DNA of 64,000 nt from Nodosilinea sp. E11 (GTDB lineage Bacteria; Cyanobacteriota; Cyanobacteriia; Phormidesmidales; Phormidesmidaceae), in assembly GCF_032813545.1 (NCBI RefSeq), contig NZ_CP136520.1, positions 3,900,001 through 3,964,000 of the forward strand. The letters run 5' to 3'. How positions within the stretch are numbered: position 1 is the first letter of the stretch; each line of letters starts with the position of its first letter. Below, one piece after another: positions 1 through 64,000 of this stretch. Position numbers and translations under genes: made by a program. The notes beneath the pieces are model-generated. The model was not told where the DNA came from and did no database searches. It saw nothing but the letters and a program-made list of their open reading frames with translations.

Positions 1-2342
1 GCTGAGTCGTAGGCCGCCGCTGCCTTGGCCTTTTGCGAGGCGAGCCGGTTGAGTTCGGCTAGGGCGTAGATCTCGGCCTCAGCGGTAATTAACTCGATAC
101 CGGAGTTGAGCTGGTTGGCGATCGCAAAAATATGCTCGTTGTGCTCCGCTACCGCAATATTTTGTAGGAGCAGCCGACCAATCTGAAGATGCACCTCTGG
201 CCGCTGCAACTCTGGAATTAACAGATAGGCCGCTTGCTGCACCCGGTCATGCAAAAACTTATAGGCGATCGGAGCCTCAGGGCTAGAGAGCGGTGCGATC
301 GTCTCCGGGGGGTGGGCGGCGACATCGAGGGCCAGCGGAATTTTGTAGGTCTGATTGAGGGGTACTACGAAATCGGCCTGAAGGGCTTCCCACAGATCGG
401 TGGCCGTTTGGGCCTGGGTAGCTTGGTGAACGATCGCCAGCACATCGAGGGTAAAGGTGTCGCCAATGCAGGCGGCCAGCCTCAAGACCTGCTGGGTTTT
501 GACCGAGAGCTTTTGAATTTGGTTCACCATCAGTTCAACCACATTTTCAGTGATTTCAACCTCCTGCAAAACCGCCATATCCCACTGCCAGCCGCCTTGG
601 TCAAAGTCAAACCAGAGCAGCCGGTCTTGGTAGAGCGATTTCAGCAGCTGGGTGAGAAAGAAGGGGTTGCCCTGGGTTTTCTTAAACACTAGCTGTGCCA
701 GGGGCCGAGCCTCGGTTTCGCTGGTGTGCAGCGTACTGGCCACTAGCTGAGTGACATGCTCGATGCCCAAAGGCCGCAACACCAGCTTACGCACCGGCAC
801 AGACGCCGCCTGGATGCGCTCCAGAGTTGATATTAGGGGGTGGGCCAGGCTGACCTCATGGTCGCGGTAGGCCCCCAGCAGCAGTAAATACTGGCTTTCA
901 GGGTTGATCGCCAGCAGCTCAATTAGCGTCAGCGAGGGCAGGTCGGCCCACTGCAAGTCATCTAAAAAAATCACCAGGGGGTGTTCTGGCTGGCTAAACA
1001 CCCGCAAGAACTGCTGAAACACACGATTGAACCGATTTTGGGCCTCCGATGGCCCTAGCTGAGGCACCGCTGGCTGGGGGCCAATAATCCGCTCCACCTC
1101 TGGAATCACATCGATGATGATCTGACCGTTTGCGCCTAGAGCCTCTCGCAGCTTGGTTCGCCAAGCCGCCACCTGGTCGTCACGCTCAGTCAGCAGCTGC
1201 CGCATCAGCTCTTGAAAGGCCTGGGTCAGCGAGGCATAGGGCACATTGCGCTTAAACTGATCAAACTTACCGGCAATAAAGTAGCCTCGCTGCTGGGCAA
1301 TCGGTTTGTGCACCTCCTGGACAAGAGCCGTTTTGCCAATGCCCGAGTAGCCGCTGACCAGCATCAGTTCGGTGGCCCCCGCCGTCACCTGCTGAAACGC
1401 TTTCAGTAGCGTGGCCACTTCGAGGTCGCGACCATAGAGGGTTTGGGGCACGAGAAACTGGCTAAAGCAGTCGAGTTCGCCGATCGCAAAGGGGGCAATG
1501 GTGCCGGTTGCTTCGAGCTGCTGTTGACCCATCAGCAGATCGGCCTTGAGGCCCAGGGCGCTCTGGTAGCGGTCTTCAGCGGTCTTGGCCAGCAGTTTCA
1601 TCACCAAGTCGGCGAGGGGCTGAGGTAGGTTTGGGGCGAGCGTTTGGGGGGCTACCGGAGCTTTGGCAATATGGCAGTGCACCAGCTCCAACGGGTCAAT
1701 AGTGGTAAAGGGCAGCTGCCCGGTCAGCATTTCGTAAAAGGTGACGCCCAAAGAGTAAAAATCGGTGCGATAGTCGATTGTCCGATTCATGCGTCCGGTT
1801 TGCTCGGGCGATAGATAGGCCAGCGTTCCTTCCAGCCGGTTAGGATTACTCATCGCTGGGTTCTCCCGCGACAGGCGCGAGGCCAGACTAAAATCGATCA
1901 GCTTGACCTGTCCGCTGACCGGATTGATCAGAATATTGCGAGGATTGAGGTCTTTGTGCACAATCTGGCGTTGGTGCAGCTCTGCTAGGGCCGCCACCAC
2001 CTGAAGGGCGATCGCTAGAAACTGGCCGATCGCCAGGGTGCTTTGACGCAGATATTGGCTGAGGGAAATGCCGCCAAAGTCTTCTAATATCAGCGCCAGC
2101 CCGTTGGGGTAGCTCTCTAGGGCTAGCGGTTTGATGATACCGGCATGGTCTAAGCTGTCGAGAATTTTGAATTCGTGTCTGAGGCGGGTGATTTCCTCTA
2201 AGGCGGGATAGTCGTTTTTGAGAATTTTGATCACAACTGGCCGTTGATCGGCTTGCGATACCCCGGCAAACACTCGGGTGTAGATGCCCTCGTGCATTGC
2301 CCGGTGCAGCGTATAGCCAGCCAGCCGATTCTGTACAACCAC
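1..2342 (-). CDS. HstK-type Ser/Thr protein kinase with AAA ATPase domain (5' part, runs off the window)
   Basis: About 780 N-terminal residues are visible and the gene continues beyond base 1. Residues about 8-270 form a protein kinase domain: the ATP-anchoring lysine in VVIKIL, catalytic loop HKDLNPRN and a DFS triplet in place of DFG in LIDFSLASRL, then a GTLAYLSPEQTGRMNR activation segment. A linker leads to an ATPase domain with Walker A GYSGIGKT and a DDLQWAD Walker B, as in AAA_16/ORC-like modules, followed by helical repeat sequence. This order matches the very long cyanobacterial kinases (HstK family) that continue into TPR, GAF and histidine kinase domains; those would lie outside the window. 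The start is the GTG at 2342; an ATG four bases upstream is in another frame. The ligand and target are unknown. Confidence 0.85.
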   Translation of the reverse strand, partial: MVVQNRLAGYTLHRAMHEGIYTRVFAGVSQADQRPVVIKILKNDYPALEEITRLRHEFKILDSLDHAGIIKPLALESYPNGLALILEDFGGISLSQYLRQSTLAIGQFLAIALQVVAALAELHQRQIVHKDLNPRNILINPVSGQVKLIDFSLASRLSRENPAMSNPNRLEGTLAYLSPEQTGRMNRTIDYRTDFYSLGVTFYEMLTGQLPFTTIDPLELVHCHIAKAPVAPQTLAPNLPQPLADLVMKLLAKTAEDRYQSALGLKADLLMGQQQLEATGTIAPFAIGELDCFSQFLVPQTLYGRDLEVATLLKAFQQVTAGATELMLVSGYSGIGKTALVQEVHKPIAQQRGYFIAGKFDQFKRNVPYASLTQAFQELMRQLLTERDDQVAAWRTKLREALGANGQIIIDVIPEVERIIGPQPAVPQLGPSEAQNRFNRVFQQFLRVFSQPEHPLVIFLDDLQWADLPSLTLIELLAINPESQYLLLLGAYRDHEVSLAHPLISTLERIQAASVPVRKLVLRPLGIEHVTQLVASTLHTSETEARPLAQLVFKKTQGNPFFLTQLLKSLYQDRLLWFDFDQGGWQWDMAVLQEVEITENVVELMVNQIQKLSVKTQQVLRLAACIGDTFTLDVLAIVHQATQAQTATDLWEALQADFVVPLNQTYKIPLALDVAAHPPETIAPLSSPEAPIAYKFLHDRVQQAAYLLIPELQRPEVHLQIGRLLLQNIAVAEHNEHIFAIANQLNSGIELITAEAEIYALAELNRLASQKAKAAAAYDS

Positions 2343-2547
2343 GCATTAACCCCTAGGACGGAAGCCGCTGGTGCTGACTGCAAACGAGTCAGTCTTCAGG
2401 AGATTTCTAGATCAAGAAATTCCCCGCTGTATCCGGCGACTGTCGCCACCGTAGGATGGGCACTGCCCACTATTGGGGAGAACGTTTTCCAGCAGTCGCC
2501 TCAATACTTGAGGGTAACAAACTGGAGAGGAACAACATTACCAACCT

Positions 2548-4185
2548 TCATCTTTTGCGCCAGCCCCAGATCAGGGTCAGGCCCAGCAGGAACGGCGTAA
2601 GCCAGTCGCCCCAGCGACTATAGGGGGTGAGGTTCTGACGGCGATCGAGGGTGGCGCGGTGGGTGAGGTAGGTTTGAGGTTCGCCGAGCCAGCGGGTGCG
2701 ACCTCGGTTATCGACGAGGCCCGAAAGGCCAGTATTGGTCACCCGCAGCGCCCAGCGATCGCTCTCTACTGCCCGCAGCACATCAAACCCATGGTGCTGC
2801 ATCATCATCCACAGGGGATAGGGATCGTTGTTAGAGGCGGTGATGATAAACTCGCCCCCCTGCCTCACCTGGTGACGAAACAGGCGGCTGTAGGCCGACT
2901 CGTAGCAAATGCCGACGACGCCTACGCCTACGCTGGTGATAAATTGCTGCTGGGGTTGCCCCGGCACCAGGTAGCTATCCAGCGGCGACAGGCGACTGAT
3001 CAGGCGGCCCAGCACCGCCTCAAAGGGCACGTATTCTCCCAGGGGCACCAGCTGTACCTTGTCGTAGCGGCCATAGGTGTCGCCGTCGGGGCGCAGTTCG
3101 AGCAGGCTCTGGGTGTACTGTTGTCGTCCCTCCCCCGGCACTGGGGCAAAGGTGCCTAGCCACAGGGGTACCCCGCCCTGACGGACGGTTTGAATGATGG
3201 CGGCAATCTGGGGCGTGTTGGGGTTCCACAACTGAGGCAGCGCTCCTTCGGGGGTGACCACGGCATCGACCCCTTGCTCAACCAGCGATCGGTAGCCGTC
3301 GGTGTAGCCCTCTAGCGCCTGACGCACCCCCTGGGGTGTGAGCTTTTCGCGAGTGGGCACATTGCCCTGAATCAGGCCGAGGGTAACGGATTGCTCGGGG
3401 GATGCTATCGAAGTGGTGGTGTAGAGCAGAGCGCCAAGGGCGTGGCCGGTGATGGCCAGCGCCATGGCGGCAAGGATGGGGCGGGGGATGGGTGAATGGG
3501 TGGATGGGTGGATGGGTGAGGAGTGGGAGAGGGGGGGGAGGTCTGTCTGCCTTCTGCCTTCTGCCAGTGCCAGCGCCAGCAGGCCGTTGGTGGCGACGAG
3601 AATAGCGGTGATTGCTCCGGGGCCTGAGAACCGGGCTAGGTGCAAAATCCACAGGTTGTCTGGGCTTTGGGTGAGGCTGAGGGGCGACCAGTCGAGGGGG
3701 CTGTGGTTGCGCAGGGCTTCGAGGGCGCACCAGAGGGCGGTGCCCGCCAGCACCAGCCAGCGGTTTCGCCCCGGCCAGCGCCGGGCCAGCCAGGCCATCA
3801 TGCCCCCCCAAAAGGCAATACACACCGACCCCCAAAGGACAATAAAAATCCAGGCAGAGAGGGCGATCGCCACACTACTCCCCCAGGGCACTCCCATCCA
3901 CATCAGCGGGTGCAGGTGGGTAATCCAGGCTAGGGAGATGCCGTAGTAGACCAGCCCCCAGAGCAGCCCATAGGCTGTAGCCAACAGCACTGTCGGGGTC
4001 GCCAGCACCATCCACCACAGGGGCACCAGCCCCACCCAGGCCACTGGCCACAGGCTCCAGGGTGGCAGCGCGATCGCCATCAGCACGCCGCTGAGGGCCA
4101 CCAGTGCTGCCTGGGGCCAGCGCCATTTCTGGGCTAGGTTTTGCCACTGTAAGATTGTCGATTTCATACTAGGGACTATAGCCAT
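2548..4185 (-). CDS. lnt: Apolipoprotein N-acyltransferase Lnt
   Basis: Inner-membrane enzyme that adds the third acyl chain to the N-terminal cysteine of lipoproteins. An N-terminal block of about six membrane helices is followed by a nitrilase-type (carbon-nitrogen hydrolase) domain. The catalytic Glu, Lys and Cys are visible in VVTPEGALP (E about 313), YDKVQLVPLGEYVP (K about 376) and VGICYESAY (C about 427); a final helix and a KR tail follow. Between helices 5 and 6, residues about 211-236 are a Ser/Pro/His-rich stretch coded by low-complexity tandem DNA, which is not typical of the family (see findings). Start chosen as ATG at 4185; ATG 4167 and TTG 4191 are also possible. It could be the only Lnt serving the several lipoproteins in this window. 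Confidence 0.93.
   Translation of the reverse strand: MAIVPSMKSTILQWQNLAQKWRWPQAALVALSGVLMAIALPPWSLWPVAWVGLVPLWWMVLATPTVLLATAYGLLWGLVYYGISLAWITHLHPLMWMGVPWGSSVAIALSAWIFIVLWGSVCIAFWGGMMAWLARRWPGRNRWLVLAGTALWCALEALRNHSPLDWSPLSLTQSPDNLWILHLARFSGPGAITAILVATNGLLALALAEGRRQTDLPPLSHSSPIHPSTHSPIPRPILAAMALAITGHALGALLYTTTSIASPEQSVTLGLIQGNVPTREKLTPQGVRQALEGYTDGYRSLVEQGVDAVVTPEGALPQLWNPNTPQIAAIIQTVRQGGVPLWLGTFAPVPGEGRQQYTQSLLELRPDGDTYGRYDKVQLVPLGEYVPFEAVLGRLISRLSPLDSYLVPGQPQQQFITSVGVGVVGICYESAYSRLFRHQVRQGGEFIITASNNDPYPLWMMMQHHGFDVLRAVESDRWALRVTNTGLSGLVDNRGRTRWLGEPQTYLTHRATLDRRQNLTPYSRWGDWLTPFLLGLTLIWGWRKR
3487..3566. repeat. Short tandem low-complexity repeats inside lnt
   Basis: Two adjacent repeat tracts lie inside the lnt coding region. 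One is GGGTGGAT/GGGTGAAT units (about 3487-3520) running into a G-rich run; the other is about three copies of CTGCCTT (about 3546-3566). Both types are common as intergenic short tandem repeats in cyanobacteria. A related tract is at 9155-9203 in this window. Here they remain in frame and code for the Ser-Pro-His segment of Lnt. Confidence 0.7.
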
Positions 4186-4242
4186 CGCCAAACCATTAGG
4201 GCATTTTGTCTACCCCGAGGGGTGCGATCGCAGCATTAGCCA

Positions 4243-6801
4243 TCACTCGGCGGCGGCATTCACCAGCAGCAGCCCTTCACCGTCGCGCAGCTCAAACGAT
4301 CGCAGCTCATCGGGATGATCCGACAGCGCCAACCCTGGAGTCGCCAACCCCACCTGCCAGGCCCCTAGATCGAGCTGAAGCCAGTCGCCCAAATTTACCG
4401 TCATGGCGGCTCCGCCCATGTGGGCCACCATCACCACCTCCTGGGGAGCGCGATCGCCAGGAGGGTGGGGCTCAATGCGATAGCCATAGAAAATCGTGCG
4501 CTCGTCGTCGCTGATGCGGTTGAAGCGATCGCGGCCAATCAAATTCTCCCGCAGCCAGGGGCGCTGCCGCCGAAACTGCCGCAGGGCCATGCCAAAGCGA
4601 CCGCGATCGCCGTGGGCGTGATCAAAATAGTGGGCCACATTGCAAATATCGTGGCCGTCTTCCATAAAAGCCATGGCAAACTGCTTCAGCTTAGGCACAT
4701 CTAGGGTGGCCAAAAACCGGGGCAGACTGGGCTGGTTCAGTTCTTCGAGGGCGGGCACCTCACAGGCAATGCCGTCAACCCCATTGCCCAGACAGTGCTG
4801 ACAAATTTGGGCCACTTCTTCCAGGTTGTAGTCGGTTTCGACCATGGCCTGACGCAGGGCATTGGCAAACCCCTTGAGCTGGTCCAGGGTCTCAAACCCT
4901 AGAGACTTGAGCTGAGGAAAGGCGTGGGGCTGGAGGTACAGCTCCGGCTCAATCTCCCAATCTAAAAAGCCCACTTCCTCAGACACCACCTTCACCCCGT
5001 AGCGATCGTCGGTGTTGCGAAAAAAGCCCCAGGGGGTCTCCAGGCTGGCGTTGAGAAAATCCATCGGCAGGCCGGGGCTAAACCCGTGGACCCACAGCAG
5101 CGTTGCCGAGTTGTTGTAGGCCCGGTTGAGGGCCTCGGGCAGGGTTTTGCCCAGGTTCCAGTTGATGTCAGCATCGAGGTCAATCTGGTTGCCCCGGCGC
5201 ACCGTGTCGTGGTTGCCACAGCCGGTAATCCAGTGGTCACCCTGAAAGATCACCTCACACACCCGCCGCCACTTGCGATCCCAAAAGCCTTTTAGGGTAG
5301 GAGTGTTGTGGGCAAAGATTAGCGGCCCCCACTGAAACGAGCCGGGCTTGGCCTCGATCAGCTCCCGGTAGGTCGATTTTTCTTCCCAACCCGCCTCGGG
5401 CCAGGGGCGACCATCCTCAAAGATGGTAAACATGCGCCGCCGATAGCCCTGAATATCCTGCACCACGTCGCTCATGGCCAGCAGGTACACGTCGTCTTGC
5501 TCCACCCGACCGCTGAGGGGGTTGAAAAAGCGAAAATCTTGGCCGCCATCGACGCGAATGCCGTCAGCCCCGGTATTGATTTTGCGCCGCTGCATTTCGA
5601 GCAAAATAGCGCGCACCTGGGGCAGCTGGTGGTTGAGGTCTTGGCCATACATGTTGGGGCCTTTGAAGAACTGCTGGGTGAGCAGTTCTAACCCCTGGTT
5701 GTCGGCGTGGCCATAGACCAGGTCATAGATCAGCTGAATGGGGCCGGTTGAGAAGGTGTGCAGCGTGGCAATAAAATCGACCATTTCGTCGGGGCGCAGG
5801 CTGCCCAGCACCGCTGGGTTGGTGGCAGCGCTACCTAAAATCGGCACGTCGTAGCCCCAATTTTGGGCGTTGGGCTGGCGCAGGGTGACGGTCAGACTGC
5901 TGCTGAGCGCCGCGTCTGCCTCCTCCGGCAGCCCTCCGTCGTCGGCAATGGCAAAGAACTCGTGCTCAGTGTTGGTGTCTTCGCGACGGTACTCAATGGT
6001 GGGCTCTACGGGCAAGAGCTGAATGGCCTGATAGCCCGTGTAGGCGGTTTCGGCGGGGGTGAGGTCTTCCCCGGCGGCCAGCTTGGCAGAAATGCGCTGG
6101 TAAATGCGGGTGAGCCCCTCCAGACTGCCCTCGGCGGAGGCAGTTTTGACGTGAATTTGCAGAATGTTGGTGGGAGCAGGCACCCGAGGAATCTCGGGGT
6201 CAATGCCGCCCTTGGGTGCGGCACTCCGGGCCAGGTAGCCCAGGTCGGCCCGCTGCTGCTGTAGCCGCCGAACATCGTAGACTTCGGCGGGGGCAAACAC
6301 GCCGTAGGGTAGCGAGTAGGCCAGGGGGTCACGAATGTAGTTCAGCCGCCCTTCGGCATCAATGTGGCGCACCCAGTAAAAACTGCCGGCGCGATCGCGG
6401 CTGCCCGGTTTCACCCCTGCGACTACGGCCCAGACAAACTCTCCCTGCTGCATCATCGGCACGCGATCGCGCTGAAACCTCAGCGTCTGCTGGGGCGATC
6501 GAAAATCGATCGGCTGCAACGGGGTAAAAATTTCTAGCTCCAGGGTGCGCTCCGACTGAATAATGTCGGCTACCAACGCAGGGGTCCAAAAACCAAACTC
6601 AGTCAGGCCATCGCGACGGTAGTGGGCTCCCAACCGTCGCGCCAGCCGCTGCCCTCGCTGAAAGTAGGTATCGTCTGACTGGGCTACCGCCGCCGCCCAA
6701 TCGAGCACGGTTTGAGTTTCATCTTCAACCAGGTAAACCAGGGGCTGGAGCGGGGGCTGGGCGACAAGGGGCAGGGTAGGGGCTGAATCTTTAACGGTCA
6801 C
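4243..6801 (-). CDS. gghA: Glucosylglycerol hydrolase (GghA-like, GH13-related)
   Basis: An 852-residue cytosolic protein resembling the cyanobacterial glucosylglycerol hydrolase family (Synechocystis Slr1670 type), which splits the compatible solute glucosylglycerol into glucose and glycerol. The N-terminal part has EFGFWTPALV and FVWAVVAG segments. The central part is a distorted alpha-amylase-like barrel with LIYDLVYGHADNQG, RRKINTGADGIRVDGGQDF (likely nucleophile Asp in DGIRVDG) and IFEDGRPWPEAGW (likely acid/base Glu), then a GCGNHDTVRRG segment like amylase region IV. The C-terminal domain is small and beta-rich. The start is GTG at 6801. It is monocistronic between lnt and an exported protein; no ggpS or ggpP is in the window. 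The role, mobilising the osmolyte when salinity falls, is known for the family and not shown here. Confidence 0.82.
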   Translation of the reverse strand: MTVKDSAPTLPLVAQPPLQPLVYLVEDETQTVLDWAAAVAQSDDTYFQRGQRLARRLGAHYRRDGLTEFGFWTPALVADIIQSERTLELEIFTPLQPIDFRSPQQTLRFQRDRVPMMQQGEFVWAVVAGVKPGSRDRAGSFYWVRHIDAEGRLNYIRDPLAYSLPYGVFAPAEVYDVRRLQQQRADLGYLARSAAPKGGIDPEIPRVPAPTNILQIHVKTASAEGSLEGLTRIYQRISAKLAAGEDLTPAETAYTGYQAIQLLPVEPTIEYRREDTNTEHEFFAIADDGGLPEEADAALSSSLTVTLRQPNAQNWGYDVPILGSAATNPAVLGSLRPDEMVDFIATLHTFSTGPIQLIYDLVYGHADNQGLELLTQQFFKGPNMYGQDLNHQLPQVRAILLEMQRRKINTGADGIRVDGGQDFRFFNPLSGRVEQDDVYLLAMSDVVQDIQGYRRRMFTIFEDGRPWPEAGWEEKSTYRELIEAKPGSFQWGPLIFAHNTPTLKGFWDRKWRRVCEVIFQGDHWITGCGNHDTVRRGNQIDLDADINWNLGKTLPEALNRAYNNSATLLWVHGFSPGLPMDFLNASLETPWGFFRNTDDRYGVKVVSEEVGFLDWEIEPELYLQPHAFPQLKSLGFETLDQLKGFANALRQAMVETDYNLEEVAQICQHCLGNGVDGIACEVPALEELNQPSLPRFLATLDVPKLKQFAMAFMEDGHDICNVAHYFDHAHGDRGRFGMALRQFRRQRPWLRENLIGRDRFNRISDDERTIFYGYRIEPHPPGDRAPQEVVMVAHMGGAAMTVNLGDWLQLDLGAWQVGLATPGLALSDHPDELRSFELRDGEGLLLVNAAAE

Positions 6802-6981
6802 GGTAGGGCTACACGCTGTGAACGACGCTATTGCTGCACAGCCGCTAGTTTAGCAAGCGGCTTTCCTCCGCCGAGCGCCTCAGCTCCAGGTTTACCGAAT
6901 TTATATCTCAGGGTAGAGCCCGATCGCTGTCCTTCGCAGGCTGTACGATTGGCCCAATCGCCTGTCGATCGATCCGCTGGC

Positions 6982-8196
6982 TTACTGAGCCACCGGATCG
7001 ACTCTCACCTCTAGGTTCGTAGGGTTGCCCTGGGTAATCACCGCAAACCGACGGGTGCTGATAAACCGCAGTTGGCCCTCGACCATGATGCGGGCCTGCA
7101 CCGCGTAGGTAAAGCGGGAGTCAATTTGAGCCGGATCGTACACCAGCTCAAAGGGAATCGGCACCTGCCGTTCGCCAAAAACCGTACTCTGGGAGGCCAG
7201 AACGATGGCAGGCGCGCCCGCCCGGCTGACATCGACCAGGGTGACGTCTAAAACGGCATTGGGGGGCATGGCAATGCGGGGCAGGTAGGTGACGGTGCCC
7301 GTGACGCTGGCGTTGTTGGTCTGCACAGTGCCATTTACCTCAATCGTTTGGGTGCCGTCGGCGGCTACGCTAACCGCCACTGCTGGAATGCCGTCGGGAG
7401 CAAAGCCCGCGTAGCTGAAGGTGATGCCTTCGGTGGAGGTGATCGCGATCGCCGGGGCCGCACTGAGGGTTTGACGGCTGGTGGTCTTGTCAAACAGATT
7501 GATGCGCGGCTGACCAGCTTGGGTAAACACCCGCACCGCATAGGTCGAGGTCTGTGCCAACACAAGGGTGCCGTCGGGCACCTCAGCACGCTCAGGACTA
7601 GGGATCTGAGCCAGTTCGCTCAGGCTGCTGCCATCGGCAACAAAGCTGCGATGGTTGACCTCAGTTTGGGTCAGCTGGGGCAGGTTGATTCGCTGGTTGG
7701 CGATGGTGATGGGGCCGTTGAGCATAATGCGATCGCCCAGCGCTACAGGGCTTAGGGCCTTCGCCACACCGTCGATATCCATCACGGCGCTCAGGTAGGT
7801 GACTAGGTTAGTACCGTCGCCCTCGGCTACTCCAAAGATCACGGCGGCATCGTCGTTGCCATCCCCATCGATATCGCCAAAAGCCAGCCAGTGGGGCTCG
7901 TTGGCCAAGCTCACTAGTAGCTCGCCAGGGCGATTATACTCGCCGTTTTCTAGGGTGACAGTGACAGCCTCAGCCTCGGGGCCAAGGCCCGTGGGCACGA
8001 TGTAGGTGCCGTTTTGCACGGTGCTCCAGCGAGCGCACCAGGCCTGCTTGGCGGGGGTATACACTTCGAAGGTTAGGCAATTGTGCCACTCGGGCTGGGT
8101 CTGGGCCATGGCCATCTCGCCTGTCCTAGTGCTGCTACCGAGGGCAGTGGCCACTAGGCCTGCTCCCACCAGTGCCAAAAATACTCGCTTGTTCAT
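6982..8196 (-). CDS. Exported protein with FG-GAP-like calcium motif and C-terminal YbaY/YscW-like domain
   Basis: A 404-residue protein of unknown function. MNKRVFLALVGAGLVATALG is a typical Sec signal peptide with cleavage likely near AMAQ. The mature N-terminus has two cysteines (HNCLTF and AWCARW), then FGDIDGDGNDDAAVIFG, a DxDxDG calcium-loop motif as in FG-GAP/VCBS repeats. The last ~110 residues (GTVTYLPRIAMPPNAVLDVT to LEVRVDPV) match the pattern of the YbaY/YscW lipoprotein domain, including VPIPFELVYDP and YAVQARI. A GTG at 8208 would add four residues; the ATG at 8196 places the signal peptide correctly. It is probably periplasmic or outer-membrane associated; the function is not known to me. 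Confidence 0.75.
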   Translation of the reverse strand: MNKRVFLALVGAGLVATALGSSTRTGEMAMAQTQPEWHNCLTFEVYTPAKQAWCARWSTVQNGTYIVPTGLGPEAEAVTVTLENGEYNRPGELLVSLANEPHWLAFGDIDGDGNDDAAVIFGVAEGDGTNLVTYLSAVMDIDGVAKALSPVALGDRIMLNGPITIANQRINLPQLTQTEVNHRSFVADGSSLSELAQIPSPERAEVPDGTLVLAQTSTYAVRVFTQAGQPRINLFDKTTSRQTLSAAPAIAITSTEGITFSYAGFAPDGIPAVAVSVAADGTQTIEVNGTVQTNNASVTGTVTYLPRIAMPPNAVLDVTLVDVSRAGAPAIVLASQSTVFGERQVPIPFELVYDPAQIDSRFTYAVQARIMVEGQLRFISTRRFAVITQGNPTNLEVRVDPVAQ

Positions 8197-8377
8197 GGCT
8201 AATCTCACACCTAAAGATCGGCAGAGAAATCCCAGTCTTGAGGTTCAAGGCGTGGCTTGAAACGCTGGCCTCAAAATGCAGACTGGATCTTCCTGCGTTC
8301 TCTAGCAATCTATCAATGAACCCTAAGAAAGCCCTCTGGGGTTACGGTTTTAGCAACGTAAAAGAGCACAAATTTGG

Positions 8378-8418
8378 GTAGGGGCAAATGGCTAGGGCAA
8401 ACGACCGTTTGCCCCTAC
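8378..8418. repeat. Hairpin repeat unit between the YbaY-like and DUF192 genes
   Basis: Perfect 11-bp inverted repeat, GTAGGGGCAAA (8378-8388) and TTTGCCCCTAC (8408-8418). A nested alternative stem is GGGCAAACG (8395-8403) with CGTTTGCCC (8406-8414). It shares the AAACG..CGTTTGCCCCTAC core with the dispersed element copy at 40853-40960 and the hairpin at 41067-41098. It sits in the 8197-8463 spacer, which otherwise shows nothing recognisable. Confidence 0.65.
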
Positions 8419-8463
8419 AAGAGGACTCTTTTTTTGATCCATATCTGGGTTCAGCAACCCCGG

Positions 8464-9069
8464 TTACAGCGGCGTGATCACCACCTCATCCCCCTCGCGT
8501 AGCCCCAGCTCGGCGGCGCGCCCCGCCCGTAGCTCAATCACCTGGTCAACTAGCTGGCCCTCGGGGCCGTAGGTGGGGCAGGGGTCGGCGGTGCAGGGGG
8601 GCACATCTGCGGCGATCGCCGCGATCGCACCGTTGTAGATAAACACCATATCTAGGGGCACCGGCACATTTTTCATCCAAAAGCTGACTGGGCGGGCTCG
8701 CCCCAGCGGAAACAGCATGCCCCGATCGTCGGGCAGCGGCTCGCGGTACATCAGCCCCAGCGCCTGCTGCTGAGGGGTTGCCGCCACCTCTAGAAAAATT
8801 TCTTCGCCGCCTAGGGTGGTCACTGCCGTCACCCCCAACTGCTGAGCGCGCGCATCCACCATGGGGGCCTCGCTGGTGGGGGGTGATGCAACGGGTTCAG
8901 GGGCAATGGTTTCGGGGGTAGACGATGACCCTGTCGAGGATGGGGTTGAGGGCGGTGGCGCACACCCAACCCCCAGCACCACAGCCCCTAGCACCAGACT
9001 CCACAGCGCACTCCGTCTCAGCCAGGGAGACAGGCGTTGAGGAGCCGCATCACTAAAACAATTGGCCAT
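8464..9069 (-). CDS. DUF192 family lipoprotein
   Basis: A 201-residue protein. The hydrophobic N-terminus WSLVLGAVVLGVGC ends in a lipobox-like LGVGC, so the mature protein is probably a lipoprotein starting at Cys36. A Pro/Ser/Thr-rich spacer follows, then a DUF192 domain from about residue 80: FLEVAATPQQQALGLMYREPLPDDRGMLFPL, FWMKNVPVPLDMVFI and VIELRAGRAAELGLREGDEV are the conserved blocks. DUF192 proteins are small single-domain exported proteins of undefined biochemical role. It lies between a hairpin-bearing spacer and the NblR-like regulator, in the same direction, but 130 bp of repeat-rich DNA separate it from that gene. Start at ATG 9069. Confidence 0.85.
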   Translation of the reverse strand: MANCFSDAAPQRLSPWLRRSALWSLVLGAVVLGVGCAPPPSTPSSTGSSSTPETIAPEPVASPPTSEAPMVDARAQQLGVTAVTTLGGEEIFLEVAATPQQQALGLMYREPLPDDRGMLFPLGRARPVSFWMKNVPVPLDMVFIYNGAIAAIAADVPPCTADPCPTYGPEGQLVDQVIELRAGRAAELGLREGDEVVITPL

Positions 9070-9154
9070 TAGAAAAGTTAGAAAAAATCAACGACGGGCA
9101 AACCCATTCTAGTCACTCACCCGCCCAACCACGGTGTTCACAGGTCAATGACTC

Positions 9155-9203
9155 CCCCGCCCACTCATCCACTCATCCACCCGCCCACTCACCCACCCAC
9201 GCC
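9155..9203. repeat. Intergenic short tandem repeat (CACTCATCCACC-type)
   Basis: A C/A/T-rich tract made of near-repeats of CCACTCAT and CCCACTCA directly after the stop codon of the response regulator gene. It is the same kind of low-complexity DNA found inside lnt at 3487-3530 on the opposite strand. Such tracts are common in filamentous cyanobacteria; no function is evident. Confidence 0.6.
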
Positions 9204-9899
9204 CTAACTCTCCCGCAGCACATACCCCACGCCGCGCACGGTTTGAATTAGGCGCTTATCGGCCTCGCCGTCGATTTTGAGGCGCAGGTAGCGCACGTAC
9301 ACCTCGATCACGTTCGATTCCCCCATAAAGTCGTAGCCCCAGACATTTTCCAGAATTTGTTCTCGGGGCAGCACCTCGCGGGGGTGCTCCATCATGTACT
9401 TGAGCAGCTCAAATTCTTTCATGGTCAGATCGATCACGCGATCGCCCCGCAAAGCATGGCGACTCTCCAAGTCGAGGGTGAGGTCGCCAAACCGCAAGTT
9501 TTCCGTCTCCCCTGGTACCGATTGCAGGTAGAGCTGCACAATTTTTAAAAAGGCATCGGCTCGATAGGGCTTGAGAAAGTAGTCATCGGCCCCGCACTCT
9601 AGACAGGCCACTCGGTCTTCTAGGCTATCTTTGGCCATCAGCAGCACAATCGGCGCTTTAATCCCCTGGCTACGCAGGGTTTGGCAGAGCACCAGCCCAG
9701 ACTCCCCCCCCAGTAGCCGATCAACCACAATTAGTGCTGGCGTGCTCTCGCTGGCAGTGGCAAGGCCCGCCTTGGCGCTAGGGGCTACTACCGGGTTATA
9801 TCCTGCTTCGTGCAGGTCAAACTCCATTTGCTGTGTTTGGGATTCGTTAGTCCCAATCAATAAGACATAGGTGCCTTTGTCGGTGGTAGTGGTGCCCAT
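9204..9899 (-). CDS. nblR: OmpR-type response regulator, NblR-like
   Basis: A 231-residue protein with receiver (about 10-125) and winged-helix DNA-binding (about 135-230) domains. The DNA-binding half (DLTMKEFELLKYMMEHPREVLPREQILENVWGYDFMG) is typical of cyanobacterial OmpR regulators. The receiver has the acceptor-position Asp in LIVVDRLLGGESG and the conserved Lys in DYFLKPYRAD. The usual N-terminal acidic pair is absent: the strand reads VLLIGTNESQ. That, together with VVDRLLGGESGL and CLECGADDYFLKPYR, resembles NblR, the regulator of phycobilisome degradation, which is reported to work without classical phosphorylation. The gene symbol is a similarity call; other NblR/RpaA-group members are possible. 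No sensor kinase is adjacent. Confidence 0.7.
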   Translation of the reverse strand: MGTTTTDKGTYVLLIGTNESQTQQMEFDLHEAGYNPVVAPSAKAGLATASESTPALIVVDRLLGGESGLVLCQTLRSQGIKAPIVLLMAKDSLEDRVACLECGADDYFLKPYRADAFLKIVQLYLQSVPGETENLRFGDLTLDLESRHALRGDRVIDLTMKEFELLKYMMEHPREVLPREQILENVWGYDFMGESNVIEVYVRYLRLKIDGEADKRLIQTVRGVGYVLRES

Positions 9900-10113
9900 A
9901 GAAAGCTTTTAACGCCCTAGGGCGTTTGATATCAGGGTTCGCAGGGTTACGCTTCGCAGGCAGGGCCGACAAAGTAGAGCAATTATAGCGTGACCCTCTG
10001 GTCATAATGCTCCAGGCTATGCCAGAGACCTCCAAGCCCGCCCGCCTTTTAGTCTGGGCAACTGACGCGATGCCCCCGCCCCACCACTCGGGGCTGACAC
10101 CCATCGCTGCCCG

Positions 10114-11088
10114 CTACGCTTCCCGACGCTGACGAATCTGGCCGATGAAAAACTCTTCGAGGGTAGGACGGGTTTGTTGCAGGGTAATTAGATGCCCCCC
10201 AGCCAGTGGAATCTGCTTGGCAAAATCGTAGGGGTTGCCTTTAACGTGGCCCTGCCACAGTTCGCCCTGCACCGTCATCTGGTCAAGCCAGGGTTTGAGG
10301 TCGGCAATGTGGCCGCCGCGCCCCTTTGCCAGGTATTGGTCAGCGGTGCCTAGCAGCTGGTCTAGGCTACCCATGGCAATTAGCTCACCCTGGTCAAGAA
10401 TGGCGATGCGATCGCAGATTACCTCTACATCTGACAGAATGTGGCTGTTAAAAAAGATCGTCTTGCCCTCGCGCTTCAGCGCCAAAATAATCTCCCGCAC
10501 CTGAAAGCGCCCTGTGGGGTCAAGCCCCGACATCGGCTCGTCGAGAAACACCACGTCGGGGTCATTGATCAGCGCCTGGGCCATGCCCACCCGCTGTAGC
10601 ATGCCCTTTGAGTACTGCCGCAGCTGTTTTTTCTTAGCCGCCGCCTGAGATAAACCGACCAACTCTAAAAGCTCCACAATGCGGCGCTGCTGAGCCGCCC
10701 GCGACAGGCCAAATAGCCCAGCGGTGTACTGCAAAAACTCCCAGCCCGTCAAAAAGTCGTAGAAATAGGCATTTTCGGGCAAGTAACCGATGCGCTGTTT
10801 GACAGCGCTGTCCCCTAGGGGGTGCCCCAGCAGCGTAGCCTGGCCTACCGTCGGGCGAATAATCCCCAGCAAAATTTTGAGCAGCGTGGTTTTGCCCGCG
10901 CCGTTGGGGCCTAGCAGCCCAAAGGTCTCTCCCTGATGCACCGTCAGAGAGCAGTCTTTTAGAGAAGTCACCCGCTGATTTAGCCAAAAGCCGGTGCGAT
11001 AAGCCTTGCTGAGCCCTTCGGTGTGCACAACAGCTGGAGCCGACTCCGGCTTTGCGATTAGCTCATCCTGTGACAATGCAGCGCCCAT
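10114..11088 (-). CDS. ABC transporter ATP-binding protein
   Basis: A 324-residue ABC ATPase of the class paired with ABC-2 type exporters (NatA/CcmA-like). It shows Walker A GPNGAGKTT, a Q-loop region GYLPENAYFYD, signature YSKGMLQRVGM, Walker B VVFLDEPMSGLDP and H-loop NSHILSDVE, followed by a ~75-residue C-terminal extension. The start is placed at ATG 11088, because upstream residues in the open frame have no family resemblance. No permease gene is next to it: downstream is the response regulator and upstream a divergent small gene. Its partner must therefore be coded elsewhere. The substrate is unknown. Confidence 0.85.
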   Translation of the reverse strand: MGAALSQDELIAKPESAPAVVHTEGLSKAYRTGFWLNQRVTSLKDCSLTVHQGETFGLLGPNGAGKTTLLKILLGIIRPTVGQATLLGHPLGDSAVKQRIGYLPENAYFYDFLTGWEFLQYTAGLFGLSRAAQQRRIVELLELVGLSQAAAKKKQLRQYSKGMLQRVGMAQALINDPDVVFLDEPMSGLDPTGRFQVREIILALKREGKTIFFNSHILSDVEVICDRIAILDQGELIAMGSLDQLLGTADQYLAKGRGGHIADLKPWLDQMTVQGELWQGHVKGNPYDFAKQIPLAGGHLITLQQTRPTLEEFFIGQIRQRREA

Positions 11089-11321
11089 AGACCCGTACCC
11101 GTAGAACCGTGATAGAACCCGTACCCAGACGTTTAGATAACCCTCAGCGTATCTCTGCTCAGGGTACCCAGCCAATAGCCTGTGGTGCTTCCCCCTGTGA
11201 TGGCTTCTGCTTACCCCTGTTTGGCAATGCCTGGGCAAAACCCATGCAGGAGCCACTGCCGATTAAATTATGGGTGAATTACAGTGGAATTACGTTACCC
11301 ATCTGAACTCAAAAGGCTGCT

Positions 11322-11516
11322 ATGGATCGCTCTAAAATTGTTGCCATTGTCACGGGCATTATTTCTCTGCTGCTCGCCATTGGTTATCTGGTGCTGGTGC
11401 AGCTTCTCGATTTTCGTGGTGACATGGTGCCTGCCCCCCTATCGGCTCTACCCCTAGAGCTATTTGGCTCCACTGATGCCACTATGTTTCTTATGGTTTG
11501 CCAAAGTTTTTTCTAA
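11322..11516 (+). CDS. Small single-pass membrane protein
   Basis: A 64-residue predicted protein: a short charged N-terminus (MDRSK), one strong hydrophobic helix (residues about 6-27, IVAIVTGIISLLLAIGYLVL), then LLDFRGDMVPAPL and a hydrophobic tail. It is divergent from the ABC ATPase gene across a 233-bp spacer. The sequence looks like a genuine small cyanobacterial membrane protein, with coherent composition and a clean ATG start, but I cannot name a family or function. Confidence 0.6.
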   Translation: MDRSKIVAIVTGIISLLLAIGYLVLVQLLDFRGDMVPAPLSALPLELFGSTDATMFLMVCQSFF

Positions 11517-11778
11517 GCCCATTGGCTGATTAAAAACATAAATCTCTCGCTCACTCGACCCCAAACAATTCCTTTCTATTTTAGTTAAGGTTCGTTCTGG
11601 CGGACCTAACCTAGCTGATCGGCACCTTACCGATAAACCTCCTTACCAACCCATGAGCGCGGCTCCCATCTCAGCCTTGACCGTCCATCTGAGACTCAGC
11701 TGGGCCATCCGAAAGTCATCTAAATTGATTCATGACTGATTCATGCAGGCTAGGATGGGCCTCTGACTGGGCTATCCC

Positions 11779-11883
11779 CGATTCCCCTGGGCGAACCGCC
11801 GTAAGGCCTCCGGCCAGGCTATGCCAGCGCCCCTACAGGTTGACCGGTTGGCTATTGGGGGTATTAGGACTCGGATTCGGTAT
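11779..11883. repeat. Dispersed intergenic element, copy B (left end degraded)
   Basis: Shares GCGCCCCTACAGGTTGACC, GGTTGGCTATTGGGGGTAT and the right end CGGATTCGGTAT with the full copy at 42462-42566. The left inverted end is not recognisable here. It is oriented the same way as copies C to F. Confidence 0.7.
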
Positions 11884-12067
11884 GAGCTCCCACGTTTTCT
11901 GGCTCACTAACCCCCTTGAGCCCCATCCCTACAGCAACACAATCATTAGCAATACTTATGAGCGTACTGGTGGCAGTCCCATTTTTTCTATCGAGCGGGT
12001 CCATGAAACCACGCCTAATCAGAGGGTGTAGGGCACTATTGAGCTGGCTACTGTCCACTGAGCGAAC

Positions 12068-12087
12068 CCAAAGTCCGTTGACTTTGG
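12068..12087 (+). promoter_or_regulatory. Hairpin 60 bp upstream of the ado start
   Basis: Perfect 8-bp inverted repeat CCAAAGTC-CGTT-GACTTTGG immediately upstream of an AT-rich stretch and the ado ATG. It could be an operator or a 5' leader stem-loop; there is no U-run, so a terminator is less likely. Confidence 0.45.
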
Positions 12088-12146
12088 CATAGTATTATTG
12101 CGATCAATCAAAAATTAGCAACTTATCCGCTATCCAGCAGGTACCC

Positions 12147-12848
12147 ATGGCCATTCAACAGCTTGAGACGACTTCAACCCTTGACTACCAGTCAGAGCAC
12201 TACAAAGATGCCTACAGCCGCATCAATGCCATTGTGATTGAGGGCGAGCAAGAAGCCTACGACAACTACTGCAAGCTGGCAGAGTCACTGCCCGACTCAA
12301 AGGATGACCTGCTGCGCTTGGCAAAAATGGAAAATCGCCACATGAAAGGCTTTCAGGCCTGCGGCAAAAACTTGTCCGTCACTCCCGATATGGAGTTTGC
12401 GGCTAAGTTTTTCTCTCAGCTCCACGAAAATTTTCAGCAGGCTTGGGCCGAGGGCAAGATTGTTACCTGCCTACTGATTCAGTCTTTAATTATTGAGACC
12501 TTTGCTATTTCGGCCTACAACATTTACATTCCAGTGGCCGACGACTTTGCTCGCAAAATCACCGAGGGCGTAGTCAAAGATGAATATAGCCACCTCAATT
12601 TTGGCGAAGAATGGCTCAAGGCCAACTTTGAGTCAGCCAAAGCTGAGCTAGAAGCGGCTAATCGCCAAAATCTACCGATCATTTGGGCCATGCTAAACCA
12701 GGTATCTGACGATGCTCAGGTGCTGGGCATGGAAAAAGAAGCGTTGGTAGAAGACTTTATGATTACTTACGGTGAAGCGTTGAGCAATATCGGCTTCTCT
12801 AGCCGTGAAGTGATGAAACTATCTGCCCAGGGGTTGGCCGCGGTCTAA
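12147..12848 (+). CDS. ado: Aldehyde deformylating oxygenase
   Basis: A 233-residue ferritin-like di-iron enzyme that converts fatty aldehydes to alkanes or alkenes one carbon shorter, plus formate. The metal ligands of the family are visible in order: Glu in [10 protein letters not shown], Glu and His in [10 protein letters not shown], Glu in LIIETFAI, and Glu and His in [11 protein letters not shown]. Length and sequence are typical. The acyl-ACP reductase that supplies its substrate follows 204 bp downstream on the same strand, so the window holds the complete cyanobacterial hydrocarbon pathway. Start ATG 12147 gives the usual N-terminus. Confidence 0.97.
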
Positions 12849-13052
12849 GCGCGGTCAGGGCGATGGCCTCAGTCTGACTTTGGCAGGGCCGCTGCTGCTG
12901 CCGCTCTGGGCTGCTACGGCAGCCTTGGCTACCCCTCACCTTCCTAGCTGCCCGGTGCTCTGTTCAATCTAGCACTGGGCAGTTTATCGTAGGTAAATTG
13001 TTAACCTGCACCACACCTCCTGGCGCACTATACCCCCGTACCCTAGATCGCG

Positions 13053-14105
13053 ATGTTTGGCTTAATTGGACATTTGACCAGCCTTGACCACGCCCAGCTT
13101 GTAGCCCGAGACCTGGGGTATCCCGAATATGCCGACCAGGGCTTAGACTTTTGGTGCAGCGCCCCACCCCAGATTGTCGATACGATCAAAGTCACTAGCG
13201 CCACCGGTCAGCAGATCGAAGGCCGCTACGTGGAGTCGTGTTTTTTGCCTGAAATGCTAGCCGCTAAGCGGATTAAAGCGGCCACGCGCAAAATTATTAA
13301 TGCCATGGCCCACGCTCAAAAGCATGGCATTGATATCACTGCCCTGGGTGGGTTCTCGTCAATTATTTTTGAAAATTTCAACCTCAACCAAATTCAGCAG
13401 GTGCGCAACGTCACTTTAGAGTTTGAGCGGTTTACTACCGGCAATACCCACACGGCTTACATCATTTGTCAGCAGGTGGTTGCGGCTGCCGAGCAGCTGG
13501 GCATCAATCTGTCTGACGCTACGGTGGCGGTCTGTGGTGCCACAGGGGACATTGGTAGTGCTGTCTGTCGCTGGCTCACGGCTCGTACTGACATTAAGGA
13601 CCTGTTGCTGATTGCCCGCAACCAGGAGCGTCTCCAGCGTTTACAAGAAGAGCTGGGCTGTGGAGTGCCGATGGATCTAGACTCGGCCCTGCCTAAGGCC
13701 GACATTGTGGTGTGGGTGGCCAGTATGGCCAAGGGCGTTGAGGTTGACCCCAACACCCTCAAGCAACCCTGCCTAATGATCGATGGTGGCTACCCCAAAA
13801 ATCTTGACCAGCGCTTCAACTTTGAAGGCGTGCATGTGCTGAAGGGCGGTATTGTCGAGCATTCCCTCGACATTGACTGGCGAATTATGCAGATCGTCAA
13901 TATGGACGTGCCCGGACGCCAGTTGTTTGCCTGTTTTGCCGAGGCTATGCTGCTGGAATTTGAAAAGTGGTACACCAACTTTTCGTGGGGTCGAAACCAG
14001 ATCACCCTCGAAAAAATGGACATGATTGGTCAAGCATCGCGGCGACATGGGTTTCGTCCGCTGCTCGACCTCAACGGTGCCCCCCTGGCTGTCGAGCTTT
14101 CCTAG
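13053..14105 (+). CDS. aar: Long-chain acyl-ACP reductase
   Basis: A 350-residue NAD(P)H-dependent enzyme that reduces acyl-ACP to fatty aldehyde, the first step of alkane synthesis. It has the family N-terminus [15 protein letters not shown], the active-site cysteine neighbourhood (about residues 280-310 with [14 protein letters not shown]) and a Rossmann motif [17 protein letters not shown] at about 160. The conserved C-terminus ends in HGFRPLLDL. It lies between ado and accA, as in many cyanobacteria, which links hydrocarbon synthesis to fatty acid initiation. Confidence 0.96.
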
Positions 14106-14253
14106 GGGAATTACCCCCCTGCTGGGGTTGGGTTTTAACCTTGGGCAGGGGGACGCGGGCTTGGTATTCTAGAATGCAGACGGGCGAGAATTTTTTGGGT
14201 AACCAAATCATTTTGGCTCGCTATTGGCGTGTTTAGTTGTTTTTCCTCTGGCT

Positions 14254-15234
14254 ATGGCCCCCCCCGAACGCAAGTCTATTTTGCTGTCTTTTGAGAAGCC
14301 CCTGGTCGAGCTAGAGGCCCGCATCACCCAAATTCGAGAACTGGCCGAAGAAAATGATGTCGATGTGTCGGCCCAGCTGCGTCAGCTAGAGGCCAGAGCG
14401 ACTCACCTACGCCAAGAAATTTTTTCTAACCTCACACCGGCTCAGCGGCTTCAGGTAGCCCGTCATCCACGTCGCCCTAGCACGCTCGACTATATTCAGG
14501 CCATTACCGACGACTGGATTGAGCTGCACGGCGATCGCGGCTCGGGCAAAGACGACCCGGCGTTAGTGGGCGGTGTGGCCCGACTCAACGGTCGGCCCGT
14601 GGTGATTTTGGGTCACCAGAAGGGGCGCGACACCAAAGACAATGTCGCCCGCAACTTTGGGATGGCGTCGCCGGGCGGCTACCGCAAGGCCATGCGGCTG
14701 ATGCGTCACGCCGATCGCTTTTCAATGCCAATCATTACGTTTATTGATACTCCCGGTGCTTATCCCGGTTTTGAGGCTGAAGAAATGGGTCAGGGCGAGG
14801 CGATCGCCTACAACCTGAGAGAGATGTTTGGCCTCACGGTGCCCATCGTTTGCACCATCATTGGGGAAGGCGGCTCGGGCGGTGCCCTAGGCATTGGCGT
14901 GGGCGATCGCCTGATGATGTTTGAGCATTCGGTTTACACTGTGGCCAGCCCTGAAGCCTGTGCCGCCATTTTGTGGAAAGATGCAGGCCGATCTGGGGAG
15001 GCCGCCGAAGCGCTGAAAATTACCTCTTGGGATCTCAAGCAACTGGGTATCTTAGATGAACTACTGCCCGAGCCAGTAGGCGGTGCCCATGCCGACCCCA
15101 TCCAAGCCGCCGAGATTCTTAAGCAGGCGCTCGGAGAGCAGTTGAGCAGCCTGTCTCAGCTCACACCCACGGCTTTACAACAGTTGCGTTATCAGAAGTA
15201 TCGCCAGATTGGTGTCTTCGCTGAAGTCGCCTAG
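14254..15234 (+). CDS. accA: Acetyl-CoA carboxylase carboxyltransferase subunit alpha
   Basis: A 326-residue subunit that transfers carboxyl from biotin to acetyl-CoA, giving malonyl-CoA for fatty acid synthesis; it works with AccB, AccC and AccD, which are not in this window. Conserved blocks include FLKPLVELE-like [61 protein letters not shown] and [20 protein letters not shown]. The frame is open further upstream to a TTG at 14224, but ATG 14254 (MAPPERKSI) gives the normal N-terminus. It follows aar by about 150 bp. Confidence 0.95.
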
Positions 15235-15402
15235 AGTGACCTGACCAACCAGCTAAGGGTTTGACTCACCAGAGTTTACTTGGGGGCTTGCATCGATTTT
15301 TGTCAATGTTTATCTATGAAGGAGTTAATGCTGAGTTTATTTTTCCGTCTTGGGACAGCAGTAGGGTCACCTAAGGCCCCCAGTGTTTATCAGCGGATAC
15401 CG

Positions 15403-15433
15403 TGTTAATAAACTGTTTACATTTGTTAACATA
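15403..15433 (+). promoter_or_regulatory. HLR1-like direct repeats upstream of the SDR-folE pair
   Basis: TTTACATT-TG-TTAACATA (15416-15433) fits the HLR1 consensus (G/T)TTACAWW-NN-(G/T)TTACAWW with one mismatch, and a third related unit TGTTAATAAA begins at 15403. HLR1 is the binding box of the high-light regulator RpaB. It lies about 105 bp before the SDR start, a plausible promoter position. Confidence 0.4.
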
Positions 15434-15537
15434 AGCAAAGTGCCTAGCCCGCCCTTAGTCCCCTAGGAGGTGCCTGGGGTGGTTCGTTCTGACCTGGGGC
15501 GCTAGCTGTTCCGCTTTTTGTTGATTGGTACTTACCA

Positions 15538-16275
15538 TTGCAAACTCTTGTATCTTCTGATTTGCCGCGCCGCGCTCTGGTAACTGGGGCCAGTCGTGGC
15601 ATCGGCAAAGCGATCGCCCTAGCCCTAGCCCAAGCTGGCTACGATGTCGCCCTTGTCAGCCGCTCCTTAGACACCCTGAAACCGGTGCAGGAAGAGCTGG
15701 CTAGCTATGGGGTTGTGGCTAAAGCCTACGCCGTTGATCTAGCTGAGATGGATGGCTTGCAGGCTCGTTTAGCGGCGGTGCTAGCTGATTTTGGTCCCCT
15801 CAGCGTGGTGGTCAACAACGCTGGCATGGGCTATACGGGACCCCTCGCCACCATGCCCTTGGCAGACTGGCAGCGGGTGATGGATTTGAATGTCACTGGC
15901 ATTTTCCAGTGTATTCAAGCAGTTGTACCGGTCCTGAGGCAGGGCGGCGGTGGCACCATCGTCAACATTGCCTCCATTGCCGCTAAGTCTGCCTTTCCAG
16001 ACTGGGGTGCTTACACCGTTAGCAAATCCGCCATCGTAGCCCTGTCGCGGGTGCTGGCGGCGGAAGAGCGCGCCCATGGTATTCGAGTTGTAACCATCTC
16101 CCCAGGGGCCGTCAACACGCCCATTTGGGATACCGATACGGTACAGGCGGAGTTTGACCGATCTTCTATGCTGACCCCAGAAATCGTGGCACAAACCGTG
16201 CTGCACACGATTCAGTTGCCTGCCCAGGCGGTGATTGAAGACCTTACCCTGATGCCCGCAGGCGGTGCCCTGTAG
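15538..16275 (+). CDS. Short-chain dehydrogenase/reductase (FabG-like)
   Basis: A 245-residue classical SDR: cofactor motif TGASRGIG, NNAG at about 95, catalytic Ser in VNIASIAAKS and YxxxK in YTVSKSA. It is probably an NADP(H) oxidoreductase. Its position directly after ado-aar-accA recalls the conserved cyanobacterial order in which an SDR gene lies between accA and folE, so a role in lipid or pterin metabolism is possible. No ATG is available in frame; TTG 15538 is the most upstream usable start and gives a normal N-terminus. The substrate cannot be read from the sequence. Confidence 0.9.
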   Translation: MQTLVSSDLPRRALVTGASRGIGKAIALALAQAGYDVALVSRSLDTLKPVQEELASYGVVAKAYAVDLAEMDGLQARLAAVLADFGPLSVVVNNAGMGYTGPLATMPLADWQRVMDLNVTGIFQCIQAVVPVLRQGGGGTIVNIASIAAKSAFPDWGAYTVSKSAIVALSRVLAAEERAHGIRVVTISPGAVNTPIWDTDTVQAEFDRSSMLTPEIVAQTVLHTIQLPAQAVIEDLTLMPAGGAL

Positions 16276-16357
16276 CAAGTTTTTTTCCCTGTAGCGACCT
16301 GGCTAACTCAGTGAGTGGCCCTACTTTTGTTGAACCTCTGGAGTATTTAGAACCCCT

Positions 16358-17071
16358 ATGACTATTGCATCCTCAAACAGCCTTAACGATCAAGCCAACG
16401 GTAAGAGCACGGGGCAAAAGGCGATCGTTCAGCCCACCATTCGGCCCGATCGCACCCATAGCTACCGGCAAGAGGCCGATCAATACCCCATCCCCGAAAC
16501 CAGCCACGAAGATATGAGCGATGCCGTGCGCACGATGCTGCTCTCGGTGGGCGAAGACCCCGAGCGGGAAGGGCTGCTCAAAACCCCCAAGCGGGTCGCT
16601 GAGGCCATGCGATTTCTCACCAGCGGCTACCAGCAGTCCCTCGAAGAACTGGTCAACGGGGCTATCTTTGATGAGGGCCACAACGAAATGGTGTTGGTGC
16701 GAGACATTAACCTATTTAGCCTGTGTGAACACCACATGCTGCCCTTTATGGGACGCGCCCACGTGGCCTATATTCCCAACCAGCGGGTGGTGGGGCTGAG
16801 CAAACTAGCGCGCATTGTGGAAATGTATTCTCGCCGATTGCAAGTGCAGGAGCGCCTCAACCGGCAGATCGCCGAAGCGGTGCAGGAAATTTTGGACCCC
16901 AAAGGGGTGGCCGTGGTGGTTGAAGCCAGCCACATGTGTATGGTGATGCGCGGGGTGCAAAAGCCTGGCTCTTGGACCGTAACAAGCGCCATGCTAGGGG
17001 TGTTCCAAGAAGACTCTAAAACCCGCGAAGAGTTCCTCAGCCTGATTCGTCACCAGCCCTCGTTCTTTTAG
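16358..17071 (+). CDS. folE: GTP cyclohydrolase I
   Basis: A 237-residue enzyme that converts GTP to dihydroneopterin triphosphate, the first step of tetrahydrofolate and pterin synthesis. It has an unconserved ~45-residue N-terminus, then [26 protein letters not shown], the zinc ligands in [10 protein letters not shown] (Cys, His) and HMCMVMRGV (Cys), and the substrate motif GLSKLARIV. It is 82 bp after the SDR gene and likely cotranscribed with it. Start ATG 16358. Confidence 0.96.
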
Positions 17072-17411
17072 CGCTGGTTTTGAATAGTGCCAATTTCTAG
17101 GTCAAGCTAAAGTTAGCTTAATGCATCTAAATAAGCGGGGTGTTTTTGGGGTGGTCGATCCATAGGCTACTGGCAAAAGTGCCCCGTTTTTGCTTGTTCC
17201 CGTTTTTGGAATCTTCCCTTAGCTGCCCTTGCCTTGAATTGGGGGCATTGCTTTGGCAAAAGTGAGCTAATATCTAAGCCAATTCAGCCATTTAAGCCAA
17301 TTACACGACTATTTTTCCGATCTAGATAGATCTTAGGGCTATGGTCAGACGGATGGGCGATCGCAGGCTTTGTCCCCGTGGGGCAGAGAACCGGGCTGAA
17401 GGGTATGGTGC
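17072..17411. other. Spacer between folE and the amidase gene, with repeated TAAGCCAATT
   Basis: About 340 bp with no gene. It holds a small inverted repeat AAGCTAA-AG-TTAGCTT (17104-17119), possibly at the end of the folE transcript, and two direct copies of TAAGCCAATT at 17275-17284 and 17293-17302, 18 bp apart, in the probable amidase promoter. Confidence 0.45.
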
Positions 17412-18992
17412 GTGGGGAGATCCGCTCGATTGCGGCTAAAGCAGCTGTTTACTGGGGTAGTAGGAGTAGCCGGGGTGTGCCTGTTTGGTGGCCTGCCGGC
17501 TAAAGCGACCGCGCGCCTGCAAACCTGGGAGTTTGACACGGGCCAAAACCGCTTGTTATTCACTACTGAGGGTGGTGTTCAGCCCCAGGTCAGTCTGCTG
17601 AGCAATCCTCGTCGTTTAGTGATTGACCTGCCAGGGGTTTTGACCGAAGACGCCCTGGGCGATCAGTTGGTGGGCGGTGCGGTGGCAGCGGTGCGGGTCA
17701 CCCAAGCCAACGCCCAAACCATTCGTATGGTGCTAGAGCTTAACCCTAGCTATGACCTCGACCCTAAACAGGTCAAGGTATGGGGGCTAACCCGCGAACA
17801 GTGGGTGGTGCAACTGCCCGGCACAACTGCCGTCGAGCCTGTCGATCACGGCTTGCAAGCACCGGATTTTTCTAAGGCTGAGGCCTTGCGTCCCCTGGTG
17901 GTGGCAGGCGATCGCCCGCTGCCGGCGCTGATCAGCCGCAATCAAGTTACGCCAGCGGCGGTCAGGGCTACGGCTACTGTGCTACGTGGCGTCCAGGCGA
18001 CTCCCGAAGGGTTCTTCATTCCGACCGTTGGAGCTGCGCCCCAGATCCAGGTCTATCGCACCCGCGATGGCAACCAAGCGCGCCAGCTCGTGATCGATCT
18101 GCTCGATGCGGCGATTGCCCCTGGCCTCTCCCCCGAAGCCCTGCCCCAGGGGCGCTACGGTATCCATCGCTGGAGCTTGACCCAGTTTGCCACCGCGCCC
18201 CCAGCCATTCGCATCACCCTGACGCTGGATGGACACAGCCCCGACTGGCAAATTACTCCCCTGGCTAGCGGCGGTATCTGGGTGACCCCCCTGGGGATGG
18301 CCCCCAGCCAGATTGCCGCGCCACCGACTACCGTCGTACTGCCGGTGGTGAACTCGGCCTCTGCGCCGCCCCCCATTGCCCGGTCGGCGACCCCGGCAGT
18401 ACCCGTGGCTGCGCCCGCTGCGGCCCCAGTTCAGCGAGCCGTTCAGAGGCAGTTTTTAGTGATGCTCGACCCTGGCCACGGCGGGGCTGACCCAGGCGCT
18501 GTGGGCATTGGTGGCCTGCAAGAAAAAGGGGTGGTGTTGGCCGTGGCCCAGCACACAGCGGCGGCTCTGCAAGCCCAGGGTGTTGCAGTCCAGATGACCC
18601 GCCAAGTCGATCAGACGGTTGACCTCCAGCCCCGGGCCGATATGGCTGAGTCGGCCCGCGCCACTGTGTTTGTCAGCATTCACGCCAATGCGGTCAACAT
18701 GCAGCGGCCTGAGGTCAATGGGCTAGAAACCTACTACTACTCAGATTCGGGGCGTGTGTTAGCCACCGTCCTGCAAAACCAGGTGCTCAGCACCATGGCG
18801 ATGAACGATCGCGGCGTGCGCCAGGCCAGGTTCTTAGTGCTGCGTCGCACCTCAATGCCCGCTGCCCTGATCGAAATTGGCTTTGTCACCGGGGCGCTCG
18901 ATGCCCCTAAGCTGCGCGACCCCCGTTGGCAGGCCCAGATGGGCCAGGCGATCGCCCAGGGAATTCTCAATTATCTGCGTGCTCAGCCTTAG
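17412..18992 (+). CDS. N-acetylmuramoyl-L-alanine amidase with N-terminal AMIN domain (AmiC-like)
   Basis: A 526-residue exported cell wall hydrolase that cuts the amide bond between MurNAc and the stem peptide. It has a signal-like N-terminus, two AMIN-type beta domains (about 35-130 and 190-290, peptidoglycan targeting), a Pro/Ala-rich linker, and a C-terminal amidase_3 domain with zinc ligands in DPGHGGADPGA (His), LQEKGVVL (Glu) and VSIHANA (His) and a catalytic Glu in ALIEIGFVTG. Start GTG 17412, with TTG 17430 as an alternative. Its stop overlaps the end of the convergent antiporter gene by four bases. In filamentous cyanobacteria AmiC enzymes act in septum remodelling and cell-cell communication. 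Confidence 0.93.
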   Translation: MGRSARLRLKQLFTGVVGVAGVCLFGGLPAKATARLQTWEFDTGQNRLLFTTEGGVQPQVSLLSNPRRLVIDLPGVLTEDALGDQLVGGAVAAVRVTQANAQTIRMVLELNPSYDLDPKQVKVWGLTREQWVVQLPGTTAVEPVDHGLQAPDFSKAEALRPLVVAGDRPLPALISRNQVTPAAVRATATVLRGVQATPEGFFIPTVGAAPQIQVYRTRDGNQARQLVIDLLDAAIAPGLSPEALPQGRYGIHRWSLTQFATAPPAIRITLTLDGHSPDWQITPLASGGIWVTPLGMAPSQIAAPPTTVVLPVVNSASAPPPIARSATPAVPVAAPAAAPVQRAVQRQFLVMLDPGHGGADPGAVGIGGLQEKGVVLAVAQHTAAALQAQGVAVQMTRQVDQTVDLQPRADMAESARATVFVSIHANAVNMQRPEVNGLETYYYSDSGRVLATVLQNQVLSTMAMNDRGVRQARFLVLRRTSMPAALIEIGFVTGALDAPKLRDPRWQAQMGQAIAQGILNYLRAQP

Positions 18993-21094
18993 GCCCGTTT
19001 GGTGGGGGTAGCGGGGAAGTTCACAATGATGACATTGGTATCCCAATTGGCACGGGTGATGGCCTCGGGTTCGCGACCCAGGGCAGGTTGGCCGACGCTG
19101 TAGGTACTGGCAATTAGGATTAGCAGAGTATTGGGTCTAATGACCTCGGATACCCGCCTAACCGTGTTGCCATGGGTCGGCTGTACCGCGATCGCTTGAT
19201 CTTGGAGCAGGGTAGTGAGTTCGCGATCGCGGCCAGAGCCAACGGCCATCTGCACCACGTGGAGCGGTGCCTTCAGCTCTTCCGCAAGACACTGGGCAAT
19301 GGCTAGGGTACTTTTAACCTGGCTCAGGTTGGCCTGCCTGCCGGTAATCGCCAGCACCACTTGCTCCGTGTTTTCAATTGGCTGGGGAAATCGGCTGATC
19401 AGTACCGGAATGGTTGCCGATCGCACGATGGTGTCGATCACGCTACCAAAGAAATTTTCTTGGTAGGTCGAAAACCCCTTCCAGCCGCAAATTAGCAAGT
19501 CGGCATTGCGTTCTTGGATGGTACGCAAAATGCCCCAGGCAATTGAGTCGTCGATGCGACCAATGGTTTCAACCGGAATCGTCGCGGCGTGGGCAATGGC
19601 TTCGGCGGTGTCGAGTAGACGCAGCTGGCGAGTCCTTTCGGCCTCGACAATGGGTTGATTGCGATCGGGCAGCACGTGTAGGGGCAACAGAGTACCCCCT
19701 ACACGTTTGGTGAGAATCATCGCCAGCTGGAGCAGATTATCTTCAGTACTGGGGTTCGCCACCGGAATCAAAATACGCTGCCCCAGGGTGGGTATGGTCT
19801 CTGTATCCTGGCCTTCTTCGCTTAGTGTCTCCGCGTCAGCGGTCGGACTCTGGATCTGTGCACCCCAGCGAGCGACTACCCAGGGCGACAGCACGCAGCT
19901 CACCAAAATCATGACGATAATCGCATTTACCACGATCTCATCGACTAACCCAATGTCGAAGGCGATGGTAATCGCCGCTAGGGTCGAGGCGGCTTGGGCC
20001 ATCGACAGGCCAAACATCACCATCGTGCTGGGCAGTTTCCATTTGAACCAGCGGGCAGCCCCCCAGGCGGCGACAAATTTGCTGGCCAACTCCGTCAGCA
20101 CAATGATGGCTACCAGCACAATCGACTCTGGCTGGCGAATCAAAATAAATGGGTCCACCAGCATGCCCACTGAAATCAAGAAAATCGGCACAAACAGCGT
20201 GTTGCCAATAAATTGCACTCGGTTCATCAGAGGGCTGAGCCGAGGAATAATTTGGGTAATAGCTACCCCTGCCAGAAATGCCCCGACGATGGGTTCAATC
20301 TCAATCAGGCTGGCTAGGTAAGAGGCCACAAACAGGGCAGCCAGCACAAAGGTAAACTCTGCCCCTTCGTCGTGGCCAAATTTTTTAAAGAACCAGCGGC
20401 CTAGCTTGGGGATGCCCCAAAGCACTGCAAAGGTGTAAATCGTTAGGGCTGGAATTAAAAAGAGCCAAAAGCCCAGGGTGAGATCGCCCTGATCGGCCCT
20501 GACCACCACCGCCAGCACCAGCAGCGCTAGCACGTTGGTAATGAGGGTAGCGCCTAGGGTGGCGGTAGAGGCCGGGTGACGCATAATCCCCAGCTTGTTG
20601 AGCACCGGTAAGGCTACCAGGGTATGGGAGGCAAAACAGGAGGCCACCAGGATCGAGGCCCAAAAGCTGTACTGGAGAGCCATCATCACGGCGGTTCCCA
20701 GCGCCATCGGGACGACGAAGGTGGCTAAACCAAAGATAATCGGCTTATCGGCATTGCGCTTGAGATCGTCAAGGCTGGTTTCAAGGCCGCCTAAAAACAT
20801 CAGAAATAGCAACCCCACAGTGCCCAGCAGCACAATCGTGGGGTCGCGATCTAGAATGCCTAACCCGTAAGGGCCTACCACGACCCCAGATAAGATCAGT
20901 CCGATAATGCCCGGTAGCCGCAGTCGCTCAACCAGCAGCGGAGCCACCAGCATGATGGCCAAAATGGTCAGAAAAATAGCGACCGGGTCCGTAATCGGTT
21001 CTTGCAACAGTTGCCCTAGGGGCAGGGGCATTGACCCTAGCCAGGTTTCTGAACCGGCGATCGCCGCGTGACATTTCAGCCCAAGGTAGGTCAT
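18989..21094 (-). CDS. CPA2-family cation:proton antiporter with C-terminal universal stress domains
   Basis: A 701-residue membrane protein. Residues about 30-420 form a Na+/H+ exchanger-type transporter with roughly 12 helices, including LRLPGIIGLILSGVVVGPYGLG and IVGAFLAGVAITQIIP. Residues about 435-695 carry two UspA-like cytosolic domains (RILIPVANPSTEDNLLQLA and QVVLAITGRQANLSQVKSTLAIAQ). This is the layout of cyanobacterial NhaS/KefB-like proteins with a regulatory USP tail. Ion specificity (Na+ or K+) cannot be decided. ATG 21031 is an alternative start. Convergent with the amidase gene. Confidence 0.9.
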   Translation of the reverse strand: MTYLGLKCHAAIAGSETWLGSMPLPLGQLLQEPITDPVAIFLTILAIMLVAPLLVERLRLPGIIGLILSGVVVGPYGLGILDRDPTIVLLGTVGLLFLMFLGGLETSLDDLKRNADKPIIFGLATFVVPMALGTAVMMALQYSFWASILVASCFASHTLVALPVLNKLGIMRHPASTATLGATLITNVLALLVLAVVVRADQGDLTLGFWLFLIPALTIYTFAVLWGIPKLGRWFFKKFGHDEGAEFTFVLAALFVASYLASLIEIEPIVGAFLAGVAITQIIPRLSPLMNRVQFIGNTLFVPIFLISVGMLVDPFILIRQPESIVLVAIIVLTELASKFVAAWGAARWFKWKLPSTMVMFGLSMAQAASTLAAITIAFDIGLVDEIVVNAIIVMILVSCVLSPWVVARWGAQIQSPTADAETLSEEGQDTETIPTLGQRILIPVANPSTEDNLLQLAMILTKRVGGTLLPLHVLPDRNQPIVEAERTRQLRLLDTAEAIAHAATIPVETIGRIDDSIAWGILRTIQERNADLLICGWKGFSTYQENFFGSVIDTIVRSATIPVLISRFPQPIENTEQVVLAITGRQANLSQVKSTLAIAQCLAEELKAPLHVVQMAVGSGRDRELTTLLQDQAIAVQPTHGNTVRRVSEVIRPNTLLILIASTYSVGQPALGREPEAITRANWDTNVIIVNFPATPTKRA

Positions 21095-21314
21095 GGTCGC
21101 TCGGTAGTGGGGAGTTAGTGAATAGCTTGATCTCTAGCGTTGTCCCTAGGCCCAGGCGCTTAGACGGCCTGAGAGCCTAGCCGACGTTCAGGCGGCCGCC
21201 TTTTGGTAGCAGGCCATAAAACTCTGAGCAATCCCAGGATTCGCCTATCAGGATAACCTCCGGGTTGGGTGATTCGCCTATTTTTCCGATGCTGAGTTCT
21301 GGAGTTTCTGCATC

Positions 21315-22655
21315 CTAGGATAGGTCTTCTAAGAGCGCTAGCAGCTCCCGCTCAAAGGCTACCTGGGCTCGGTTGGTTCTGCCGCCCACGTAGACGATGC
21401 CATTTTTTGCCAGCGCCCACACCTGAGAATGCGACACGTAGCTCATGATCACTCCCAGCATTAGCAGCCCAAACCCGCCGTATACCAAGGGAATGCCGGG
21501 GTCGGCCTTGATCTGTAATCCAGTGCTTCCCACCACGTCCACTAGGGACAACCGGATACCGTTGACCTCTGCCGCCATGCCCTTACGCACCGTAGACACA
21601 AGCTGTCCAGCATTGTCGTAGATCAGTACGGAACCCTGGAGATCGCTGGCCAGCAGGGTGACGCCCTCGCTCATGTCGGGTTTGGTGGGCAGCCAGGTGC
21701 CCCAAAAGCGAGGCCCGTCGTTTTCTAGGGGCTGCATCGGCAGTTGCAGCACTGGGCTGTTATTTAGCTTGACTTGCACCGCCGCAATGCCCCAGTCGGC
21801 CTGGTACAAGGTTACTCCTCTGTGGCGTAGGGGTTGATTGACGAAAATCGTCTTGCGATCGATTTCATCCCCCGCTGAGTCTAAGACTGAGAGGTCAGAG
21901 TAGAACTGGTCGATATTGCCTTCGGGGGTATAGTCAATCCAAAAGCGGTTGACCCGCACCGACCAGTCTTTGGGAATTTGGGCGGCGGCCCAGGGGCCAG
22001 CGTCAAAAATGTTGCGAATTTGGAAGGTCTCGCCGCTAGGCACGATCTCCTGCGCAAAAAAGCCGGTCATGGCGCCCCAAATGGCCCCTGACAAAATGAG
22101 TAGCATGCTGGCATGCACCACAATGGGGCCAATGCGGCCCACGATGCCCTTGCGCCCGTAGAGTTGAGTAGCGTCGCGAAAGACGAGATAGCGCTTTTGA
22201 GCTAGCCCTGCGGCCAGAGAATCTAGATCGGTGGCTGAGAGTTCAGCGCTGAGGGCCAGCTTTTGAAACTGGCGCGGCTGGGTGTAATATTTCCACTTTT
22301 GGGCCGCTCCTAGGGCAGGAAACTGGCGGGTAAAGGTACAGGCGGTAAGGCTAGCGCCAAACACAATTAACAGGGCCAAAAACCACCAGGTGCGGTATAC
22401 GTGGTCTAGGCCGCTGGTCAAGATCACTTTCCAGCTCAAAAACCCAAATAGGGCCGGATCTTCGGGGTAGTTGGTCTGGTAAAACTCCAGGGTTTGGCCC
22501 TGCTCAATCACGGTACCGCTGATGCTAAAAGCGGCGATCGCCAGCAGCAAGACAATGGCTAGTCGCAGATCGGCCAGTAGCGGCAGCAAATCTTGCTGAA
22601 AATAGTTGCGCACCCCGTCTTTAATCGTCGGTGGTGAAGTGTCAGATGCAGCCAT
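21315..22655 (-). CDS. ccs1: Cytochrome c biogenesis protein Ccs1 (CcsB/ResB family)
   Basis: A 446-residue membrane protein of the system II cytochrome c maturation machinery; with CcsA it moves haem across the thylakoid/plasma membrane and attaches it to apocytochromes. It has three N-terminal helices ([43 protein letters not shown] and [19 protein letters not shown]), a large lumenal domain, and a final helix near [26 protein letters not shown] 22655 follows a GAGG box and is preferred over the upstream TTG. It lies 27 bp downstream of ccdA and is probably in one operon with ftsW and ccdA. Confidence 0.95.
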
Positions 22656-22682
22656 ATAATTCCTCAAAACAGACCAACACCG

Positions 22683-23426
22683 TTACACCAACGTCGCTGG
22701 CAGCAGCCGTGACAGCAGTGAAAACACGCCAAACCCCAGCAGAAGCGCTCCGCTGGCCGGGGTTACCCAGCTCGACCACTGGCGTAGATCCAGCAGTCGC
22801 TTCAGACTGGCGGTAAACGTCCCCGCCAGCACCAAAGGGGTAACGTAGCCTACGGCGTAGGCCAACAGCAGAGCGCTCCCCAATACAGGGTCTTTCGTCG
22901 CTGAAATCCAGGCCAGTAGGGTCGCCAGTACTGGGGTGCTACAGGGCGATGCCACAATGCCAAAGGTGAGGCCGAGGGCGTAGGCCCTTAGCCAGGGGGG
23001 CAGGTTCCACCGCTCGAAGGTGGGGCCTGCCCCAGCGGGTAGCGCCAACGGCATAACCCCTAACAGGTTTAACCCCATGGCGATCGCCACCACACTTACC
23101 ACAATGGGTAAGCCCCAGGCGACCTGACCATACACTAGACCAAAAAAACCAGCGATCAGACCCAGCAGCGCCAGGGTAGTGGCTAGACCAAGGGCAAAGG
23201 AGAGCGATCGCACCAGCGCCCCCCTTCGGTTCCCCGCTTCATAGCCGCCCATATAGCCCACCATAATCGGCAGCATCGACAGCAGACAGGGTGACAGACT
23301 CGTCAGCAAACCCGCTAGCCCTACCACCGAGAGGCTAATCCACGACACCTGAGTCAACTGGGCATTGACGAGCTGATTGGCCCATTGGGCAATTTCGTAG
23401 AGATAAAGCTGAAGGCTTTGGAACAT
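22683..23426 (-). CDS. ccdA: Cytochrome c biogenesis / thiol-disulfide transport protein CcdA
   Basis: A 247-residue, six-helix protein that carries reducing equivalents across the membrane to keep apocytochrome c cysteines reduced. The two redox cysteines are in SLSPCLLSMLP and VASPCSTPVLATLL. Placement at ATG 23426 (MFQSLQLYLYEI) gives the family length. The open frame further upstream runs into a copy of the dispersed repeat (23507-23610) and is unlikely to be coding. Its downstream neighbour ccs1 works in the same pathway. Confidence 0.95.
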   Translation of the reverse strand: MFQSLQLYLYEIAQWANQLVNAQLTQVSWISLSVVGLAGLLTSLSPCLLSMLPIMVGYMGGYEAGNRRGALVRSLSFALGLATTLALLGLIAGFFGLVYGQVAWGLPIVVSVVAIAMGLNLLGVMPLALPAGAGPTFERWNLPPWLRAYALGLTFGIVASPCSTPVLATLLAWISATKDPVLGSALLLAYAVGYVTPLVLAGTFTASLKRLLDLRQWSSWVTPASGALLLGFGVFSLLSRLLPATLV

Positions 23427-23506
23427 TAACCAAGGTGGCGAAAGGCAAAGGCATTCACCATTGTAACAATCTGGCAACCTGCTCTCAGACTTCTGTTTAT
23501 CAGGTA

Positions 23507-23610
23507 ACACTAAATCCTGTTTAGTTACCCCCGGTTCAGACGGGCGCATGCCATGCGCCCCTACGATTTGGCCGGTTGGGAATTGGGGTTATGCAATTCG
23601 GATTGGGGAT
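23507..23610. repeat. Dispersed intergenic element, copy C
   Basis: Reads ACACTAAATCC at the left, GTTACCCCCGGTTCAGACGG, a hairpin core GGGCGCATGCCATGCGCCCC, TTGGCCGGTTGGGAATTGGG, and ATTCGGATTGGGGAT at the right. About 104 bp, colinear with the copy at 42462-42566. It sits between ftsW and ccdA. Confidence 0.75.
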
Positions 23611-23620
23611 AAAACGTGTT

Positions 23621-24841
23621 TTAAGACAAAGCGTTGCCACCGTCTAAAACCCGCAGGGGCGATCGCGCTTGATTGCCAGCCGCTGATTGGTGCCGCTGCA
23701 AAGGCACTGGCGCATCAAGATTAATATCTCTGGCGGCCCGCACCAGCAGCGCCGCTGTCGCCAAGCTAGCCACCATTGAGCTACCTCCGTAGCTCAGCAG
23801 CGGAAAAGGCAGCCCCGTGGTCGGCAGCACTCCAGTTGCCACTCCCATATTCAGCAGCGCTTGACCCACCAAAACGACCATTGCCCCCACGGCTACTAGC
23901 CGGTATAGAGGCTGCTTTAACCGCAGGGCCACCAACATGGCCAGCGAGGCATATAGGCCCAAAAATAGCAGCAGCACCAGACAGCCCGCAAAGCCAAACT
24001 CTTCAGCAAATACGGCAAAGATAAAGTCGGTGTATTGAATGGGCAACGAATACAGCTTTTGCTCAGACAGCCCAAACCCCTGGCCCCACAACCCACCAGA
24101 CCCAATGGCCAACAAACTCTGCACGAGCTGATAGCCCTTATTCCCCGGATCAGCCCAGGGATTTAGAAAAGAAACGATTCGCTCGCGCTGGTAAGACTTG
24201 AGACTAATGCTGACTACCGCCGCTAAGAGTCCGCCCCCTGAGGTCAGCAGCAGATATAGATAGGGCAACCCCGACGCCAATGCAATCAACCACAGGGTCA
24301 GGCCACAGATTGCCGCCGTACTGAGATTGGGCTGAATCAAAATCAAGCCCAAAATTGCCGCAAAAATGCCTAGCCAAGTGAGACGAGTTGACCAGGAGAG
24401 CCGATGCCAGCTGCCAAACAGCCGCGCCCCCTGTAACACTAGGCAGGGTTTGATCAGCTCTGAGGGCTGAATCATAAACGGGCCTATGGGCAACCAACGA
24501 GTCGCCCCATTCACGGTCACCCCCAGGGACGGGATGAGAGTCAGGGCTACCAGCCCTACCAACACCAGCAGCACAATGCCTGAACCCTGGATCAACCGAT
24601 CTAGGGAGGTATGTACAATCCGGTTGAACACCACTAACCCAACCACCACCCACATCAGTTGAACCATCACGTAGTGCAGTCCATAGCCATGCTCAACGAC
24701 GGCTACCGCATAGGAGGCAGAAAACAGCACTAGCAGCCCAGCTCCTAGCCATACAAAGGTGAGCCACCGGAGCCAGCGGGCTTCCGCTGACCACTGACTT
24801 ACCGTGGGGTCAATCCATGGAATCAATCGCGCAATGTTCAC
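23621..24841 (-). CDS. ftsW: SEDS-family peptidoglycan polymerase FtsW
   Basis: A 406-residue protein with about ten membrane helices; septal glycosyltransferase that works with a class B PBP in cell division. Characteristic segments are GATRWLPIGPFMIQPSELIKP, NPWADPGNKGYQLVQSLLAIGSGG, GFGLSEQKLYSLPIQYTDFIFAVFAEEFGF and TGLPFPLLSYGGSSM. The start is GTG 24841. RodA is the alternative SEDS member, but the AEEFGF segment and the link to ccdA/ccs1 favour FtsW. First gene of the ftsW-ccdA-ccs1 run. Confidence 0.92.
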   Translation of the reverse strand: MNIARLIPWIDPTVSQWSAEARWLRWLTFVWLGAGLLVLFSASYAVAVVEHGYGLHYVMVQLMWVVVGLVVFNRIVHTSLDRLIQGSGIVLLVLVGLVALTLIPSLGVTVNGATRWLPIGPFMIQPSELIKPCLVLQGARLFGSWHRLSWSTRLTWLGIFAAILGLILIQPNLSTAAICGLTLWLIALASGLPYLYLLLTSGGGLLAAVVSISLKSYQRERIVSFLNPWADPGNKGYQLVQSLLAIGSGGLWGQGFGLSEQKLYSLPIQYTDFIFAVFAEEFGFAGCLVLLLFLGLYASLAMLVALRLKQPLYRLVAVGAMVVLVGQALLNMGVATGVLPTTGLPFPLLSYGGSSMVASLATAALLVRAARDINLDAPVPLQRHQSAAGNQARSPLRVLDGGNALS

Positions 24842-24898
24842 CCTGCTACCCCGCCTGCCCTAAGGCCAAGTCGTTCAACGGCCAAGTATAGCGGAGGC

Positions 24899-24945
24899 AA
24901 CTATTTTTGTGATTTCTAAACGGCCCAAAACTCACAAAAATAGTT
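24899..24945. promoter_or_regulatory. Perfect 14-bp inverted repeat between apcC and ftsW
   Basis: AACTATTTTTGTGA (24899-24912) and TCACAAAAATAGTT (24932-24945) are exact complements around a 19-base loop. It lies downstream of the apcC stop and about 58 bp upstream of the ftsW start. It could be a dimeric-repressor operator for ftsW or the end of the apc transcript; the A/T arms favour an operator. Confidence 0.5.
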
Positions 24946-25085
24946 AACCTGAGAGCCTTCGCCAAAAACACAACGGCAGGGCCAGCCCATTGGCTAACCC
25001 TGCACGTATCACAGCATTATTTAGTAACGCAGTAAAAAAATTTCTTAGATGCTCTGCTAAAGCAGGTCTCCGGTTGCAAAACCAA

Positions 25086-25289
25086 TTAGAGCAGACCAGT
25101 ATTGGCACCCTGGCGACCGGTGGCCAGTTCAACCTTGACGATTTTGCCGCCCATTTTTTGAATGCGCTGCTGCTCTTTAAACCAGTTGTCGTAGGGGACT
25201 AGCTTGGTGAAGAAGGTATTTTGTAGTTCCCGCTGGGTGCGAATTCTAGTTTGGCTAGGAACACAAGCGGTGATCTTAAACATGCGCAT
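25086..25289 (-). CDS. apcC: Allophycocyanin core small linker (LC7.8)
   Basis: A 67-residue linker that caps allophycocyanin trimers in the phycobilisome core. MRMFKITACVPSQTRIRTQRELQNTFF and the C-terminal VKVELATG are diagnostic of the CpcD/ApcC fold, and the length is exact. Last gene of the apcEABC cluster, separated from apcB by 251 bp rich in inverted repeats that may set its lower expression. A short stem CTGC-TTTA-GCAG followed by a T-run lies just downstream (about 25040-25065). Confidence 0.97.
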   Translation of the reverse strand: MRMFKITACVPSQTRIRTQRELQNTFFTKLVPYDNWFKEQQRIQKMGGKIVKVELATGRQGANTGLL

Positions 25290-25335
25290 GGCCGAAAACT
25301 CTCCTGCTATCTCATTGGACAGATGTAAACCAAAT

Positions 25336-25557
25336 CCAAGTCCAGAAGTGGAGCTTTGCCGCTAGGAAAACCACAGATTCCGAGCTGGACTTGGTGCAAA
25401 GACTTAAAAGCCAGAGTCGAAAGCCAATGCTTAGACAGCAGGAAGACAGTAAAGCACAACCCAGTGTCTTCAACACTCGCCCCTGACTCTGGCCTAGGTC
25501 AGCTCTGGCCAATGGCCAAAGCGCAATGGATGAGCCTGGACTAGCTCAAGCCAGAGC
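25336..25557 (-). promoter_or_regulatory. Nested inverted repeats in the apcB-apcC spacer
   Basis: Three arm pairs are visible: CCAAGTCCAG (25336-25345) with CTGGACTTGG (25385-25394); GCCAGAGTC (25410-25418) with GACTCTGGC (25485-25493); and GCTCTGGC (25502-25509) with GCCAGAGC (25550-25557), the last reaching into the apcB stop region. Folded as RNA they could limit read-through into apcC or protect the apcAB message. Confidence 0.5.
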
Positions 25558-26026
25558 AGATGTAGTCAAAGTAAACGCCCATTTCCTTACCAGCGTCAGC
25601 GCCCACCAGGCTGGCGGTCACTTCTTTCATGGCTTGGATGGAGTTAACGGTAGCGCCGATGGGTACACCCAGGGAGTTGTAGGTTTCCTTGAGGCCGTTG
25701 AGCACGCGCTCATCCAGGATGGAGGGATCCCCAGCCAGCATGGCGTAGGTGGCGTAGCGCAGGTAGTAGTCGAGGTCGCGGATGCAGGCCGCATAGCGAC
25801 GGGTGGTGTACATGTTGCCACCGGGACGGGTGATGTCAGAGTACAGCAGGGACTTAGCCACGGCTTCCTTGACGATTTCAGCGGCGTTGGCGCTGATGGT
25901 GCTAGCGGCACGAACGCGCAGCTCACCGGTTTGGAAGTAGGCTTTGAGCTTGTCTAGAGCAGACCCGTCCAGGTACTTGCCCTGCACGTCGGAGGAATTG
26001 ATAACAGAAGTAATTGCGTCTTGCAT
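25541..26026 (-). CDS. apcB: Allophycocyanin beta subunit
   Basis: A 161-residue phycobiliprotein of the phycobilisome core. Cys81 (in [15 protein letters not shown]) is the phycocyanobilin attachment site, and Asn71 (GGNMY) is the residue that is methylated in beta-type subunits. Pairs with ApcA, coded 64 bp upstream; the spacer carries an AAGGAAG ribosome site. Start ATG 26026. Confidence 0.98.
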
Positions 26027-26090
26027 TGGTGAAGCTTCCTTAGAACTGACGTAATCTCAACAACGAATCGACGAAGTAGCGCGATCGCGA

Positions 26091-26576
26091 CTACTGCATA
26101 GCGCCGACAACATAGTCGAAGTAGGATGCGGCTTCGGAGGCGTCATCGCTGGACAGCAGCGAGGTAGCCACAGCCTTCATGGAGCGCACAGACTCAGCCA
26201 CAGCGGGGATGGGGGTGCCCAGGGAGTTGTACATTTCGCGCACACCCACCAGACCAATTTCTTCGATGGGGGTCACATCACCAGCAACCACACCGTAGGT
26301 GATTAGGCGCAGGTAGTAGTCCATGTCACGCAGGCAGGTAGCGGTCATTTCTTCGCCGTAGGCATTGCCACCGGGAGAAACGATGTCAGGGCGCTTTTGG
26401 AAGAGCTGGTTGCCAGCTTCCTTGACGATGCGCTCACGGGATTCGGTCAACACCTGAGCAATGCGCAGACGGCGCTCACCAGAGGTGACAAAGCCCTTGA
26501 TGCGATCTAGCTCACCGGGGCTAAGGTAACGAGCCTCAGCATCGGCATTCACGATTGACTTCGTGACAATACTCAT
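26091..26576 (-). CDS. apcA: Allophycocyanin alpha subunit
   Basis: A 161-residue core phycobiliprotein. The bilin-binding Cys81 lies in [27 protein letters not shown] ribosome site precedes ATG 26576 closely, which suits very high expression. It is 401 bp downstream of apcE, a spacer long enough for a separate strong promoter for apcAB. Confidence 0.98.
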
Positions 26577-26977
26577 TGATGGATTCCTCCGAAAAATATG
26601 ACCAGATGAATTGAAACTGGCATTTAAGGGTTTAGGGCCAGAGCTAACTCTATGTAGAACCTCAGACCTGGCAACCTTCCCGATTAATTGTCCGGTATTG
26701 CGTCAGCCTTCTTCAAAGTCGCGAAATATTTTGTAATAGTTTTCCTCAGGTTTCCCGAAGGCCGATGGGAACGCGATTTTGGGGCCGCGTACACACAGCC
26801 CTATCCCACAAAAACTATGGCCCTAGCTCAATTTAGAGCCTGGGCTTCATACTTCGTTACCTAATTTAGCTGGCGAAATTTTTAGGCCAATGTTTAGCCA
26901 GAACTACCGACTGCGCTTGATGCTATTAATCACAGCGAACAGAGGTAGTGTTGCTACCTCTGTTCGCTGGTCACAGC
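26577..26977 (-). promoter_or_regulatory. apcE-apcA spacer (leader/promoter of apcAB)
   Basis: About 400 bp with no gene. Next to the apcE stop is a strong hairpin (26934-26968). The rest is AT-richer than its surroundings and ends in the apcA ribosome site. This is the expected place for a light-regulated apcAB promoter and long untranslated leader, but I cannot assign promoter boxes with confidence. Confidence 0.45.
26934..26968 (-). terminator. Stem-loop directly after apcE
   Basis: Perfect 15-bp stem AGCGAACAGAGGTAG / CTACCTCTGTTCGCT with a 5-base loop, nine bases past the apcE stop. No U-run follows on the transcribed strand, so it may be an attenuation, processing or RNA-stabilising element rather than a simple terminator. 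Confidence 0.65.
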
Positions 26978-30762
<3,785 letters not shown>

Positions 30763-32019
30763 ATGGACGACTCGATCAACACCCAGGCGGTCAGCGATGC
30801 AGTGGCCAGCCTTTACAACACCTATCCGTTTCCGCCCGAACCCCTCTTAGATGAAGCGCCGCCGGGCTATAACTGGCGCTGGTACTGGCCGACGGTGCAC
30901 AGTTTTTGTACCGGGGCCGCCCCTGCGCCAGGACCTGTGCGCGTGCTAGATGCGGGCTGCGGCACTGGGGTGAGCACTGAATATATCAGTCACCTGAACC
31001 CAGAGGCTGAGGTGCTGGGGATCGATCTGAGTGAACGGGCGATCGCCACCGCTACCGAGCGCTGCCGCCGCTCTGGGGCGACCAACGTGCAGTTTCGCCA
31101 GCTCAGTATCTATGATGTCGACCAAATTGAGGGTGAGTTCGACTGGATCAATTGCGTCGGCGTGATTCACCATATGCCCGACCCGTTAAAAGGGCTCCAG
31201 GCCTTGGCGACTAAGCTGGCTCCGGGTGGCTTTATCCATCTATTTGTCTACGCCGCTATTGGTCGGTGGGAAATCTCTCTGATGCAGCGGGCGATCGCCC
31301 TTGTCCAGGGCAGCCAGCGGGGTGACTACCGCGACGGGGTACAGGTGGGCCGACAGATTTTTGCCAGTCTGCCCGAGGGCAACCGACTGAAGCAGCGAGA
31401 GCGCGATCGCTGGGCCATGGAAAACCACCGCGACGAATGCTTCGCTGACATGTACGTCCACCCCCAGGAAATCGACTACACCCTCGATAGTTTATTTGAC
31501 CTGATTGATGCATCGGGTCTGGAGTTCGTTGGCTTCTCCAACCCCCAGGTGTGGCAGCTCGATCGCTTGCTAGAGGCCGACCCTGATCTGCTAACGCGCG
31601 CCCAGCAGCTCTCAGAAAAAGATCGCTACCGCCTAGTCGAGCTGCTCGATCCAGAAATCACCCACTTCGAATGGTTTCTGGCCCGCCCCCCCTATCCCCG
31701 ATTTACCTGGGAGGACGATGCCACCCTGCTGGCGGCCCTGCCCATGCGCAACCCCTGCATGGAGGGCTGGCCCAGCCAGAGCATTTTTGACCACAACTAT
31801 CAGATTATTTCCCTAGAGCCCAAAGAATTTGAGTTTTTGCAGGCCTGTGATGCTCAAGCACCGATTTCTGAGGGCGACCGTCCTGCCAGCTCTAACGCCA
31901 ATCAGCCCACCGCCACCGTCGCCGATCTAATTTCCCTTGGGGGATTCACCCTTCAAGACGTACGCCAAATGCACCAGCGTCAGCTGATCCTGTTGCGATC
32001 GCCACAGCAGAATCCATAA
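30763..32019 (+). CDS. Class I SAM-dependent methyltransferase
   Basis: A 418-residue protein. Residues about 55-190 form a methyltransferase fold with motif I VLDAGCGTGVSTEYI, an acidic residue after strand 2 in VLGIDLSE, and IHHMPDPLKGL in the motif IV-V region. The ~220-residue C-terminal part is unassigned; it has the long PEITHFEWFLARPPYP segment and a helical tail. Start chosen as ATG 30763; the open frame reaches a TTG at 30736. It lies between apcE (divergent) and the atp operon (same strand, 126 bp on). The substrate is unknown. Confidence 0.85.
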   Translation: MDDSINTQAVSDAVASLYNTYPFPPEPLLDEAPPGYNWRWYWPTVHSFCTGAAPAPGPVRVLDAGCGTGVSTEYISHLNPEAEVLGIDLSERAIATATERCRRSGATNVQFRQLSIYDVDQIEGEFDWINCVGVIHHMPDPLKGLQALATKLAPGGFIHLFVYAAIGRWEISLMQRAIALVQGSQRGDYRDGVQVGRQIFASLPEGNRLKQRERDRWAMENHRDECFADMYVHPQEIDYTLDSLFDLIDASGLEFVGFSNPQVWQLDRLLEADPDLLTRAQQLSEKDRYRLVELLDPEITHFEWFLARPPYPRFTWEDDATLLAALPMRNPCMEGWPSQSIFDHNYQIISLEPKEFEFLQACDAQAPISEGDRPASSNANQPTATVADLISLGGFTLQDVRQMHQRQLILLRSPQQNP

Positions 32020-32145
32020 AGTTTGATCGAAGATAACGGATTTATCTTTTGGGGAGCGTCTATTAAGTATTATTGCCGTGATATGATCACCTACGGCCTG
32101 CATGTGCGGGCCAAACCCCTTAACGGCTAAGGATTAGGCGCTTTT

Positions 32146-32637
32146 GTGGCCCCATTGCCCCCCGAACACACCGACCCCATCACTCAGGTTGAAGCAGAGG
32201 TAGACCCCGGTCAACCGGAAGGTCAAAGCCTCCCTCCGGCTTCGGCCAATGCGATGGAAGAGTATTATCAGCTGCAGCAAAATCTGCTGCTGACTACCCT
32301 GGCTTTTACCGGCGTCATTTTTGTGAGCGCTTGGTTAGCCTACTCCCTGCCAATTGCTCTGAATTATTTAATAGGAGCGTGCGGCGGTGTGGTTTACTTG
32401 AGGATGTTGGCAAAAAGCGTGGCCAACATTGGGCGTGGAAGCTCAAGGCTAGGCAGTGGCCGATTGGCCCTTGTGGTCGGTTTGGTTTTAGTGGCTACTC
32501 AGTGGCAGCAGCTTCAGGTCGTTCCCGTTTTTCTAGGGTTTTTGACCTATAAGGGGGCGTTGATTGCATACACCCTCTGGACTGCCGTGCTTCCAGATTC
32601 ACCCCTAGGGTCGTCCCAGTCGCCTGGTTCACCCTAG
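32146..32637 (+). CDS. atpI: ATP synthase subunit I
   Basis: A 163-residue membrane protein that opens the atp operon and in other bacteria helps c-ring assembly and Mg2+ handling. A charged N-terminal ~45 residues is followed by four hydrophobic helices (LLLTTLAFTGVIFVSAWLAYSLPIALNYLIGA, then LALVVGLVLVATQW and LGFLTYKGALIAYTL). The start is GTG 32146. Position and topology identify it more than sequence does. Confidence 0.88.
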   Translation: MAPLPPEHTDPITQVEAEVDPGQPEGQSLPPASANAMEEYYQLQQNLLLTTLAFTGVIFVSAWLAYSLPIALNYLIGACGGVVYLRMLAKSVANIGRGSSRLGSGRLALVVGLVLVATQWQQLQVVPVFLGFLTYKGALIAYTLWTAVLPDSPLGSSQSPGSP

Positions 32638-32702
32638 ATCGGTGGTTCCCAAGCATAGCATGCTTTTTTCTGGCAGGTCTTGAGGATAAGTCGATTTAAG
32701 AG

Positions 32703-33452
32703 ATGGCGCTCACTATGTTAATGATTCATCCCTTAGTCCTGGCAAAGCTAGAGGTTGGCGAGCATCTGTACTGGCAGATTGGTGGACTAAAACTCCATGG
32801 CCAGGTGTTTATCACCTCCTGGTTCGTCATTGGCGCGCTGCTGCTGGTGTCTTTTTTGGCCACTCGCAACATCCAGCGCATACCTTCTGGTCTCCAGAAC
32901 TTTATGGAATACGCTCTGGAGTTCATTCGCGACCTGGCTAAAAACCAGATTGGTGAAAAAGAGTACCGACCCTGGGTTCCTTTTGTGGGCACCTTGTTCC
33001 TCTTTATCTTTGTCTCCAACTGGTCCGGGGCACTGATTCCGTGGAAGCTAATTCACCTACCTTCCGGTGAGTTGGCGGCTCCTACCAATGACATCAATAC
33101 CACCGTAGCGCTGGCGTTGCTGACGTCCTTAGCCTACTTCTACGCTGGCTTTAGCAATCGCGGTTTGGGATACTTTGCTAAATACATCGAACCCACTCCG
33201 ATCTTGCTACCCATCAACATTTTGGAAGATTTCACCAAGCCCCTCTCCCTCAGTTTCCGTCTGTTTGGAAACATCCTTGCCGATGAGCTGGTGGTCGCTG
33301 TACTGGTCTTGCTGGTGCCTCTCTTCGTGCCGCTCCCAGTAATGGTCTTGGGTTTGTTTACCAGTGCTATCCAGGCGCTGATCTTTGCAACCCTAGCAGC
33401 GGCTTACATTGGTGAGGCCATCGAGGGGCATGGTGGTGAAGAGCATGGATGA
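32703..33452 (+). CDS. atpB: ATP synthase F0 subunit a
   Basis: A 249-residue subunit that forms the proton half-channels against the c-ring. The essential Arg is in [18 protein letters not shown], in the fourth or fifth helix; the C-terminus [19 protein letters not shown] is typical. The cyanobacterial literature also calls it atpI or atpB. The stop codon lies in the stem of a hairpin (33451-33478). Confidence 0.96.
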
Positions 33453-33478
33453 CCCCCAGTAATTCCCTTTTGGGGGTC
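33451..33478 (+). promoter_or_regulatory. Hairpin at the atpB stop
   Basis: GACCCCC (33451-33457) pairs with GGGGGTC (33472-33478) around a 14-base loop. It could block ribosome or 3' exonuclease passage and separate expression of the a subunit (one copy) from the c subunit (13-15 copies). Confidence 0.5.
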
Positions 33479-33581
33479 GTTCAGTTTGTATTGGCTGGTG
33501 GGGCAGGTGCTGCCAGCCGACGTGGTCTTAGGGCCGCACCCATAAGAAACGCCGATCGCGCGTTGTCTATGACCTGGTTAA

Positions 33582-33860
<279 letters not shown>

Positions 33861-33878
33861 ATCGACTATCGCTGGGTT

Positions 33879-33903
33879 AGGGAAAGGGCTAGTACCTTTC
33901 CCT
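33879..33903 (+). promoter_or_regulatory. Hairpin after atpE
   Basis: AGGGAAAGG (33879-33887) pairs with CCTTTCCCT (33895-33903) with a 7-base loop, 19 bp past the atpE stop. No U-run; probably a stabilising or attenuating intra-operon stem-loop. Confidence 0.5.
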
Positions 33904-33961
33904 GCCTATCGACTTCACCTTGTAGTGCTGGCCCTGGGCCGAGTTAAAGGGCATACCCACA

Positions 33962-34453
33962 ATGATGAATTTTGTTTGGTTACTGGCGGTTGAAGCCGCT
34001 GAAACTGTTGAAGAGGGCGGAGGTCTGTTTGACCTAGATGCCACTTTGCCGTTGATGGCTGTGCAGTTTGTGCTGCTGGCAGTGGCACTCAATGCTCTAT
34101 TTTATAAGCCCCTGGGCAAAGTACTAGACGAGCGTGACGGCTACATTAGTTCTAATCAAGTTGATGCTGCAGAACGTCTGGCCAAGGCTGAGCAAATTGC
34201 TAATCAGTATCAGCAAGAGCTAGCTGAGACCCGTCGCCAGGCCCAAGCGGTCATTGCCGAAGCTCAGGAAGAAGCGCAGAAGATTGCGGCTCAAACCGTG
34301 ACTGCGGCTCAGCAGGAGGCCCAAGCCCAGCGCGAGCAGGTGCAGCGGGAGCTGGATGAGCAGAAGCGTCAGGCCATGGCCACCCTTGAGCAACAGGTGG
34401 ACGGTCTGAGTCAACAAATTCTTGACAAGCTGCTGGGCTCTTTAGCGGCCTAG
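33962..34453 (+). CDS. atpG: ATP synthase F0 subunit b' (peripheral stalk)
   Basis: A 163-residue subunit: one N-terminal membrane helix ([18 protein letters not shown]) then a long, charged coiled coil rich in Gln, Ala and Glu. It pairs with the b subunit coded next. The presence of both b and b' is typical of photosynthetic bacteria and chloroplasts. Start ATG 33962 or the adjacent ATG 33965. The symbol follows cyanobacterial use; some databases call it atpF2. Confidence 0.95.
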
Positions 34454-34521
34454 GCTATTGGTGATGGATGGGTGGTTGAGGCCGCCTAAAGTTACCCGCG
34501 TCGTTGACGGAAAGTAGGGAT

Positions 34522-35043
34522 ATGACTATTGGTTGGTTACTAGCGGCGGAAACAGGTGGTTTTGGTGTGGATTTCAACATCCTAGAAACCAACCTGATTA
34601 ATTTGGTCATTATTATTGGCGTGCTGTACTACTTTGGCGGCAAGTTTTTAGGGAAAACCCTGTCAACGCGTCAGTCGGCCATTAAGACCGCAATCACTGA
34701 AGCTGAGCAGCGCAAGCAAACGGCCGCCGCTGCTTTGGCAGAGCAACAGCAAAAACTGGCCCAGGCCCAGGAAGAAGCCAAAAAGATTTTGGCCGAGGCT
34801 CATACCACGGCAGAGCGAGCTCGCGAAGCGATCTTGGCTCAGTCGAAGACAGATGTCGAGCGCATGCGGGCTACGGCTGCTCAAGATCTCACCTCCCAGG
34901 AGGCTCGGGTCATGAGAGAGCTGCGCCAGCGCATCGCGGCTTTGGCGATTGAGCGCAGTGAAGCCGCGCTACCCGGCCAGTTGAACGACGACTTGCAGCG
35001 GCGTCTGGTTGACTCCAGTATTGCCCTGCTCAAAGGAGAGTAG
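34522..35043 (+). CDS. atpF: ATP synthase F0 subunit b (peripheral stalk)
   Basis: A 173-residue subunit: N-terminal helix (LETNLINLVIIIGVLYYFGGKFLG) and coiled coil. ATG 34522 follows an AGTAGGGA ribosome site and is preferred over TTG 34504. Ends 2 bp before the delta gene, indicating translational coupling. Confidence 0.96.
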   Translation: MTIGWLLAAETGGFGVDFNILETNLINLVIIIGVLYYFGGKFLGKTLSTRQSAIKTAITEAEQRKQTAAAALAEQQQKLAQAQEEAKKILAEAHTTAERAREAILAQSKTDVERMRATAAQDLTSQEARVMRELRQRIAALAIERSEAALPGQLNDDLQRRLVDSSIALLKGE

Positions 35044-35045
35044 CC

Positions 35046-37209
<2,164 letters not shown>

Positions 37210-37229
37210 GCCCCTATGGCCCTTGTTCT

Positions 37230-37255
37230 GGCCAGGGCGGTACTGCGCCCTGGCC
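37230..37255 (+). promoter_or_regulatory. Hairpin between atpA and the gamma gene
   Basis: Perfect 10-bp stem GGCCAGGGCG / CGCCCTGGCC with a 6-base loop, 20 bp after the atpA stop and 27 bp before the gamma ATG. No U-run; probably a pause or stability element. Confidence 0.55.
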
Positions 37256-37281
37256 GCCTGACTATCCCTTAGGGGTTCACT

Positions 37282-38229
37282 ATGCCTAACCTAAAAGCGA
37301 TTCGAGACCGCATTAAATCTGTAAAGAACACTCGCAAGATCACCGAAGCTATGCGTCTGGTGGCTGCTGCCAAGGTGCGTCGTGCCCAGGAGCAGGTGAT
37401 TGCCACCCGTCCCTTTGCCGATCGCCTCGCCCAGGTGCTCTACGGCTTGCAAAGCCGCCTCAGGTTTGAGGAGGCTGATCTGCCGCTGCTGAAGCAGCGT
37501 GAGGTGAAGACTGTAGCCCTGCTGGTTATCTCTGGCGATCGCGGCCTCTGCGGCGGTTATAACAACAACGTGATCCGCAAAGCTGAGATTCGTGCCCAAG
37601 AGCTAGCGGCAGAAGGGTTAAACTACCGCTTCATTCTGGTCGGTCGCAAGGCCAGCCAGTACTTCAAGCGCCGTGAGCAACCGATCGAAGCCAGTTTCAT
37701 TGGTATGGAGCAAATCCCTACCGCCGATGAGGCTTCCACCATCGCCGACGAACTGCTGTCGCTGTTCTTGTCCGATGAAGTCGATCGGGTTGAGCTGATC
37801 TATACCCGCTTTGTGTCGCTGGTCAGCTCTCGTCCGGTAATTCAAACCCTACTGCCCCTAGACCCTCAAGGGTTAGAGGTGGCCGATGACGAGATCTTCC
37901 GGCTCACGACCCGAGGTGGCGTCTTCCAGGTCGAGCGCGAGAAGGTCGCGGGGCCAACTCCGACGGAGTTTCCCCAAGATATGCTCTTTGAGCAAGACCC
38001 GGTACAAATTCTAGAGGCGCTGCTGCCTCTGTATTTGAACAACCAGATCTTGCGGGCGCTGCAAGAGTCGGCGGCCAGTGAGCTAGCCGCTCGAATGACC
38101 GCGATGAATAACGCCAGCGACAACGCCAAAGAATTGGCCAAAACCCTCAACCTGACCTACAACAAAGCTCGTCAGGCTGCCATTACCCAAGAAATTTTAG
38201 AGGTAGTGGCTGGGGCAAACTCTCTCTAA
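37282..38229 (+). CDS. atpC: ATP synthase F1 subunit gamma
   Basis: A 315-residue central rotor shaft. The N-terminal helix [31 protein letters not shown] and C-terminal helix [43 protein letters not shown] are diagnostic. The length is that of cyanobacterial gamma (about 25-35 residues longer than in E. coli because of a central insertion). No cysteine pair like that of the chloroplast thiol switch is seen. Symbol atpC follows cyanobacterial use; elsewhere atpG. Last gene of the operon. Confidence 0.97.
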
Positions 38230-38255
38230 GCCTGAACAACCTACATTCACGATTC

Positions 38256-38288
38256 AAAAGCTCGCCACAACTGTGGCGAGCTTTTCTG
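38256..38288 (+). terminator. Rho-independent terminator of the atp operon
   Basis: AAAAGCTCGCCACA (38256-38269) and TGTGGCGAGCTTTT (38272-38285) form a perfect stem, followed by TTTTC, 27 bp after the gamma stop codon. Confidence 0.9.
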
Positions 38289-38293
38289 GTTGT

Positions 38294-38362
38294 GGCTACC
38301 CCTGATTCAGCAGGGCGCACTGCGGTGCTACAGGTTGGCCGATGGGAAATCGGATCCGGTAT
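38294..38362. repeat. Dispersed intergenic element, copy D (internally shortened)
   Basis: GGCTACCCCTGATTCAGCAG, GCACTGCGGTGCTACAGG, TTGGCCGATGGGAAATC and GGATCCGGTAT. It matches the left-centre and the right end of the copy at 42462-42566, with about 20 bp missing before the right end. It lies between the atp terminator and the glycosidase-like gene. Confidence 0.7.
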
Positions 38363-38477
38363 TATAGCCATAGTCACCTGGGTTAGGACATCCAGAAACC
38401 TTAGAAACGTTCGAACGTTTTTAGGGAAAATGTCTTAACCAAACTGGCTACAGCTTACTGGTTGTGGATAACCCAGG

Positions 38478-40814
38478 CTAAGGCTCTGAGGCCTTAAGCA
38501 TGACGTATTTAGCCTGGGTAGGCATCGCTATAGTCACCCCCTCTGGATGACGCTGTAGGGTGGCTAAACCTTGGCTCATCCCATTCATGTCTAGCACCTG
38601 GGCCTCGGTGATAGCTGGGTTGCGCAAGGTCAGGTTAACATCGGCATTGGAAATCTGCCAGGGGGCTTTGCCGTAGTCCGTGACTTCATATCCCCTGTGG
38701 GTCGTGCCATCATCCTCTTGCCATTGCACTGGTGTTTGGCTCCAACCAGTGGGTCGGGCTGTAGTACCCACCTGCAGCAAAATCTGCCTGGAGCGATCTA
38801 GGGGCTGGTCATCCATACTTACCGCTAGGACGGTTGCGTAGTGATTGCCTGAACTCACGGCTATATCTGTTAACTCTAGGGGACCGGCGGCCTGTAAAAA
38901 ACCAGTCACTCCCTGGGCTTTAGGACTGTTTAACCAGCATAGCCCTCGACCGTAATCCCAGGTGATTTCCTGGGTAATTGAGGTGACAGTTTTGGCGGTT
39001 TCATCAATATAGGGAGCTAAATCCACGCTTTGATTGGGGGCTGGATTGTCACTATAGGTGACTTGCACTGGTCCTACCAAAAAGGCCAGGGGGTTCACCG
39101 CTACCTCATTCTCGCCGGCAGCCAACCTTTGACCCCGATCGCGATTGGGGTCAAAGGTTGCAGACTCGGCAATTATGGGCAACTGCCGCTGCCAGAGAGC
39201 CTCCAGACTGCGGTGCTCTTGGATAACCGGCTCGCCGGTTTTAATGTAGCCCTGGCGATACATCAGGGCCGCCGCTGGAAAATTGCCTAACAATTCTGGC
39301 GTATCGGCAATCCACTTACCCAAAGCAGGTAGGTAACCGTTAGCCGATGCCGGAGGTTTCCACTGGGGCATATCCATACCAAACCAGAAAAATCCGTCTA
39401 TGCCAGTCAGTGACTGAAAGAGGCTAACTAAGAAAGGTCCCTCCGACTGGTAACTCAAGGGGGGAACCCAGGAGCTTTCCGTAATCAACATCGGGTGTCC
39501 TTTTACCTGCTTCAGGTTAGTGGGTAGCTGATCGGGATGGAAGAGTACGGAGGGATCGGTAAAGCGATCGCCGTTGACAATCGCCCAACCACTATGTTCA
39601 CCCGTGTGGACACCGTTGTAGTAACGGTTAACCGCGATTACCTCGGCAGGGGTATAGGAATAGCGCTCGGCATCATTGAGGCGGGCCGGATCTGCGGTTT
39701 TCCAGTTATTGGCATTGATTAAAGATTTAACCCCCAACTCCTCCCGCAGAAAGCGCACCATATCTGCATTGAAGCGAGTCATGGTGAGGGTAAGAAATTC
39801 GGTCTGGTCAGCCAGCCGTTGAGCCTTACTTGGATCTTCTACAGGCTGAGTCAGCATCCAGATAGGACCCAGGGCAAGTTGCCCCTGGGCCAGATCATCT
39901 CCCTCAAAGCTGACGTTTTGCCAAGCCCTCAATGCTTGATCGAGGGACCCGTATTTTTCCTTGAGCCAATTGTTGTACTGGTCGGTGAGTATCTTTAAAT
40001 CATCCCCCTGCAACCCCTGCAACGTCCAAAAGAGGAGAGAGTCTTCATTCTGAAGCTGGATCAACGCTACGGCGGGGTCATCCTTCAGGGCTAATCCTGT
40101 GTAGGGGTTAACGGGTTCTAAAAGCGCACGCCACCAGTCCCGGTAGGCGGCTTGCAGGGTGGTATCAAAAAACAATAGCCCCATCATGTTGTCGCTGTCG
40201 CGAGGCACAGGCCAATGGGGTTGCAAAGCCAAAACAGCGGCGAAATAGGGGGAAATAGCAGTATAGATGCCTTCCTGCTTCATGGCGGCCACCAATTGCC
40301 ACAACTGCTCGCGAGCAGTTTCATCGATGGCGTTCAGTGGGGCTTGATCTGCTGTTGAAGGAACTTGTCCATGCCAGCGCACCAGGTTAACGCCCCGCTT
40401 GGCTAAGAATCGGGCTTGTTCGGCTATGGCGGCTGGCTTCTGCTGCCAAATGAAGCTGTTGACGGGCCAGAACCGCATGGGGGCACCATCGCCGGCAACC
40501 AAATCTTGACCATCGGCGGACTGATGGATAAATCCCGTTTCTCCCGCTACGGCTTCATTGAGGTAGCGGAGATCTAACAGAGCCTCATCACTGAAGGTAT
40601 CGGGCTCGGGGGTAAAATCCCAGGACTGATTAGGATCCACTACATTGGTGCTCAGGCTGGCATTGGCGACTGGCACTCGGTTAGATCCAAAAAATGGTGA
40701 CTGAGGGTGATGGCAACTAACCACTAGCGCTGCCATGCTGCCCACTAACCCAATCAGACCCACGTATCGTTTGATCGATCGCGAATTTTGGATCTTCCGG
40801 AGTATTGGCAGCAT
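38478..40814 (-). CDS. Glycoside hydrolase-like lipoprotein (cellulase/GH5-type barrel)
   Basis: A 778-residue protein. The hydrophobic N-terminus GLIGLVGSMAALVVSC ends in a lipobox-like cysteine. The centre reads as a (beta/alpha)8 glycosidase of clan A: FLAKRGVNLVRWHGQVPS near strand 2-3, IQLQNEDSLLFW with the probable acid/base Glu after strand 4, and HPMLITESSWVPP with the probable nucleophile Glu after strand 7. The last ~230 residues are beta-rich, perhaps a carbohydrate-binding part. It probably acts on extracellular or envelope polysaccharide; the substrate is unknown. It looks somewhat richer in A+T than its neighbours by eye and is bracketed by copies of the dispersed repeat. Confidence 0.72.
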   Translation of the reverse strand: MLPILRKIQNSRSIKRYVGLIGLVGSMAALVVSCHHPQSPFFGSNRVPVANASLSTNVVDPNQSWDFTPEPDTFSDEALLDLRYLNEAVAGETGFIHQSADGQDLVAGDGAPMRFWPVNSFIWQQKPAAIAEQARFLAKRGVNLVRWHGQVPSTADQAPLNAIDETAREQLWQLVAAMKQEGIYTAISPYFAAVLALQPHWPVPRDSDNMMGLLFFDTTLQAAYRDWWRALLEPVNPYTGLALKDDPAVALIQLQNEDSLLFWTLQGLQGDDLKILTDQYNNWLKEKYGSLDQALRAWQNVSFEGDDLAQGQLALGPIWMLTQPVEDPSKAQRLADQTEFLTLTMTRFNADMVRFLREELGVKSLINANNWKTADPARLNDAERYSYTPAEVIAVNRYYNGVHTGEHSGWAIVNGDRFTDPSVLFHPDQLPTNLKQVKGHPMLITESSWVPPLSYQSEGPFLVSLFQSLTGIDGFFWFGMDMPQWKPPASANGYLPALGKWIADTPELLGNFPAAALMYRQGYIKTGEPVIQEHRSLEALWQRQLPIIAESATFDPNRDRGQRLAAGENEVAVNPLAFLVGPVQVTYSDNPAPNQSVDLAPYIDETAKTVTSITQEITWDYGRGLCWLNSPKAQGVTGFLQAAGPLELTDIAVSSGNHYATVLAVSMDDQPLDRSRQILLQVGTTARPTGWSQTPVQWQEDDGTTHRGYEVTDYGKAPWQISNADVNLTLRNPAITEAQVLDMNGMSQGLATLQRHPEGVTIAMPTQAKYVMLKASEP

Positions 40815-40852
40815 GACTCAATCCTCATGATCATTTAGTCCTCATTGGCAGT

Positions 40853-40960
40853 CATCCGAAAGCCTACTTGGCTAACCCCCGGTTGGGCTGAGCAAACAAC
40901 CGTTTGCCCCTACGCAAGCTCCGGTTGGGAATCGGGGGGGATGGAATTTGGATTGGGCAG
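40853..40960. repeat. Dispersed intergenic element, copy F
   Basis: CATCCGAAAGCCTACTTGG at the left aligns with CATACCAAATCCTGCTTGG of the copy at 42461. The centre is replaced by the AAACAACCGTTTGCCCCTACG hairpin type, and the right part GGTTGGGAATCGGGGGGG, ATGGAATTTGGATTGGG matches again. Confidence 0.7.
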
Positions 40961-41066
40961 CAAGGCTTCCTCGCGCTGAGTCTAGCGGATTGTCTGCCGC
41001 CGCCGAGGACTGGCTAGAAGGCTTGATACAATCTTTACCGGTGTTGCTGACTTGAAGCATGACTTT

Positions 41067-41098
41067 TCGTAGGGGCAAACGGCTGGTTGCCCCTACGA
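41067..41098. repeat. Perfect 12-bp hairpin TCGTAGGGGCAA
   Basis: TCGTAGGGGCAA (41067-41078) and TTGCCCCTACGA (41087-41098) with an 8-base loop. It shares the GTAGGGGCAA arm with the hairpin at 8378-8418, so it is probably a short, independent member of the same family. Confidence 0.7.
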
Positions 41099-41168
41099 AC
41101 GATGTTGCAGTAGACCGATGTCCGGCCACACCTCGGTCGAATGTGCTACTGGGCGACGGTTGCTTGGG

Positions 41169-42167
41169 TTAGCTGTGGCGCTTTTGATGCCAGGCCCAGG
41201 CATGGGTCAAGATGGTGTCGATATCGGCATACTGGGGGTTCCAACCCAGAATGCTGCGGGCGCGATCGCTGCCTCCCACCAGCGCAGGCGGATCGCCGGG
41301 GCGGCGATCGACTTCGACCACCGGGATACTCTTGCCGGTCACCCGTACCGCCGCATCAATCACTTCCCGCACCGAAAAGCCGTTGCCGTTACCCAGGTTG
41401 AAGACGTTGCTCTCGCCTCCCTTGAGCAGGTATTCCAGGCCCAAAATGTGGGCATCGGCCAGGTCGCAGACGTGAATGTAGTCGCGCACGCAGGTGCCGT
41501 CGGGAGTGGGGTAGTCGGTACCAAAGACGCTGATCGACTCCCGTTTGCCCAGGGCTGTTTGCAGCACTAACGGAATTAGGTGGGTTTCTGGGTTGTGGTC
41601 TTCGCCCAGCAGGCCACTGGGGTGGGCACCGGCGGCGTTGAAGTAGCGAAAGCGCACCGATCTAAAATCGTAGGCTTTGTCGTAATCGGTCAAGATGCGT
41701 TCCACCATGAGTTTGGTGGCCCCGTAGGGATTGATCGGGTTTTGAGGATGGGTCTCGGTAATCGGCATTTCCTCAGGAACGCCGTAGGTGGCGCAGGTCG
41801 AAGAAAACACGAAATTTTTGATGCCCGCCTCTACCATGGCATCGAGCAGCGATAGGGTGCCGACCACATTATTTTCGTAGTACTTAGCGGGGTTGCTCAC
41901 CGACTCGCCCACGTAGGCGTAGGCCGAAAAGTGCATTACCGCGCTGATGTTGTAGCGGCTAAAAATATCTTTGAGTAGACCTTTATCTAAGGTGCTGCCC
42001 TCAATCAACTCGGCTTTGAGTACAGTTTCGACCAGATCGCGGTGACCGTAGACCAGGTTGTCTAAAATCACTACCTGATAGCCCGCCTGCTGGAGGGCCA
42101 TGACGGCATGGCTGCCAATATACCCCGCCCCGCCGGTCACAAGAATGGTGTTTGCGTCAGTTTTCAT
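41169..42167 (-). CDS. galE: UDP-glucose 4-epimerase
   Basis: A 332-residue extended SDR that interconverts UDP-glucose and UDP-galactose for envelope polysaccharides and galactolipid-type sugars. NAD-binding motif TGGAGYIGSH, catalytic Ser/Thr in FSSTCATYG and YxxxK in NPYGATKLMVE, then RYFNAAGAHPSG and DGTCVRDYIHVCDLADAH, all GalE hallmarks. ATG 42167 (MKTDANTILVTGG) is the natural start; the upstream extension of the frame is not conserved-looking. Stands alone between repeat-bearing spacers. Confidence 0.95.
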   Translation of the reverse strand: MKTDANTILVTGGAGYIGSHAVMALQQAGYQVVILDNLVYGHRDLVETVLKAELIEGSTLDKGLLKDIFSRYNISAVMHFSAYAYVGESVSNPAKYYENNVVGTLSLLDAMVEAGIKNFVFSSTCATYGVPEEMPITETHPQNPINPYGATKLMVERILTDYDKAYDFRSVRFRYFNAAGAHPSGLLGEDHNPETHLIPLVLQTALGKRESISVFGTDYPTPDGTCVRDYIHVCDLADAHILGLEYLLKGGESNVFNLGNGNGFSVREVIDAAVRVTGKSIPVVEVDRRPGDPPALVGGSDRARSILGWNPQYADIDTILTHAWAWHQKRHS

Positions 42168-42582
42168 AGAAAATATCTCTAACTTAGGATGGGAAAAGTA
42201 AGTGCTGGGGCGTTTGGCCTGCCCTGTCATAAAAAATGAGTTAGCAGCCATTCTAAAGCTTGGCTAACCCACTGACTTCACCCCAAGAGACTAAGTCATG
42301 AATTTTTCATCTCTACTCGCGACCGCCTCATAGAATCTCGCCCTGGGGCTGAAGGGAATGCAATTTGCATTAAGCAATTTTTAATTAAAGCTCAGCAGGC
42401 TCGTAAAGTCGGCTGGAGGCTGTCTAACAAGCGATCGCTTCTATGCTGAAAAGGGGGTGTCATACCAAATCCTGCTTGGTTACCCCCGATTCCGGCAGGG
42501 CGCATGCCATTCGCCCCTACGAGTTGGCCTGTTGGGAAGCGGGGGTATGGAACTCGGATTCGGTATCAACCCGTCTGGCATT
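42168..42582. other. Spacer between galE and the VOC gene, with element copy E
   Basis: About 415 bp without a gene. The right quarter is the full-length dispersed element (42462-42566); the left part holds the galE upstream region, AT-rich around 42360-42390. Confidence 0.6.
42462..42566. mobile_element. Dispersed intergenic element, full copy E (MITE/REP-like)
   Basis: 105 bp bounded by ATACCAAATCC (left) and GGATTCGGTAT (right); the two ends are inverted repeats with one mismatch. Between them are GGTTACCCCCGATTCCGGC, an imperfect hairpin GGGCGCATGCCATTCGCCC, CCTACGAGTTGGCCTGTTGG and GGGGGTATGGAACTCGG. No coding capacity and no obvious target duplication. This is the reference copy for the family in this window. 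It ends 17 bp from the VOC gene stop. Confidence 0.7.
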
Positions 42583-43017
42583 TTACTCGGCATCTCCCAC
42601 TTGCTGCTGGTCGATCTCGCCAAAGATGGCCGTGGGATGGCAGTAGTACTTAAACTCCAGCAGGTTGTAGAACGGGTCTTGCAGAAAGAACGTGCGGTGC
42701 TCTAAGGTGCTGCCCGTAAACCGCCGCTTTTCGTTTTGATAGAAGGTAAGGTTTTTTGTCTTGGCTTGATCTAGCAGCGCCTCCCAATCGGCCTCGGCCA
42801 TAAACACCAGGCCAAAATGGCGGGGGTAAATGCCCTTTTGAGGCACCAGGTCGGGGGTTGTGTGAGCTACTAGCTGGTGGCCATACAAGTTAAGGATGAG
42901 AGAGTTAGCGGTTTCGCGCCCTGGCTGGCAGCCTAGCCCTTCCACATAAAAGGCTTTAGCGATCGCAATATCGGCGACGGGAAAGGCGAGATGAAACAGG
43001 ACAGCGGCAGAATCCAT
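42583..43017 (-). CDS. VOC-family (glyoxalase/dioxygenase fold) protein
   Basis: A 144-residue protein with paired beta-alpha-beta-beta-beta modules: VLFHLAFPVADIAIAKAFYVEGLGCQ and RHFGLVFMAEADWEALLDQA. His in FHLAF, His in HFGLVF and Glu in LLEFKYY are at positions used as metal ligands in this superfamily. RTFFLQDPFYNLLEFKYY is a typical end. ATG 43017 is preferred to GTG 43047. The reaction is not predictable; the sequence is closest in style to the dioxygenase-like group. Confidence 0.87.
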   Translation of the reverse strand: MDSAAVLFHLAFPVADIAIAKAFYVEGLGCQPGRETANSLILNLYGHQLVAHTTPDLVPQKGIYPRHFGLVFMAEADWEALLDQAKTKNLTFYQNEKRRFTGSTLEHRTFFLQDPFYNLLEFKYYCHPTAIFGEIDQQQVGDAE

Positions 43018-43080
43018 AGAGGGTGGTAGAGCGCAGTAGGTAGACACACAGCGGGACAGGGGCTAGAGCTAGCCATAGTA

Positions 43081-43707
43081 TTAGCTCACGGGGCCGATGC
43101 GATCGAGGGGCCAAAACCGCAGCCGCGCCCGGCCAATAATGTTTCCCTGGGGCAACCCGCCCCAAACGTGGGAGTCGTTGCTGTCGTTGCGGTTGTCGCC
43201 CATGACAAACACTTGGCCCTGGGGCACCGTCACCGGCTCTAGGGTATAGGCGGGGGGTTCTAAAAGGTAGGCTTCTTGGAGGGGCATGCCATCGACTAAG
43301 ACCTGACCTTGGGAGACTTGCACCGTCTGGCCCGGTTCGCCGATCACCCGCTTGATGAAGGCCTGCTGAGGGGCATAGCCTAGCCGGGTGAGCTGAGGCG
43401 GTGGCGCAAAGACCACGATATCGCCCCGGTGGGGTGGTTGCCAGCGATAGCTGATTTTTTCGACCAGCAGGCGATCGCCGATATGCAGGGTCGGGTCCAT
43501 GGAGTTAGAGGGAATATAGCGGGGTTCAGCAATGAACACTCGCACTGTTAGAGCGATCGCTAGGGCGATCGCCAACACCCGCAGGTTGCTCCATTGTCCA
43601 ACCCAGAGCGATCGCCAGCGTTCCCAGGGCGATGTTGGCTCTGGGGATGCTGGCTGCGCTGGGGTGGGAGGCGTAACTTGGGAGGTCTGCGGTAGCTTAG
43701 GATCCAT
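43081..43707 (-). CDS. lepB: Signal peptidase I
   Basis: A 208-residue membrane protease that removes Sec signal peptides. Cytosolic Pro-rich tail, one membrane helix (VLAIALAIALTVRVFIA), catalytic Ser69 in IPSNSMDPTLHIGD, catalytic Lys119 in FIKRVIGEPG, and the C-terminal box GDNRNDSNDSHVWGGLP. Same strand and close to tamB, which it may follow in the transcript, though 93 bp separate them. Cyanobacteria often have two LepB proteins; which one this is cannot be told. Confidence 0.95.
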   Translation of the reverse strand: MDPKLPQTSQVTPPTPAQPASPEPTSPWERWRSLWVGQWSNLRVLAIALAIALTVRVFIAEPRYIPSNSMDPTLHIGDRLLVEKISYRWQPPHRGDIVVFAPPPQLTRLGYAPQQAFIKRVIGEPGQTVQVSQGQVLVDGMPLQEAYLLEPPAYTLEPVTVPQGQVFVMGDNRNDSNDSHVWGGLPQGNIIGRARLRFWPLDRIGPVS

Positions 43708-43800
43708 AAAGTTGCGAAGTCGAGGGGTGGAGAAGAGTTAAGGGTCACCCTATGCACTCACCTTACAGGGGATACGGAGCCGTGGCTTGGGGCTCATGGG

Positions 43801-46800
43801 CTAGAACCGAAATTCTAAAACTGCGCCGGTGTTTTCGTTGAATTGTTCGTAGCTGGTAGTGCCCCGAATTGTAATCTGATCGGTAATGCGGTAGCGCACG
43901 CTAAACACCGCTGGTGTCACATTGGTGAACACCTTTTGCACCGACGCCGAAATATTGGGCGAAAAGTTAAACCCAATCTCGCCGCCGATATCGACAACCC
44001 CACCCTGCTGCCCCGGCGGTGAGGCCGAAAACAGCCGCAGGTCGGTGCGCTCTAGGCCAGAACCCAAGATGTTTTGTAGGTTATTCAGTAAGGCCGACCC
44101 GGCAAAGGCCAGCAGCCCCTGAAAGCCATCGCCCCCGCCCGATACACTGCCCAGCGTAGACTCAAGAGCGGTCAAAAATCCACCGCTAATCAAGGCGACA
44201 ATTTCGCCGTCTGAGCGCGGCGGGGTACTCGATAGCTCAACCCCCTGTAAATTGACCACGCGACTGGCTCGACCATCGACGCTGGCACGAATGCGCACGG
44301 TCTGTACGCCCGCCTGGGTCAGCCCGAGCTGGTCAATGCGAGAGACGCTGATTTCGTTGCGGGGGAAGGGGGATGCGGCAGCCAGCGTATTGCCAGCGGC
44401 GGCACTGTCGGGCACTGCCGCCGAGAGGGTCGCTACCAGGTAGGGGTCGATCGTGTCATCGAGGTCACTAAATTCGGCGTAATTTTCGTCGCCAGTCAGG
44501 CGAAACTCGGTGGTGAGCAGGTTGATGCGGCCCGAGGGCAAATTGATGCGGCCATTGGGGCGAATGTTGGGAGCGGCCCCGACTAGATCTAGGGTGCCCT
44601 CGGCCCGCACATCGACCAAGCCTGGAATGGCTAGTCGTACATTGTCGGCTAGCACCAGCTGAAAGTCTTCTAAGACTGGCGGAATTGGGTCAAAAATTCG
44701 GGGTTCTCGAGTGGTGGCAAAGCTGGCTGGGGCATTGCCCCCTTCATTGGCTTCTGGTAGGGTCAGCAGCCCATCGGAGAGTGCAACCTCACCATAGACC
44801 AGCGGCGGCAGCAAAAACACGCTGCCACCCACTACCACGTTGCCGTCAACTCGGCCTCGGTAGGTACCGGCAGGGTTGCGCAGGTCGAGAGCAATGTTGT
44901 CGAGGGTAAGCCGAAAGGGGTTGTCGGCGGTGCTAGCGGTTGCGCCAGAAAAAGCGATGCTGCCGTTGTCAAACAGCCCTGGGGCCAGGTCTTGAACCGA
45001 GGGCAGCAGCTTGAGGTTGCCATTGGCAACGACCTTACCGTTGCTAAAGTCACCTTCGAGATTTTGCACATCGAGGATGAGGCCCCTACTGTACACAGAG
45101 CCGACTCGGGCCGTGCTGGGGCCTTCTACAACTTGAATGTTGCCCCGCAGGTTAGTAATTGGCTCTGGCAAACTCCGAGAACTGATGGTGACGCCATCTA
45201 AGTTGGCACTGCCGGTGACGTTGAGGGTGGTCAGGGCCTCTTGAATGGACTGGTTAAGCGGCCAGCGGCCCTGGACCGCCAGATCAAGGGCTGCCTCGCC
45301 CGATTCCCAAGCGATCGCCTGGGTGAGCAGGTTAATCAGGGCAAAGCCCTCGTCCCGCATGCGCAGCGTCACATTGACCGTATCGGCTTCGGGCTGCTGG
45401 TTGAGGCCGGGCATCGGCAGGGGCACACTGGCGATCAGCCGTAGCGGATCGGTGGCTTGCTGGTCAGTCTGATCGTCAACGGCTATTCGGCTAATCAGGT
45501 TCAGTCGGGCATCTTGATACCTAAAGTTGGCGGTAGCCAGGTCGAGGGCATTGCCGTTGATGGTGGCTTCGTTGACCGCCAACTGTCCCCGTACCTGGGG
45601 ATTGGCGAGGTTCCCGGTCAGGGTGGCCCCCAGGTTCATCAGGCCGTCGAGGTTGTCGGGCAGTCGCAGCGGCTGACGGACGGCATTAATCGGCACATCA
45701 CTGACTTCTAATCGCAGGGTGCGGCCCTCAACGTCGTTGGGGTCAAGGCTAAAGTCACCATTGAGGGTAGCCAGGGCAACGCCCTGCTGGGTGGTGGCCG
45801 AGAAGCCAGAGAAGTCCGATCGCAGGCTGACCGGCTCTAGCCGCACTACGTTGTCTTGGTAGCTGCCCTGGGCAATAAATTCGTCAATGCGATAGGTAGC
45901 CCCATTGCTGCCGTTAGAACTGCCCCAGACCCAGTTGGCCCCAGCCAGGTCAAAGGTGACGTTGAGATCGTCGGGAATGGCCCCACGGGCGGTAACGGTA
46001 CCCGAAATGCTGCCCACAAAGTCTTCGAGGGGCGGTAGCGGAGCGGTTTCGGCCTGGGCCGCCAGAATATCTTGCAGCTCTTGAATTTCGGCTAGGCGGC
46101 GCAGCTGGTCGAGCAGACTGGCGTTGCGATCGCCCACCGGGTTGACCTCCGCTAAAGACGCCAGATCGACCTCGGTAGCAGGGCGAAACCACTCGGGCGG
46201 ACGGAGCAGATTGAACCGAAAATCGGCCTGTTCAAAAATTAGGAAGGTCTGCAAGAGATCTTGAATCTGGCCATTATCGACCACCAGTTCACCATTGATC
46301 TGGGGGGTGTCGCCCAGGGTGTAGGTGCCGCTGGCCAGGTAGCGGCTGAACCCCGACGCCGACTCTAGGGTGCCCCCTACCAGGCCAATCACGCCGTTGG
46401 CATAGGTGATCGTGCCCCGCAGACGACCGTAGCGAGTCACTTCTAAGGGCCGCTCTGGGGCGTCGGGGTCAAAGGCGGCGACGGTGGTTTCGGTGGGCAA
46501 GCTGAGGTAACCCACGCTGGGGTCTTGCACATCGAAGGTGGCGCGCAGGGTGGGCTGGCGCAGGTTGGCCACCACCTCTGCCGAGGTAATTAGACCACCG
46601 ATGGTGCCCAGCCCGTTGGTGCCGGCCTGGGGCAGTCTGAGATTGCTGAGGGGAAAGTTGGCTACCGTGGCGTAGAGCTCGTCGCCCTGGGTATAGCCCT
46701 GGGCCAGGGCCTCACCGCTGCGAACGTCAAAGGTTAAATTGCGATCGCCCTGGGCCGTGGCCACCAAGATGCGATCGCCGCCGCCGGTCAGATCGACGGA

Positions 46801-49353
46801 TAGCGGGCCACCCTGGGTAAAGGCGACTGGGCCGCTCAGGGGCGACGCAAAGCCCAGATCGCCGGCGGTCAAGCCCACCAGCGAGGCGTTACCGTTGAGG
46901 GCCAGAGCCCCCGGTCGCCCTCGCAATCGTCCTTGAAAGAAGGCGTTGCCCCCCAGGGGGATGATCGCCGGGACGGGCAGGGCGGCCAGGCTATAGCTCT
47001 CAGCATTGAGGTTGAGATCGAGGTTGGCGATCGTCGGTGCCCCCGGCCCGCTTAGCTGCGGCGTGATCACACCGCTGGCATTCAGGCCAGCGGTGCTGGC
47101 CTGCTGCACTAAAATTGACTGCCCATTCCAGGCCAGGTTGGCGGTGAGGGGCTGGCGCACCTGAGCCAGCTGAGGTGCCCGAGCGGCGGCGGTGGCTAGC
47201 CCGTCTGACAAAAACAACTGCCCCTGCCCCGTGGCCCCCGCCAGGCTGAGATTGTCGGTGCTGCCGGTAAACCGAAAGCTCCCCTCGGCGGTGCCCTGGA
47301 GATCGGGGGCGAAGGCGGCCATTTGCAGATCGCGACCCTGGACGGTGGCATTCCACTGGCCCCCGGTTAGGGTGGCCTGGGTGAGCACGGTGCCCCCGGC
47401 GGCTGTTGCCTGGGCTGTCCCCTGCCCCTGAATGCTGCGCAGACCGGCCTCGCCTAGGGTGCCGACCAGCTCAGCCTCGCCGGTGATGCTGCCGCCGATG
47501 CCCGCGCCGAGTTGATCAAGCTGTAGATCGACCGCCCGGAGGGTAGACTGCCAACGGCGATCGGCTAGCCCCAGGCTGCCATTGGCGACTACGGTACCCC
47601 CGGCCACCTGCACAAAGGTATCGGTAAACCCCAGGGCATTGTCGGCCAGCCGCACGGTGCCCTGGGCTGGGTAGGTGCCCAGGGGGGCGCGCCAGCGGGC
47701 ACTACCCACCAGTTGGCCCACGGGGCCAGCCACTTCGGCATCGACAAACATCGGCCCGAGATCGACGTTGTCGGGCAGGCCATAGCGTCGGCCAATGGCG
47801 GTAGCCGGCAGGCGATCGCCGGTCATCGTTAGTGAGAGCTGTCCTGGCTCCCCAAAGGTAAATAGGCCACTGCCTGCGATCGCCCCGCCGTCTTGAGGAC
47901 TGGCCTGGAAGCTGTCAATGGCTAGATTGGGGGCGCGGAGGGTAGTGCTGGCCCGCAGGTCAGAGAAGGGCACCTGGTCGATCACAATGGTGCTCTGGGA
48001 GATAATGTCGCTGGCGATCACAGGCCGATTTAGCGGCCCGGTCATGGTGACATTGGCTAAAAACGTGCCCACCGTAGACACCGGCATAGCCACATCAAAC
48101 AGCTCAGAGATTTGGGCCACCGTAAAGGGATTCACCTGCCCACTCAGGTCGTAACCCTCGTCAAAACTGAGGATGCCGCCTGCCTCTGCGGTCAAGGTGC
48201 CTAGGCTGGCAGTTACCCCCTCAAACTCGATCTCTCGGCCTCTAAATCGCACATCGCCCTGAAGATTTTGCAGCGGTTCTGGCAGACCGCGCGTGATTAC
48301 AGACCCCTCCGTGACCCGTGCCGTACCCACAATGGTCGTCGGCACGCCACGACCACTTTCGATATCGACCTGGCCGCTGACAAAGCCACTGGGAAACTGC
48401 ACCGGCAACGGATTGTCTAAAAAAGAATCGACCAGCGGCATGATGTCGGTGGCTCTGGCCGCCTGGGTGCGCAAGTTGATGTTGGCGCGCAGGCCGGGGC
48501 CGGGTACCTCTGTAGCGTCGGCGCTGGCACTGGGAGCATCTTGGGGCGGCGGTAGCAGCACGGCCCCTTTCAGGTTGAGACTGCCCCCTTGCAGGGAGTT
48601 GCCGCTTAGGGCCAGATTGAGCTGCTGGGTCTCTAGGGGAGAGTTGGGGTCGTCGGGGACTTCAACGAGAGCGTTGGTAAATTCGAGCTGACCCTGGATA
48701 TCGGCGATCGCCACCTGCACCGGCTCTACGTCATCGGCCACGTAGGGCACCATGGTGAGCTGGCCATCGTTGACGTTGATCGTGGCGATCCGAACGTCCA
48801 CAAACGGATCGCGATCGGGGTCGCGATCGGGCAAATTGATTTCCAGATCAAACCATTCCCCCTCGGCATTTTGCTCTAGGTAGAGGTTCCCCTGATCTAG
48901 GGTGAGGCTGAGGGGCAGCTCTCGCCGCCACAGATCGAGGAGCCGAAAGCTGACCTCCACCCCTTCTAGCGATAGCGTATCGGGATCGCTGGGAGTCGGT
49001 GGCAGGGTCGATGGCCCCAGTCGCACCCCCGACAGCCCTATCCCTTCCACCGGCCCCAGCTCGACCGGGCGACTGATCACCTCGGTTAGCTCACTTTCTA
49101 GCCAGGGCACGAGATTGTGTCGGGTCCATAGCCAGCCGCCCAGGGCTACGGCTCCGCCTAGCACCAGCCCAGCACCGAGCACCGAGCCTGCTACCAACCA
49201 GCGGCGACCGCTTGCCTGAGAATCTAGATCGAACTCTTCTAGATCAGACTCTTCTGGGCCAAGCTCTTCTGGGTCGGTGGGAGAAAACTCCTCTGGTGCT
49301 TGAGCCGAGTCTTCTGGCTCTTGAGCCGGGTCTGGTTTTTGGGAAGGGGTCAT
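43801..49353 (-). CDS. tamB: Translocation and assembly module protein TamB (DUF490, AsmA-like)
   Basis: An 1850-residue envelope protein. An acidic N-terminal ~50 residues is followed by a single membrane anchor (VAGSVLGAGLVLGGAVALGGWLW), then ~1300 residues of repeating beta-strand sequence expected to form a long hydrophobic-groove bridge, and a C-terminal TamB domain (about 1430-1850; segments RINLPSGRINLLTTEFRLTG, GFNFSPNISASVQKVF and the terminal VLEFRF, ending in an outer-membrane-type aromatic residue). Such bridge proteins link inner and outer membranes for protein insertion or lipid transport; cyanobacterial members are often near Omp85 genes, but none is here. Start ATG 49353. Confidence 0.93.
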   Translation of the reverse strand: MTPSQKPDPAQEPEDSAQAPEEFSPTDPEELGPEESDLEEFDLDSQASGRRWLVAGSVLGAGLVLGGAVALGGWLWTRHNLVPWLESELTEVISRPVELGPVEGIGLSGVRLGPSTLPPTPSDPDTLSLEGVEVSFRLLDLWRRELPLSLTLDQGNLYLEQNAEGEWFDLEINLPDRDPDRDPFVDVRIATINVNDGQLTMVPYVADDVEPVQVAIADIQGQLEFTNALVEVPDDPNSPLETQQLNLALSGNSLQGGSLNLKGAVLLPPPQDAPSASADATEVPGPGLRANINLRTQAARATDIMPLVDSFLDNPLPVQFPSGFVSGQVDIESGRGVPTTIVGTARVTEGSVITRGLPEPLQNLQGDVRFRGREIEFEGVTASLGTLTAEAGGILSFDEGYDLSGQVNPFTVAQISELFDVAMPVSTVGTFLANVTMTGPLNRPVIASDIISQSTIVIDQVPFSDLRASTTLRAPNLAIDSFQASPQDGGAIAGSGLFTFGEPGQLSLTMTGDRLPATAIGRRYGLPDNVDLGPMFVDAEVAGPVGQLVGSARWRAPLGTYPAQGTVRLADNALGFTDTFVQVAGGTVVANGSLGLADRRWQSTLRAVDLQLDQLGAGIGGSITGEAELVGTLGEAGLRSIQGQGTAQATAAGGTVLTQATLTGGQWNATVQGRDLQMAAFAPDLQGTAEGSFRFTGSTDNLSLAGATGQGQLFLSDGLATAAARAPQLAQVRQPLTANLAWNGQSILVQQASTAGLNASGVITPQLSGPGAPTIANLDLNLNAESYSLAALPVPAIIPLGGNAFFQGRLRGRPGALALNGNASLVGLTAGDLGFASPLSGPVAFTQGGPLSVDLTGGGDRILVATAQGDRNLTFDVRSGEALAQGYTQGDELYATVANFPLSNLRLPQAGTNGLGTIGGLITSAEVVANLRQPTLRATFDVQDPSVGYLSLPTETTVAAFDPDAPERPLEVTRYGRLRGTITYANGVIGLVGGTLESASGFSRYLASGTYTLGDTPQINGELVVDNGQIQDLLQTFLIFEQADFRFNLLRPPEWFRPATEVDLASLAEVNPVGDRNASLLDQLRRLAEIQELQDILAAQAETAPLPPLEDFVGSISGTVTARGAIPDDLNVTFDLAGANWVWGSSNGSNGATYRIDEFIAQGSYQDNVVRLEPVSLRSDFSGFSATTQQGVALATLNGDFSLDPNDVEGRTLRLEVSDVPINAVRQPLRLPDNLDGLMNLGATLTGNLANPQVRGQLAVNEATINGNALDLATANFRYQDARLNLISRIAVDDQTDQQATDPLRLIASVPLPMPGLNQQPEADTVNVTLRMRDEGFALINLLTQAIAWESGEAALDLAVQGRWPLNQSIQEALTTLNVTGSANLDGVTISSRSLPEPITNLRGNIQVVEGPSTARVGSVYSRGLILDVQNLEGDFSNGKVVANGNLKLLPSVQDLAPGLFDNGSIAFSGATASTADNPFRLTLDNIALDLRNPAGTYRGRVDGNVVVGGSVFLLPPLVYGEVALSDGLLTLPEANEGGNAPASFATTREPRIFDPIPPVLEDFQLVLADNVRLAIPGLVDVRAEGTLDLVGAAPNIRPNGRINLPSGRINLLTTEFRLTGDENYAEFSDLDDTIDPYLVATLSAAVPDSAAAGNTLAAASPFPRNEISVSRIDQLGLTQAGVQTVRIRASVDGRASRVVNLQGVELSSTPPRSDGEIVALISGGFLTALESTLGSVSGGGDGFQGLLAFAGSALLNNLQNILGSGLERTDLRLFSASPPGQQGGVVDIGGEIGFNFSPNISASVQKVFTNVTPAVFSVRYRITDQITIRGTTSYEQFNENTGAVLEFRF

Positions 49354-49585
49354 ACCCGTTTACGCCACCGCAAAACACCCACCAATAGTAATGAACTCCC
49401 CAGCATCTGCCCACCACCTGCAACGAAGGTATGTAATCGCCCAAAGGGTAGGTGAGGAGGTGTTGCCCCTTGGGTTTGGCCGTTTAAATCGTTTGCACTC
49501 AATCCTGATCATAGACGCTAGGTCTGGCAATTTGTTCACGCTGCTCTGGCCCGCTAAAGTAAACAAGTAATGCTGTTGGTGAGAT

Positions 49586-49984
49586 ATGGCTATGGTGGTG
49601 TACGTGCTGTTATTTAACGCTCGCACCGAAAACGAAGGTATCCACACTCTGAATGTAGATGGCCAGGATGTGGTGCTGATGTTTGAGCATGAAGACGATG
49701 CCACTCGTTTTGGCTTGATGCTAGAGGCCCAAGACTTTCCAGAGTCTACTGTTGAGGGCATGGACCAAGCCGAGATCGAAGAATTTTGCGAATCGGCAGG
49801 CTACAGCTGTCGTCTGGTTCCCCAGGGATCGTTGGCGATGCCTCCGGAACAAAATGTGGAGCAGACCACCTGGAACCCCGACGATCCAGACGCATCGCTC
49901 CCGGTGGCCCCCACCGCAGACGCCAGCGACGTCTCCCAGGCGGAACTCGATCGCCTGCGTCAGCAGTTTGAGAAATTGCTCTAG
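49586..49984 (+). CDS. DUF3110 domain protein
   Basis: A 132-residue soluble protein. The N-terminal ~85 residues (VYVLLFNARTENEGIHTLNVDGQDVVLMFEHEDDATRFGLMLEAQDFPESTVEGMD) form the DUF3110 domain found in cyanobacteria and plant plastids. A variable linker and a short amphipathic C-terminal helix (SQAELDRLRQQFEKLL) follow. Start ATG 49586, or ATG 49592. The function is not known. It ends 9 bp before the next gene, so the two are probably cotranscribed. Confidence 0.88.
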   Translation: MAMVVYVLLFNARTENEGIHTLNVDGQDVVLMFEHEDDATRFGLMLEAQDFPESTVEGMDQAEIEEFCESAGYSCRLVPQGSLAMPPEQNVEQTTWNPDDPDASLPVAPTADASDVSQAELDRLRQQFEKLL

Positions 49985-49993
49985 GTCACTCCA

Positions 49994-50929
49994 ATGACGC
50001 TGCCCCTGTCTACCCTAATTGACCGTGCCCGTCAGGGCGATGCTTGCGCGATCGCCCAGCTAATCACCCGTTCGCTGGCCAACCAGGGCGTAGTAGCACG
50101 GGGGCAGTGGCAAGGCACGCAGCTGATCTTCGACCTTGAGGCCGACCGCCCTGTGGCCCAACGCCAGGTGGTGCCCCATATTTGTCGGGGGCTAGAGCGC
50201 CTAGAGCTGACCTGCCCAATCGATACGGTGTCGGTAATCGCCCGGCGGACGGATCAAGCGGCGATTGACTGGCGCGAAAGCTTTAGTTTGCAGACCGGGG
50301 TAGGGTTGGCTGTGGCTGGGCCAGAGCCCAGCGATGCCCCCGAAGATCCGGTGCTGAGCGATCGCCGTAGACCCGACCGTGACTCCTCTGCGTCTGGGTC
50401 ACCCGTCCCATTTTCTGTTCCGCCCTCGCTGCTGCCACCGGATCGGGTAGTTTCAACCTTCCATGCTGAGACGACCGAATCAGACACTCCGGCTCCCCCC
50501 GCCCCCAACCCCGATCTGAAGCCGTCTGCCTTGTCAGGTAAGACTCTGGCGGCCCTGATGCATCTCACTCCCCTGCTGAGCTATCTGGTGGTGGGTAGTC
50601 AGTGGCTAGGGGGATGGCCGTTGTTTTGGGGAGGCTCCTTCCTGCTGCCCTGGCGGGTAGTCGCTCCCCTGGTGCTGGTGTTGCTGCCAGGGCTTGCCTC
50701 TAGGCCTGGTTATGCCGACATGCAAAACCAGGCTAAGGCGGCACTCAACTTTCAGCTCACGCTGCTGATTGCCTGGGTTGTGACCATTGCGCTGATGTTT
50801 GTTTTGGTGGGCTTTTTGCTGGTGGTGCCCCTGGCGCTGATCGAAATAGTCAGCTGCATTGTGGCGGCGGTGCGGGCTTCGGAGGGCAAGGCGGCTCGCT
50901 ATGCGGTAGCCATTCGGTTTGTGCGCTAG
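49994..50929 (+). CDS. Cyanobacterial protein with N-terminal GDAxAIA module and C-terminal DUF4870-like membrane domain
   Basis: A 311-residue protein. Residues 1-100 (LIDRARQGDACAIAQLITRSLANQGV to IDWRESFSLQTG) match a module I recognise at the start of many cyanobacterial proteins of unknown function. Residues about 105-180 are Pro/Ser-rich and disordered-looking. The last 130 residues have three to four helices (LAALMHLTPLLSYLVVGSQW, NFQLTLLIAWVVTIALMFVLVGFLLVVPLALIEIV) in the pattern of the Tic20/DUF4870 group. It is likely cotranscribed with the DUF3110 gene 9 bp upstream and perhaps murQ 20 bp downstream. Confidence 0.75.
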   Translation: MTLPLSTLIDRARQGDACAIAQLITRSLANQGVVARGQWQGTQLIFDLEADRPVAQRQVVPHICRGLERLELTCPIDTVSVIARRTDQAAIDWRESFSLQTGVGLAVAGPEPSDAPEDPVLSDRRRPDRDSSASGSPVPFSVPPSLLPPDRVVSTFHAETTESDTPAPPAPNPDLKPSALSGKTLAALMHLTPLLSYLVVGSQWLGGWPLFWGGSFLLPWRVVAPLVLVLLPGLASRPGYADMQNQAKAALNFQLTLLIAWVVTIALMFVLVGFLLVVPLALIEIVSCIVAAVRASEGKAARYAVAIRFVR

Positions 50930-50949
50930 GCCCGCCATCTTCTACATTA

Positions 50950-51918
50950 ATGGCAGTGTTGATTGCCCTCTGGATGCCCCCTGTGATCGTAAACTCTGCC
51001 CTCAATGTTGACCCCGCCGATCGCGGGCATCTGCTCACCGAGCAGGCCAACCCCCGCAGCGCTCAGCTTGACCAACTCAGCTCCCTGGAGCTAGTTGACC
51101 TGTTTAACCAGGAAGATCAGCGCACCCTAGAGGCCATTGCTGGCGCGCGGGATGCCTTGGCTGCCGCCATTGATGCCGCCACCGAGGCGCTACGCCAGGG
51201 GGGGCGACTGTTTTATGTCGGGGCGGGCACCAGTGGTCGGCTAGGAGTGCTCGATGCCGCCGAATGTCCGCCCACCTTTTGCACGCCGCCCGATCTGGTG
51301 CAGGGCATTATTGCCGGGGGGGCTGGTGCCCTGGTGAAAAGTTCTGAGGGGTTAGAAGATGTAGCTGAGGATGGGGCAGCCGCGATCGCCCAGCGGAATG
51401 TGCAGGCCCAGGATGTGGTGGTCGGCATTACTGCCGGGGGCACGACGCCCTACGTGCAGGGGGCGATCGCCGCTGCCCGCGATCGCGGTGCGACTACAGT
51501 GTTGATTGCCTGTGTGCCCGCCGACCAGGTACCCACCGAGGCCGCCATTGATATTCGCCTGCTGGTGGGGCCAGAGCTGCTGGCGGGCTCAACCCGGCTG
51601 AAGGCCGGGACAGTGACGAAGATGGCCCTCAACATTCTCTCGACCGGGGTGATGGTGCGTCTGGGCAAAGTCTACGGCAATCGCATGGTCGATGTGGCGG
51701 TGACCAATACAAAACTGCGCGATCGCGCCCTGCGTATACTCTGCGACCTCACCGATCTAGACCGCCCAGCGGCGGCAGCGCTGCTCGATCGCAGCAACCA
51801 GCAGGTAAAGCTGGCCCTAATGATGCACCTGGGTCAGCTCGATGCCGAAGCGGCTAGTGAGCGCCTGGCCCAGCACCAGGGTCGCCTGCGGCCAGCGCTA
51901 GAGGTAGGCGAGCTCTAA
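50950..51918 (+). CDS. murQ: N-acetylmuramic acid 6-phosphate etherase
   Basis: A 322-residue SIS-domain enzyme that cleaves the lactyl ether of MurNAc-6-phosphate during peptidoglycan recycling. Sequence signatures are LLTEQANPRSAQLDQLS, FYVGAGTSGRLGVLDAAECPPTF (with the catalytic Glu), GIIAGGAGALVKSSEGLEDVAEDG and GSTRLKAGTVTKMALNILSTGVMVRLGKVYGNRMVD. The N-terminal ~15 residues are extra; ATG 50974 would give a shorter N-terminus. No PTS transporter or AnmK gene is nearby, so it probably handles internally generated MurNAc-6P. Confidence 0.95.
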   Translation: MAVLIALWMPPVIVNSALNVDPADRGHLLTEQANPRSAQLDQLSSLELVDLFNQEDQRTLEAIAGARDALAAAIDAATEALRQGGRLFYVGAGTSGRLGVLDAAECPPTFCTPPDLVQGIIAGGAGALVKSSEGLEDVAEDGAAAIAQRNVQAQDVVVGITAGGTTPYVQGAIAAARDRGATTVLIACVPADQVPTEAAIDIRLLVGPELLAGSTRLKAGTVTKMALNILSTGVMVRLGKVYGNRMVDVAVTNTKLRDRALRILCDLTDLDRPAAAALLDRSNQQVKLALMMHLGQLDAEAASERLAQHQGRLRPALEVGEL

Positions 51919-51941
51919 ACCGATAAACAGGGATGACTGCC

Positions 51942-52523
51942 CTAGAGCGTGGGCGAGAGGTGAGACTGAGGTTCTGCGCCGTCGATCCATACCCGGTCTA
52001 GACAGGCTCCTTCGAGCTGGGCGATCGCCAAGTTAGCCCCGCGCAAGTTAGCGGCAGTCAAGTCGGCCCCGCGCAGGTCAGCGGCGGTCAAGTCGGCCCC
52101 GCGCAGGTCGGTGTAGCTGAGGTTGGCATGGCGTAGATTGGCCTCGCGCAGCACGGCCTGGTGTAGGGTGGCCAGGCGTAAGTCGCTACAGCGCAGGTCG
52201 GCCCCCGCCAGGTTAATACGGCTCAGCTCAGCGCGAATGAGAACGCTGCGGGCCAGGTCGGCTTGCTCTAGGTTGGCCTCTTCCAGATTGGCCCGCCAAA
52301 GGTTGCAGCCGCTGAGCTGTGCCCCGCTCAGCCTCGCCTGGTGCAGGTTTACCGACACCAGGTTGGCCTGCTTTAGGTTGACACCGGGCAGACTGAGGCC
52401 AGGCATCCAGGCCTCATGAAAGTCTAGGTGGCTAAAATCGCGGCGGCCTTGGGCATAGAGCTCCAGCACCTGAGCCATCGTTATCGTGATGGATTGTGAA
52501 TCCATAGAATGTCTTTCATCCAT
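51942..52523 (-). CDS. Pentapeptide-repeat protein
   Basis: A 193-residue protein. The N-terminal ~25 residues (ITITMAQVLELYAQGRRDFSHLDF) are followed by about 27 tandem A(D/N)LXX pentapeptides (LKQANLVSVNLHQARLSGAQL and so on) that should fold as a right-handed quadrilateral beta-helix of about 6-7 coils. Near the end the repeat DNA shows three tandem 30-bp units (52021-52110), a sign of recent expansion. Alternative start ATG 52505. Many such proteins exist in cyanobacteria; no specific function can be given. An RpaB-type HLR1 box lies about 110 bp upstream. Confidence 0.9.
   Translation of the reverse strand: MDERHSMDSQSITITMAQVLELYAQGRRDFSHLDFHEAWMPGLSLPGVNLKQANLVSVNLHQARLSGAQLSGCNLWRANLEEANLEQADLARSVLIRAELSRINLAGADLRCSDLRLATLHQAVLREANLRHANLSYTDLRGADLTAADLRGADLTAANLRGANLAIAQLEGACLDRVWIDGAEPQSHLSPTL
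52021..52110 (-). repeat. Three tandem 30-bp units in the pentapeptide-repeat gene
   Basis: Units at 52021-52050, 52051-52080 and 52081-52110; the last two differ at only two or three positions. Each codes for two pentapeptides (LRGADLTAAD type). Confidence 0.75.
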
Positions 52524-52632
52524 CAGCCACTACTCCAACCCGTTCCGGTTCGACCCGATGTCTGACCCCTCACGGGCCAGATAGCAGAGGTCTTACCCAC
52601 AAAGACCCCTTAACTTTGCCTAATGTTACATA

Positions 52633-52650
52633 TTTGTAAACTAATGTAAC
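52633..52650 (-). promoter_or_regulatory. HLR1 (RpaB-binding) box upstream of the pentapeptide-repeat gene
   Basis: On the minus strand GTTACATT-AG-TTTACAAA fits the HLR1 consensus (G/T)TTACAWW-NN-(G/T)TTACAWW at every position. The same stretch also forms an inverted pair TGTTACAT (52624-52631) / ATGTAACA (52644-52651). It is about 110 bp upstream of the gene on the correct strand. Confidence 0.6.
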
Positions 52651-52676
52651 AATTTCTGAGTTCCTTGACAAGAACA

Positions 52677-52704
52677 TCGCCTAGGCCAGTGTGAGCCTAG
52701 GCGA
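52677..52704. terminator. Inverted repeat TCGCCTAGGC between rhomboid and pentapeptide genes
   Basis: TCGCCTAGGC (52677-52686) and GCCTAGGCGA (52695-52704) with an 8-base loop, about 75 bp after the rhomboid stop. No U-run; a possible transcript end or insulating stem-loop. Confidence 0.5.
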
Positions 52705-52778
52705 ATGGGGGTGAGGCGTTTTTGGGTTTGGAAAGGGCAGGTATCTTACTTCAGCGCGAATCCCTAAACCCTCGTTGC

Positions 52779-53513
52779 TTAGTCAGCATTGGGGCCTTCG
52801 GTAGAGAGTTCTACCCCATCGGGCTGGCTAAACAGGCCAAACACAGGACCGAGCAGAGCCCCAATGGCAAAGCCGCCCGCATGAGCCCAGTAGGCAATAC
52901 CGCCGCCTTCCATGCCGATCATGGCCGGTGCTCCCAGGCTGGCAAAGCCGTAGACAGCCTGCTGCACAAACCAAATACCCAGATAGAAAATAGCGGGAAT
53001 TCTGAGCGGCAGCGGAAATGGCCCTAGGGGCACCAGGGTGAGAATGCGAACCTCGGGGAAGCGAAAGATATAGGCCCCCATTACCCCTGCGATCGCGCCA
53101 CTGGCCCCCAGGGACGGAATGCCAGAGTCCATGGCGAAGAACCACTGGGCCAGATTAGCCAGCACGCCACAGAGCAAATAAAACACCAAAAATCGCCCGT
53201 GCCCCATCTGGTCTTCGACGTTGTTGCCAAAAATCCAGAGGTAGAGCATGTTGCCCGCCAGGTGCAAAAAGCCGCCGTGGAGAAACTGCCCGGTCACCAG
53301 CGTTAGCCATTCTTCGGCATTGGGCACCGATACCCGGGTCGTCAGGCTGCTCGAAAACTCTTCGGGTACCACCGCCCAGGCGTGGAAAAAGTTCGTGAGC
53401 CCGGAGGCGGGCAGGCTGAGTTCGTAGATAAACAGCGCTATGTTGAGCACGATCAGCCCGTAGGTGACGTAGGGCGTGCGCTGACCTGGGTTGTAGTCTT
53501 TTAGGGGTACCAC
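52779..53513 (-). CDS. Rhomboid family intramembrane serine protease
   Basis: A 244-residue protein with six or more helices. Catalytic Ser138 lies in SLGASGAIAGVMGAY and catalytic His211 in YWAHAGGFAIGALLG; the HGGFLHLAGNMLYLWIFGNNVED segment is the conserved helix-2/loop region of rhomboids. The charged N-terminus MVPLKDYNPG is typical of the cyanobacterial type. It cleaves single-span membrane proteins; the substrate is unknown. Start ATG 53513. Confidence 0.94.
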   Translation of the reverse strand: MVPLKDYNPGQRTPYVTYGLIVLNIALFIYELSLPASGLTNFFHAWAVVPEEFSSSLTTRVSVPNAEEWLTLVTGQFLHGGFLHLAGNMLYLWIFGNNVEDQMGHGRFLVFYLLCGVLANLAQWFFAMDSGIPSLGASGAIAGVMGAYIFRFPEVRILTLVPLGPFPLPLRIPAIFYLGIWFVQQAVYGFASLGAPAMIGMEGGGIAYWAHAGGFAIGALLGPVFGLFSQPDGVELSTEGPNAD

Positions 53514-54039
53514 CGATGACCTCTTTGCAATACAGATTTAAGTACAGACAGAAAAACACCGTGCCCCGATGCTAGGCACAACCACACTATTACAGAGAGC
53601 CTTAAAAATAAAAATCCTCCCTTTTATCGACCTTTTGGTTGAGAAATAAACTCTGATGCTTAAAGATGACGGCTCATAGGCCCGCTGCCCCGGCCACCAG
53701 CAAATAAGCACTCTGTAGCATCAGTCGCCAACTATGCCCGAAACCCGAAACCGGATTAACCCACCCCTGCCCCTCCCGGGAGGGGATGCCGCAACCCAAA
53801 ACCTGAAACCCAAACCCCCCCCAGCAAGCGTTGCCCTACTCCAGCCAGCCACTACTATCCGCCCTGTAAACTAGGTACCCATAGTTCACTCAACCCTCCC
53901 CTGTTGATGGCGGGGGCTTGACCAGCAGTCTCACTGTCTCAACTCAATTTCTTAGACTGTAGCTAGGGTTGAAGGCAGGGTTCTGGGGCTCCAGAGGTTT
54001 TGCTTGACCGACAACTCGCCATTGTGCTCTTCCCTAGCT
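53514..54039. other. Spacer between rhomboid and DUF1574 genes
   Basis: About 525 bp with no gene. It contains a perfect palindrome CCCCTCCCGGGAGGGG (53770-53785) and runs of AACCCAAAA/AAACCCG-type short repeats around 53735-53820. The two flanking genes diverge, so both promoters should lie here. Confidence 0.5.
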
Positions 54040-55386
54040 ATGACCAAACCCTTTGCCTCTCGTCCTGGGCTAGCGACATCGTTGGTGTTAGGAGCCTTGT
54101 TGACCTGCTGCATCAGTCGCCCAGTCCCATCCGCCACCTCCGACCCCCGGCCATCGGCAGCCAACGCTGAGGCAGCCTTGCCCCCGACCGATCTCTGGTA
54201 CGAGGCGGTTGGAGAAGCCAACCAAGCCACCCTGCTGGCCGCTACCGCCACCACGGCCCCCCAGTGGAACCAGGTGGCCGGAGCCTGGGGCCGGTCTGTA
54301 GCGCTGTTGCAGGCGATCGCTCCCGATGACCCCCGCCAGGTATTTAGCCAGCGCAAAGCGCGGGAATATCAGCAAAACCTCTATCTGGCGCAGCAAAAGG
54401 CCGACCAGCAGGGCTTACCCAGGGTATTTCCGGCCCTGGGCAGCGACGTACTAGATGAGCAGGTGAGCCTGTACCACGCCTACGTGGCCACCCTCGGTCC
54501 CCCCGATGTGCTGGTGGTGGGCAGTTCCCGTGCCCTCCAGGGGGTCGATCCGGTGGTGCTACAGCAGGCTTTGGCGGCGCAGGGCTACCCCGGGCTGCGG
54601 GTCTACAACTTTAGCGTCAACGGGGCTACGGCCCAGGTGGTGAGTTTTATTACCCGGCAGCTTTTGGCCCCTGACCTGCACCCCAGGCTGGTAATCTGGG
54701 CCGAAGGCTCTCGCGCCTTCAACAGCGGACGGTTTGATCGCACCTTTGCCGAAATTTTGGCCTCCCCTGGCTACGCCGCTGTGCGCGATGGCGCTACTCT
54801 CACCCTGGCTTCCCCCAACAATTTAGATCAGGCAGAACCCGCCTCTGATGACTCTGAACCGGACAGCCCTGAACTGGACAGCCCTGAAAGCGAGGCCATT
54901 GCTCCAAATGCGGAGTATGGCACCGTGCCCCTCAGCCCAATCAACTCCCAGGGATTTTTGGCGGTCAACGATCAGTTCAACCCGACGGTCTACTACCGCA
55001 GCTTTCCACTGGTGCGCGGTCAGTACGACAACGCCTATCGCCCCTTTCGCCTAGACGGGGTGCAGACGGTTTCCTTTGAAGCCACCACCCAGTTTCTGCA
55101 AAGCCAGAATATTCCGCTGGTGTTTGTCAATTTGCCCCTGAGCAACGACTACCTCGACGGGGTACGACTGAACTACGAGCGCCAGTTTCAGCAATTTTTA
55201 CAGGGTTGGGCCAATCGAGGTACCCTCACCCTGGTCGATCTATTAGAAACCTGGCGCTGGCGATCGCACCTGTTTGCCGATCCCAGCCACATCAACCGCT
55301 ACGGAGCCCGAGAAATTGCCAGCCTGCTCGCCGCCGATGGGCGAATTCCCTGGGGGCAATTGGTGCAGGCCCAGGGCGAAGAGTAA
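54040..55386 (+). CDS. DUF1574-type SGNH-hydrolase-like exported protein
   Basis: A 448-residue protein. The N-terminus SLVLGALLTCCIS looks like a lipoprotein signal. Residues about 60-125 form a helical stretch (WNQVAGAWGRSVALLQAI ... AREYQQNLYLAQQKA) like a TPR-related spacer seen in cyanobacterial exported proteins. The rest matches the DUF1574/SGNH pattern: DVLVVGSSRALQGVDP (block I, putative Ser), LVIWAEGSRAFNSG, and DPSHINRYGARE (block V Asp-x-x-His). An acidic insert (DDSEPDSPELDSPESE) interrupts the domain. ATG 54040 is preferred over TTG 54004. A role in O-acetylation or deacetylation of exopolysaccharide is possible by analogy, not shown. Confidence 0.78.
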   Translation: MTKPFASRPGLATSLVLGALLTCCISRPVPSATSDPRPSAANAEAALPPTDLWYEAVGEANQATLLAATATTAPQWNQVAGAWGRSVALLQAIAPDDPRQVFSQRKAREYQQNLYLAQQKADQQGLPRVFPALGSDVLDEQVSLYHAYVATLGPPDVLVVGSSRALQGVDPVVLQQALAAQGYPGLRVYNFSVNGATAQVVSFITRQLLAPDLHPRLVIWAEGSRAFNSGRFDRTFAEILASPGYAAVRDGATLTLASPNNLDQAEPASDDSEPDSPELDSPESEAIAPNAEYGTVPLSPINSQGFLAVNDQFNPTVYYRSFPLVRGQYDNAYRPFRLDGVQTVSFEATTQFLQSQNIPLVFVNLPLSNDYLDGVRLNYERQFQQFLQGWANRGTLTLVDLLETWRWRSHLFADPSHINRYGAREIASLLAADGRIPWGQLVQAQGEE

Positions 55387-55473
55387 CCGGGGGACGTAAC
55401 GAGGTCATGCAGGAGTCGTAGTGACCCGGTCATCGGGTAGGTTCAACCATTCTGCCTTTCACCCCTCACCCCC

Positions 55474-56097
55474 TCACCCCATACCCTCGGCCTGGTGACA
55501 GCGAGAGAGGCGCAGCATCATAGCGTCGAGGCGCGACAGATCGCCAAAGCCTGCCCCCTGTCCGGTCAAGAAGCCGCCCATGCGTAGGGAAGCCAGCCGG
55601 GGCACCTGCCAGTACCACAGGGCCGGAAGGTGACCCTGGGGGGCTTCAAGGTCAAAGTCGAGCCAGTTGTAAAACCGCAGAAACCCCACAGGCCGCAGCG
55701 AAAACAGCATCAGCCAGCCGACTTCGGCAAAGAAGGGGTGGGGGTTTGACCAGTTGTGCAGCGCTGGATCAAAGGGTTCAAATTTGAGGATTTCGCTGTA
55801 GATCTGAAGCTGGGGAGAAAAGCCAAAATGCCCGCCGCTAGCACTCTGCCAGCGATCGTCGATGGCCTGAAGCAACTGGCAGGGAATAGTGGCCAGGGTT
55901 TGGGGGGTGAGGTGGGGCCGTTGTCGAGCGTCTCTACCTCGCAGCAGTACCTCCTCCCCGAGGGCGTTTTGCATCACGGCTTCGAGCAGTAGATCTGCGG
56001 TCAGGCGATCGGCCATTTCCCAGTCTTCGTCGTTGAGCAACAGACTGAGGTCGTTGAGGGTTGCGTCAAGGCTGCCAATCGGCTCACTAGCTAACAC
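55474..56097 (-). CDS. Stand-alone GUN4-domain protein
   Basis: A 207-residue protein made almost entirely of a GUN4-like domain. The helical LLNDEDWEMADRLTADLLLEA start, IPCQLLQAIDDRWQSASGGHFGFSPQLQIY core and FAEVGW ... LDFDLEAPQGHLP end are the GUN4 landmarks. Classical GUN4 binds porphyrins and activates Mg-chelatase. The long DALEHNWS-like insert region (EPFDPALHNWSNPHPF) and the context suggest a signalling variant instead. It starts at GTG 56097, inside the end of the preceding gene (11-bp overlap), so the two are translationally coupled. Third gene of the cassette. Confidence 0.8.
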   Translation of the reverse strand: MLASEPIGSLDATLNDLSLLLNDEDWEMADRLTADLLLEAVMQNALGEEVLLRGRDARQRPHLTPQTLATIPCQLLQAIDDRWQSASGGHFGFSPQLQIYSEILKFEPFDPALHNWSNPHPFFAEVGWLMLFSLRPVGFLRFYNWLDFDLEAPQGHLPALWYWQVPRLASLRMGGFLTGQGAGFGDLSRLDAMMLRLSRCHQAEGMG

Positions 56098-57643
56098 TGG
56101 TTACCTCTCCGGGGATTAACGTTTGATCGATCACGGGTGTGGCCACCGCTTCTAGAGGCAGGCAGGTGTTGAGATGACTCATCACGGCGATAATCGTCTC
56201 GCTGTCTAGGTCGTAGCGATGGTTGAGGCTGGGGCAGCACCAGCGCCAGGTGGGTAGGTGGCCAGGGGGAGCCTCAAGGCTAAAGTCGAGGGCGTAGTAG
56301 GGCCGATGGCCTCGGTACAACCAGGTGGGTTGATCGCGCCAGCCCAGGGCCTGCTGAAAGTCTAGGCCGCGCAGGTGCTCGTCTTGCTGAATTTGCTGCT
56401 GGCTACGGTACACCTGTTGCTGAGCCTTAAACCCAAAGCGCCGATTGCTGTGGAGACTCCACAGGGCGTCAATGGTGGCTAAGTCGGTGGGCAGAAGGCG
56501 CTCTACGGTGGCAGCGGTCACCGGCTGCATGTCGAGGTTTAGCGCTTTGAAAATAGCGGCCTCGGTTTCGAGGTCGGCGGCTTGCCAGGCCTGTTGCACG
56601 AGCAGACTACGCAGCCGGGTGTAGTCGACGCCCAGGGCCGATTCAATGGGGCCATACTTTTGGTCGCGCACCGCCGCTTCAATAGCGATCGCTTCATCGA
56701 GCGATAGGCCTTGCAATCGCCGTGCCTGGTCGAGGCGGCCTTGGTCAAACTCAGAGGGGTAGAGGCTATTGGCCAGGGCTTGGTGGCACAGGGCCTGGTA
56801 CTGATCGCGCTGGACTTGCGCCTGGTGGGCCTGCTTTTGGCGATCGCCCTCGGCCTTAGCTTCGGCGGCTAGGCGGACATCTTCGGTAGTTTTGAGGGTT
56901 GTTTGTGTGGTTTTGATCTGGATGTCGTCGTTGTAGCGCTGCTGGTACTGTTGATAAATGGCCTCTGCTTCAAGGATGGGTAAACTCAGGTTTTCGGCCA
57001 GTTCTTGCAGGACAGGCCACGGATCTTTGAGGGCAAAGGGTTGACCCTCGTGCATGGCGCGCAGGCGACTAAACTCGGCTGAGGTGATCTCTTCAAAATA
57101 GCGGCGTTTGTCGGCCTGGGTTTGAAAGGGGCCTGCGGCTCTGGCATTGAGCACCGTGGCCTCGTCTACTGAGAGGTCGAGCCGCTGGCGCAGCAGGTTA
57201 AGGTTGTCGAGTTCGGTGGGGGATAGCTCGCCCTGGGTTCGGCTGTAGGTTTCAGCCTCAGCCAGGTAGTCGCGCTCGGGAGAAAACAGCAGCCCGCTTT
57301 GGGCGATCGCCATTAGGCCCACGAGATCTTCAGCTTGATGGGTTTCGATGTGCAGCGCCATCTCACCGAGTTGGAACGTGAAAGCGGTTTCGATCGGGGC
57401 GTAGTAGAGGCGATCGCGTAGCCGCCGCAAAATTGACGCCAGTAGCTCTGGATGGGCCTCAAACTGCACCCCAACCCTGACCTCAGCTACCCCGTTAATG
57501 TCTGAGATCGGCTCGAACCGAATTTGGTTCATGCCATCGAGGTCGCGCAGATCTTCAACTAAATAGTGCACCTCAGTTGCCACATCGTCGCTCTTGAGCT
57601 GAGGGTCTATAAACTTGATCAATAATCTAACGTTCTGCGCCAA
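56087..57643 (-). CDS. Multidomain protein: EACC1-like N-domain, helical linker, C-terminal GUN4 domain
   Basis: About 518 residues. Residues 1-110 alternate strands and helices (NVRLLIKFID, VATEVHYLVEDLRDL, VAEVRVGVQF, ELLASILRRLRDRL, FTFQLGEMALHIET), a pattern resembling effector-associated EACC1 modules; this is my pattern reading, not a search result. Then a shared motif DEATVLNARAAGPFQTQADK, a charged coiled coil (about 250-310), RLQGLSLDEAIAIEAAVRDQKYGP, and a GUN4 domain (LPTDLATIDALWSLHSNRRFGFKAQQQVY ... LGWRDQPTW ... LDFSLEAPPGHLP). The start is uncertain: TTG 57643 has a good GGGAGGTG ribosome site; GTG 57685 adds 14 residues. Second gene of the cassette and colinear paralogue of the first. 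Confidence 0.72.
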   Translation of the reverse strand: MAQNVRLLIKFIDPQLKSDDVATEVHYLVEDLRDLDGMNQIRFEPISDINGVAEVRVGVQFEAHPELLASILRRLRDRLYYAPIETAFTFQLGEMALHIETHQAEDLVGLMAIAQSGLLFSPERDYLAEAETYSRTQGELSPTELDNLNLLRQRLDLSVDEATVLNARAAGPFQTQADKRRYFEEITSAEFSRLRAMHEGQPFALKDPWPVLQELAENLSLPILEAEAIYQQYQQRYNDDIQIKTTQTTLKTTEDVRLAAEAKAEGDRQKQAHQAQVQRDQYQALCHQALANSLYPSEFDQGRLDQARRLQGLSLDEAIAIEAAVRDQKYGPIESALGVDYTRLRSLLVQQAWQAADLETEAAIFKALNLDMQPVTAATVERLLPTDLATIDALWSLHSNRRFGFKAQQQVYRSQQQIQQDEHLRGLDFQQALGWRDQPTWLYRGHRPYYALDFSLEAPPGHLPTWRWCCPSLNHRYDLDSETIIAVMSHLNTCLPLEAVATPVIDQTLIPGEVTSVS

Positions 57644-57723
57644 GCCAACACCTCCCAGTCGCACCCAGCCTAGACCAATACCCACGGTTCACGGTTGCGA
57701 ACCTACTCCTAGGTTTTGAACTC

Positions 57724-58797
57724 CTATAGTAGGCCAGATAGCAAATACAGCTCATCTAAAACGGTTTTCTCCAGCGCATCGGCCTCTTGGGGGTTGAGCT
57801 GATAGAAGCCTCGGGCCTGGGTGAGGCGGCCCCGGTTAAACTCTGGCCCAGAGAGGTAGGCCATTACACCCTGATGGAACTCTGTCGCCTCTAGCCCCGG
57901 GGCCTGGGTGGCCAGCGCATCAATCGCCAGGGCCTCGAAGGTGCGGCGGTAGTTGGTTAACCGCTGCTGTTGCTCACGGTGGCGCTGGCGGTTGGCTTCG
58001 GCCTCGGCCTCGGCCTGCTGCCGAGCCTGGTCGGCGGCATGGCGGAGCGCATTGATACGCTCGGCCTTTAAAAACTGGGCATCGGCCTCGGGCAGGCCCA
58101 TGGTGGCCGCCTTGGCCTGCATTACTCGCCAAAAGTCGTCATCCAGGCTGCCCTCCTGCTGGCAGACCAGTAGCTCTTTGCGAAAGTGCTGATATTTATC
58201 GGCCAGAGTTTTGAACGGCCCCATTGCTCTGGCGTTGAGGTCATGGGTTTCATCTGCTGAGAGCCCCATGCGATGGCGTACCAACAGCAGGTTGGCTTTG
58301 GCGGCTGGCGTGAGTTCGCCAAAGCTGTGCACATAGCCTTCGGCCTGGGTGAGGTAGATTTCCCCTGGGGGCAGCAGCGCTTCGCCCAGGGGCAGGAGTT
58401 GAGCCAGCACCTTGGCCTGGTTCGTCTGTAGGGTAAGCGTATAGGCAGGCGGAATGCTGACCTCAAAGCTGTAGCGCTGGGTGGTGCGATCGAGCCAGTT
58501 GCCCACGCACCGCAGTACTACCCTAAATTTGTTGAGCGGGGCCTCAAACCAGAGCCCGACCGATAGGTTTCGGTCAGCGCCGGGGGCAACTGTGCTCAGC
58601 CGTGGGGTAAGGGGGTGAGCCTGGGTCAGAAAAGTAAAGGTTGTGTGCCCTAAGCTGCTGAGCTGGGTGATGCGGCTGCACAGCGCTTGAGCATCTGCAT
58701 CGATCGCCCTGGCATCTAGTTCAGGTTCTAAGGATTTAATCGACAGCCGGAAACTAGGGTTTGAGTCAAAATCGTTGACCATTTTTAGCTCAGGCAA
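57724..58797 (-). CDS. Paralogue of the next gene lacking the GUN4 domain
   Basis: A 357-residue protein. The N-domain (SFRLSIKSLE, NLSVGLWFEAPLNKFRVVLRCVGNWL, YSFEVSIPPAYTLTLQT), the motif DETHDLNARAMGPFKTLADKYQHF, a charged Gln/Glu/Ala coiled coil (about 250-295) and the ending EFNRGRLTQARGFYQLNPQEADALEKTVLDELY follow the downstream 518-residue protein step by step. It stops exactly where that protein continues into its GUN4 domain. First gene of the three-gene cassette; 80 bp before the second. ATG 58782 is an alternative start. No catalytic motif is visible, so an adaptor or sensor role is likely. Confidence 0.7.
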   Translation of the reverse strand: MPELKMVNDFDSNPSFRLSIKSLEPELDARAIDADAQALCSRITQLSSLGHTTFTFLTQAHPLTPRLSTVAPGADRNLSVGLWFEAPLNKFRVVLRCVGNWLDRTTQRYSFEVSIPPAYTLTLQTNQAKVLAQLLPLGEALLPPGEIYLTQAEGYVHSFGELTPAAKANLLLVRHRMGLSADETHDLNARAMGPFKTLADKYQHFRKELLVCQQEGSLDDDFWRVMQAKAATMGLPEADAQFLKAERINALRHAADQARQQAEAEAEANRQRHREQQQRLTNYRRTFEALAIDALATQAPGLEATEFHQGVMAYLSGPEFNRGRLTQARGFYQLNPQEADALEKTVLDELYLLSGLL

Positions 58798-58971
58798 TGG
58801 TGCTGATAAACACTGGCTCAGTATATCAGCGCTGAGAGTGGTAGGAACGCTGGAAACGGCACCTCAGGCGGTTCGGCAACGTTGAGGCCTAGCGCCAATA
58901 CAAAACCCCAGAGCGATAAAACTCTGGGGTTTTGGGTTTATTTGAGCCAAAAACCACTGGGGTCAAAAGGC

Positions 58972-59109
58972 TTACTTAAAGCCGACAGATGCCTGCCACA
59001 CAAAGGCCAGCAGCAGGAAGAACACGGGAATAATGGGCAGCACGTCTACCAGGGGGTCGAACAGGGAGTAGGCCTCGGGCAGCTTGGCCAGCAGCATTGC
59101 GACTTCCAT
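58972..59109 (-). CDS. psbK: Photosystem II reaction centre protein K
   Basis: A 45-residue protein, short enough to be missed by simple gene calls. The sequence begins [20 protein letters not shown] and continues [20 protein letters not shown] to SVGFK. The KLPEAY processing site followed by [22 protein letters not shown], a single membrane helix, is diagnostic of PsbK, a low-mass subunit near CP43. A GAGAGGAT ribosome site precedes the ATG at 59109. It lies just downstream of tgt, a neighbourhood seen in other cyanobacteria. Confidence 0.95.
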
Positions 59110-59225
59110 TTAATGATTATCCTCTCGTTACACAGCCGGGACAGACCAGCCTCAGAAGCCAGTAGAGCGTTGCGCCTAGCGCCATGACTGGAATCTGAGA
59201 ATTGGTAAATTTTCTTCGCATTTTA

Positions 59226-60410
59226 TCACGGTTGGGGTGTGTCTATCGGGGTTGTCGTTGGGTTTGGCGTCAGCCAGTGGGCAAACTCGTCATGGAAACG
59301 CCCTGCCAAAATCGCCTCCCGAATGCGCTGGGTAAACCGCACCAGCTCGGTGATGTTGTGGATGGAGATCAGCGTAAAGGCCAGCATCTCCTTGGCGTGG
59401 ATCAGATGGCAGAGGTAGGCGCGGGTAAAGTTTTGGCAGGTATAGCAGGGACAGGTGGCGTCGATGGGGGTGTAGTCGCGGCGGAAGCGCTGATTCTTCA
59501 GGTTCCACCGTTCCCCTGCCACCAGCGCCGCGCCGTGGCGGGCCAGCCGGGTAGGAATCACGCAGTCGAACAGGTCTACTCCGGCTGCGATCGCCTGGGC
59601 CATTTCCCTATAGGTGCCCACCCCCATCAAATAGCGGGGCTTATGCTCGGGCAAACAGGGGGCCGTAGCTTTGACAATGGTTTCGATCAGCTCTGGTGGC
59701 TCGCCCACGCTGACGCCGCCGATCGCATAGCCGGGCAGGTCTAAGGTGGCCAACTGCTGCGCCGCCTCGGCCCGCAGGTCGGGGTATACGCCCCCCTGCA
59801 CAATGCCAAACAGCGCCTGGTCAGGCCGCTTGTGGGCCTCCACACAGCGCAACAGCCAGCGCCAGGTGCGATCGGTCGAGGCTTTAATGACCTCGCGGCT
59901 GCACGGGTAGGGAGGGCACTCGTCAAAGGCCATGATCACATCGGCCCCCAGATCGTTTTGAATCTGAATCGAGGTTTCGGGCCGAATGTTGATGATGCGG
60001 CCATCCTTGGGCGATTTAAATGTGACGCCGTCTTCGGTGATGGTGCGCATCTGGCTGAGGCTAAACACCTGAAAGCCGCCCGAATCCGTCAGCATCGGGC
60101 CATCCCAACCCATGAATCGGTGCAGGCCGCCCGCCTCGGCGACAATGTCTTCGCCCGGTTGCAGATGCAGGTGGTAGGTGTTTGACAGCACCATCTGCGC
60201 CCCGGTGGTGGCTAACTGGGCGGGGGTGACGGTTTTGACGTTGGCCAGGGTGCCCACGGGCATAAACCGGGGGGTGTGCACGGGGCCGTGGGGGGTGGTG
60301 AATGTGCCCGCCCGCGCCTGGGTATGACTACAGCGAGCGTCGCAGCTAAAGGAAAATGCCTGGGTCAAAATACAGCGCTCCAGGGAGCAAAGGGAATGGC
60401 AAAGTGGCAT
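59226..60410 (-). CDS. tgt: tRNA-guanine transglycosylase
   Basis: A 394-residue enzyme that exchanges guanine-34 for the queuosine precursor preQ1 in GUN-anticodon tRNAs. The general-base Asp lies in [12 protein letters not shown], the nucleophile Asp in [15 protein letters not shown], and zinc ligands in [22 protein letters not shown] with His in ISIHN. The first ~15 residues upstream of the usual TQAFSFSC start are extra; ATG 60410 is kept, but a TTG at 60368 is possible. It precedes psbK on the same strand. Confidence 0.95.
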
Positions 60411-60513
60411 TTATCGTAGCATTTGGCGGTGATCGCAGCGGTGTTGTCAAGGCCACAGATATCCGATAGCTTTGCTACCCTAGGCTTAGTTATTTCCTTA
60501 CCTGACGCAGTAG

Positions 60514-60840
60514 ATGGCCACAGCTTTAGACAAACGTTCTGACGCGATTCTGGCCCGTTTCAAAGCTCTCTCTGACCCGCTGCGGCTGGAGGTGATTGAG
60601 CTGCTACGATCGCAGGAACTATGCGTTTGCGATCTGTGCGATCGCATGAACATCGCTCAATCCAAGTTGTCCTTTCACCTCAAAATCCTGCGGGAGGCTG
60701 GGCTGATCGCCGCCCGCCAGGAGGGCCGGTGGATCTACTACCGCCTCAACCCCACCGAATTTGGAGAATTGGCCACCTACCTCAGCGATCTGCACCACCT
60801 CAGTCCGCCGTCCTCTAGTCACCCCTGTCCACCATTTTGA
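60514..60840 (+). CDS. ArsR/SmtB-family transcriptional regulator
   Basis: A 108-residue winged helix-turn-helix repressor. ALSDPLRLEVIELLRSQELCVCDLCDRMNIAQSKLSFHLKILREAGLI contains the CVCDLC motif that binds arsenite or other thiophilic metals in ArsR proteins, and the recognition helix QSKLSFHLKIL. The C-terminal tail SSSHPCPPF may add a cysteine ligand. No arsenic operon is in the window; the target could be the divergent tgt-psbK side or genes elsewhere. Start ATG 60514. Confidence 0.92.
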   Translation: MATALDKRSDAILARFKALSDPLRLEVIELLRSQELCVCDLCDRMNIAQSKLSFHLKILREAGLIAARQEGRWIYYRLNPTEFGELATYLSDLHHLSPPSSSHPCPPF

Positions 60841-60851
60841 GCCATTAGCTA

Positions 60852-62225
60852 TTACCGCTTGTGCGGTGAGGGGTATAGCGAGTCATTTCCTCCTGAAAGA
60901 CCAGTCCCCTGTAGAGCCGCCAGAGCAGTGTGGTACTGCTTTTCTATGGTTTCTAGGTCTCGTTGGTGAGTGAGGCTTTGTTGGCTACTGTGCCAAATCG
61001 CCTCAACGTGCTGCTGCAAAATGTGGCGCTGTTTGAAGTGGCGGGTAAAGGGAGCAATGGCGGCGATCGCCGCCAGCAGCCGACCGATCACCACCGTGTC
61101 AGTGCTGCCATACTGACGAATTTGGTTAAAGGCTGTGTTGGCCAGGGTCTCAAACTTGACTGGAGCCGCAATCACCCGCAGATTGTGCGACTGGTCATAG
61201 CGGTAAGGAGACGGAAATTCACGACTGGCAAGCCGCGCCAGCCCGTCGGCCAGTTGGTCAATACAGCGAATGGCCGTAAAGGGGTCGTTAATAGCAGGGG
61301 ACAAGGCTCGCAGCGCAATTTCGACCAGTTGTTCAATCGGAAATGCCACGTTCTGCTGCTTAGTCAGCTCGTGGCCCAGAACAAAGGCTTGATTAATGCG
61401 ATCGCCTACCGATTGGGTAACGCGATTGGCAGGGTAGGCCATGACCAGGGGGCCACCCTCAATGATGAAAGCCCCTGGATACGCCTTGACCTGGAGCAAA
61501 AGATTTTCATCGCAGGCCACCTGCATCAGGACGTCGTCTTCAATTCCTTGCAGGTATCCCGTTTTCTTGGCCTGCACGGGTTGGGCGGTGGCGTCAAAAT
61601 CGGTGGGCATATCCCTGGTACTCTCGCCCTGCTGATCGATCTCCTGACCCAAAGCTTCTGGAAACAGGCGGTTGGTGACTTGCTCTAGGTCGTGGCTGAC
61701 ATCGGCAATCACGTGGGAGACCTGAATGATGGTGGAGGCATGGTGAATAAAGTAGATCAGCACCCCAATGCTGGCCATGGCCAGCAAAACCCCCACCGTT
61801 ACCGAGAGCTGGGGCACAAATGGCTCGTGGTCTTCGCCCCGAATCGTGCGCAGCACCAGCAAACAGTAGATAAAGGTGGCAATAAAGGTGCCCAACACGA
61901 TCTGATTGCCCTGGTCCTGCATAAAGTTGCGCAGTAGGCGTGGCCCAAAATGGGACGACGCTAGCTGGAGGGCGACGATAGTGATTGAAAACGCGGTGGC
62001 CGCTACGGTCACCATGGATCCCGCAATTACCGAGAGCACCTCTCGTGCCCCATCGGCCCCGCCCTGATAGATCCAGCTAAGGGCACTGATATCGATAGAA
62101 TCTGAACGATCGATGGCTAGCAGGCCAAATGCCAATGCGATCGCTCCGACGGCCATGAGCGTGGGTAAAAACCAGTAGCTCGATCGAAGGTTATCCCAAA
62201 ATTTGCTGAGCTTAATGTGTTTCAT
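60852..62225 (-). CDS. DUF2254 membrane protein
   Basis: A 457-residue protein of the DUF2254 family. It has about four helices in the first 160 residues (FLPTLMAVGAIALAFGLLAI, VLSVIAGSMVTVAATAFSITIVALQLAS, IVLGTFIATFIYCLLVL, LSVTVGVLLAMASIGVLIYFIHH) and a soluble domain with SHFGPRLLRNFMQD and ALSPAINDPFTAIRCIDQLADGLARLA, the latter being the family signature. The function is unknown. It lies 32 bp after trkH on the same strand, so it may be cotranscribed and belong functionally to K+ transport. ATG 62225 chosen over GTG 62228. Confidence 0.88.
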   Translation of the reverse strand: MKHIKLSKFWDNLRSSYWFLPTLMAVGAIALAFGLLAIDRSDSIDISALSWIYQGGADGAREVLSVIAGSMVTVAATAFSITIVALQLASSHFGPRLLRNFMQDQGNQIVLGTFIATFIYCLLVLRTIRGEDHEPFVPQLSVTVGVLLAMASIGVLIYFIHHASTIIQVSHVIADVSHDLEQVTNRLFPEALGQEIDQQGESTRDMPTDFDATAQPVQAKKTGYLQGIEDDVLMQVACDENLLLQVKAYPGAFIIEGGPLVMAYPANRVTQSVGDRINQAFVLGHELTKQQNVAFPIEQLVEIALRALSPAINDPFTAIRCIDQLADGLARLASREFPSPYRYDQSHNLRVIAAPVKFETLANTAFNQIRQYGSTDTVVIGRLLAAIAAIAPFTRHFKQRHILQQHVEAIWHSSQQSLTHQRDLETIEKQYHTALAALQGTGLSGGNDSLYPSPHKR

Positions 62226-62257
62226 CACGGGGTAAAGGGATAATGGAGATCGAGAAA

Positions 62258-63799
62258 TTATTTGGAAGGTTGCTCAGGCAAGGTTTGAGTGATTGGGCGG
62301 CAGATAGCTATCCCTAATAGGAGCACCGGAATAATTTCGAGTCGCCCTGCCCACATCAGCAAAATGAGCATTAGCTTGCCGCCCCAGTGTAGGGTAGGGT
62401 CGCTAATACCAGTTGATAACCCCACGTTGCTGGTTGCAGAAGCCGCCTCAAAGATCACATCCTCTAGCGTGTAGATGGGTGAGACTAGGTGGGTAAGCAC
62501 CACAATGCCGATGCCCAGCAGCAGCAGCCACAAACTGGCTAAGACAGCCGCCGATTGCACTTGTTCATGGGCTTGGGATGCTGGTAATGCTTCATCATCA
62601 ATTCGATAGGAAATATTGTCATCGGCGGTGATGAAAAGCTGCTGAAAGTGCCAACGAATGCCCAGCAGTAGCAGCACTATTCGGTGCAGCTTTAACCCCC
62701 CAGCGGTCGATCCGGCCGCTCCTCCCATCACCATGGCGGCGCTGAGCAGTAGTTTTGCCCCCATACTCCAGTTCTGGACCTGAGCTGTGTTAAACCCGCA
62801 GGTGGTCACTGCCGAACTCCACTGAAATAAGCTGTCTAGCCAGGGTATAGATGCTGTAGCCCAGCGGTTTTCTAGCAGCAGTAGGCAGGGGCCTAAACCC
62901 AGCAAAAGCAGCAGCAGGCGATGCTGATTTCTCTGCCATAGAGAAGTCCACCGCTGGCGACGCAGCAATTGATAGTGAACCGGAAAACTGACTGCGCCAG
63001 TAATCATAATGAAAATAGTAGCCAACTGAAGGGTAGAACTATAGCTTGTAAAGCTAGCTGTGGTGATGCTAAAGCCGCCCGTAGCAATGCCGGTGAGCCC
63101 GTGATTAATGGCTTCCCACAGGGGCATTCCCAACAGAGCTAACAGCAAAATACTTAGCCCGGTGTAGAAGCTGTAGATCCAGAGAATATTTTTAGCGGTG
63201 GCTCTAACGGTGTCGCCAATGGTTCGTTGGCGGCCGACAGCGGCATACAGCTGGGATGGATCGGTTTCTAGCGATTTGGTTTGGGAAGACTCGATGGTTA
63301 GCAATGCCAGCATTAGAACAATCACCCCGATGCCATCTACCCATTCTGTAAACGATCGCCACCACTGCAAACTATGGGGCAGCAGGCTGGCGTCGGTGGC
63401 CATGGTCAAACCGGTGCCGGTAAAGCCCGAAAATGCCTCAAACAAGGCATTCCAAATATTTTGAAAAGCCAGTAGGGTCGGGGATGTATCAGCGGATGCG
63501 GCCAGAGCGGCAATACCGACGAAGGGGATAGCGCCCAGCAGAGGAATAACGCCCCAGGTCAACGCCACAATCAGCATGGCGTGGTAGTGGCGAGTCTTGT
63601 CTACCTTAGGCGAATTGGCCCGGTAGAATCCTTGAGCCAGCGCGAAGGCGGCGATCGCTGTCGTTAAGAAAGGCGCAATGGCATAGTACTCCCCAAAGTA
63701 AAGGCAGATTGGTATGGAAAGCAGAGCCATGATGCCGGGCACGTGCAGCAGTAGGCCAAAATCATGCAGTATCAAGCGGATAGTTCGGTATGGCCCCAT
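62258..63799 (-). CDS. trkH: TrkH/KtrB-family potassium transporter subunit
   Basis: A 513-residue membrane protein of the superfamily of K+ transporters, with four membrane-pore-membrane repeats. Pore signatures are recognisable in AFSGFTGTGLTMATD, GLTGIATGGFSITTASF, SAVTTCGFNTAQV and SATSNVGLSTG. No TrkA/KtrA regulatory subunit is next to it; a DUF2254 gene follows 32 bp downstream. An unidentified gene ends just upstream on the same strand. Start ATG 63799. Confidence 0.92.
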   Translation of the reverse strand: MGPYRTIRLILHDFGLLLHVPGIMALLSIPICLYFGEYYAIAPFLTTAIAAFALAQGFYRANSPKVDKTRHYHAMLIVALTWGVIPLLGAIPFVGIAALAASADTSPTLLAFQNIWNALFEAFSGFTGTGLTMATDASLLPHSLQWWRSFTEWVDGIGVIVLMLALLTIESSQTKSLETDPSQLYAAVGRQRTIGDTVRATAKNILWIYSFYTGLSILLLALLGMPLWEAINHGLTGIATGGFSITTASFTSYSSTLQLATIFIMITGAVSFPVHYQLLRRQRWTSLWQRNQHRLLLLLLGLGPCLLLLENRWATASIPWLDSLFQWSSAVTTCGFNTAQVQNWSMGAKLLLSAAMVMGGAAGSTAGGLKLHRIVLLLLGIRWHFQQLFITADDNISYRIDDEALPASQAHEQVQSAAVLASLWLLLLGIGIVVLTHLVSPIYTLEDVIFEAASATSNVGLSTGISDPTLHWGGKLMLILLMWAGRLEIIPVLLLGIAICRPITQTLPEQPSK

Positions 63800-63822
63800 G
63801 GTTCACGATTGATTCACGGCTA

Positions 63823-64000
63823 TTAGTCCTGGTGGGCAGAGTTACCGTTACCGGCTGAGCGCACATCGGCCAGCTGGCGCAGCGAGCCCCCAATGCTGCG
63901 CGGTTTTGGGGCTTCTCCTTTGCGAGAGGGCCAGCCTTCGCGCTGACGGCTGCGATCGCCGTCGGTTTCCTCGGTTTGGTCGTGGAACAAAATTTGCTGG
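63823..64000 (-). CDS. C-terminal end of an unidentified gene (5' part outside the window)
   Basis: The last 58 codons and stop of a gene entering from beyond base 64000. The segment is charged and low in hydrophobic residues (HDQTEETDGDRSRQREGWPS, then KPRSIGGSLRQLADVRS and a short polar tail), so it looks like a soluble, flexible C-terminus. It stops 23 bp before the trkH start on the same strand, so it may lead an operon with trkH and the DUF2254 gene. The family cannot be named from this piece. Confidence 0.55.
   Translation of the reverse strand, partial: QQILFHDQTEETDGDRSRQREGWPSRKGEAPKPRSIGGSLRQLADVRSAGNGNSAHQD

Follow-up and report, generated by a model that had tools for sequence, protein, structure and literature searches.

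The window that we analyzed, a 64-kb stretch of the Nodosilinea sp. E11 genome, contains a galE-like and a glyoxalase-like gene (41169 to 43047; named from their translations), which are the neighbors around a short repeat on the forward strand at positions 42463 to 42565. This repeat is a complete unit of 103 bp, with the ends TACCAAATCC and GGATTCGGTA and a central hairpin of the GGGCGCATG type. The three bases TCA adjoin it on the left (42460 to 42462) and again on the right (42566 to 42568), both read on the forward strand. The original prediction had placed the copy at 42462 to 42566, with the inverted ends ATACC...GGTAT. The ends are indeed inverted, but the extent needed correction: the outermost A and T are part of the TCA duplication, which shortens the ends to TACC...GGTA.

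At least five colinear copies had been predicted in the window. We read each of the five named and searched the window, together with 38 other stretches of the E11 genome, with an iterated profile; all five proved to be members of one repeat family (E = 3e-27, 2e-25, 4e-12, 1e-11, and 3e-7; the value for the copy at 42463 is 3.1e-27). The same search of the window found no sixth copy at an E value of 1e-3. The other four copies also read on the forward strand. The one at 23508 to 23609 (102 bp) is complete, with worn ends, and is flanked by TAA at 23505 to 23507 and TAA at 23610 to 23612. A decayed copy at 40855 to 40959 has worn-down ends, a hairpin of the GCAAAC type, and the flanks TCA and GCA. 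The copy at 11762 to 11882 has a long center and an unrecognizable left end, while its right end reads GGATTCGGTA, followed by TGA. Finally, the copy at 38284 to 38361 is damaged by an internal deletion and is without a left end; its right end reads GGATCCGGTA, followed by TTA. As far as the lists of open reading frames (ORFs) show, all five copies lie outside genes, as had been claimed.

The repeat family is a MITE, a nonautonomous transposon of about 103 bp, and not a REP or IS200/IS605 element. The unit reads TACCRAATCC...GGATTYGGTA and has a duplicated TNA on either side. From left to right, TACCRAATCC is followed by a left arm, which has the box ACCCCCGA about 20 bp in; after the central hairpin comes a right arm, with this box in reverse, and the unit closes with GGATTYGGTA. 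Most units of the collected set were 101 to 104 bp long, and those of the long-center type were 126 to 127 bp. The family has the features by which MITEs are recognized: a short, noncoding unit with terminal inverted repeats that is present in many copies, a target-site duplication (TNA), and ends in common with a probably autonomous element, the IS described below. Folded as single-stranded DNA, the whole unit was weakly better than its shuffles (z = −1.79). Rfam gave no matches in the 64-kb window at the gathering score.

Further copies, expected elsewhere in the genome, were found, with at least 40 BLAST matches and 135 exact ends. A BLAST search with the best copy gave 40 scored places out of 171 first-look candidates in the 6.1-Mb E11 genome, a lower bound on the copy number, and the end pattern TNATASYRAATCC occurred 135 times in the genome versus 3 times for the reversed pattern. 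Among relatives, the MITE was matched in 16 of the 28 genomes sampled and in 2 of 12 genera (15 genomes of the same genus and 1 of another). No match was found on plasmids (E value of 1e-5) or phages (E value of 0.01). The freshest copies were those of genome G007, which are nearly identical to one another in different surroundings; a transposase must therefore have been active there recently. A strict pattern for the whole MITE found nothing in G007 because the left ends there read TACTAAATCC, and it was a looser end pattern that found these copies. Among the papers listed when the open-access literature was queried with the end and hairpin strings of the MITE, the titles look unrelated.

The MITE copies are surrounded by a 3-bp TNA duplication, and the suspicion that target duplications would be found was thus borne out. 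Among 42 copies found with the profile, the middle base was equal on both sides in 30 (shuffle mean, 11.7; maximum of 20,000 shuffles, 27). A stricter E11 set of 43 end pairs, which includes a few overlapping or spurious pairs, had TNA on both sides in 28, and the middle base was equal in 22 of these (shuffle mean, 7.7; maximum, 17). In G007, 24 of 25 exact end pairs lying 95 to 97 bp apart agreed in the middle base when compared by eye, the exception being on contig C508. This agreement, together with the near-identical G007 copies in differing surroundings, shows a 3-bp target duplication and recent spread.

Empty sites had also been looked to as support for mobility. We found a clean one for the partner IS (see below) and none for any MITE copy. 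At 42463, the glyoxalase-like gene was matched in relatives and the galE-like gene lay elsewhere, so the spacer is not orthologous. The matches to these two genes are apart in several relatives, indicating that gene order has changed near this MITE. A scan of 73 end pairs, IS copies included, gave no convincing case in which excision of a MITE restores an ORF.

The prediction that a transposase with matching ends might exist led to an IS630-like element in the E11 genome. Among the places listed, at least two exact-end pairs lie 1,153 bp apart and are copies of a 1,147-bp IS; the two are alike at 1,140 of 1,153 positions, flanking 3-mers included, and are flanked by TCA/TCA and TAA/TAA. The ends of IS copy L177 read TACCAAATCCGACTTGTATACCCCCGA and, reversed, TACTAAATCCGAGTCATATACCCCCGA; over 27 bp, its left end agrees with that of the MITE at 42463 at 23 positions and its right end at 21. 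The left box of IS copy L176 is ACCTCCGG, and the box varies in copies from other species too; the outer repeat is thus more conserved than this inner box. The transposase is encoded in two overlapping frames, with the overlap at TTTAAAAAAAC. The first frame has HTH_33 and related domains, and the second has DDE_3 (E = 8.7e-18). The second frame scored 65 bits with PF13358 (cutoff, 28.6) and 141.2 bits with the IS630 model NF033545 (cutoff, 100), a model on which the first frame alone scored 71.5, below the cutoff. Copy L176 is open, and copy L177 has a stop inside its second frame. On the strength of the shared ends, the 1,147-bp IS is likely to be the autonomous partner of the MITE, which gives a family that sits in the intergenic spacers of these cyanobacteria its likely motor.

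Of 26 genomes of the genus, 17 had matches to the transposase at an E value of 0.001, several of them distant ones only. Among named records, relatives of the partner IS occur in Nodosilinea, Leptolyngbya, Phormidium tenue, and similar cyanobacteria. One locus of cyanobacterium CCP3 (L224) holds a 560-bp deletion derivative of the IS that keeps 276 bp of the left end and 284 bp of the right end, flanked by TCA and TAA. An internal deletion of this kind may be how a MITE begins.

From sequence comparison, it is quite probable that the MITEs move in trans through the transposases of an IS630-like subgroup with similar ends. The ends have in common an outer 10-bp inverted repeat, TACYRAATCC, and, some 20 bp in, an inner box close to ACCCCCGA. 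These transposases would insert IS and MITE alike into TNA, presumably by cut-and-paste chemistry, with duplication of the whole 3-mer. The tip TA would then belong to the element and could pass for the TA duplication that is usual in IS630. The center of the MITE would be a replaceable hairpin, and the MITE itself would have arisen by internal deletion.

We do not put the role of this partner higher because several genomes lack a match to its transposase. At an E value of 0.001, there was none in the MITE-bearing sister genomes G003, G005, G012, G015, and G029, and G007 had a single match of only 32% identity. Since the G029 assembly is in 10 contigs and is rated complete, poor assembly cannot be the only reason. 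Either these genomes have lost the transposase, or a different member of the subgroup acts in them. The stop in L177, the variation of the inner box among IS copies, and the unequal flanks of 7 of 37 IS copies (see below) also weigh against the partner. It is possible, if rather unlikely, that the MITE owes its spread to a different member of the TNA subgroup, perhaps one since lost, and that it has become largely immobile in the E11 genome. The MITE-rich sister genomes without the transposase of the 1,147-bp IS would fit such a history, as would the E11 copies, which are 79 to 93% alike by BLAST, so that many must be old. The near-identical copies of G007 speak against it, in that they call for a transposase recently active there.

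A 3-bp duplication also brings another transposase family to mind. IS1031 and PIF/Harbinger, which are IS5-type groups, duplicate TNA or TWA and so resemble the MITE in this respect, while their transposases belong to a family other than that of the E11 IS. A DUF4096 locus of genome G012 (L143), an IS5-type element, has the ends GAGGGTGTTTGAAAA and a 3-bp repeat. Had such a transposase moved the MITE, its likeness to the ends of the IS630-like element would have to be convergent. We consider this improbable, because none of the transposase loci that we examined carried matching ends on both sides, whereas the IS630-like element does. The search for an IS4/IS5-type partner took in 15 PF01609 and 7 PF13586 loci of the E11 genome and 5 PF13340 loci of six sister genomes and gave no matching end pair. 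The 15 PF01609 and 5 PF13340 loci were scanned for MITE ends, with single chance end matches only, and boundaries of alike copies were compared for 12 of the 22 E11 loci, which for the PF13586 set means its three alike copies.

Two other kinds of candidate were rejected. Fifteen stretches with BLAST matches to half of the element were considered as ends of an autonomous element, and the ORFs of two of them (L126 and L128) included no adjoining transposase. A 1,508-bp end pair of G029 (L178, 1111 to 2618, flanked by TTA/TTA) holds an ISAs1-family transposase and reads like an ISAs1 element inside a MITE.

A TA target with a 2-bp duplication is treated as a hallmark of IS630/Tc1/mariner elements. 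In PMC2170065, insertion of IS630, ISY100, and Tc1/mariner is described as exclusively into TA, which is duplicated, with a few AA/TT exceptions in vitro, and a Thermus survey (PMC6352166) tabulates 2-bp repeats for ISTth6, an IS630 member that may or may not belong to the TNA subgroup. TA is present at the junctions of the E11 element too, and on the ordinary IS630 rule it would be the 2-bp duplication, the surrounding TNA being a mere target preference. Such a preference would not equalize the middle base on the two sides. We compared the flanks of full-length IS copies of the subgroup, 37 in all, drawn from cyanobacteria, Thermus, and alphaproteobacteria and falling into eight sequence groups. 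The flanking 3-mers were identical in 30 of the 37: 5 of 6 copies of the E11 IS type, 8 of 10 of a type about 50% identical to it, 4 of 4 of ISAva6, 1 of 2 from Cyanobacterium aponinum, 2 of 3 from Stanieria, 4 of 6 from Thermus, 4 of 4 of ISAzs14, and 2 of 2 from Rhodovastum. TNA stood on both sides of 36 copies, and the middle base was equal in 29 of these (shuffle mean, 9.5; maximum of 100,000 shuffles, 22). One Thermus copy was flanked by GAA/GAA. Seven of the 37 had unequal flanks, and in five of the seven (L239, L194, L283, L284, and L287), the middle bases were complementary. The count covers copies with a usable end pair and leaves aside the Thermus oshimai type, a second Thermus thermophilus type, the Microvirga type, one Rhodovastum locus, one ISAzs14 locus, and one cut Stanieria copy.

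Insertions into genes gave a second line of evidence. IS copy L176 lies inside an IS5 transposase gene, and removing the element together with one TCA restored a frame of 318 codons. Aligned with its intact relatives in Leptolyngbya boryana and Acaryochloris marina, this frame showed no gap at the junction and one far away, so the intact homologues have no extra residues at the site and the empty site is a single TNA. The 3-bp model restored 318, 114, and 757 codons in L176, L177, and L265, respectively, and the 2-bp TA model restored none of the three. At L189, the frame was longer under the 2-bp model, and this case does not decide. The reading frame fits a 3-bp duplication or none equally well, and it is the gap-free alignment at L176 that tells these apart. 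As a control, a distant IS630 element of the same genus (about 30% identical), whose ends start with AGCTGTT, had TA on both sides in 7 of 7 copies. We therefore regard it as very unlikely that the elements follow the ordinary rule.

The partner IS thus has TNA and 3 bp in place of the TA target and 2-bp duplication of IS630. Because its transposase is nevertheless of the IS630 family, we describe it as an IS630-like element with a TNA rule. A tree built from 23 DDE domains put the rows for which TNA was measured into two supported clades (95/96 and 99/97), which also contain unmeasured rows, and the one row with measured TA outside both. The tree gives no supported deep order and hence does not show a single origin of the TNA rule. 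Among titles and the beginnings of abstracts in the open-access literature, we found none that reports such a rule for IS630, although single ISfinder entries may state TNA. On balance, we think it somewhat probable that a wide subgroup of the IS630 family, with members in cyanobacteria, Thermus, and alphaproteobacteria, no longer follows the TA rule. Its members would insert into TNA with a 3-bp stagger, the TA would be the tip of the element itself, and the recorded 2-bp TA may at times have been read inside the element; its MITEs would be abundant in these cyanobacterial genomes.

Compared with ISY100 of Synechocystis and other IS630/Tc1/mariner elements (PMC2170065), the E11 IS is alike in its DDE_3 and HTH domains, short inverted ends, and junction TA, and differs in duplicating a 3-bp TNA and in having the TA in its own tip. 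ISAva6 (Trichormus) and ISAzs14 (Azospirillum), both annotated as IS630-like, have transposases about 48% and 38 to 40% identical to that of the E11 IS over part of its length; they have other end sequences and the same TNA duplication in 4 of 4 copies each. RUP, Correia, and Stowaway, MITEs associated with elements of the IS630 type, have TA duplications. The E11 MITE resembles them in being short, noncoding, and present in many copies with the ends of an autonomous element, and it has TNA where they have TA. Nezha, cited in PMC10969869, is likewise a cyanobacterial MITE. Paired with ordinary IS630 elements, the TNA subgroup would offer a natural system for learning how a transposase sets its target and stagger, and its recognition would correct the annotation of its members and their MITEs.

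The centers of the MITEs vary, as the predicted exchange of hairpins implied: several stem types occur within the same arms. In 32 of 36 units (the 43 end pairs minus 7 that were dropped), the center held a stem of 7 or more pairs with no more than one mismatch, the simple stem finder having picked the arms in a few units. The stems were of the GCGCATG (21 units), CGTAGCATGCTACG (4), GCAAAC/T (3), GCGAAT/C (3), and CATTGCAG (1) types, with 4 others. Free-standing hairpins with GCCCCTAC ends, resembling MITE centers, occur in the window at 8378 to 8411 and 41069 to 41089, and there is a looser one at about 19678. With varied stems in the same arms and lone hairpins elsewhere, the center behaves as a replaceable module, perhaps picked up from the free-standing hairpin repeats of the genome. 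REP/RAYT and IS200/IS605 elements would not be expected to duplicate their target. The REP-like look of these hairpins, also when alone, fits REP/BIME-like repeats that a RAYT or IS200/IS605 transposase spreads by way of the central hairpin, but this is highly improbable given that the unit is defined by its 3-bp duplication and terminal inverted repeats and that the ends stay while the hairpin types differ. From the initial designation "MITE/REP-like," then, the MITE part stands, on the inverted ends, many copies, 3-bp duplications, and an IS with similar ends, and the REP part is not supported, in view of the target duplication.

A longer variant of the MITE occurs at five loci of the E11 genome (L005, L042, L043, L069, and L071). 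It has an extra right-hand module with AATAACCCTGAGACGGTGCATCGC; the module closes with GATTGGTA, and TNA comes next. The TNA at the far ends of this variant was equal in three of the five copies (L005, L042, and L043) and unequal in two (L069 and L071). At another locus, L044, a stretch related to the longer variant has a different continuation. Sister genome G009 carries a 150-bp MITE of other sequence with the same ends as the 103-bp MITE, and the three copies that we fetched (L179, L180, and L181) are flanked by TCA/TCA, TGA/TGA, and TTA/TTA.
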